32,754 nucleotides of DNA from Candidatus Thorarchaeota archaeon (GTDB lineage: Archaea; Asgardarchaeota; Thorarchaeia; Thorarchaeales; Thorarchaeaceae): contig QMYR01000005.1 of NCBI GenBank assembly GCA_003662765.1, positions 1 through 32,754 on the forward strand, read 5' to 3'. Shown here one piece after another: positions 1 to 32,754 of this stretch (positions within the stretch are counted from its first letter, which is position 1; the number at the start of each line of letters is the position of its first letter). Both the position numbers and the translations under genes were made by a program. The notes beneath the pieces were generated by a model. That model saw only the letters and a program-made list of their open reading frames with translations, was not told where the DNA came from and searched no databases.

Positions 1-1116
<1,116 letters not shown>

Positions 1117-1411
1117 TGATCGGACTGTACAGGTTCGGCAAGGTGAACGGACCGGAGGTTGAACCGGTTCGCTGCACAATCCAATGCACACGTACCACTT
1201 GGTGAAGTACAGGCTTGACGAGATGGCAGGGAAGCTCACCCCGTGTTTCCTGCACTGTTGAGCATATCTTAGACCTGAGGGGATTCTGGCACGCAGCTCG
1301 CGCCAGTCTATCTCACGTCCGCATCATATTCTCGCATCTGGAAATCAGGAGTCATCATCGCACGGGCAACGCCGCGAGCATCCGACCTGACACCGTTTGG
1401 ATGCGAGCCAA
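1117..1411 (-). other. 16S rRNA leader region and flank (no gene)
   Basis: This is the likely transcribed 5' leader of the rRNA, between the candidate promoter and the mature 16S end. It should contain the 5' half of the 16S processing stem, but the matching 3' half lies outside the window, so I could not verify it. Reading frames here are short and on both strands, with no ribosome binding site or recognisable product. Beyond the promoter, 1450-1650 is also empty of recognisable genes. Confidence 0.4.
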
Positions 1412-1432
1412 GACACTAGCGCGATTGATGCG

Positions 1433-1448
1433 AATAAAAAGCTTTCCA
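1433..1448 (-). promoter_or_regulatory. Candidate 16S rRNA promoter (TATA/BRE)
   Basis: On the minus strand a purine-rich GGAAAG (BRE-like) is followed directly by CTTTTTATTC, a TATA-like box. Transcription would start near 1411, giving a leader of about 295 nt before the mature 16S. It is the best AT-rich element upstream of the gene, but it is not a strong consensus match. Confidence 0.35.
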
Positions 1449-1652
1449 AGGCGCTCAAAAACGTACAATTGGCGATTGCACTGAATAGTCACCGACTTGG
1501 TCGAACGGCATGTGTAGTCGATGTGCTCGTCACAACGCCATGATACGCGTTCGTTCCAACATCGACCAGCGATAATGATGTGTGTGCAAGACACGACCTC
1601 CTTCAGGCAAGCAGAGTTGTGAACAGTTGTCAATGTTGCCGCCGTCGGCTCT

Positions 1653-1660
1653 CTTAATAT
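1653..1660 (+). promoter_or_regulatory. TATA box of the M1 aminopeptidase gene
   Basis: CTTAATAT lies about 26 bp upstream of the ATG at 1681, which would give a leaderless or nearly leaderless transcript. This spacing is the reason for preferring ATG 1681 over GTG 1675. Confidence 0.45.
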
Positions 1661-1680
1661 GGACGTAGTCCCATGTGAGA

Positions 1681-4320
1681 ATGCCAGCTGACACAGAACA
1701 GATTGAGGCAACTGTTGTGACCGACTTTCACGAGTACCTTGAGAGTCTGATGAGGGGCACCGCCCACGAGCTTGAGAACATTGTTGCGGGAGAACGAGAG
1801 TCGTTTACATTTCCTACGGCAAGGCCACAATGGGCACCACCACGCCACTATAATATCGACCATCTTCTGATGGACTGGAGGATGGACCTTGCAAACGAAC
1901 GAGTGGAGGCCCTCTCGCAACTCAGGATAACATCCATCGTACCCAAACTGAGGACTGTGAGGCTTCACATGGCCGAGCTGGACATCGAGTTCGTCAAGGA
2001 CGCTGACGGCCATGAACTGCGGTGGGATGCAAATCCCGATGAAACTACAATGAACGTATATCTGCATGCACCTCTATCGCAGGGTGAGAGCACCGAGCTC
2101 GTGTTCAAGTACGTGATTGACCATCCCAGGGGAGGACTGCACTTCACAAATCCGTGCCCGGAGTTTCCAGACATCGAGAGCAGCGCTTGGACACAAATGC
2201 AAGATGACTACGCAAGGTACGTGGTACCTGTCTATGACAATCCAAGCCACAAGTTTCCGGTGGAGATCATTGTCACTGTTCCCGCCGGCTATTTCGCCAT
2301 GAGCAACGGTTACCTGAAAGAGAGAAGAGAGAATGATGACGGCACTGTCACATTTCACTGGGTGCAGGAACAGCCAATTCCCGCATATCTCATGACCGTG
2401 GCGATTTCCGAGTATGTGGAGTACAAGGAGTACCTCGGCGACCTTGAGGTGAGCTACTACGCACACAAGAAGTGGGATCGAGAAACCGTCTACCGTTCGT
2501 TTGGCAAGACTCCAGCGATGATCAAATTCTTCGAGGAGAAGCTGGGCGTGAAGTATCCATGGGCGAAGTATGCACAGGTCACTGCTGCAAACTTCATCAT
2601 CGGCGGGATGGAAAATGTGAGTGCCACAACACAGACGGACGCCACTCTACATGACGAGAAGGCCCACAAGGACTACGACTCTGATGGACTGGTTTCCCAC
2701 GAGCTGGCTCATGCGTGGGGCGGGGACCTGACCACCTGCAGGACATGGACACATGGTTGGCTCAATGAGGGCTGGGCGACACAGATGCAGAACGAGTGGA
2801 AGCGGCACGACAAGGGCGAGGATGAGTATCTGTACGAGCAGTACGGCAAGCAGGTGGCATACTTCGAGGAGGACAAAAAGAAGTACAGAAGACCCATCGT
2901 CCAGAACGAGTGGGAGCGTGGCGGCGATGTCTTCGACAGGCACCTCTATCCCGGCGCTGCATGGCGGTACTATATGCTAAAGCATCTGGTTGGCGAGGAA
3001 CGATGGTGGACGATACTGGGGGAGTGGCTCAAGAGATATTCATTCAAGTCAGTCTACACACACGATCTTGAGGCGCTCTTCACCGAGATGACAGGGGAGG
3101 ACTTTGGATGGTTCTTCGAACAGTGGCTCTACAAGGCGGGCTATCCGGAGTGCAAGATCAAGTGTTCGTACGACTCTGAACTAGGCCACGCGTTGGTGAA
3201 GATTGAGCAGACACAGAAGAGTGATGATGGAATGACCCCCGAGGTCTTCAGATTTCCTCTTACTGTGGAGTTTGTCAATGATGATGACGAACGTACGAGA
3301 TACACCGTTCAGGTCACTGACCGCGTTCACAGCTTCTACTATCCCATGGGCAATAGGCCCAAGCAGATCATCATTGACCCGGACTACGCTGTCCTAATGG
3401 ATGCGGATATTGAGAAGCCTGAGCCCATGTGGATCGAACAGCTCTTGCATGGCACCAATATCATCCAGCGCATCAAGGCAGCACAGGCACTGGGAAAGAA
3501 ACCGACACCAAGGGCACTCTCAGCGCTCGGCACGGCGCTTGTCGAGGACTCATTCTGGGGGGTACAGGCAGAGGTCGCCAAGGTTCTCGGCTCCCTCAAG
3601 ACCAAGGCAGCCCTTGACGAGTTGCTCAAAGGGGTAGGTCTGCCGAACACAAGAGCCCGAACTGCCGTGGCAACCGCACTTGGTCAGTTTTACAAGAATG
3701 AGCGTGCCCTCAAGGCATTGGTAAAGATGCTTGACGATACAGAGAGCTACTTTGTGCCCTCTGCTGCGGCCACTTCAATCGGAAAGCTGCAACACGACAA
3801 GTCATTCGGCTTGCTCAGAGAACGCATGAAGACCACTCCATCAAGCTGGCACAATATCATAATGCAGGGATACCTCAATGGTATTGTGGAAACTGAGAGA
3901 GAGGAGGCAATAGACGTAGTCAGAGAGTACATGCCACCCGGCGTGGACGACTATCTGCGAAGAATCGTTCCACGGGCGCTTGCGCGGCTGGGCAAGAGGC
4001 ACAGGGACAAGCACCCTGAGATTCGCAGCGATATTGAGCGACTTCTAAGTGACAGATCGTATAGAGTGCAAGTGGCAGCTCTTCTGGCAGCGAAAGAGTA
4101 CGAGGATGCTGCCCTAATCCCGACCCTCAGCAAGATTGCTGACGCCGCTGTTGAATCGACCGTTGTCAGGTATGCAAGAGAAGCCATCAGGACTCTGAGT
4201 AAGAAGAAGGATAAGACTGAGCTGGAATCCATCAGAAAGAGCGTCGAAGAGCTAGAACAGGAGAACAGGGAGATAAAGGACAAGGTCGCGAAGATCGAGG
4301 CAATGATCAAGAAGGAGTGA
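1681..4320 (+). CDS. M1 family zinc metalloaminopeptidase with C-terminal HEAT repeats
   Basis: This protein removes N-terminal amino acids from peptides, probably in cytosolic peptide turnover, since no signal peptide is visible. The M1 fold is clear: a substrate-recognition motif GGMEN (variant of GAMEN, residues 308-312), the zinc site HELAH (340-344) and the downstream zinc ligand Glu363 in WLNEGWA, at the standard 18-residue spacing. About residues 575-835 are helical HEAT-like repeats. The last 40 residues are charged and coiled-coil-like (SVEELEQENREIKDKVAKIE). The total, 879 residues, is typical for an M1 enzyme. GTG 1675 is an alternative start two codons upstream; ATG 1681 sits at the expected distance from the TATA box. 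The gene is monocistronic and converges on the next gene. Confidence 0.93.
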   Translation: MPADTEQIEATVVTDFHEYLESLMRGTAHELENIVAGERESFTFPTARPQWAPPRHYNIDHLLMDWRMDLANERVEALSQLRITSIVPKLRTVRLHMAELDIEFVKDADGHELRWDANPDETTMNVYLHAPLSQGESTELVFKYVIDHPRGGLHFTNPCPEFPDIESSAWTQMQDDYARYVVPVYDNPSHKFPVEIIVTVPAGYFAMSNGYLKERRENDDGTVTFHWVQEQPIPAYLMTVAISEYVEYKEYLGDLEVSYYAHKKWDRETVYRSFGKTPAMIKFFEEKLGVKYPWAKYAQVTAANFIIGGMENVSATTQTDATLHDEKAHKDYDSDGLVSHELAHAWGGDLTTCRTWTHGWLNEGWATQMQNEWKRHDKGEDEYLYEQYGKQVAYFEEDKKKYRRPIVQNEWERGGDVFDRHLYPGAAWRYYMLKHLVGEERWWTILGEWLKRYSFKSVYTHDLEALFTEMTGEDFGWFFEQWLYKAGYPECKIKCSYDSELGHALVKIEQTQKSDDGMTPEVFRFPLTVEFVNDDDERTRYTVQVTDRVHSFYYPMGNRPKQIIIDPDYAVLMDADIEKPEPMWIEQLLHGTNIIQRIKAAQALGKKPTPRALSALGTALVEDSFWGVQAEVAKVLGSLKTKAALDELLKGVGLPNTRARTAVATALGQFYKNERALKALVKMLDDTESYFVPSAAATSIGKLQHDKSFGLLRERMKTTPSSWHNIIMQGYLNGIVETEREEAIDVVREYMPPGVDDYLRRIVPRALARLGKRHRDKHPEIRSDIERLLSDRSYRVQVAALLAAKEYEDAALIPTLSKIADAAVESTVVRYAREAIRTLSKKKDKTELESIRKSVEELEQENREIKDKVAKIEAMIKKE

Positions 4321-4326
4321 TGGAAG

Positions 4327-4343
4327 GGCGGGTTGACCCCGCC
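4327..4343. terminator. GC-rich hairpin between convergent genes
   Basis: GGCGGG-TTGAC-CCCGCC forms a 6-bp perfect stem 7 bases after the aminopeptidase stop and about 55 bp from the end of the convergent gene. It could end or protect transcripts from either side. No strong T-run follows. Confidence 0.35.
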
Positions 4344-4398
4344 ATTCATCGTGGCAGAGGACGATTCTTCTGCCGCTTGCAGTCGTCGGTCTCTTCCA

Positions 4399-4947
4399 TC
4401 ATGATTGAATGCGACTGGCCCGCCCAATCTGGGCCAGCCCATGGACATCACCATCGATGAGAATGCGCCCCCTCATGAGCAGCACAGGACCATGGTCGTG
4501 AGTGTGTCGAACCGTGCCGCGAATCGATATAGTTGCATTGTTGCCATCTACGCCCGTCAAGTTTAGTCGGATGCCAAAGACGATGCGCCCGCGAAATCGG
4601 CCCTCGGTGGGACGACCAATCACTCCAATGCCTTCCACGACTGTGAGTTGAGTTTCGCCGATAGTGACAAGGCCGGAGGTCACATTCACATACGCGCGCT
4701 GGTCGCCCATACCCTGGACGCAGAACTCGAGGTGCATCTTGACAGGTGTCCACGTGCTCGACGGCTCTAGACCTTGGAACATACGGCCACGCGTATCAAT
4801 CGCGAATGTATCGCCTACAGAGATGCGGGTGCCATGTTCGGAGGCCTCAACATCTGTTGCAGCCACAGGCGCAGACATCACCGGCACCATCAGTATGAAG
4901 ATGAGCACCACGCCGCTGATGAGGATTAGTGTCTTGTGTGGTTTCAT
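4399..4947 (-). CDS. Secreted or membrane-tethered hypothetical protein
   Basis: I do not recognise the family. The 182-residue product starts with a short basic stretch (MKPHK) and a long hydrophobic segment (residues 6-25), followed by an Ala-rich segment typical of a signal peptide (PVMSAPVAATD). The exported part is beta-rich, with NxS/T sites (NVT, NLT, NAT) and a His-containing TVRHTHDHGP stretch. The ATG at 4947 is chosen because a good TATA box (4976-4985) would start transcription about 7 nt upstream. A GTG 24 bases earlier (4971) would lie outside that transcript. The gene is divergent from the membrane protein/winged-helix pair and shares with it a 17-bp palindrome, so it may be co-regulated with them. 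Confidence 0.65.
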   Translation of the reverse strand: MKPHKTLILISGVVLIFILMVPVMSAPVAATDVEASEHGTRISVGDTFAIDTRGRMFQGLEPSSTWTPVKMHLEFCVQGMGDQRAYVNVTSGLVTIGETQLTVVEGIGVIGRPTEGRFRGRIVFGIRLNLTGVDGNNATISIRGTVRHTHDHGPVLLMRGRILIDGDVHGLAQIGRASRIQS

Positions 4948-4975
4948 GGTGATGCGGGGAAGAATATGCACTGTT

Positions 4976-4985
4976 GAATATAAAG
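4976..4985 (-). promoter_or_regulatory. TATA box of the secreted-protein gene
   Basis: CTTTATATTC on the minus strand is a near-consensus archaeal TATA element. Transcription would begin near 4954, seven bases before the ATG at 4947. Confidence 0.6.
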
Positions 4986-5016
4986 CAGGAATGAACGATG
5001 TGACTAGATGATTCGC

Positions 5017-5033
5017 CTATACGATTCGTATAG
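5017..5033. promoter_or_regulatory. Perfect 17-bp palindrome, candidate operator
   Basis: CTATACGA-T-TCGTATAG is a perfect 8-bp inverted repeat with a single-base centre, in the 194-bp region between two divergent genes. It sits about 31 bp upstream of the minus-strand TATA box and about 65 bp upstream of a plus-strand TATA-like element (5098-5108). A dimeric winged-helix protein such as the one encoded at 5759-6052 would be a natural ligand. That link is inference from proximity. Confidence 0.5.
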
Positions 5034-5141
5034 TAGATTCCTTCGCTTTTCCGATACATCACAGTATGAGTCAAATGCTGGATGATTCATACAGTCACGA
5101 TATAGACCGGAACAGACCGGGGACCTGACAGGCGGAACACC

Positions 5142-5762
5142 ATGCAGGATGCTCTTCTATCACTGATTCGGCTCGACCTCCTGCTTGAGATGATTGCAGG
5201 GGTCATGTCCCTAGCTATCAGCCACTTCGCAAACATGGCATTCAGAATGTCAGGACAGAAGAGGCTGTCTGATCTATCCACAGGATTCCTAGTTCTATCG
5301 GCGGCGATGTTTGGTCGGGTCATAGGTACATGGTACTTCGCCGTAACTGGAGGGTCAGGGCATCTCCTAGTGGTAATCGCCATTGCCTATGGCTCGATGA
5401 AGGTCATGGCATATCTCCTCTTTCTGATATCCACACGACCCACGAGAGGCGTGGAGATGGTCACAAATGGCAGTGGTCTGCTGTTGATGCTTGCACTCCC
5501 AATCCTGACTGACCCCAACCTCGACCTTGTTGCGATCATCGTCTTAATCATGGTTGTTCTTCAGTCAGTGATGAACTATGCGTCGGCACGTTCGAAGTAC
5601 ACGCTCTACGTCCTCATGGGGTTCCTCTTATTGCTATTGAGCCATATCGCGATTGTGGCCGCGCAGACAGACTTTGGCGGATATCTTGTGAGTCAGGTCC
5701 TTCAGTTTCTTGGTCTATCTACTCTGCTGATAATGACAATCAGGGTAGGTAAGGAAGAATGA
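5142..5762 (+). CDS. Polytopic membrane protein, function unknown
   Basis: The 206-residue protein is almost entirely hydrophobic, with about six or seven predicted membrane spans (for example LLEMIAGVMSLAISHFANMAF, HLLVVIAIAYGSMKVMAYLL, YTLYVLMGFLLLLLSHIAIV) and short charged loops. No catalytic or transport motif is recognisable. Its stop overlaps the start of the winged-helix gene (ATGA), so the two are almost certainly co-translated. Such pairs may form a membrane-input, DNA-binding-output module, which is inference. A TATA-like element (5098-5108) lies about 35 bp upstream of the ATG. Confidence 0.75.
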   Translation: MQDALLSLIRLDLLLEMIAGVMSLAISHFANMAFRMSGQKRLSDLSTGFLVLSAAMFGRVIGTWYFAVTGGSGHLLVVIAIAYGSMKVMAYLLFLISTRPTRGVEMVTNGSGLLLMLALPILTDPNLDLVAIIVLIMVVLQSVMNYASARSKYTLYVLMGFLLLLLSHIAIVAAQTDFGGYLVSQVLQFLGLSTLLIMTIRVGKEE

Positions 5763-6052
5763 GGTCCAAGAAACCCTACCGCTCGAAGATGCGCATCCTA
5801 GCTGACATGATGCGTGCCATCTTGGAGGAGGGTGAGGGTGGTGCGGGACCAACGAGAATCCTGTACGGGGCAAACCTCTCTCATGACAGACTGAAGCAGT
5901 ATCTCGATGAGCTCATCGAGAAGGGTCTTGTGAGGGAGAATAACGTGGACGGTAACAGCCGCACGTATGTGCTGACAGATCGGGGGCGGGAGTTCCTGCG
6001 TGAGTTTGCAAAGATTGAACGCTTCGCACAGGCGTTCGGAATCGAGATATGA
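5759..6052 (+). CDS. Winged-helix transcriptional regulator
   Basis: This is a 97-residue basic protein with a single winged helix-turn-helix of the archaeal type. Helices at about 8-25 and 28-36 lead to a recognition segment (LSHDRLKQYLDELIEKGLV) and a wing (RTYVLTDRGREFLREF). The TDRG...FL ending is typical of this compact regulator family. It overlaps the upstream membrane-protein gene by 4 bases. It probably binds DNA as a dimer; the palindrome at 5017-5033 upstream of its operon suggests autoregulation, not proven by sequence alone. Confidence 0.85.
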   Translation: MRSKKPYRSKMRILADMMRAILEEGEGGAGPTRILYGANLSHDRLKQYLDELIEKGLVRENNVDGNSRTYVLTDRGREFLREFAKIERFAQAFGIEI

Positions 6053-6060
6053 GTAGACAA

Positions 6061-6070
6061 GGTTTTAAAC
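6061..6070 (+). promoter_or_regulatory. TATA box of tRNA-Ala
   Basis: GGTTTTAAAC lies about 32 bp upstream of the tRNA 5' end at 6098, close to the usual archaeal distance between TATA box and start site. Confidence 0.5.
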
Positions 6071-6097
6071 CGATGACACGGTGAGTGTGTCTGTCGT

Positions 6098-6174
6098 GGG
6101 CCGGTAGATTAGCCCGGTAGATCGCCTGGTTCGCATCCAGGAGGCCGCGAGTTCAAATCTCGCCCGGTCCACCA
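6098..6174 (+). tRNA. tRNA-Ala (anticodon CGC)
   Basis: The cloverleaf is complete: acceptor GGGCCGG/CCGGUCC, anticodon stem CCUGG/CCAGG with loop UUCGCAU, so the anticodon is CGC, and T loop GUUCAAAUC. The acceptor has a G3-U70 wobble pair, the main identity element for alanine. A73 is followed by an encoded CCA (6172-6174). There is no intron. A T-rich tract follows at 6182-6191 and may end transcription. Confidence 0.97.
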
Positions 6175-6265
6175 ACATCCAACTCTTTTTCAACAACCAT
6201 ATGCTACGACTTGAAGAGGGAACGAGTCTGTCATAGACGATTGCAAGTACCGTGAGGAGTATGAC

Positions 6266-7045
6266 ATGGAGCCTCTATTGAGGAATCGATGGAATCGTAA
6301 TGCGGAAGCATATGCAGAGCTGATAGCAGGAACGGGCACACCATACCACCAGTCAATACTACTGCCAGCCATCGAACGCCTTGTTGGTGAAGTCATGGGT
6401 ATCCGAATTCTCGATGCGGGATGCGGAGAGGGATACCTGTCACGGCTCTTTGCAAGGCGTGGGGCAATCGTCACGGGAGTTGATGTGTCGGAGAAACTAG
6501 TTGAGATCAGCCGTGTGGTTGCACAGCAGGAGAACGTTTCTGTATCCTTCAGCGTTGGGGATGTATGTGACTTACGGGACTTTGCTGACTCCTCTTTCGA
6601 CGTTGTGTTGTCCAATCTCGTTCTTCTCAACATTCCCTGCCTGCAGAGAGCTCTAGCGGAGTTCTACCGAGTGCTCAGACCCGGAGGAATTGTAGTCTTC
6701 TCTATCGTTCATCCGGCATTCAACTTCTACGGCCCGGGGCGATGGGAACTTGGCGAGAGGAACCACAAGACAGGACGGAGAGTAGGAAAATGCTTCATCG
6801 TCGACAAGTACTTTGACGAGCGACCGTACGAACGGTTCTGGAAGCGCAGAGGGGGAGAGAGGTTCCCCGAGCCTATAACCTTCTACCATCGGACGATCAC
6901 GACCTATTTTGCTGCCTCACGTGAGGCAGGTTTCCAAGTGGACACGATTGAGGAGCCCCAACCTATGAATGATGACCCATTTTTCGAGCGAGAACGTCGT
7001 ATCCCGATGTTCATGGTATTCAGATTGAGGAAACCAGAAACATGA
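6266..7045 (+). CDS. Class I SAM-dependent methyltransferase
   Basis: This 259-residue protein has the Rossmann-type methyltransferase core. Motif I is ILDAGCGEGYLSRLFA (residues 48-63), the acidic residue binding the SAM ribose is in VTGVDVS (around 71), and motif IV is FDVVLSNLVLLNI, followed by the LRPGGIVVFSI strand. It belongs to the UbiE/Methyltransf_11 group; the substrate cannot be read from sequence. A GTGAGGAG ribosome binding site precedes the ATG. The stop overlaps the next start (ATGA), placing it in an operon with the OsmC and TrmO genes. Confidence 0.88.
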   Translation: MEPLLRNRWNRNAEAYAELIAGTGTPYHQSILLPAIERLVGEVMGIRILDAGCGEGYLSRLFARRGAIVTGVDVSEKLVEISRVVAQQENVSVSFSVGDVCDLRDFADSSFDVVLSNLVLLNIPCLQRALAEFYRVLRPGGIVVFSIVHPAFNFYGPGRWELGERNHKTGRRVGKCFIVDKYFDERPYERFWKRRGGERFPEPITFYHRTITTYFAASREAGFQVDTIEEPQPMNDDPFFERERRIPMFMVFRLRKPET

Positions 7046-7488
7046 CAGACAAATCTGCAGAGAAGCATGTCATGACCGACGAACCGAGAGAATTCAATGT
7101 GGCCATCAAGTGGATAGAGGGGCCGTTTGGCGAGGTGATTGTGCCGGGCATGCCTACCATCAGAACAGGTATGCCCCCAACATACCATACACCAGAACAT
7201 CTTCTGGTGGCAGCCGTGATAACATGTTTCATGAACTCGTTTGTCTATTTCACAAGAAGGATGAGAATAGAGTTCGAGTCTTTCGAGGCTCACGGCCGAG
7301 GCGTGCTGGAACGCGTCGGGCGAAGCTTTGAGGTCGCACGGATTGATGTCAACGCCATGGTCAAGGTCGCAGATGAGGCACTGACAAAGAAGATTGAACG
7401 TGCTCTGGAGCTGGGAGGCAAGTACTGCTTCGTTGGAAATAGTCTCAAGTCCTCTGTGAAGTATGACTATGAGGTCGTTGTAGCATGA
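7042..7488 (+). CDS. OsmC family peroxiredoxin-like protein (copy 1)
   Basis: OsmC/Ohr-type proteins reduce organic hydroperoxides with two reactive cysteines. Both are present here: one in the AAVITCFMNSF helix (about residue 60) and one in GGKYCFVGNS (about residue 133), at the usual spacing. The protein is 148 residues, the standard length. The conserved HTPEHLLVAA segment that starts the central helix is also clear. It overlaps the methyltransferase gene by 4 bases and has a paralogue at 8136-8573. The two copies share the same architecture but differ widely at the N-terminus, so they are not a recent duplicate. Confidence 0.88.
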   Translation: MTDKSAEKHVMTDEPREFNVAIKWIEGPFGEVIVPGMPTIRTGMPPTYHTPEHLLVAAVITCFMNSFVYFTRRMRIEFESFEAHGRGVLERVGRSFEVARIDVNAMVKVADEALTKKIERALELGGKYCFVGNSLKSSVKYDYEVVVA

Positions 7489-7559
7489 TTCCGATGAAAC
7501 GGACGATAGTGGGGAATGGGAAGATTGAAGCATACTTGGACGCCCATGTGCCGTCCTGA
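7485..7559 (+). CDS. Possible 24-residue micro-ORF
   Basis: An ATG overlapping the stop of OsmC copy 1 (ATGA) opens a 24-codon frame (MIPMKRTIVGNGKIEAYLDAHVPS). The overlap arrangement is the one used for coupled translation in this operon. There is no recognisable family and the frame is short enough to be chance, so it is a weak call. Confidence 0.2.
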   Translation: MIPMKRTIVGNGKIEAYLDAHVPS

Positions 7560-7598
7560 CAACTACTACAGAGTGGTCGACCATAATTGACAGGCGAA

Positions 7599-8105
7599 AT
7601 GACTCTCAAGCCCATCGGCACAATCAGAACGCCGTTTCCTGTAAATCGTGGTGTCCCAATCCAGTCAAGTATGTCCGATGCAATTGGCACAGTGGAGATA
7701 GATAAGGAGTATGTAGACGGTCTTGAGTCGTTGGACGAGTTCTCTCATGTGATTCTGATCTATTGGTTCCATAGAGCCCAGACGACTCGTCTCCGTGTGA
7801 AACCATACCTCGACGAGAAACCTCACGGTGTCTTTGCAACACGAGCACCAGCCCGTCCCAATCGGATTGGTCTCTCAATCGTCGAACTTATCAAAATCGA
7901 TGGCACTGAGATTGTCTTTAGGGGCGCCGATATGGTAGACGGCACACCTCTGATTGACATCAAGCCATTTGTTCCAGAGTTCGACAATCGCCTCAACGCA
8001 ACGTCAGGGTGGCTGGCCGAGCACCTTGCTGCTGGAAGCGGCCCGACACTGTCAGACGGCAGGTTCGAAACAGAGCGCGCAGAGCAACCCAAACGCTTTT
8101 CCTGA
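7599..8105 (+). CDS. trmO: tRNA (adenine(37)-N6)-methyltransferase TrmO
   Basis: This TsaA/TrmO-type beta-barrel enzyme methylates the N6 of t6A37 in ANN-decoding tRNAs (known for E. coli TrmO). The family signatures are visible: an N-terminal LKPIGTIRTPF strand, DEFSHVILIYWFH, the core GVFATRAPARPNRIGLSIVEL (SAM-binding loop) and DGTPLIDIKPFVPEFD near the C-terminus. The product is 168 residues from the ATG at 7599. A TTG four codons upstream (7587) is possible but has no better ribosome binding site. The gene lies between two OsmC genes and is probably co-transcribed with them. Confidence 0.9.
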   Translation: MTLKPIGTIRTPFPVNRGVPIQSSMSDAIGTVEIDKEYVDGLESLDEFSHVILIYWFHRAQTTRLRVKPYLDEKPHGVFATRAPARPNRIGLSIVELIKIDGTEIVFRGADMVDGTPLIDIKPFVPEFDNRLNATSGWLAEHLAAGSGPTLSDGRFETERAEQPKRFS

Positions 8106-8135
8106 GCAACGAGTCCGCTGTTGGCGGTGAAACAA

Positions 8136-8573
8136 ATGAGCGACGAGTCGCATAGGTACGAGGTCAGAGTTGACTGGGATCACGACAGGATTGGCGACCT
8201 CATCATTGAGGGTAAGCCGACAATCCAGATTGCGACACCGCCAGAGTTTGAAGGCGGAGTTCCAGGTATCATATCACCAGAGGACTTGTTCGTGGCGGCT
8301 GCAGCCACATGTATGATGACGACCTTTGTCACGTTCTCCAAGAAGATGCGATTCGACTTCAAGGGATTCACATGTAAGGGCGTTGGCACGCTAGAGAGGG
8401 TGGAAAAGGGATTTCAGTTCACCCATATCCTGCTTGAAACGACGGTTGTAGTCGAATCAGAGGAATTGGTGCACAAGGCTGAGAGGGCGCTGGAGCTGTC
8501 CGGAAAGTACTGCCTTGTGACGAACAGCATGAAGTGCAAGGTTGACCACAAGAACAAAGTGGTAGTGGAGTAG
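8136..8573 (+). CDS. OsmC family peroxiredoxin-like protein (copy 2)
   Basis: A second OsmC/Ohr-type protein of 145 residues. The two cysteines expected for hydroperoxide reduction are in AAAATCMMTTF (about residue 59) and SGKYCLVTNS (about residue 130), with the ISPEDLFVAA helix start in between. Extra cysteines occur at FTCKG and MKCKV. The ATG at 8136 is preceded by GGTGA and is preferred over an upstream in-frame TTG (8121). The gene ends six bases before the convergent valyl-tRNA synthetase gene, leaving almost no space for separate terminators. Confidence 0.87.
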   Translation: MSDESHRYEVRVDWDHDRIGDLIIEGKPTIQIATPPEFEGGVPGIISPEDLFVAAAATCMMTTFVTFSKKMRFDFKGFTCKGVGTLERVEKGFQFTHILLETTVVVESEELVHKAERALELSGKYCLVTNSMKCKVDHKNKVVVE

Positions 8574-8579
8574 GCATGT

Positions 8580-11057
8580 CTACTCCTCGGAGGACGAGGG
8601 AAACCTCACAAAGAGCGAGTCCTTGCCCCCACTCTCGTATATCGGCACCTCATGGAATCCATTCGTGGTAGGACTGCCGAACCCGAGCTTCTCGATGCCG
8701 TGCATCGCCTTCAGGTCAGCTTCCCATGGGCGCAGACTCTTAGGGATGTAAGCCTCTGGTAGACCTTGGCGCAGGGAGATGTTGTTCTCTCGCTTGAATC
8801 GCCAGAAGGCACTATTAGTCTGCAACACTAGGTCTGTGAGCCCGCTCAGCTCAGACTTCCATTCATCCACGGGTATGGGATACTGCTCCCGATGAATGCC
8901 CTTCTTATTGTATAGCTCACGGTAGATTCTGTCAGTAATGAAAGGCGTCATGGGTGCCAAGGCCTTCAGAATCACTTTCAGGACCTCGTGGAGCACAAAC
9001 CATGCGGATTGCTGCTCAAGCTCAGAAAACTGGCCATCACTATTGAAGGCTCGTCCCTTGAGCATCTCAAGAACATGGTCTGCAAAAAAGCTCCAAGCGA
9101 ACCGCCGGAGCTCAATGGCGGGCTTGTGAAAGTCCAGTACCTCACACTCAGGGGTGATTGTTTCCAACATCTTGTTAGTTTCAGCCAGAATCCACTGATC
9201 AACTGGGGTCAGGTCTTTGAAGTCCATCCTCTCTGGAATGGGAAACATGGAGATGAACCGTGCGATGTTCCAGAGCTTAGTCATGAAACGGGCCACTCCA
9301 CCAAGACGCTCCTCCGAGAACCGGATGTCACTACCCAGCCCAGCCTCGAGGACTCCGAACAGACGCATTGCATCTGCACCATATTTCTCAATGAACGGCC
9401 CCGGAGGTGGAGAGTTGCCACGGGACTTGCTCATCTTCTCACCCTTTTCGTCCACCACATGCCCGGACACCCACACCTCCTTAAAGGCGGGCTCACCAAG
9501 AAGCTGATATGTCCGGAGCAGAGAATAATAGAGCCAGGTCCGCACAATCTCCTTGCCCTGCGGTCGAATCACATTACCAAAGGCCTTCTTGAATAGCTCC
9601 TCATCGCGAAGATACCCGATTATGTACAGCCCGCTGATCGATGAGTCCATCCATGTGTCGAAGGTTCGTTCTTCACCTCTGAAGCCCTCAGAGGCGCCGC
9701 ACTTGGGGCATTTGTCAAAGGGAGGATTCTCGCGCCAAGGCTGATAGTATCTCAGCTCTCCGGGTTCGGGCACCACGGCCTCACCGCAGGCGTTACAGTA
9801 CCATACTGGAATCTCGGTGCCGTAGTATCGCCTTCGACTGATAGGCCAGTCCACTGACACACGGTTTATCCAGTCAATCAGAATCTGTCTGTGAAAAGGC
9901 GGGAAGAAGCGGGTGTTGTTCGCAATCTCAAGCATCTTGTCTACAAACTCAGTCTGCTTGAGATAGAACTCGTCCATTGCTATGAACTCGATAGGGGTCT
10001 TGCTTCGCCAGCACAGGGGGACCCGCTGTATCGTTGGCTCCTGTTTGAATAGAAGACCCTTCTTCTTCAAATCCTCGATTATCCTCTTGCGGGCCTCAGC
10101 CACAGGAAGACCAGCATACTTGCCCGCCGCCTCCGTCATTGTACCATCTGGCGAAATTGCAGCTATGGGCTTCAGAGCGAAGTCGCGAAACGCCATTACG
10201 TCAGCCATGTCACCATAGCTGCACACCATCAATGCGCCAGTACCGAAGTCCATCTGTGCCGTCGGGCTCTCGATGATAGGCACCTCAAAGTCAAACAGCG
10301 GCACCTTCGCCTTCTTGCCCGCATATCCACGATAGCGCTCATCATCTGGATGAATGAACACGGCTCCACACGCGCATAGCAACTCTGGCCTAGTGGTGGC
10401 AATCTTGAGGGGTTCCATGCCCTCAACCTCGAAGTAGAGATAGTTGAGAGTGCTCTGACGCTCAGCATACTCCACCTCAGCGTCAGCAATCGTGGTTCTA
10501 CAATCAAAACACCAATTGTTTGGTCGATAGTCGGTGTAGATCAGACCACGATTCCATAGATCTATGAAGGTAGCTTGGGTCACAGCTCGATATTCAGGAC
10601 TGTCAGTTCGATAGCTGCCCTCGGGGTCGTAGGTGTTGAACCCAATTCCAAACCGCTTGAAGGCATCTATCACTTCCTTCTCGTAATGATCAAGCTGCTC
10701 TTTGCACTTGGCCACAAACTCCGCTCTTGGTGTGGTGTGCATGCTCATGCCGAACTCTTTCTCAACCCTCAGCTCCACAGGCAGACCGTTGCGATCTATT
10801 CCAAGAGGAAAGTTCACCTCCAAGCCCTGCATACGGCGATATCTTGCAATCATGTCAATCTGTGTGTAGTGAAGCATCTGACCCAGATGGACATGGCCTG
10901 ACAAGTATGGCGGAGGTGTATCAACACTGTAGATTATCTTCCCAGAGTTCGGATTGAACTCGTACGTCTTCTCTCTCAACCATGTATCAATGAGTTCCTC
11001 CTCCGCAGAGGGCTTCCATCGTTTGGAGGTGAGTCTGGGTTTGAACTTCTTTGACAA
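8580..11057 (-). CDS. valS: Valyl-tRNA synthetase
   Basis: This class I aminoacyl-tRNA synthetase charges tRNA-Val. The order is a Rossmann core with TPPPYLSGHVHLGQ (residues 47-60), a CP1 editing domain (ATTRPELLCACGAVFIHP), two zinc-binding segments (WCFDC near 182 and CNAC...CPKC near 435-470), KMSKSRGN (541-548) and a helical anticodon-binding domain. PPPYLSG rather than the Ile-type PPTANG points to valine. At 825 residues it lacks the long C-terminal coiled coil of bacterial ValRS, as is usual for archaea. The HIGH signature reads HLGQ here. The start is a TTG with AGGAG 10 bases upstream; the frame stays open upstream without ATG or GTG. Confidence 0.94.
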   Translation of the reverse strand: MSKKFKPRLTSKRWKPSAEEELIDTWLREKTYEFNPNSGKIIYSVDTPPPYLSGHVHLGQMLHYTQIDMIARYRRMQGLEVNFPLGIDRNGLPVELRVEKEFGMSMHTTPRAEFVAKCKEQLDHYEKEVIDAFKRFGIGFNTYDPEGSYRTDSPEYRAVTQATFIDLWNRGLIYTDYRPNNWCFDCRTTIADAEVEYAERQSTLNYLYFEVEGMEPLKIATTRPELLCACGAVFIHPDDERYRGYAGKKAKVPLFDFEVPIIESPTAQMDFGTGALMVCSYGDMADVMAFRDFALKPIAAISPDGTMTEAAGKYAGLPVAEARKRIIEDLKKKGLLFKQEPTIQRVPLCWRSKTPIEFIAMDEFYLKQTEFVDKMLEIANNTRFFPPFHRQILIDWINRVSVDWPISRRRYYGTEIPVWYCNACGEAVVPEPGELRYYQPWRENPPFDKCPKCGASEGFRGEERTFDTWMDSSISGLYIIGYLRDEELFKKAFGNVIRPQGKEIVRTWLYYSLLRTYQLLGEPAFKEVWVSGHVVDEKGEKMSKSRGNSPPPGPFIEKYGADAMRLFGVLEAGLGSDIRFSEERLGGVARFMTKLWNIARFISMFPIPERMDFKDLTPVDQWILAETNKMLETITPECEVLDFHKPAIELRRFAWSFFADHVLEMLKGRAFNSDGQFSELEQQSAWFVLHEVLKVILKALAPMTPFITDRIYRELYNKKGIHREQYPIPVDEWKSELSGLTDLVLQTNSAFWRFKRENNISLRQGLPEAYIPKSLRPWEADLKAMHGIEKLGFGSPTTNGFHEVPIYESGGKDSLFVRFPSSSEE

Positions 11058-11196
11058 GTCCTTCAGTCTCCTTAGTACCAGCTGAGGATGTTCTGCTTCG
11101 GCTGGCGTCAGTCAATCATTCATCAATTAAGAGTTTCTGGCTAAGTGTGATTATCCTTGGCATCTATGCTCGCTGGTATCGATGACGAGTACAGGA

Positions 11197-11216
11197 GGGG
11201 GCCATTGCAGGCCCCC
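11197..11216 (-). terminator. Strong GC hairpin downstream of the surface-protein gene
   Basis: GGGGGCC-ATTGCA-GGCCCCC is a 7-bp perfect stem with a 6-base loop, 9 bases beyond the stop of the minus-strand gene at 11225. It may terminate or stabilise that transcript. No T-run follows directly, so the terminator role is inference. Confidence 0.4.
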
Positions 11217-11224
11217 AGCTGGCA

Positions 11225-12076
11225 CTATCCGAAGACCTTCTTGCCAATGAGGAGACCCACAATCACACATGCGGGGGCAATCAATGCCACGTACATGAGG
11301 GGAATGTTGGTTTCGAGATTGAAACCAGTTGTTGGTGCAATGGGCGTTGTCACACGTTCAACTCTGAAGGTGGTCGTGGATTCAATTGTTAGGTTTGCAC
11401 GGCTCATAGACCTTGAGAAATCATAGCGCATGCTCGTCAAGACACCGTCATCGTCGTACTGTGCGGAGAGTTTGTAGGTATACGTACCATTCATCTCATA
11501 CTGCGTTTCCTCCACGCTCACCGTGATACTGAAGGAGAAGCGCCCGTCCGCCGCTGAATGTGTAAAGGTGCCCTGATCAACACAGCTGTTGTTCTCGGTG
11601 TCCGCCACAGCCTGGTTCCAGTTGGTCTCATGAGTGCTCCATATAGGATTCACGAAGAGGTAGTGGCCAGGATGATATGGGGAGTAATTTGGATGCAGAC
11701 CGAAGGCAGCTGACTCGGATCGGTTGTCCCCATCGCTATCAAAGGTCTGCAATGTCCAGTAGACCTTGTTATCTTGAAAGGCGACCGAGTCATTTACCTC
11801 GACATACATAGGATTGAGATAGAGAGCCCAGCCCTTGTAGTTGTACATGATCACGTCGTCGCCGCCCTGCTGCGATATATTCCAGACATGAACAACGAAC
11901 TCGCCATATACGTCGGATGTCACAAGGGGGCCATCATTCTGTTGCCAAGTCTGATCAAGCCAGTGGGCAACAAAACGATAGGTCTGTCCCGTGACTGCCG
12001 CCTTTCCGGTGGATGGCGCAATGACAATCATCGCGGCAATGACCACACATGCTACTCTGAGGACTCGAAGATTCAA
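11225..12076 (-). CDS. Membrane-anchored extracellular protein, function unknown
   Basis: I do not recognise the family. The 283-residue protein has an N-terminal signal peptide (about residues 1-27, ending near TGKAA), a large beta-rich, Trp/Tyr/Asn-rich exported domain with several NxS/T sequons (NIS, NDS, NNS, NGT, NLT), and a C-terminal membrane span (about 258-278, MYVALIAPACVIVGLLIG) ending in a short basic tail. This is a type I surface-protein topology. The TTG start is preceded by GAGGTG at 8 bases, and a TATA box (12121-12130) lies about 45 bp upstream. Unlike a shuttled enzyme it carries no visible catalytic motif. Confidence 0.8.
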   Translation of the reverse strand: MNLRVLRVACVVIAAMIVIAPSTGKAAVTGQTYRFVAHWLDQTWQQNDGPLVTSDVYGEFVVHVWNISQQGGDDVIMYNYKGWALYLNPMYVEVNDSVAFQDNKVYWTLQTFDSDGDNRSESAAFGLHPNYSPYHPGHYLFVNPIWSTHETNWNQAVADTENNSCVDQGTFTHSAADGRFSFSITVSVEETQYEMNGTYTYKLSAQYDDDGVLTSMRYDFSRSMSRANLTIESTTTFRVERVTTPIAPTTGFNLETNIPLMYVALIAPACVIVGLLIGKKVFG

Positions 12077-12120
12077 CTATAGATTCACCTCGTGAGAATC
12101 GTACCTTGAGGTGTGCGACT

Positions 12121-12130
12121 CCATATAAAC
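12121..12130 (-). promoter_or_regulatory. TATA box of the surface-protein gene
   Basis: GTTTATATGG on the minus strand fits the archaeal TATA consensus. The expected start site is near 12099, leaving a leader of about 22 nt that contains the GAGGTG ribosome binding site. Confidence 0.55.
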
Positions 12131-12295
12131 AGTGAGTACGAGATTTCATGCCCGCTCGACTCTGCGTTCTGAATCGGTATGGCGCCGAATACTAAATCGA
12201 CATGTTTCGAAAATTCGAGAGGTCGGTCTATTCGGGAAAGCTTCTTTAGGCGCTGACCCGAGAGCTGCCCGGCTTGTAAGAGCAGGAGCAGGAAT

Positions 12296-12997
12296 ATGCG
12301 AGCAGTTCTGAAACTCGGAGGCTCACTCCTGTACAGCGACACGGGAGAGGTAAACCTGGAAAGGATAAGAGCCTACGCAGACACTTTGACGGACCTCATA
12401 CAGACGGGTCACAGGTTCATAGTCATAGTTGGGGGTGGCAGACCCGCTCGCGCATTTGTATCTGCAGCACGTGCCCTTGGCGCCAACGAGGCCCAATGCG
12501 ACTGGCTGGGAATCAAGACCGCAAGGCTCAATGCCGAGTTGTTCTGTGCAGCACTCGGCGACCTTGCATATCCCAAGGTTGTAGACTCACTTGACGAGCT
12601 GGAAACCGGATTCTGCACGGGGCGCGTTGTGCTAATGGGCGGATTGACTCCCGGACAGTCTACGAATGCAGTAGCGGCACTTGCCGCGGAGCTGGTCGGC
12701 GCAGATATGCTGCTCAATGCGACAAATGTGGACGGGGTCTACGATAAGGACCCGAAGTCACCGGATGCGAGAAGGCTCGACATGGTTTCTATCAGAGAGT
12801 TGGAGAAGATACTCTCGGGTGGAGGGACACGGGCTGGTGAGTATCGTCTGTTCGACCCCGTTGCGATAAGAGTTGTGGCCCGTTCAAGAATCAGAACCGT
12901 CATATTTGATGGCCGTGACCCTCAGAACCTTGCACGCATCATTAGTGGCGAGAGGGTGGGAACGATTATCGTCCACGAGGCTGAGAGAGTGACCTGA
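12296..12997 (+). CDS. pyrH: Uridylate kinase (archaeal type)
   Basis: This enzyme phosphorylates UMP to UDP in pyrimidine nucleotide synthesis. It is a compact amino-acid-kinase fold of 233 residues, the length of archaeal PyrH. The motifs are the N-terminal VLKLGGSLL (residues 4-12), IVIVGGGRPAR (42-52), the ADMLLNATNVDGVYDKDPK segment that binds the nucleotide, and the C-terminal RTVIFDGRDP. A close relative would be another small amino-acid kinase, but the NVDGVYDKDP pattern favours UMP kinase. An AGGAG-rich sequence precedes the ATG, and a weak TATA-like TTCTTTAG lies near 12242. The winged-helix gene follows after 15 bases. Confidence 0.9.
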   Translation: MRAVLKLGGSLLYSDTGEVNLERIRAYADTLTDLIQTGHRFIVIVGGGRPARAFVSAARALGANEAQCDWLGIKTARLNAELFCAALGDLAYPKVVDSLDELETGFCTGRVVLMGGLTPGQSTNAVAALAAELVGADMLLNATNVDGVYDKDPKSPDARRLDMVSIRELEKILSGGGTRAGEYRLFDPVAIRVVARSRIRTVIFDGRDPQNLARIISGERVGTIIVHEAERVT

Positions 12998-13012
12998 GGA
13001 GGAGTGCACATC

Positions 13013-13306
13013 ATGCGAAGGCTACTAGAGAAGATATTCAACTCGAAGGCGCAGACCCGTGTTGTTCAGCACTTCCTTGATAGACCAAAGGAATTCTTCA
13101 ACCTAAGCAGGATTGCAAAGGAAACCGGCTTGGCTCACTCGACCATCCATCGTGTTGTCCAGCCTCTCGTGGACATGGGTCTCATCAAAGAGATTAAAGT
13201 GGGAAGACAGATTCGTCTCTTCATTCTAGAGTCAGAGGATCCGAAGTCAAAGATACTCATGGAGTTCTACGATCAGATTAGACCATACCTTGAGGAAATG
13301 GTGTAG
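13013..13306 (+). CDS. Winged-helix DNA-binding protein
   Basis: This 97-residue protein is essentially one winged helix-turn-helix. It has helix 1 TRVVQHFLDRP, helix 2 LSRIAKETG, recognition helix HSTIHRVVQPLVDMGLI and wing KEIKVGRQIRLFILE, followed by a short C-terminal helix that may dimerise. It resembles MarR/TrmB-like archaeal regulators. The ATG at 13013 has GGAGG at a 9-base spacing and is preferred over an in-frame GTG (13004) that would sit on top of that site. It is probably translated from the pyrH message; its target genes are unknown. Confidence 0.87.
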   Translation: MRRLLEKIFNSKAQTRVVQHFLDRPKEFFNLSRIAKETGLAHSTIHRVVQPLVDMGLIKEIKVGRQIRLFILESEDPKSKILMEFYDQIRPYLEEMV

Positions 13307-13343
13307 GCTCTATTTGCGTGAATGTGCGGTGCTCAAGGAAACT

Positions 13344-13352
13344 CCTATAAAC
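13344..13352 (+). promoter_or_regulatory. TATA box of tRNA-Leu
   Basis: CCTATAAAC, preceded by a GGAAAC BRE-like element, lies about 32 bp upstream of the tRNA at 13380. Confidence 0.55.
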
Positions 13353-13379
13353 CAACTCGGCAGAATAGCTTCCCAGTGT

Positions 13380-13490
13380 GCCGAGGTAGCCAAGTGGTCA
13401 ACGGCGGTGGACTCAAGATCCAGGACCACTCTCAGATGAGATATCCACTCTCGTAGGAGTTCACGAGTTCGAATCTCGTCCTCGGCACCA
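13380..13490 (+). tRNA. tRNA-Leu (anticodon CAA), intron-containing
   Basis: This is a class II tRNA with acceptor GCCGAGG/CCUCGGC, a leucine-type D arm, anticodon stem GUGGA/UCCAC, anticodon CAA (13414-13416), a long variable arm CUC-GUAG-GAG and T arm ACGAG/CUCGU. A73 is followed by an encoded CCA (13488-13490). A 25-nt intron (13418-13442) interrupts it after position 37. A minus-strand reading frame across the gene is a chance opening. Confidence 0.96.
13418..13442 (+). other. 25-nt BHB intron at position 37/38 of tRNA-Leu(CAA)
   Basis: Removing these 25 bases restores a normal anticodon arm, CUCAAG + AUCCAC. The junction folds as bulge-helix-bulge: CUCA (positions 32-35) pairs with UGAG of the intron (4 bp), with 3-nt bulges AG^A on the 5' side and AU^A on the 3' side. 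Position 37/38 is the canonical site for archaeal tRNA introns. The inner helix is short (UC/GA). Confidence 0.92.
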
Positions 13491-13542
13491 ATTCTCTCTT
13501 TCTTCACTCGTACTTGGTGCCATTATGATTGTCTGGAAAAAA

Positions 13543-13563
13543 AACGTGCGAGACTCTCACGTT
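13543..13563 (-). terminator. Hairpin plus U8 terminator of the micro-ORF unit
   Basis: A 21-bp palindrome (AACGTGCGAG-A-CTCTCACGTT, one mismatched pair) is followed on the minus strand by eight T residues (13537-13544). This has the form of an intrinsic terminator for a minus-strand transcript starting near 13880. Confidence 0.65.
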
Positions 13564-13663
13564 GCCTCCAGCGCAAGAACCTCTCTCCTAGAGATTGCAG
13601 ACCGCGTAGGGGAGCGTGCAGCGCTCCTCCTCTTCGGCGGACTGTCGAACTGTCGGTCCAACC

Positions 13664-13771
13664 TCAGCCGCCTCGCACTGTTGTGAGGTAGGCATAGGCC
13701 AGTGCCTCGGTGGAGATGCGGCTGTAGACAACCCGGTATCTCCGGACTAGCTTGTAGTCAGCATCGCTCAT
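13664..13771 (-). CDS. Candidate 35-residue microprotein (second ORF of the unit)
   Basis: The frame encodes a basic, Tyr-rich peptide of 35 residues (starts MSDADYKLVRRYRVVYSR, ends TTVRGG). Its ATG overlaps the stop of the preceding micro-ORF (ATGA) and has GGAGGT exactly 7 bases upstream, a full-strength ribosome binding site. I do not recognise the family. A strong promoter upstream and a terminator downstream argue that the region is expressed. Whether as protein, as RNA or both is open. Confidence 0.4.
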   Translation of the reverse strand: MSDADYKLVRRYRVVYSRISTEALAYAYLTTVRGG

Positions 13772-13869
13772 CGTGCAAACCTCCACGCAGCAGGGCGGTT
13801 CCACCTTGAAACGTTGCTCACCTCACGCGCCTTAGCGCCTGCATCCCGGAACTTCTTGAGTCGTGCCAT
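13768..13869 (-). CDS. Candidate 33-residue basic microprotein (first ORF of the unit)
   Basis: The ATG lies about 36 bp after the centre of a consensus TATA box, so the transcript would have a leader of only about 11 nt. The peptide (starts MARLKKFRDAGAKAREVS, ends AAWRFAR) is strongly basic with three tryptophans counted near its end region or middle, and resembles a nucleic-acid-binding tail more than a membrane peptide. No family is recognised. It overlaps the next micro-ORF by four bases. Support comes from context, not homology. Confidence 0.38.
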   Translation of the reverse strand: MARLKKFRDAGAKAREVSNVSRWNRPAAWRFAR

Positions 13870-13900
13870 GGTACTTCACACGATACATGACACAGAGAGA

Positions 13901-13910
13901 GTATATAATG
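13901..13910 (-). promoter_or_regulatory. Strong TATA box of the micro-ORF unit
   Basis: CATTATATAC on the minus strand is one of the best TATA matches in the window. Transcription should start near 13880 and read through the two micro-ORFs to the hairpin/U8 at about 13540, giving an RNA of about 340 nt. Confidence 0.65.
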
Positions 13911-13983
13911 CGAAGCCACATTCAACGGTCACGACTTGTAGTCACGTGATGTGACCATTCTGTGGTGGACACGACCAGCATGC

Positions 13984-15696
13984 TCACTTCTTGAGGAAAC
14001 GAAACAGTTCGTCTAGGGAGCGGGTGTTTATGATGTCGTCTGCCTCAAGCCAACCACGACGAGCTTGGAACACACCGAAACGCATGTTGTGAAGTTCGGA
14101 TGTTCTGTGCGCATCTGTATTGATGGCGATTCGAATGCCCATTCGCTTGGCAAGTCTAAGGTGACCGGCGCCCAAATCCAATCTCTCCGGATAAGCGTTC
14201 AGTTCCATCGCCACACCACTACCTCGGGCAGCCTCAAATATGGCCTCGATGTCCACATCGTAAGCCGGACGTTTGAACAGCTTCCGACCAGTGGGATGGC
14301 CAAGAATGTGAACGTGTTTGTGTTCGATAGCGCGTATGATTCGTTCGGTCATTGTCGCGCGGCCCATTTGCATCTTGGAGTGGACAGAAACAGTCACGAC
14401 ATCTAGCTGGTACAGAACATCATCTTCGAGATCAAGAGTACCGTCTGGCAGGATATCCACCTCGGCCCCCTTCAGCACACGAACGTGCCATCTGCCCGAG
14501 CTGTTCAGGTCGTCGATCTCGTCGATGCGCCTGAGAATCTGTTCCTCGTCCATTCCCTTCGCGACTGTCAGGCTCTTTGTATGGTCGGCAATGCAAATGT
14601 ACTCATGGCCCAAAGCCTCAGCAGCTTCGACCATCTCCTCGAGCGTATTCACACCGTCAGAGTAATCTGTATGCATGTGCAGATCGCCGCGGATATCATC
14701 GAGTTCTACAAGGGAGGGAAGTCGTCCGACCTTTGCAGCCTCAATCTCGCCTTGGTCCTCTCTCAGCTCTGGTGGAATGAACTGCAGACCCAGTGACTGA
14801 TAGATTTCAGACTCCTCTGCTCCCGCAACAAGTTCTTCGCCCTTGAAAAGGCCGTACTCATTGAGTTTCATACCTGCACGCTGTGCAATGGTCCGGAGGT
14901 GTACATTGTGGTCCTTGCTACCAGTGAAATACTGAAGACCAGCCCCATAGCTCTCTATTGGAAGCAGCCGCAGGTCGACTTGGAGACCGTTGGTCAGGCG
15001 AATGGAGGTCTTCGTGTCACCGCGCAGCAGCACATCTGATACATCAGGATAGCTGACGAACGCGTCGGTAACATCGGTAGGCCGTTCACTTAGAACAAGA
15101 ATATCTATGTCACCGACGGACTCCTTTCTGCGACGGAGTGAGCCAGCCACGTCAATCCGGGTAACCGGAGCACTACTCTTCAGATGTTCCACGATGGCAT
15201 CGGCAATGGGTAGCGCCTCGGAGAGAAGAGTGCGACTCATCACACCACGCACGAGCGCGATACCCTCAGCGATTTGCGTGATGGTCTTGGGGCCTATTCC
15301 CCGTAGACCCTTCAGGTGACCCTCGTTGATGGCACGTTCGAGTGACTCGAGATCCGTGATCTTAAGACTCTCATACAAGAGCTTGATAGTCTTGGGGCCC
15401 ACACCGGGAATCGCTTCAAGTTCTTCGACCTTGACGGGAATTCGCTGTCGTAGTTTCTCTAGCGTCGACATCTTTCCAGTGGCGAGATACTCCTGAATCT
15501 GCTCTGCAATTGACTTCCCCACACCCGGGATCTCTGTCAACGCATCTCGAGCGGCAACCGCCTCTATGTCTTCACCCAATGCCTCGACAGAGCGTGCCGC
15601 CCGGGCAAATGCGCGGGGCTTGAACTTGTTCTTTCCCTCCACCTCAAGCAAGACGCTGATTTCATGAAGGAGCCTTGCTATCTCACGATTCTTCAA
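13984..15696 (-). CDS. polX: DNA polymerase X with PHP domain (PolX)
   Basis: Family X polymerase/exonuclease for gap-filling repair. The 570-residue protein has an N-terminal 8-kDa-like region with helix-hairpin-helix motifs (EIPGVGKSIAEQI, AIPGVGPKTIKLL, LRGIGPKTI). A nucleotidyltransferase palm follows with GSLRRRKESVGDIDILV, the last part carrying the metal-binding DxD near residue 195. The C-terminal PHP phosphoesterase domain starts with DLHMHTDYSDG (about 335) and ends with NTDAH (about 530), supplying the 3'-5' exonuclease activity known in bacterial PolX. The start is TTG 15696, which overlaps the upstream stop (TTGA) and has GGAGG at 7 bases. A GTG at 15723 would bury that site inside the gene. 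Confidence 0.93.
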   Translation of the reverse strand: MKNREIARLLHEISVLLEVEGKNKFKPRAFARAARSVEALGEDIEAVAARDALTEIPGVGKSIAEQIQEYLATGKMSTLEKLRQRIPVKVEELEAIPGVGPKTIKLLYESLKITDLESLERAINEGHLKGLRGIGPKTITQIAEGIALVRGVMSRTLLSEALPIADAIVEHLKSSAPVTRIDVAGSLRRRKESVGDIDILVLSERPTDVTDAFVSYPDVSDVLLRGDTKTSIRLTNGLQVDLRLLPIESYGAGLQYFTGSKDHNVHLRTIAQRAGMKLNEYGLFKGEELVAGAEESEIYQSLGLQFIPPELREDQGEIEAAKVGRLPSLVELDDIRGDLHMHTDYSDGVNTLEEMVEAAEALGHEYICIADHTKSLTVAKGMDEEQILRRIDEIDDLNSSGRWHVRVLKGAEVDILPDGTLDLEDDVLYQLDVVTVSVHSKMQMGRATMTERIIRAIEHKHVHILGHPTGRKLFKRPAYDVDIEAIFEAARGSGVAMELNAYPERLDLGAGHLRLAKRMGIRIAINTDAHRTSELHNMRFGVFQARRGWLEADDIINTRSLDELFRFLKK

Positions 15697-16721
15697 GCGT
15701 AGGCCTCCCACTCCTTTGACCACGGATCGATTGAGCGTACCGTTTCAACGGCAGTAAGAATGTTTTCTTCAGGGGTGTCCACCGTGATGACACACCCGGG
15801 AGCAACTATGACCCCGCTCAATCCTGCGTTTCGGAGGGCCGAGAGGATCTGAGTTTCTACGGCATCACGGTCGCCAGTACGAAGAACACCGTTGTGGTCA
15901 ATTCCCCCAAGAACTCCCCGCCGGCTAATCTTTTTTCCCTCAGCTAGACTGAGAGCTGCACTCTGATCCTCCCAGCTAATCGCCGTCACACCAGGGACAC
16001 GTGAGATTGTGCGAAACCGTATCCGCTCTCCGGGCTCACGTGCATGCAGGTGAAACACTATGAAGTCAGCGCGACCGCGAACACGAGATATGAGTCTGAG
16101 CTGATACGGTAGGACGAATCGCTCATAGTGTTCGTCGTTGACCGAAGTTTCCGTGGAGTGTTGTGATGCGATGAATAGTCCGTCGGCACCGGCATCGAGT
16201 GTTGCATTTGCGAAGTCGGCCATGACGTTTGTGATAATCTCGAGCACTCGTTCCATGAGATTGGGATGTGTATCAAAGTAGTCTGTCACAGGCCCCTCAC
16301 ATAGTTTGTCAGCGACCATCGCGGGGTCGAAGACTGTCGCCATTGTGGGAACGCGGTCTTGTGCATACTCGTGGATGAGTTCCACTGCACGGACCTGTCG
16401 CCCGAATTCACCAGCATTGACGTCGACAGCCTCGAGAACCTCCCAGTCGCTCGCCTCCTGCACACGGCAGTTCTTGCATGTTGTTGAGCCTGAGATTGCG
16501 CCGTTATAGATGACCTCACACCCCCAATCGACCACAGGATAGCGCCCATGAAATGATATCTTCAACAGGTCGTGATTGAACCTGCGATGGAACGCAATCT
16601 CCGCCTCCGCAAGTCCCTCGGGTGTCCGATCATGTTGGGGGTGATGCTTCCAGACGGACACTGGCACAGTTTCAGCAAGATTCCCTAGCATCACTTCTCT
16701 GATAAGCTCGAACTTTGTCAT
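15693..16721 (-). CDS. Uroporphyrinogen decarboxylase (URO-D) family protein
   Basis: The 342-residue protein has the TIM-barrel pattern of the URO-D superfamily, which includes haem-pathway decarboxylases and MtaA/CmuA-type cobalamin methyltransferases. Diagnostic segments are an N-terminal VPVSVWKHHP, DAGADGLFIASQ near the middle, VLGGIDHNGVLRTG and the C-terminal GVIVAPGCVITVDTPEENI. The zinc-binding HxC...C set of MtaA is not evident: the matching strand reads IVFHLHARE. So corrinoid methyl transfer is possible but unproven, and no haem genes lie nearby. It sits between orc1 and polX in the same orientation and overlaps polX by four bases, indicating co-transcription rather than shared function. 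Confidence 0.8.
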   Translation of the reverse strand: MTKFELIREVMLGNLAETVPVSVWKHHPQHDRTPEGLAEAEIAFHRRFNHDLLKISFHGRYPVVDWGCEVIYNGAISGSTTCKNCRVQEASDWEVLEAVDVNAGEFGRQVRAVELIHEYAQDRVPTMATVFDPAMVADKLCEGPVTDYFDTHPNLMERVLEIITNVMADFANATLDAGADGLFIASQHSTETSVNDEHYERFVLPYQLRLISRVRGRADFIVFHLHAREPGERIRFRTISRVPGVTAISWEDQSAALSLAEGKKISRRGVLGGIDHNGVLRTGDRDAVETQILSALRNAGLSGVIVAPGCVITVDTPEENILTAVETVRSIDPWSKEWEAYA

Positions 16722-16784
16722 GGCTGAGAAGGCAATGCCCCCTGACGATAAAGAGAGTTTCGTCGGGGAGCACCTGTCAGCGAG

Positions 16785-18032
16785 TCACTCAAAGAGATCC
16801 TTTGCAATACGGCTTAGGCGCGGCTCACTGTCAAGAACCTCTCCAATCTGCTTCCTACTTACGGCCAGCCTTATCTTCTTCGTACGACCATATCGCCCCT
16901 TCGAGATGACGGTAGTGTTGATAAGCCCCAACATGTCCAGCTCGGAGATCAGGTCAGAAACCCTGCGCTGTGTCAGAGTGTCCAGAGACAATGCTCGTGC
17001 AACCTCTGTGTAGACATTGAAACACTCACCTGTAAAGATGTCACGCTTGCCCTTCTTGGTGAGTGCATAGACTGCAAAGAGGACCGCCTTTGACTGCATT
17101 GGAAGTGTCTTGATGGCCTCAGAAACACTGTCACGCTCCAAGATCTTCTGTGCTTCTCGTACATGTTCCTGTGTGACCTTATCGTCACCTCGACGTTCTG
17201 CGAGCTCCCCAGCAGTCCTCAAAAGATCAAGGGCTCGACGTGCATCACCATGCTCCTGAGCCGCAAGGGCACCAACGAGGTTTATCACACCCTCATCAGC
17301 GATCACCCCATCGTTGAATGCTAGGGACACTCGTTGCTCAAGAATCCCTTTCAGCTCCACGGCGTTATAGGGTGGAAACACGACCTCTTCCTCACCAAGG
17401 CTGCTGAGTACGCGTGGGTCCAGCATCTCCTTGAACTTGAGGTCGTTGCTGATTCCAATGATGGAAATCCTGCTGTTCTTCAATTCCCCGTTCATCCGTG
17501 TGAGGCCGTACAGGATATCGTTGCCTTGGGTGACATCACGCTTGAGCAGACTGTCCACCTCATCGAGAACCACAACGAGAATGTTCGCCTCCTCGTCAAG
17601 CTTGTTCTTGAGAACACTGCGAATCTCGTCAGTGGGAAGACCAGTGAATGGCACCTCAGAACCATCGGGCATCCGTGCACCTATCTGCTCGCATAGGCTT
17701 CTCAGCACTCGGTAGTTAGTACCTACAATGCGGCAATTCACAAAGGCGCTCAAGGGGGGCCGGACGCTGCTGTCGGTCGCCTTGTCAATCAGTGCCTTGA
17801 GGACGTATTTCGCAACGACCGTCTTTCCTGTCCCAGTCTTCCCGTAGCAGAGGATATTCGATGGCGGGGCACCACGAAGCGCGGGCCCGAGAATGGATGC
17901 GATTCTGCTCATCTGTTCGTCACGGTACGGTAGCTTGTCAGGCACAAAGGTCGGTCTCAACGCGTTTCGGTTGCGGAAGATTGACTGGCCCTGCAGGAAC
18001 TTGTCGAAGAGTTTGTCAAGCGGTTTCTCCAA
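16785..18032 (-). CDS. orc1/cdc6: ORC1/CDC6-type replication initiator
   Basis: AAA+ protein that binds origin recognition boxes and loads the MCM helicase. From the chosen start (415 residues) the order is LDKLFDKFLQGQSIFRNRNAL, Walker A GKTGTGKT (64-71), Walker B VVVLDEVD, sensor 1 ISIIGISND, an arginine-finger/ISM region LDPRVLSS, and a C-terminal winged helix (FTGECFNVYTEVA...RRVSDLISELDMLGLI) that contacts DNA. The frame is open to an ATG at 18158, but the extra 42 residues are low-complexity (STGSTGSSG) and are encoded by ORB-like repeats. TTG 18032 matches where relatives normally begin. The true start is uncertain. Confidence 0.92.
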   Translation of the reverse strand: MEKPLDKLFDKFLQGQSIFRNRNALRPTFVPDKLPYRDEQMSRIASILGPALRGAPPSNILCYGKTGTGKTVVAKYVLKALIDKATDSSVRPPLSAFVNCRIVGTNYRVLRSLCEQIGARMPDGSEVPFTGLPTDEIRSVLKNKLDEEANILVVVLDEVDSLLKRDVTQGNDILYGLTRMNGELKNSRISIIGISNDLKFKEMLDPRVLSSLGEEEVVFPPYNAVELKGILEQRVSLAFNDGVIADEGVINLVGALAAQEHGDARRALDLLRTAGELAERRGDDKVTQEHVREAQKILERDSVSEAIKTLPMQSKAVLFAVYALTKKGKRDIFTGECFNVYTEVARALSLDTLTQRRVSDLISELDMLGLINTTVISKGRYGRTKKIRLAVSRKQIGEVLDSEPRLSRIAKDLFE

Positions 18033-18045
18033 CTCAGCTTCACAT

Positions 18046-18110
18046 CTCCACTGGAAGTCGTCGTTGTTTCCTCTGTATCCACTGGAGCCTGTGGAACCTG
18101 TGGAGATAAA
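18046..18110. repeat. ORB-like repeats upstream of orc1 (candidate replication origin)
   Basis: Three tandem 9-bp units CCACTGGAG, CCTGTGGAA and CCTGTGGAG (18079-18105) run straight into GATAAAGG. An inverted copy, read on the minus strand from 18056 as TTCCAGTGGAGATGTGAAG, lies about 22 bp away. The shared core C(A/T)GTGGAGAT-AAG resembles archaeal origin recognition boxes (TTCCAGTGGAAAC type). The site lies directly upstream of orc1, where archaeal origins usually are. An AT-richer stretch follows at 18136-18177. Confidence 0.45.
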
Positions 18111-18218
18111 GGCACGTATTACCAAGCAGTCTAGCTGACCAACAGGTGTTATCATCAAAAGTCATATCAACAATACGAGTGGCCACACGCGCCGTGACAT
18201 GGGAGAGGACACACCGCC

Positions 18219-18845
18219 ATGAAACTCCGAGATTTGGAGATTGCACTCGAAACGATAGAGAGAAGGTCTGAGAGAGAGGTCACACTGGAGGACTATCCCA
18301 CGCCTGCGACCATTGCAGCAGCGATAATCTACGCCGCGCAGATGGAGCACGGGGACATCATTGACAAGGTCGTGTGCGATCTCGGATGCGGGGACGGAGT
18401 CTTTGCCATTGGTGCAGCCCTGATGGGTGCGCGTCGTGTTATTGGGGTCGATATACAATCCAAAGCCTTAAAGGTCTGCCAACGGAACTCGAAACTGCTC
18501 GGGACAGATGGCACGACAGACTGGGTCCTAGGGGAGGTTCCTTCTCTGGAGTTTAGAGAAACCATAGACACTGTGGTGAGCAATCCTCCCTTTGGGGTCA
18601 AGAAACGCGGAGCCGACCTAGTCTTCCTGAGGAAGGCACTGTCCATAGCCAGAGTGACGTACAGTATCCATCTGGCAGGTGAAAAGAACAGACAATTCCT
18701 GACGAGGAACGTCGAGAAACTCGGAGGAATCGTGACCCAGGTTGAAACGTTCGAGTTCCCGATTCGACGGCTGTTCGAGTTCCATAGAAAAGAGAAACAC
18801 ATGACAAAAGTGAATCTGTATCGAATCGAGATGAAAGAGAGGTGA
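18219..18845 (+). CDS. METTL5-like N6-adenine methyltransferase
   Basis: This 208-residue class I methyltransferase carries CDLGCGDGVFAIGAA (SAM motif I, about residue 49) and the catalytic NPPF (in VVSNPPFGVKKRGAD) of N6-adenine methyltransferases. Layout and motif context match METTL5, which in eukaryotes methylates one adenosine of 18S rRNA; archaeal homologues probably act on 16S rRNA. Eukaryotic METTL5 needs TRMT112, which is not seen here. Transcription is divergent from orc1. Its stop overlaps a GTG of the csl4 frame (GTGA), making it the first gene of the information-processing cluster. Confidence 0.87.
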   Translation: MKLRDLEIALETIERRSEREVTLEDYPTPATIAAAIIYAAQMEHGDIIDKVVCDLGCGDGVFAIGAALMGARRVIGVDIQSKALKVCQRNSKLLGTDGTTDWVLGEVPSLEFRETIDTVVSNPPFGVKKRGADLVFLRKALSIARVTYSIHLAGEKNRQFLTRNVEKLGGIVTQVETFEFPIRRLFEFHRKEKHMTKVNLYRIEMKER

Positions 18846-18850
18846 CAGAA

Positions 18851-19606
18851 GTGGCAGATGTCAAGAGCGGGGACATAGTGGTGCCTGGCGATCAACTGTG
18901 CGTGATTGAAGAGTTCTCTCCCAGTTTCGGCACCTATGAGGAGAATGGAATAGTGTATGCAGCCACCTCGGGCGAGGTTGCGGTAGACGTCAAGAGGCGA
19001 GAGATAAAGGTCGTTGATCCTGATGGCTCGGTACGGCTCGCTCTGCCAATACGGGGAGATGTCCTTCTTGGTGAGGTCATCAATGTGTACGATCAGCGAG
19101 CAGAAGTCAACATTGTCAGACGAAATGGAGTGGACATTCACAATCCCCTTGTGGGTGAGATTCACATTAGCAATGTAACAAGACGTTATGTGAAGTCTAT
19201 GTACGATGTTCTCAAGCCTGGCGACATAGTCCGGGCTAGGGCCCTGAACACACACACGCTACCAGTTCAGTTGAGCCTCGTTGGTCCAGAGTTTGGAGTA
19301 ATCTTTGCAAAATGCGGGAAGTGCGGCAATCCCTTGACAGTAACTACACACAATAACATGATCTGTTTGAAGTGCGAGAACAGAGAAACCCGTGAAACTG
19401 CCAATGATTATGGCCAGCGATTCGGCTTGGAACCGCGGCCTGACCTCGCACCGCGGAGGAGGATGACACGGGGGCCACCGAGAAGGGACAGACCGTCCAG
19501 ACCCGGCACGGGCAGAAGAGCCCCATCAAGACCTAGAGGTGATAGGCACTCACCACGAGGGAGGACATCAGGTCCACGCAGATCATCCATTAAGAGGAGA
19601 AGGTAA
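18851..19606 (+). CDS. csl4: Exosome RNA-binding subunit Csl4 with Arg-rich tail
   Basis: Csl4 forms part of the RNA-binding cap of the archaeal exosome. The order is an N-terminal Csl4 domain (KSGDIVVPGDQL), an S1 domain (GDVLLGEVINVYDQRAEV) and a zinc ribbon with C155-x2-C158 and C172-x2-C175. Up to here it is standard. About 60 further residues (from about 190) form a disordered tail of Arg, Pro, Gly and Ser, including GPPRR, RPSRPG and RPRGDR. Typical Csl4 ends after the zinc ribbon. The GTG at 18851 follows GAGGTGA by five bases and is preferred over GTG 18842, which overlaps the METTL5-like stop. Confidence 0.93.
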   Translation: MADVKSGDIVVPGDQLCVIEEFSPSFGTYEENGIVYAATSGEVAVDVKRREIKVVDPDGSVRLALPIRGDVLLGEVINVYDQRAEVNIVRRNGVDIHNPLVGEIHISNVTRRYVKSMYDVLKPGDIVRARALNTHTLPVQLSLVGPEFGVIFAKCGKCGNPLTVTTHNNMICLKCENRETRETANDYGQRFGLEPRPDLAPRRRMTRGPPRRDRPSRPGTGRRAPSRPRGDRHSPRGRTSGPRRSSIKRRR

Positions 19607-19608
19607 TC

Positions 19609-19899
19609 ATGGAACCACGAGTCCTAGAGAGCAGCAGATACGAATTGAAGATTGAGATAGTGGGGGAGGGCCACTCCTTCTGCAACCTACTCCGTAAGAC
19701 CCTCTTAGAGGAGCCAGCGGTGGAGTTTGCGGGGTACAGCATTGACCATCCCCTTTTGGCAAATCCCGTGTTCACGCTCAGGACGAAGCGTCGACAGGCC
19801 AACGTTGTCTTGAGAGAAGCGTTGGAGAAAATGCTTGCACGTACGGAGGAGTTTCGCAAGAAGTTCGTGCAAGCGGTTTCTGACCACGAGGTCAAGTAG
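19609..19899 (+). CDS. rpoL: RNA polymerase subunit RpoL
   Basis: Subunit L of archaeal RNA polymerase (homologue of Rpb11), which dimerises with RpoD during assembly. The 96-residue protein has the family pattern: an N-terminal beta strand, GEGHSFCNLLRKTLLEE (DNTLGNLLR-type signature), the VEFAGYSIDHPLLANPVFTLRT core and a C-terminal amphipathic helix. It follows csl4 by 2 bases and is surely co-transcribed. The csl4-rpoL neighbourhood recurs in several archaeal groups. Confidence 0.95.
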   Translation: MEPRVLESSRYELKIEIVGEGHSFCNLLRKTLLEEPAVEFAGYSIDHPLLANPVFTLRTKRRQANVVLREALEKMLARTEEFRKKFVQAVSDHEVK

Positions 19900-19972
19900 A
19901 CACTCTGGATTCCTGCGGGCGCGTGGTCGTTTGTGGCGGTCGCTGGTACATCATGAAACTGCACGAGAGATT

Positions 19973-20353
19973 ATGAATGACACGGGCCTAGCTCAGATTG
20001 GCGACACGCTTGTGAACCTATGCTATTCTGTGGCAAAGAGCCTAACCATCGGCAAGATGGTTGGGGAGAAGGTCAGGGACAGCGTTCTTGCCAAGGCCAT
20101 TCGATCAAATCCCATCTACGGGCAGATTGGAAGACGAACTGACGCGGGGGCCGCTGGCGATGCCTATGAGGCCATAATGGCATATCTCTGGCTCACGGGG
20201 CAGACAACCATAGAAGAGATCATCACGATTCTGAGGGGCAATCTTGTCATCGATGACAGGACGAGTAGAAAACGAGAAGCAGAGGCTGCGGCCTTGGCAT
20301 TTCAGAAGCTCTTGGAAACCATGGCCTCAAGACTTCCTAAAGAGTCGCAGTGA
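19973..20353 (+). CDS. RNase III-like protein (small, single domain)
   Basis: The 126-residue protein is a lone RNase III-type helical domain without a dsRNA-binding domain, like bacterial Mini-III. Two acidic signatures are visible: IGDTLVNLCYS (residues 8-18) and AAGDAYEAIMAYLWL (about 62-76), which match the GDAVL and DxFEAxxGAxYL motifs that bind the metal ions. It may process rRNA or other structured RNA. The upstream open frame has no convincing start, so ATG 19973 is chosen. It lies between rpoL and tfs on the same strand. Confidence 0.75.
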   Translation: MNDTGLAQIGDTLVNLCYSVAKSLTIGKMVGEKVRDSVLAKAIRSNPIYGQIGRRTDAGAAGDAYEAIMAYLWLTGQTTIEEIITILRGNLVIDDRTSRKREAEAAALAFQKLLETMASRLPKESQ

Positions 20354-20432
20354 TGTTCGCCTTATGCTACCGCGACGCAAGCCTTAATTTGAGGATTCAT
20401 CGCCACGAGGGCAACGCGCGAGGTTCTATGTC

Positions 20433-20762
20433 ATGGAGTTCTGCGATAAGTGTGGCGCGATGATGGTCCCAGTAACATCGGAGGATGGGACTCGCGTCCT
20501 GAAATGTCGTAGCTGCGGCCACACGAGAGAGTTGAAGGGCAATCTCAGGGTGTCACACAAGATTAAGAAGTCGCCGCGCGACAAGATTGTGGTCGTAGAG
20601 GATGACTCCATCCCGATGCCTGTCACAAAAGCCACATGTCCAAAATGTGGCAATAACGAGGCATACTATTGGACTGTTCAGACACGGAGAGGAGATGAAG
20701 GGGCCACCGAGTTCTACAGGTGTACTAGGTGCAAGTACACATGGCGCGAATATGGCGGCTGA
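20433..20762 (+). CDS. tfs: Transcription factor S (TFIIS/Rpb9-like)
   Basis: TFS enters the RNA polymerase channel and stimulates cleavage of backtracked transcripts. All parts are present in 109 residues: an N-terminal zinc ribbon (C4, C7, C25, C28), a linker with KIKKSPRDK, and a C-terminal zinc ribbon (C69, C72, C97, C100) with the acidic Asp88-Glu89 tip needed for cleavage. It is therefore likely an active cleavage factor, not an inhibitory paralogue. A TATA-like TTAATTT lies at about 20383. Its end overlaps the start of the OB-fold gene. Confidence 0.95.
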   Translation: MEFCDKCGAMMVPVTSEDGTRVLKCRSCGHTRELKGNLRVSHKIKKSPRDKIVVVEDDSIPMPVTKATCPKCGNNEAYYWTVQTRRGDEGATEFYRCTRCKYTWREYGG

Positions 20763-21198
20763 GGGACCCGTGGACCTTTTTTACCATGTGCGCAATAGTA
20801 CGAGTGAGGTCTTTGCGGAGACGAGGTGGATGAGTGAAAAGTCTTTCAGAGCTAGACGCCCCTCACCACTGGTCACGATTCGTTCATTGAACAGTGATAT
20901 TGAGGGCCCCATTAGGATCATCGGACTGGTCGTCGAGGCACGACCAGGTACGGCCATTGTGCAGGACCTGATGGATGATGTGGACAGTGCTGGATCCATC
21001 CAAGTGATTGTCGAGGGGCAGCTCGAGGTGGAACACAAGTACATCCTAATTGGAGAAGTGACAGAGAAGAAGACGGACCACGGAAAGACTCTGATTCTCA
21101 ATGCTGATATCGCACACGATATCACCGATTTGGACATACGAGAGTTCAAGAGGACACTAGACCTAGAGAGAGAGGTACATTCATATCTAGTCCGGTGA
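20752..21198 (+). CDS. Putative OB-fold nucleic-acid-binding protein
   Basis: The 148-residue product contains one OB-fold-like barrel: PIRIIGLVVEARPGTAIVQDLMDD, SIQVIVEGQLEVEHKYILIGEVTEK and TLILNADIAHDITDL are alternating strands of the RPA32/Stn1-like pattern. A C-terminal helix (FKRTLDLEREVHSYL) follows. Its place between tfs and pcna suggests a role with single-stranded DNA at replication, but this is inference. ATG 20752 overlaps tfs by 11 bases. ATG 20830, which follows GGAG-type sequence, would give a shorter protein containing the whole barrel. Confidence 0.65.
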   Translation: MAAEGPVDLFYHVRNSTSEVFAETRWMSEKSFRARRPSPLVTIRSLNSDIEGPIRIIGLVVEARPGTAIVQDLMDDVDSAGSIQVIVEGQLEVEHKYILIGEVTEKKTDHGKTLILNADIAHDITDLDIREFKRTLDLEREVHSYLVR

Positions 21199-21220
21199 GG
21201 CATCTGCAACCAGAGGCAAT

Positions 21221-21230
21221 CTATTTTAAT
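21221..21230 (+). promoter_or_regulatory. TATA-like element upstream of pcna
   Basis: CTATTTTAAT lies about 135 bp upstream of the pcna ATG, just after the preceding stop. It would give pcna its own start site near 21252 with a leader of about 110 nt. Confidence 0.4.
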
Positions 21231-21243
21231 TGGGGAACGCGTG

Positions 21244-21348
21244 ATGATGAACCACATCCTCAGTGAGGAGGTCCGGCACAGACTGATACTGTTCGTGATG
21301 CGAATGGGTGATTTTCAACTGGATTCGGCTCATGAGCAATCAACTTGA
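21244..21348 (+). CDS. Possible 34-residue leader ORF upstream of pcna
   Basis: An ATG at 21244 opens a frame of 34 codons (starts MMNHILSEEVRHRLILF) whose stop lies 14 bases before the pcna ATG, directly ahead of the pcna ribosome binding site. No family is recognised. The expected start site of the nearby TATA element falls slightly downstream of this ATG, which counts against it. Confidence 0.2.
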   Translation: MMNHILSEEVRHRLILFVMRMGDFQLDSAHEQST

Positions 21349-21362
21349 ACGGAGGAGCAGAC

Positions 21363-22118
21363 ATGTTTCACGCGACCCTTGATAGTACCAAGACCTGGAA
21401 ACAGATAGTGGATGCCCTTGCCACTCTTCTGACAGAGGTCAACTTCGTGATATCGGAAACCGGAATCTCGCTATGTCAGCTCGACTCGTCGAAAGCAGCA
21501 ATGATTGACCTCAAGCTCCCAGCGGGGGTATTCCAAGAATACACTTGCAAGGGCGAGCATGTTGTCTGTCTTGGTGTGGACGAGCTGGTCAGGATTAGCA
21601 AGAGAATGGCCGGTGATGACAGACTGGAGTTCAGCCTCGACGAGAAGACGCAAAGATTCGAGATTCGAATGATTGGCCAAGCTGACAGAAAGTTCAGTCT
21701 GATGCTCCTGACACCGCCGGACGAGGAGAGAAAGAGCAAGCCAATGCCATATGATGTTCGTGCGGAGATGTATGCGAACGCGTTCAAGCAGGCAGTCAAG
21801 GACATTGGGGTGGTTTCGGGGCACATCAAGATTCATGCAGACAAAGAGTCCCTGACCTTCACCGGCGAGGGCGGCATTGGTGAGGCCCAGGTCGTTCTCA
21901 AGATAGGCGATGAGTCACCATTGTATGACCTTCAGATGGAGAAACCGGCCACCGCAATGTACTCGCTCAGCTATCTGTCAGAGATCTCAAAGGCGATGTC
22001 AAGCGACAGTCTTGTGCTCCAGTTTGCGACAGACAAGCCGATTCAGATGGAGTTCTCTGTCGCCGAGGGCGGCGCTATCAAGTTCATTCTCGCCCCGCGG
22101 ATTGAGCGGAGGAGATAG
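21363..22118 (+). CDS. pcn: Sliding clamp PCNA
   Basis: PCNA is the processivity clamp for replicative polymerases and a platform for FEN1, ligase and others. The 251-residue length and both clamp domains fit: an N-terminal FHATLDSTKTWKQIVDALATLLTEVNF, LCQLDSSKAAMIDLKLP, an interdomain loop near residues 115-130 (PDEERKSKPMPYD), and the C-terminal PIQMEFSVAEGGAIKFILAPRIE that helps bind partners. The ATG at 21363 follows GGAGGAG at the normal spacing; an upstream in-frame TTG (21345) would overlap that site. The primase and GINS genes follow. Confidence 0.97.
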   Translation: MFHATLDSTKTWKQIVDALATLLTEVNFVISETGISLCQLDSSKAAMIDLKLPAGVFQEYTCKGEHVVCLGVDELVRISKRMAGDDRLEFSLDEKTQRFEIRMIGQADRKFSLMLLTPPDEERKSKPMPYDVRAEMYANAFKQAVKDIGVVSGHIKIHADKESLTFTGEGGIGEAQVVLKIGDESPLYDLQMEKPATAMYSLSYLSEISKAMSSDSLVLQFATDKPIQMEFSVAEGGAIKFILAPRIERRR

Positions 22119-22234
22119 AAACCGTATTCAGAAGAAGAAAGCAGAGGTGGATGGACCTCACTCCGTCAGTGGGGAGTCCGCAGAGAAGGGGCCCCAGTCC
22201 TCATGTATAGAGTCCATCGGGAGCTGTCACCGTA

Positions 22235-23617
22235 ATGTCCTCAAGAGAACGGGAGAAACGGCAGAAGTTCCTACGCCTCATGTTCCAGCAGTACTACAGA
22301 AACCACGCTGCCGACATCGACACCCCTGACAGACTCCACATGCGAGAGTTCGCCTTGGAAACATGGGAGTACACTTGGCGTTGCACACGCCGGGCCGAAA
22401 CAGATGCCTCGGGTCAGACCGTATATGTGGGTTGTGGGAGAAAGGGAACTGCAATTCAAAGACCATCTGTCTGCCCCGTGTGCAACTCGCCCACAGTTAC
22501 GTCCACAAACTGGTCACGGCATCTTGGCTTCCGGACTGCAAAGGCCATGAGATCTGAGCTTGCAGCACGGGCCCCACATAGCGTCTATCACTCTGCTGCC
22601 TTCTACAACATCCCAGTAGCAAGAGACATGCAGGAGAAACAGTGGCAGGGCGCCGAGCTTGTCTTTGATATCGATGCAGACCACCTAGATGCACCCTGTA
22701 CGCAAGAACACGACAGCTGGGTGTGTGCGAATCCGAATTGCATGAAGACAGGTTGGGGAGAGCCTCCGGAACAGGGGTGCCCTTCGTGCGGTGGACTGGA
22801 GTTTCATAGACGAAAGTGGATCTGTGACAGATGTATGGACGACGCCCGGCGAAACACCCTGCGTGTCTACGATGAGTTCTTAGTGGGCGACTTTGGGATT
22901 GATTCCGACCAGATTGTCATCAATTACAGCGGGCATCGAGGATATCACATCCGTGTCAGGGATCCCCGCGTCTTCAAGCTAGACTCTGCGGCACGCGTCG
23001 AGATAGCCCATGAGATCACGGGTGTCGGTTTCGATGGGAATAGCGTTGTTGGAACCACACTGAACATTCCTCAAGCTCCTGCGCGGAGCCTTGCCGGATG
23101 GGGGGGTCGTGTTGTAGACGCCATCGTGAACTTGATACGGAATATCGACTCGTATGAGGGAGGGCAGCATTGGGTTTCGCGACTGAGAAGAAACAGGGAA
23201 GCTATCATTGCCGGACTGTTGAAGAACCCGCCCGAGTTCTGGAGGGGCGCAGGCATAAGTGTGAAGTCGTGGAGAGAGATAGCCACAGTCGCTGTGGCCA
23301 TGTACGGTGGCAAGATAGATGTGCCTGTGACTCATGATGTTCACAGGGTAATAAGACTCATCGGAAGTATCCATGGCAAGACCGGTTTTGTCGTTGCGAA
23401 ACTCACGAGAGAATCAATTGAGGACTTCGACCCATTTGCAGATGCACTTGCCTTTGGCGCGGATAATCTGCGTGTCAGGGTGCTGGGTGGTCTATTGGAG
23501 GTGCCAAGGTTTCGGATTGGTGATGAGTTATATGGGCCCTACGGCGACGAGGTCGTTGACCTTCCTATGAGTGCTGCCATGTTCCTGTTATGCAAGGGGG
23601 TTGCAGTTCTTGGCTGA
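22235..23617 (+). CDS. priS: DNA primase small (catalytic) subunit PriS, with extra Cys-rich insert
   Basis: PriS makes the RNA/DNA primers for replication. The catalytic DxD is D145-I-D147 in ELVFDIDADHLD, followed by the zinc region (CANPNC...CPSC...CDRC), the SGHRGYHIRV motif that holds the nucleotide, and the DVHRVIRLIGSIHGKTGF strand-helix with the conserved Arg and His. The protein is 460 residues, longer than most archaeal PriS (about 330-410). Part of the extra length is residues 45-92, an insert with Cys50, Cys67, Cys80 and Cys83, which could bind a second zinc. The stop overlaps the TTG start region of the GINS gene. No PriL is visible in the window. Confidence 0.93.
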   Translation: MSSREREKRQKFLRLMFQQYYRNHAADIDTPDRLHMREFALETWEYTWRCTRRAETDASGQTVYVGCGRKGTAIQRPSVCPVCNSPTVTSTNWSRHLGFRTAKAMRSELAARAPHSVYHSAAFYNIPVARDMQEKQWQGAELVFDIDADHLDAPCTQEHDSWVCANPNCMKTGWGEPPEQGCPSCGGLEFHRRKWICDRCMDDARRNTLRVYDEFLVGDFGIDSDQIVINYSGHRGYHIRVRDPRVFKLDSAARVEIAHEITGVGFDGNSVVGTTLNIPQAPARSLAGWGGRVVDAIVNLIRNIDSYEGGQHWVSRLRRNREAIIAGLLKNPPEFWRGAGISVKSWREIATVAVAMYGGKIDVPVTHDVHRVIRLIGSIHGKTGFVVAKLTRESIEDFDPFADALAFGADNLRVRVLGGLLEVPRFRIGDELYGPYGDEVVDLPMSAAMFLLCKGVAVLG

Positions 23618-24224
23618 ACTGAACTATGACAACATACGACGCATCTGGGAGAAGGAAATCAACTCGGAAGAACTTCAAGACCTAGATGATCTGACTATAG
23701 GGAAAATGGCAGAATATCTGTCGCACGTGAGGCTTGCTCTCACAGAAGTGCCAGCTGACAACAACCTGCAAGTAGAGATTTACACACGAGAGATTGAGAA
23801 TCTCGAGTACATGTTGACGGACCTCCTCAAGATTAGAATGAGAAAGATACTGGAAGCCGCACTTGCACAACAATCCCCTGCTGGGGTGATGACCATTGCA
23901 GAGGAGGAGTTTTACAATAGGGTTTCACGTGGAGTCAGTGCTCACGCCTCCTTCTTGGAATCCGTCCTCACCGGCAGCGTGTCCGTTGACACAGAGGTGG
24001 AGAGAACGACCGGTGGCGTAGCGGCCACAGATAATGGTGGTATGGAGTATGTGACCGTGATGTTCACACGGCCTATTGATACACCATTCATAGGACTGGA
24101 TGAGAAGACATATGGACCATTCGAGAGGGAAGATGTGGCTACAATCCCAGTTGCAAATGCGCAGGTGTGGCTACGTGATGGCACGGTCGTCAGGGTGGTC
24201 GCACAAGATGTGGAGCGCGATTAG
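23610..24224 (+). CDS. GINS complex subunit (Gins51/Gins15 type)
   Basis: GINS joins MCM and the Cdc45/RecJ-like factor in the archaeal CMG helicase. The 204-residue protein has the all-helical A domain first (NYDNIRRIWEKEINSEELQDL, then EIYTREIENLEYMLTDLLKIRMRKIL) and a small beta B domain at the C-terminus (VTVMFTRPIDTPFIGLDEKTYGPFEREDVATIP), the A-B order of Gins51/Sld5-like subunits. A low-complexity linker (residues 125-145) separates them. TTG 23610 overlaps the priS stop and gives the normal N-terminus; upstream in-frame starts add a Cys-rich extension that looks spurious. Confidence 0.88.
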   Translation: MAELNYDNIRRIWEKEINSEELQDLDDLTIGKMAEYLSHVRLALTEVPADNNLQVEIYTREIENLEYMLTDLLKIRMRKILEAALAQQSPAGVMTIAEEEFYNRVSRGVSAHASFLESVLTGSVSVDTEVERTTGGVAATDNGGMEYVTVMFTRPIDTPFIGLDEKTYGPFEREDVATIPVANAQVWLRDGTVVRVVAQDVERD

Positions 24225-24226
24225 AT

Positions 24227-24511
24227 ATGGAAACAGAGGACATTCTCCACCGTCTTCAAGACATACTGGATGCTGTTGAACAGAAACATGGAGAATGCGC
24301 CGAAGGATTCGAGCGATTTCAGGTGGCCCTCACCGAGGTCCTTCGTCTGTTGTCCACTGGAGAAGACACATTAAGGGAGCTTCACGGTAGTCCTGATGCT
24401 GTCAAGGGGTACATCCTGCGGGCACTCTCGTTGCTTCGTAGCCAGACAGACCAGATGTGGCAAGACATTGCAACAAGCATTGCCGCACTGTCTGAGGACC
24501 TTCGAAAATGA
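24227..24511 (+). CDS. Small helical (coiled-coil) protein, function unknown
   Basis: The 94-residue acidic protein is predicted to be entirely alpha-helical, with heptad-like leucines (ILHRLQDILDAVEQ, FQVALTEVLRLLS, ILRALSLLRSQTDQMWQDI). No family or catalytic motif is recognised. The ATG lies 2 bases after the GINS stop, so it is translated with the replication genes and may be a partner or regulator of that complex. That role is inferred from position only. Confidence 0.7.
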   Translation: METEDILHRLQDILDAVEQKHGECAEGFERFQVALTEVLRLLSTGEDTLRELHGSPDAVKGYILRALSLLRSQTDQMWQDIATSIAALSEDLRK

Positions 24512-24539
24512 TAAGAGCGTCGTGCAGGAGTGGAAACGC

Positions 24540-24740
24540 ATGAGAATGCAGCGACGGCTCATAATTGTAATCGCATGGATTGTCTGTGTGTGTCTTGCTC
24601 TATGGGGCGCCTTCAGGTACCCGCTGAACACACTTGAACCCGTGTATGTCGTGATGTACGAAACGGTTGTCATAGGCTGGATGTCGCTGCTAATGTCACT
24701 CGTCTACAAGAAGGGACTCCCAAGTCAATCAGAGAAATGA
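24540..24740 (+). CDS. Small two-span membrane protein, function unknown
   Basis: The 66-residue product has a basic start (MRMQRRL), a first membrane span (IIVIAWIVCVCLALWGAF), a short loop (RYPLNTLEPVY) and a second span (VVMYETVVIGWMSLLMSLVY), ending with a basic tail. GGAGTG lies upstream of the ATG at 24540; upstream in-frame codons are less likely starts. It closes the plus-strand cluster. No homologue is recognised. Confidence 0.6.
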   Translation: MRMQRRLIIVIAWIVCVCLALWGAFRYPLNTLEPVYVVMYETVVIGWMSLLMSLVYKKGLPSQSEK

Positions 24741-24793
24741 ACAGGGCCTCTCAGAGCGAGCGAGAGGCGTTGTCGGCCGCCTGTTTTTCTGAA

Positions 24794-24805
24794 GCTTTTA
24801 ATACT
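24794..24805 (+). promoter_or_regulatory. TATA box of the hdr operon
   Basis: GCTTTTAATACT preceded by TGAAGC (BRE-like) lies 57-68 bp upstream of the hdrC ATG. It is the only good promoter element before the redox operon, whose later genes overlap or abut. Confidence 0.55.
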
Positions 24806-24861
24806 GGCACGAATGTTGCAGTTCCGCCTAGCCAGACGGCGTCCGCAAAGGTGTGACGACG

Positions 24862-25404
24862 ATGACAGAAACCGATGAGAAGGCTGGACCGCCGGTCACC
24901 TTAGTTGAGCCAATAGACATGTCGAAGCTGAATCGGGACTTTCGCCGAGAGATTCAGAGCATGCCTGACGGTGATGAGCTGAGTGCTTGTTTTGCCTGTT
25001 CCACTTGCACAGCGGCCTGCCCCATTGCAAACCAATGGAAGTACAAACCGCATCAACTGATTCGCATGATTCTATTGGGAATGCGAGAAGAGGTGCTTAC
25101 GTCTCGAGAGATATGGGAGTGCCTGACTTGTTTCCAGTGTCAGGAACGCTGCCCTCAGAATGTCAGGGTGACCGACATTCTGTTTGACTGCAAGAACCTT
25201 GCAGCAGAGGAGGGACACGTACCAGAGAACATCTTGGGGCTGGCCAAGGAACTGCTGGAAAAGGGGCAGCTCTATGTTGTCACAGCCGACTGGGAGAGAG
25301 AAGACCTTGATCTTGAGCCCGAGGTTCCAGGACTCTCCACAGACGAGTTCAAGTCCATCCTGAAGGGGACGCGTACTGGCAGGCTTGTGGGCGGTGATCA
25401 GTGA
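24862..25404 (+). CDS. hdrC: Heterodisulfide reductase subunit C (HdrC-like)
   Basis: HdrC is the iron-sulfur subunit that passes electrons from HdrA to the catalytic HdrB. In 180 residues it has two [4Fe-4S] motifs: C43-x2-C46-x2-C49-x3-C53 followed by Pro, and ECLTCFQCQERCP around residues 86-98. The family's helical MILLGMREEVLTSREIW lies between them. No membrane span is present, so it is the soluble type. ATG 24862 is chosen over GTG 24853; GGTG precedes both. It is the first gene of the operon and is immediately followed by hdrB. Confidence 0.92.
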   Translation: MTETDEKAGPPVTLVEPIDMSKLNRDFRREIQSMPDGDELSACFACSTCTAACPIANQWKYKPHQLIRMILLGMREEVLTSREIWECLTCFQCQERCPQNVRVTDILFDCKNLAAEEGHVPENILGLAKELLEKGQLYVVTADWEREDLDLEPEVPGLSTDEFKSILKGTRTGRLVGGDQ

Positions 25405-25405
25405 G

Positions 25406-26272
25406 ATGCCGACATACAACCTCTACATGGGATGCAGTGTCCCAGCAAACTACCCCAACTACGAGGCTGCCACGCTGAAGGTCGCAGAAGCACTGGGAAT
25501 GGAACTCATCTATATGGAGGGAGTGGGATGCTGTGGCAGCCCGAATCTGAGGGCCATCGACTACTTCGGTTGGCTATTGGTCAATGCTAGGACGTTGGCG
25601 ATAGGTGAGAAGACGGGACATGATATCGTCACGCCATGCAATGGCTGCTTTGGCTCCTTGAAAGATGTCCTCTATCACCTCAAACATGACGAGGAAGACA
25701 TGAAAAAGGTGAATCAGGAGCTGGAGAAGTTCGGACTTGAGTTAAAGGGGACCGTGAGGGTCAGACATGTCATCGAGGCCATGTATACCGACATAGGTAT
25801 CGAGGAGATCGAGAAGAAAGTCACGCGACCTCTAGACGGTGTGAGGATTGCGATACACTATGGGTGCCATCTCCTGAGACCGGCTGACGTGACAGAGGTC
25901 ACACCCGATATCTTCGACGAACTGCTTCGTGTCACGGGGGCCACTGTTGTCGAGTATCCACTCTGGAAACAGTGCTGTGGTGCCACCGTCCTGCCGGTGA
26001 ACGAGCCTCTTGCGGTACGACTCGCACGGGACAAACTCAAGTCGATAAAGGATGCTGGTGCCGAGTTCATAATGGTCGTGTGTCCGGCCTGTGGAAACCA
26101 GCTCGACCTTCAGCAATTTGGGATTAAAGACACGTATGGAGAGGAGTACAACCTGCCTGTTCTGTTCTATCCCCAGATTCTCGCGTTGGCAATGGGAATG
26201 AGCGAAGATGACGTTGGACTAAGCATGAACCGGGTCCCAGCGGATCCGATACTTGATCATCTCACGGGATAG
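25406..26272 (+). CDS. hdrB: Heterodisulfide reductase subunit B (HdrB-like)
   Basis: HdrB holds the active site that splits a disulfide (CoM-S-S-CoB in methanogens; unknown here). The 288-residue protein has two CCG domains. The first has GCSVP, GVGCCGSP and PCNGCFGSL; the second has YGCHLLRP, KQCCGATV and CPACGNQL. All cysteines for the two non-cubane [4Fe-4S] clusters are present, so it should be catalytically competent. ATG 25406 is one base after the hdrC stop. A methanogenic substrate is not implied, since no methanogenesis gene is visible. Confidence 0.93.
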   Translation: MPTYNLYMGCSVPANYPNYEAATLKVAEALGMELIYMEGVGCCGSPNLRAIDYFGWLLVNARTLAIGEKTGHDIVTPCNGCFGSLKDVLYHLKHDEEDMKKVNQELEKFGLELKGTVRVRHVIEAMYTDIGIEEIEKKVTRPLDGVRIAIHYGCHLLRPADVTEVTPDIFDELLRVTGATVVEYPLWKQCCGATVLPVNEPLAVRLARDKLKSIKDAGAEFIMVVCPACGNQLDLQQFGIKDTYGEEYNLPVLFYPQILALAMGMSEDDVGLSMNRVPADPILDHLTG

Positions 26273-26289
26273 GAGAGGTGAGGCAGGAC

Positions 26290-27540
26290 GTGTCGGATCC
26301 GGTACTCATCATCGGAGCGGGCGTTGCAGGCCTGACCGCAGCAGTGGAGCTGGCCGACTCGGGCGTTAGGGTCGTGCTAGTGGAACAGAAGACGACAGTT
26401 GGTGGGAACGCACTTGATCTCTACAAGGCGTTTCCAACCGATGACTGTTTCTACTGTTTCGAGAGTAACAGGGACAGACCAGGCATTCGAAAGTGCTTCT
26501 ACAGGAGTGCTCTTCTTGATCAACCGAACATCGAGCTTCGAATCAATACGACTGTCAGCGAGATCTCTGGTGAACCCGGCAGGTTTGAAGTCAAGCTTGC
26601 CATAGGACCACAATATGTTGACCCCATCAAGTGCATAATGTGCGGCATCTGCATGAAACACTCGAATGCATTCGTTTTGATATCTCCGCAGTGCCAGCCA
26701 CAGGCTGTCGTCTACGATCCGACCAGAGCTGATGACGGCGTCCAGCGAGCAGCCGAGGAGTGCCCAACAAGGGCAATCAATCTGGACGCCAAGCCGGCAG
26801 AAGAAACCATCACCGTGTCCGACATCATCGTTGCCACAGGCTATCATGAGATGAAACCTGTCAACATGGACGAATACGGGTATGGGAAGTATCCCGACGT
26901 TGTGACTCAACTTGAACTCGCAAAGATGCTTGACCCCAATGGAGAAACTGGGGGTGCACTTCTAAGACCGTCTGACGGTGCGCCAGTCAGCCATGTTCTC
27001 ATGGTTCAGTGCGTGGGAAGCCGCGATGAGAACCACTACCCCTATTGTTCGAAGATCTGTTGTGTCTTCGCATTGAAACATGCAAACATCATTGCAATGG
27101 AACGTGAGAACATAGATGTCAGCGTTGTCTACATGGATATCCGTACCTATGACAGACACGAGCGATACTATCGTGATGCTAGGGTTGCAGGGGTGAATTT
27201 CATCCGTGGGCGCGTGCAGCGACTTGCCCCCTCTTCAGACGGTGGACTAGACGTGATTGTCTATGATTCTTTACTCGACAGGTACCTCAGACTCCATACG
27301 GACCTGTTTGTGCTCTCCTCTGCGCTGGAGCCACCGGAGGGAGGAAAGGGGATAATCAAGGCACTGGGACTGAAGTCCGCAAGTGGATTTGTCGCCCCCC
27401 ACGACCTCGCTCCCGAGGAAACTGTCGTGGCGGGTGATCATGTCTATGCATGTGGTACGGCTTTGGGTCCAGCCGAGGTTCCTGAGAGCGTGACTCAAGC
27501 GAGAGCGGTTGTTTCGAAGATACTTCAGAGCAGGAAGTGA
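26290..27540 (+). CDS. Short HdrA-like flavoprotein
   Basis: The 416-residue protein corresponds to the FAD-binding (thioredoxin-reductase-like) part of HdrA. It starts directly with LIIGAGVAGLTAAVEL (GxGxxG, residues 9-14) and contains the HdrA insertion FPTDDCFYC (Cys53, Cys56, then Cys69), a CIMCGIC ferredoxin-like segment (near residue 115), VMVQCVGSRDENHYPYCSKICC and VVYMDIRTYD. It lacks the N-terminal CxC domain and the C-terminal ferredoxin and MvhD domains of full-length HdrA. Those parts are in the next gene. GTG 26290 has GAGGTGA at 8 bases; GTG 26278 overlaps it. It probably pairs with the next protein. Confidence 0.85.
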   Translation: MSDPVLIIGAGVAGLTAAVELADSGVRVVLVEQKTTVGGNALDLYKAFPTDDCFYCFESNRDRPGIRKCFYRSALLDQPNIELRINTTVSEISGEPGRFEVKLAIGPQYVDPIKCIMCGICMKHSNAFVLISPQCQPQAVVYDPTRADDGVQRAAEECPTRAINLDAKPAEETITVSDIIVATGYHEMKPVNMDEYGYGKYPDVVTQLELAKMLDPNGETGGALLRPSDGAPVSHVLMVQCVGSRDENHYPYCSKICCVFALKHANIIAMERENIDVSVVYMDIRTYDRHERYYRDARVAGVNFIRGRVQRLAPSSDGGLDVIVYDSLLDRYLRLHTDLFVLSSALEPPEGGKGIIKALGLKSASGFVAPHDLAPEETVVAGDHVYACGTALGPAEVPESVTQARAVVSKILQSRK

Positions 27541-27547
27541 TCAAAGG

Positions 27548-29701
27548 ATGGGCGAGAAGTCAGCCGTGGTGTTGTGCAATTGTGGGAATACTCTGAAGCT
27601 TGACTACGACTTCCTGCAGACAGAGATCGGAAAGATGGATGGGGTTTCGTCGGTCATACTCCTCGAAACACTGTGTCAGGAGAACGGGCTCGCAAGGCTG
27701 AAGGACATAATCGAGGAGGCGGGTGGACGTGTGGTGATAGCGGCCTGTACCGCCCAGAAGCTTCGGCCGAGAGTCAACTATAGGATAGCTCAGGCTGGAA
27801 CAGACACATCCATGATTCAATATGTCAATATTCGTGAACACTGCGCTTGGGTGCATGAAAACACCGATGAGGCAACACGGAAGGCTCTCGACATGGTGAG
27901 GGGAGGAGTTGCGCTCGCAAACTTGGCAACCCCCTTGACAGTACAGACAAAGAATGTCAAGAAACATGTTACTGTAATCGGCGGTGGGATTGCAGGTATC
28001 GAGGCCGCCCTCAGCCTATCGGGGTTGGGATACGATATCACGTTGATTGAACTGAGCGACAGGCTGGGAGGCCATGTTGCAAACCTCCCTGTCGTTGCAC
28101 CTACAGGCAAGTCGGGTAGAGAAATACTTGACAGTCGGCTCAAGTCTTTGGAGAATGACAAGAGAATCACAGTGATGACCAGAACGCAAGTGAAGTTTGT
28201 TGAGGGTGAGATGGGAAACTTCACCGTTCACTACATCTGTGATGAGGAGGAGGGCACTCTTGATACATCTGCAGTAGTGATTGCCACAGGCTTCAAAGAG
28301 TTCAAGCCTACGATGATGGAAGAGTACAGGTACGGCAAGAACCCTGATGTGGTCACGCAATACGAACTGTCGGAAATGTTGACGAATGAAGATCTGAAGA
28401 GACCCTCAGACGGCGGACCGATCAAGGAGGTCGTCATGGTTCAGTGTGTTGGGAGCCGCTCGGAAGAATACAAGCGTGACTGCAGCAAGCTGTGTTGCAC
28501 CTTCGCCATAGACAATGCTCTTGAGATCCTCAAGAGGGTTCCCGATGCCCGTGTCAGGATTGTCTACATGGACATTAGAGTGCCGTTTGAACACGAGATT
28601 ATCTACAAGGAGTCGAGAGAGAAGGGAGTAGACTACATCAGAGGCCGGGTCGGCATGGTGTGGGAGGAAAACGGACAGACGCATGTCCGCATCTATGATT
28701 CACTTCTCGACCAGTACTTCGAAACCACACCTGACCTCGTCGTGTTGTCAGCTGCAGTGTTGCCCCCGGACGGACTATACGAGCTGTCAGAGAGCCTCGG
28801 ATATGCGATCGAGAGTGATGGCCACATCAAGGAACTCTACGGCAAGCTGCGACGAAACGAAACTCGCCGGAGAGGTGTTGTTGCTGTTGGGGCCGTCACG
28901 CGGCCACAGTTCGTCCATGAGGCTGTCACGGAGGCACAGGCAGGAGCACTCGTGATCCATAATGAGTTACAGGGTGGGGAGATAGAAGCCGTGGCACGCG
29001 GTGCGGTCTTGAATGTTGATGATTGCGTGGGTTGTAGCCTATGTGCCCAGCAGTGTCCTCGCGGCGTACCAATTATGATTGAACAGACAGATGCTGAAGA
29101 GAGCACCGAGAAGTTCCTGTTCAAGGCGTCTATCGACACCCTGAATTGCCATGCATGTGGTGTGTGTCAGAGCCTTTGCCCCTCGGGTGCCACCCAGCTC
29201 AACTTTCTCAGCAACGAGCAGCTGTGGGCCCAAATCGCGGCCACACTTCAAGATGCTGGGCCGGACTATCCAATCACACTCTGTTTCCACTGTGAGGAAT
29301 GTGCGGTGTCCACGATTGACATTGTGGGAATACGCAGGATGCAGTACCCCGCCAGCACCCGATTCATTCCCGTCCCTTGCGCAGGGCGCGTGAGTACAAT
29401 CGACATTCTAAAGGCCCTTGAACACGGTGCCAGTACAGTCATGATAGCGGCCTGCGAAACAGACCGCTGTCACATGGGTGGCACTGGAAACGAGGTCGCA
29501 CAGTCACAGGTAGATGTTGCTCGCGACATCCTCAACGCAATCGGCTGGAGGGGCGAGAGAGTGGACATGTTTCGAATGTTCAGTGCTGAGCCTGAGAGAT
29601 TCACAAGGGCCGTCGAGGAGATGGTCAGGCGAGCAAGGGAACTTGGGCCCACGCCCGTACACAGCGGCACGGCTGGAAGATGGATGGAGGTGACAGAATG
29701 A
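27548..29701 (+). CDS. hdrA: HdrA fused to an MvhD-like domain
   Basis: HdrA carries the bifurcating FAD in heterodisulfide reductase complexes. The 717-residue protein has an N-terminal domain with CNCGNTL (Cys10, Cys12), FAD motif VIGGGIAGIEAALSL, VMVQCVGSRS...CSKLCC, and two [4Fe-4S] motifs (C493/496/499/503 and C534/537/540/544). A C-terminal MvhD-like domain follows (CFHCEECA, VPCAGRVS, IAACETDRCHMGGTGN). MvhD normally links HdrA to a hydrogenase or other electron donor, so the fusion marks this as the electron entry point. The FPT-DC cysteines of usual HdrA are missing: the region reads VVAPTGKSG. The start is ATG 27548; the stop overlaps the next ATG. Confidence 0.92.
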   Translation: MGEKSAVVLCNCGNTLKLDYDFLQTEIGKMDGVSSVILLETLCQENGLARLKDIIEEAGGRVVIAACTAQKLRPRVNYRIAQAGTDTSMIQYVNIREHCAWVHENTDEATRKALDMVRGGVALANLATPLTVQTKNVKKHVTVIGGGIAGIEAALSLSGLGYDITLIELSDRLGGHVANLPVVAPTGKSGREILDSRLKSLENDKRITVMTRTQVKFVEGEMGNFTVHYICDEEEGTLDTSAVVIATGFKEFKPTMMEEYRYGKNPDVVTQYELSEMLTNEDLKRPSDGGPIKEVVMVQCVGSRSEEYKRDCSKLCCTFAIDNALEILKRVPDARVRIVYMDIRVPFEHEIIYKESREKGVDYIRGRVGMVWEENGQTHVRIYDSLLDQYFETTPDLVVLSAAVLPPDGLYELSESLGYAIESDGHIKELYGKLRRNETRRRGVVAVGAVTRPQFVHEAVTEAQAGALVIHNELQGGEIEAVARGAVLNVDDCVGCSLCAQQCPRGVPIMIEQTDAEESTEKFLFKASIDTLNCHACGVCQSLCPSGATQLNFLSNEQLWAQIAATLQDAGPDYPITLCFHCEECAVSTIDIVGIRRMQYPASTRFIPVPCAGRVSTIDILKALEHGASTVMIAACETDRCHMGGTGNEVAQSQVDVARDILNAIGWRGERVDMFRMFSAEPERFTRAVEEMVRRARELGPTPVHSGTAGRWMEVTE

Positions 29702-31971
29702 GCAACGCAGCCACGCAGGAACGGCACATTCCTCCGAAACGCCAACGGATGCTGGACATGATTATGGTCCTCGGGGGCCTCAAGGAAGAGGCAGCAATTC
29801 CGCTGAGCCGCGTGAATGAGGAGATTAGACTACTCAAGGAAGAGCTGTCACCTCTCACAGCAGAGATTGTTGCATACCCGGAGAAGTACTTCCAAGAGTT
29901 TCTGACCGCAGTGGAGAGAGCAGGAATCATAGATCAGATCACGGACCCGTCTATCCTCTCAGAGGCCATCAACAATCTCGAGGCCGCCCTTAAGACGGGG
30001 GAGTCAGGCTCCCTGTCAACACTTCTTGGTCTACTTCGGGAGGCCGAGGCCAAACATCAAGATATGAGTGAGAAAACAGAGCCCCAACTTGATGCAGTCG
30101 ATGTTGCTAAGGTCATTGCGCCTCTGCCAGCGATCATCAGTCAGATAGAAACGGTCGTCGCCGAGTACGAGAAACAACGTGCCGCAGACGCGGAGGCTGC
30201 CGAAAATGAGCTGAAGGAGATAACAGAAATATTCGCCAATCTCGCCAACCGTGCAATGGAGGACCCAGAGAATGTTCTTGCAGAGCTTCAGAAACTGGGG
30301 TCCAAGACACGGTATGGGCCGTTTCTGAGAGCGGCAGCTCAATTGAAGCGAGGGCGACGGGAGGGCCGTATCCCTGATGACAGGTTTGCAATGCTCGTTG
30401 CCGAGAACATGGTCACCGAGATGCGCCGCGGCATCATCATGTTCATACTCAATCATATGGGATCAAGAACGGTTCCCCAGCTGGCTGAGCTCATGAAGAC
30501 AACCCCAGCCCTAGTCCAGCGCGCGATAATCACCATGATTCAGCGTTCTGATGTGGAGATAGTGGGTGTGGAGGGTGATGCACCAGTCTTTGCGCGTGTC
30601 CTAGGAGCGGTACCGGAGAGCACTCTTGCAATCAAACGAGTAGTGCAACAGTTCAGAAGCCTCGTGAAGACCGTTGATGAAACGACTGCCAAGATCCTCA
30701 ACGACGCTCTGAGTCGACTGTCCTCCGTATTGGAGCGGCTGCAACTGCTTGGAGAATACGACGAAACTAGGTTGGCTGATAGCGTCAAACAACTACGCGA
30801 GCTTGCGGACAAGGGTACAGAGGCTGCACTCAGCACTCCTGCCTCGATTGATACGGAACAACTGAAACTCTTAATATCCGCAGGTCTAGAGGCCTTTGCC
30901 CGATTCAGACTCAAGATCACGCTTGAGAAGGGCCCCAACCTTGTGAAGGGCACAAACGTATACGGCGAGAAACTTGACCCCGAGGTCTATGCACGCATAA
31001 TGGACACGTATCTGGACAATGAGATTGAGAGAGGCACAATTCTACTACTAATCAGAGAGCATGGGGCCATGACGGTCAAGGATCTTGCTGAGCGGACTGG
31101 AATCCCACCCGATCGCGTGCTGCAACACCTCCTAAGAATGAAACGCGATGAGCTGTTGACCATTGCAGGTGAAGCGCATGGGTACGTTCTGTATGATGTG
31201 CCAAGGACACCAAATGAGGCAGAGGTGGCCGTGCAGACGGTGACGGCTCTTGCATACGACCTTGCCCCTGCCATGAAAGAACTGGAAACCCTTGTCGAGA
31301 AACTCACTCCGAAGGACATTGGCAGACTTGTCAACACCATCGAAATCTTCTCCAAGTCGCGGGACAAGATGGCCAAGCTGAGTGTGGGCGGAGCGGTGGT
31401 GGCAGAGGACATTCTCACCAACATTGAGGGGAAAATCAAGTCCGCACTTGCCATGGCATACAGGACACGGGCCCGCATACCCAGTACGCGCCCCAAAGTG
31501 ACTATTGACGACCTCATGGATGTGGATGTGCCGACTGTCATGGATGAGTACCGCGACATGATGGGATATGCGCCGCTCCTCGGCTTCGGAACAATCAAGT
31601 GGGATCACTCCAAGTGCCTTGGCTGCAAGTCCTGTGAACTGGCATGCCCGGAGGATGCCATTTTCCTGAAACCAGTCATTGAAATCCCACAGTTCTTTGA
31701 GTTCAGTGAGGAGTCGCTGGAGAAGCTACCTGCTAACAAGGCATTGTTCTACCGGACCGTACGCAGTCTTGCAACGCGTCGGCCGACGGAGAATATCATG
31801 TTGCAGCATGAGGCACCGGGATTCGGGCACATAGAGGTGGACCTTTGGTTGTGTGTGGCATGCCGAACATGCGTGAGGAGATGTCCGGGCCCTGATGAGG
31901 GGGCCCTCGAGCTAGAACTGAAGTGGAGCCTGCCTGAGGTCGTCAGGCACATAGCAGCGGAGGCCGAATGA
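29698..31971 (+). CDS. Duplicated winged-helix protein with two C-terminal [4Fe-4S] motifs
   Basis: The family is not recognised as a whole. The 757-residue protein opens with acidic coiled-coil helices (1-210). Two similar modules of about 200 residues follow, each with a helical lead-in, a helix-turn-helix (RRGIIMFILNHMGSRTVPQLAELM from 243; ERGTILLLIREHGAMTVKDLAERTG from 444) and a long helical tail. The C-terminus carries C640-x2-C643-x2-C646-x3-C650 and C719-x2-C722-x2-C725-x3-C729, a bacterial-ferredoxin pattern for two [4Fe-4S] clusters. GGAGGTGA lies just upstream and the ATG overlaps the hdrA stop, so it is tightly coupled to the Hdr complex. It could be a redox-sensing regulator or an electron-transfer scaffold. 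Confidence 0.8.
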   Translation: MSNAATQERHIPPKRQRMLDMIMVLGGLKEEAAIPLSRVNEEIRLLKEELSPLTAEIVAYPEKYFQEFLTAVERAGIIDQITDPSILSEAINNLEAALKTGESGSLSTLLGLLREAEAKHQDMSEKTEPQLDAVDVAKVIAPLPAIISQIETVVAEYEKQRAADAEAAENELKEITEIFANLANRAMEDPENVLAELQKLGSKTRYGPFLRAAAQLKRGRREGRIPDDRFAMLVAENMVTEMRRGIIMFILNHMGSRTVPQLAELMKTTPALVQRAIITMIQRSDVEIVGVEGDAPVFARVLGAVPESTLAIKRVVQQFRSLVKTVDETTAKILNDALSRLSSVLERLQLLGEYDETRLADSVKQLRELADKGTEAALSTPASIDTEQLKLLISAGLEAFARFRLKITLEKGPNLVKGTNVYGEKLDPEVYARIMDTYLDNEIERGTILLLIREHGAMTVKDLAERTGIPPDRVLQHLLRMKRDELLTIAGEAHGYVLYDVPRTPNEAEVAVQTVTALAYDLAPAMKELETLVEKLTPKDIGRLVNTIEIFSKSRDKMAKLSVGGAVVAEDILTNIEGKIKSALAMAYRTRARIPSTRPKVTIDDLMDVDVPTVMDEYRDMMGYAPLLGFGTIKWDHSKCLGCKSCELACPEDAIFLKPVIEIPQFFEFSEESLEKLPANKALFYRTVRSLATRRPTENIMLQHEAPGFGHIEVDLWLCVACRTCVRRCPGPDEGALELELKWSLPEVVRHIAAEAE

Positions 31972-32045
31972 CCAGCTTTCCAACAGCAGTATTCGGCCGG
32001 TTTGACGACTCAGGAATACCTCCAAGTGAATGGAGAACTCTATGA
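31968..32045 (+). CDS. Possible 25-residue ORF in an ATGA chain
   Basis: An ATG overlapping the previous stop (ATGA) opens a 25-codon frame (starts MTSFPTAVFGRFDDSGIPP). Its own stop overlaps another ATG (32042), an 8-codon frame whose stop in turn overlaps the acyl-CoA dehydrogenase ATG at 32065. No family is recognised; it may be a decayed gene remnant or a coupling device. Confidence 0.25.
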   Translation: MTSFPTAVFGRFDDSGIPPSEWRTL

Positions 32046-32064
32046 CTTCAGGTGAGGAACCACT

Positions 32065-32754
32065 ATGATTGATTTCTCATTGACCGAGGAACAGAAGAAA
32101 CTCCAACTAAAGGCACGGGAGATTGCGCAGGAGTACATGATACCATATGCTCACTACTACGACAAGATAGGAGAATTTCCCTGCCCCATCATCGAAAAGG
32201 CATGGGAACCCGGACTCATGAACCTATGAATCCCAAAGGAGTACGGTGGACCCGGTCTTGGAGTGCTTGAGCAGTGCATTGTTGTTGAAGAGATGGCTGC
32301 CGGTTGTGCAGGGATGACCACCAGCATCTATGTCAACGGTCTCGGCGTCGAGCCCTCCTTGTAGCGGGAACGCATGAACAGAGGGAGAAGTATCTCAGAC
32401 CGTTGACAGAGGACCTCAAGTTCACCTCTTTCGCGTGCTCAGAGCTAGGCATGGGAAGCGATGTTGCAGGAATTCAGACCAGAGTGACACGGGACGGGGA
32501 CTACTATGTCATCAACGGAAGTAAGTTCTGGATCACAAGCGCTCCCTTTGCAGACAACTTTACAGTCTTTGCAACACTTGACCCCAAGCTGAGGTATGAG
32601 GGCCTCTGTGCATTCATCGTGGATGCTGATACACCTAGCCTCAAGGCTGGTCGACCCGTGGAGAAGATGGGGCATCGGGCCTCAACAACATCTGCAGTGA
32701 TGTTTCGTGACGTTAGAGTGCCAGCAGAGAATCTGCTGGGCAAAGAGGGGGATG
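32065..32754 (+). pseudogene. Acyl-CoA dehydrogenase, disrupted by in-frame TGA and a frameshift (cut by window end)
   Basis: The translation starts [21 protein letters not shown], a typical acyl-CoA dehydrogenase N-terminus. The family motif (GLMNL)-IPKEYGGPGLG is interrupted by TGA at 32227-32229. Reading continues in frame to NGLGVEP, then hits TAG (32362). The family sequence resumes one frame over from about 32355 (LVAGTHEQREKYLRPLTEDL), through SFACSE, the flavin-site YVINGSKFWIT and VPAENLLGKEGD at the window edge. The catalytic base region is outside the window. A one-base deletion near 32350-32358 plus the TGA implies a dead gene or two sequencing errors. Its place after the Hdr genes suggests a former or present link between fatty-acyl oxidation and that complex. 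Confidence 0.85.

Follow-up and report, generated by a model that had tools for sequence, protein, structure and literature searches.

Gene content of the hdr operon

The window analyzed here, a 32,754-nucleotide stretch of a Thorarchaeota contig taken at its full length, carries an hdr operon in which HdrC, HdrB, HdrA and HdrA:MvhD are followed by the gene that is the subject of this study, which we call the target.

24791-24807, + strand: promoter-like element (GAAGCTTTTAATACTGG) upstream of hdrC, recognized by conservation in 19 Thorarchaeota
24853-25404, + strand: HdrC, probable start ATG 24862 (TIGR03290 match under the cut-off; conserved order)
25385-26272, + strand: HdrB (TIGR03288, 4e-83, under the cut-off)
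26278-27540, + strand: HdrA, short form of 420 aa (NF040770/NF041778)
27509-29701, + strand: HdrA fused to MvhD, with the MvhD part at 29279-29647 (PF02662, 1.4e-33)
29698-31971, + strand: target gene, 757 aa, with two winged-helix modules and a two-cluster ferredoxin unit (ORF; full-length homologues)
32065-32754, + strand: acyl-CoA dehydrogenase homologue downstream of the target, with a broken frame and cut by the contig end

The target ORF runs from ATG 29698 to a stop at 31971 and encodes 757 aa; use of an alternative in-frame ATG at 29680 would add 6 aa. As originally predicted, the gene lies inside an hdr operon and is translationally coupled to an HdrA gene: its ATG (29698-29700) overlaps the TGA stop of the HdrA:MvhD gene (29699-29701) in a 4-base ATGA. 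Upstream of hdrC, a TATA-like box was the only strongly conserved stretch across 19 Thorarchaeota loci, and no operator was found there. The acyl-CoA dehydrogenase homologue downstream is intact in relatives; in the window its reading frame meets a TGA at 32227-32229 and shifts near 32355-32361, close to where the contig ends, which points to either a pseudogene or errors of assembly.

Directly upstream of the hdr operon (21345-24224) we recognized, by eye, PCNA-, primase small subunit- and GINS-like genes, and this replication-gene/hdr synteny is retained in most Thorarchaeota loci read. The window has a single PCNA gene, and some Thorarchaeota have a tandem pair (L022 746-2456, L025 737-2448 and L026 747-2387), with a primase-like gene and the hdr operon downstream in each case. 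The loss of hdrCB in locus L021 was only apparent, antisense ORFs having been picked there.

Architecture of the target protein

The protein divides into the following parts.

29698-30252, + strand: N-terminal all-helical region, residues 1-185 (AlphaFold helices; conservation)
30277-30627, + strand: module 1, residues 194-310, with the winged helix itself at about 227-300 (AlphaFold; hhalign matches with module 2 and with standalone proteins associated with Hdr)
30850-31212, + strand: module 2, residues 385-505, winged helix proper about 428-500 (Pfam, AlphaFold, Foldseek)
31216-31476, + strand: helical region, residues 507-593 (AlphaFold)
31486-31968, + strand: two-cluster ferredoxin unit, residues 597-757 (two related halves; PDB profile match)
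31615-31647, + strand: [4Fe-4S] motif 1, CLGCKSCELAC, residues 640-650
31852-31884, + strand: [4Fe-4S] motif 2, CVACRTCVRRC, residues 719-729

In profile-profile comparisons built from Thorarchaeota sequences alone, residues 194-310 matched residues 385-505 at E=2e-7. Upon addition of four distant homologues, residues 186-310 matched residues 385-505 at E=2.2e-13 with a score of 77, compared with a top score of 16.7 among 60 column-shuffled versions. The tails after the two modules (305-388 versus 500-600) had no detectable relationship by the same approach and were therefore rejected as part of the repeat, which is about 115 aa long and spaced at about 195-200 aa. The duplication first proposed from the sequence is thus real, but its core is about 115 residues and not the approximately 200 residues originally assigned to each module. 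Profile-profile comparison also revealed no relation between the N-terminal region and the winged-helix modules. A KRxRM motif in this region (residues 14-18) is kept in Thorarchaeota, while distant homologues retain the KR pair only.

AlphaFold2 predicted a helix-helix-helix-strand-strand winged helix in both modules, giving the three-helix core and two-stranded wing of the ArsR/MarR-like fold; the original prediction had placed a winged helix in each module. The fold of module 1 comes from the full-length model, which is of moderate quality (pLDDT 68, pTM 0.39). Module 2, which includes an NVYGE motif (residues 420-424), was modeled with a mean pLDDT of 88.5 from an alignment of 58 rows, and Pfam MarR_2, HTH_24 and HTH_5 exceed their curated cut-offs within it, at residues ~448-489. 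Foldseek matched RPC62 tandem winged helices, ArsR/MarR proteins and Zalpha domains, none at E≤0.001, although E-values above this level can occur with so small a fold; superposition on Zalpha 4kmf covered 63 residues with an rmsd of 1.5 Å (TM 0.89 on target length). Judged by sequence and predicted structure, the winged helices clearly derive from, or resemble, ArsR/MarR DNA-binding domains.

The winged helices contain no cysteines. All eight cysteines of the protein belong to the two CxxCxxCxxxC motifs of the ferredoxin unit, which had been recognized from the start as [4Fe-4S] motifs, and they are invariant across all aligned sequences, including the distant homologues L123-L126. This is the pattern of a 2[4Fe-4S] ferredoxin (Fer4), and all eight are predicted cluster ligands. 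The halves of the unit match each other at 3.6e-16 (hhalign), and its top PDB profile match is the polyferredoxin MvhB (9.4e-22). When the whole protein was searched against PDB sequences, only the ferredoxin parts were matched, and a Pfam search found no FlpD domain (PF02662) in the target, the preceding gene having one. In most other clusters read, the ferredoxin unit is an MvhD fusion or lies beside HdrA; where unfused, it is a small gene in or near the Hdr cluster. A ferredoxin motif matching target residues 632-659 is also present in a ~409-aa ETF-type ORF of Thorarchaeota (G019:C319:4471-5130).

Distribution of the full-length protein

The target gene is present in 36 of the 37 genomes of its Thorarchaeota family, the exception being a small, 52%-complete genome. 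A search for the same architecture beside hdrA elsewhere, as suggested with the original prediction, recovered full-length homologues with 20-24% identity outside Thorarchaeota: L123-L126, from four genomes that represent three other Asgard families. At every informative locus, in Thorarchaeota and in L123-L126 alike, the gene directly follows HdrA:MvhD. The order in L123-L126 is HdrA, HdrA:MvhD and target, then HdrC and HdrB, with one small intervening ORF in L124. At all of these loci the gene sits in an hdr operon with conserved order, as would be the case for an Hdr subunit.

A tree of 71 modules placed module 1 of the distant proteins with Thorarchaeota module 1 (100/99) and their module 2 with Thorarchaeota module 2 (99/96), and the MvhD fusions formed one group (98/91); the alignment has few columns and the tree some long branches, and we do not trust its finer relations. 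Because each module position forms one clade with its distant counterpart, the tree indicates that the two-module protein is old and predates the split of Thorarchaeota and the other three Asgard families.

An acyl-CoA dehydrogenase gene follows the target across the Thorarchaeota loci read and is missing from the hdr loci of L123-L126. We therefore ruled it out as a general, obligate partner. ETF genes, considered as a missing partner, were found in most Thorarchaeota genomes searched, away from the locus (on contig C83 in the present genome, for example).

The winged-helix module in other Asgard proteins

A profile search of Asgard archaea detected the module in 131 of 228 genomes. At 43 well-scoring loci, chosen mostly for genus spread and not by annotation, we examined the neighboring genes, and Hdr or MvhD genes lay beside the module or were fused to it in all 43. 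The module occurs as a C-terminal extension of MvhD (proteins of ~247-312 aa), as a standalone gene of 115-126 aa adjoining HdrA or MvhD, and within chains of 808 aa that combine HdrA, MvhD and the module. Hdr genes also accompany most of the weaker matches that retain the module's N-terminal helix; several of these matches are fusions with Fer4 and FrhB, the latter an F420-dependent electron-input domain. Such fusions lie beside HdrA in other Asgard families (L133 6454-7872, L135 4855-6363), and a 907-aa chain in L140 (3293-6016) combines the module with Fer4, FrhB and GltD. The stretch read contained no Hdr gene at L140 or at L138, the latter an MvhD-module fusion. Weak matches to little beyond the bare helix-turn-helix core (L141-L144) lie outside Hdr clusters and mark the edge of the module family.

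Some Thorarchaeota encode relatives of the target with a GltD-type flavoprotein inserted after TRYG, residue 207, as seen at five loci read (L035, L036, L037, L115 and L038). The insert comprises Fer4_20 and Pyr_redox_2 domains, with the NAD(P)-binding protein PRK12771 as top NCBIfam match; it substitutes for module 1 in L035, L036, L037 and L115 and sits before module 1 in L038. In methane-metabolizing archaea, HdrA itself has been described with an inserted GltD (PMC12054007), which makes GltD an accepted means of electron input to Hdr systems. Like the relatives of the target, type III HdrA from that work is an Hdr-system protein with an inserted GltD-type NAD(P)H module, whereas these relatives carry it in the winged-helix/ferredoxin subunit and not in HdrA. 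The second Rossmann motif also differs, being described as GXGXXG in type III HdrA and reading GXGXXA (GGGNAA) in the three variants that we checked.

Comparison with known systems

The target shares operons with MvhD/FlpD (PF02662), which links Hdr to hydrogenase or formate dehydrogenase, and in Asgard archaea its module is found most often at the C-terminal end of MvhD, as an extension. The target itself, however, has no FlpD domain, and to our knowledge known MvhD has no winged helix. The methanogen polyferredoxins MvhB and FwdF, electron relays associated with hydrogenase/Hdr or with Fwd, provide the nearest PDB profiles to the ferredoxin unit; the match covers the cluster motifs, and the target differs in having two clusters only, joined to winged and long helices.

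HdrA-MvhD fusions have been reported in Thorarchaeota and Lokiarchaeota (PMC11237513), as has MvhD adjoining HdrA in Asgard archaea (PMC11227280), in both cases with the winged helix unmentioned. Our literature search returned nothing relevant on a winged helix in an Hdr or MvhD context, and we found no Pfam or NCBIfam model or PDB structure covering the target architecture, which agrees with the initial view that no named family has this layout. Hdr complexes as such are well known; the winged-helix/ferredoxin subunit and the adaptor proposed below represent a new form of them.

A proposed docking and relay subunit

With the architecture, the duplication, the predicted fold and the strict linkage or fusion to Hdr electron-transfer genes established, we propose that the target is a dedicated Asgard-type Hdr subunit. 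We regard this as probable, with the winged helices serving to dock and the ferredoxin to relay electrons. MvhD has been described as a docking platform through which electrons from hydrogenase or formate dehydrogenase reach the bifurcating flavin of HdrA (PMC6085437). The target follows HdrA:MvhD, it carries a relay of its own, and its module is common to MvhD, FrhB and GltD chains, so that an adaptor is the most economical reading. The two winged-helix modules and the long helices would form a docking scaffold, and the C-terminal two-[4Fe-4S] unit would act as a polyferredoxin-like relay passing electrons to or from the MvhD/HdrA-flavin end. In general, the module would be an adaptor tying electron-input parts (MvhD, FrhB/F420H2, GltD/NAD(P)H or ferredoxin) to HdrA, having lost, or not using, DNA binding; the target would bear this adaptor twice, along with its own relay. 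It would associate physically with HdrA/MvhD, for which indirect support comes from proteins in which the module is naturally fused to HdrA-MvhD or to MvhD. Since an acyl-CoA dehydrogenase gene adjoins the target, acyl-CoA oxidation is a candidate electron donor, in the Thorarchaeota lineage only. We infer the direction of electron flow, just as we infer the donor in Thorarchaeota and the absence of DNA binding. Some observations sit less easily with a docking subunit: the winged helices are ArsR/MarR-like, and DNA binding by standalone forms of the module is still conceivable; AlphaFold gave only a moderate model of the full-length protein; and two module loci (L138 and L140) have no Hdr gene in the stretch read.

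The original prediction had left two options, a redox-sensing regulator that reads the Hdr complex and a helical scaffold in which winged helices have been turned to contacts between proteins. In the former, the ferredoxin unit would sense the redox state of Hdr and the winged helices would bind near the hdr promoter, in keeping with their ArsR/MarR-like sequence and fold and with the precedent of sHdrR, an ArsR-type repressor that is genetically linked to, and controls, Hdr-like genes in Hyphomicrobium (PMC12423496). That protein, however, is a small repressor of Hdr-like sulfur oxidation with two sensing cysteines (PMC12423496), whereas the target is a 757-aa protein translationally coupled to HdrA:MvhD. 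Its winged helices lack the conserved cysteine pair of sulfane-sulfur-responsive ArsR proteins, and this absence rules out a redox regulator whose winged helix carries cysteines. A regulator would also be expected to have a conserved operator near the promoter that it controls; only the TATA-like box is conserved in the 19 upstream regions, although a distant or degenerate operator could still exist. Surface positions of the recognition helix drift between families in the alignment with distant homologues. The module is fused to MvhD, FrhB and GltD, and some relatives have one copy swapped for a flavoprotein. The target winged helices are acidic (pI 5.5-5.7), which is weak evidence given that module charge varies across the family. 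A DNA-binding regulator is thus unlikely, and we give its redox- or cluster-sensing form little credence. Trigger enzymes of dual-function (PutA-like) type are known, and the target might be an Hdr subunit that also binds DNA once detached from the complex. Such a protein would draw on the facts backing each single function, yet it meets the same objections as the regulator, with nothing positive for DNA binding, and we consider it very improbable.

The scaffold option fared better, as it is supported by the Hdr/MvhD genes at all 43 loci and by the replacement of module 1 by a flavoprotein. A rival reading is an oligomerization scaffold, in which Hdr protomers would be held together by the winged helices, as dimers or in larger assemblies, and bridged by the ferredoxin, with no specific donor. 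Winged helices often dimerize, methanogen Hdr complexes form large assemblies with polyferredoxins, and the profile nearest to the ferredoxin unit is that of the polyferredoxin MvhB. The repeated fusion of the module to donor parts (MvhD, FrhB, GltD) nevertheless points to donor docking, and we find an oligomerization scaffold doubtful. It differs from the docking subunit only in the role of docking, and could be partly true alongside it.

Beyond the target itself, we see an even chance that, in Asgard archaea, a winged helix that once bound DNA became a general adaptor domain of electron-bifurcating Hdr complexes. A single type of module would then mark the subunits where electrons from MvhD, F420H2 (FrhB), NAD(P)H (GltD) or ferredoxin enter HdrA; the 757-residue protein would be its most elaborate form, with a module exchangeable for a donor enzyme in evolution. 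Energy conservation in anaerobes relies centrally on Hdr complexes. Among archaea, the Asgard group is the closest known to eukaryotes, and it has many hdr clusters with electron donors yet to be assigned; a subunit family recurring with each donor type would help to read which donor feeds which Hdr complex. The module also illustrates clearly how a fold for binding DNA has apparently been put to new use, here as a protein adaptor within electron-transfer machinery, and annotations as "HTH regulator" within Asgard hdr clusters are probably wrong.

Apart from the GltD insertions in relatives of the target, very large proteins (~1120-1134 aa) with a GltD-like domain adjoin hdr genes at several Thorarchaeota loci (L131 7211-10615, L105, L106, L107 and L117), and the one in L131 also has an HdrA-like part. 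These apparently represent another kind of Hdr cluster linked to NAD(P)H.
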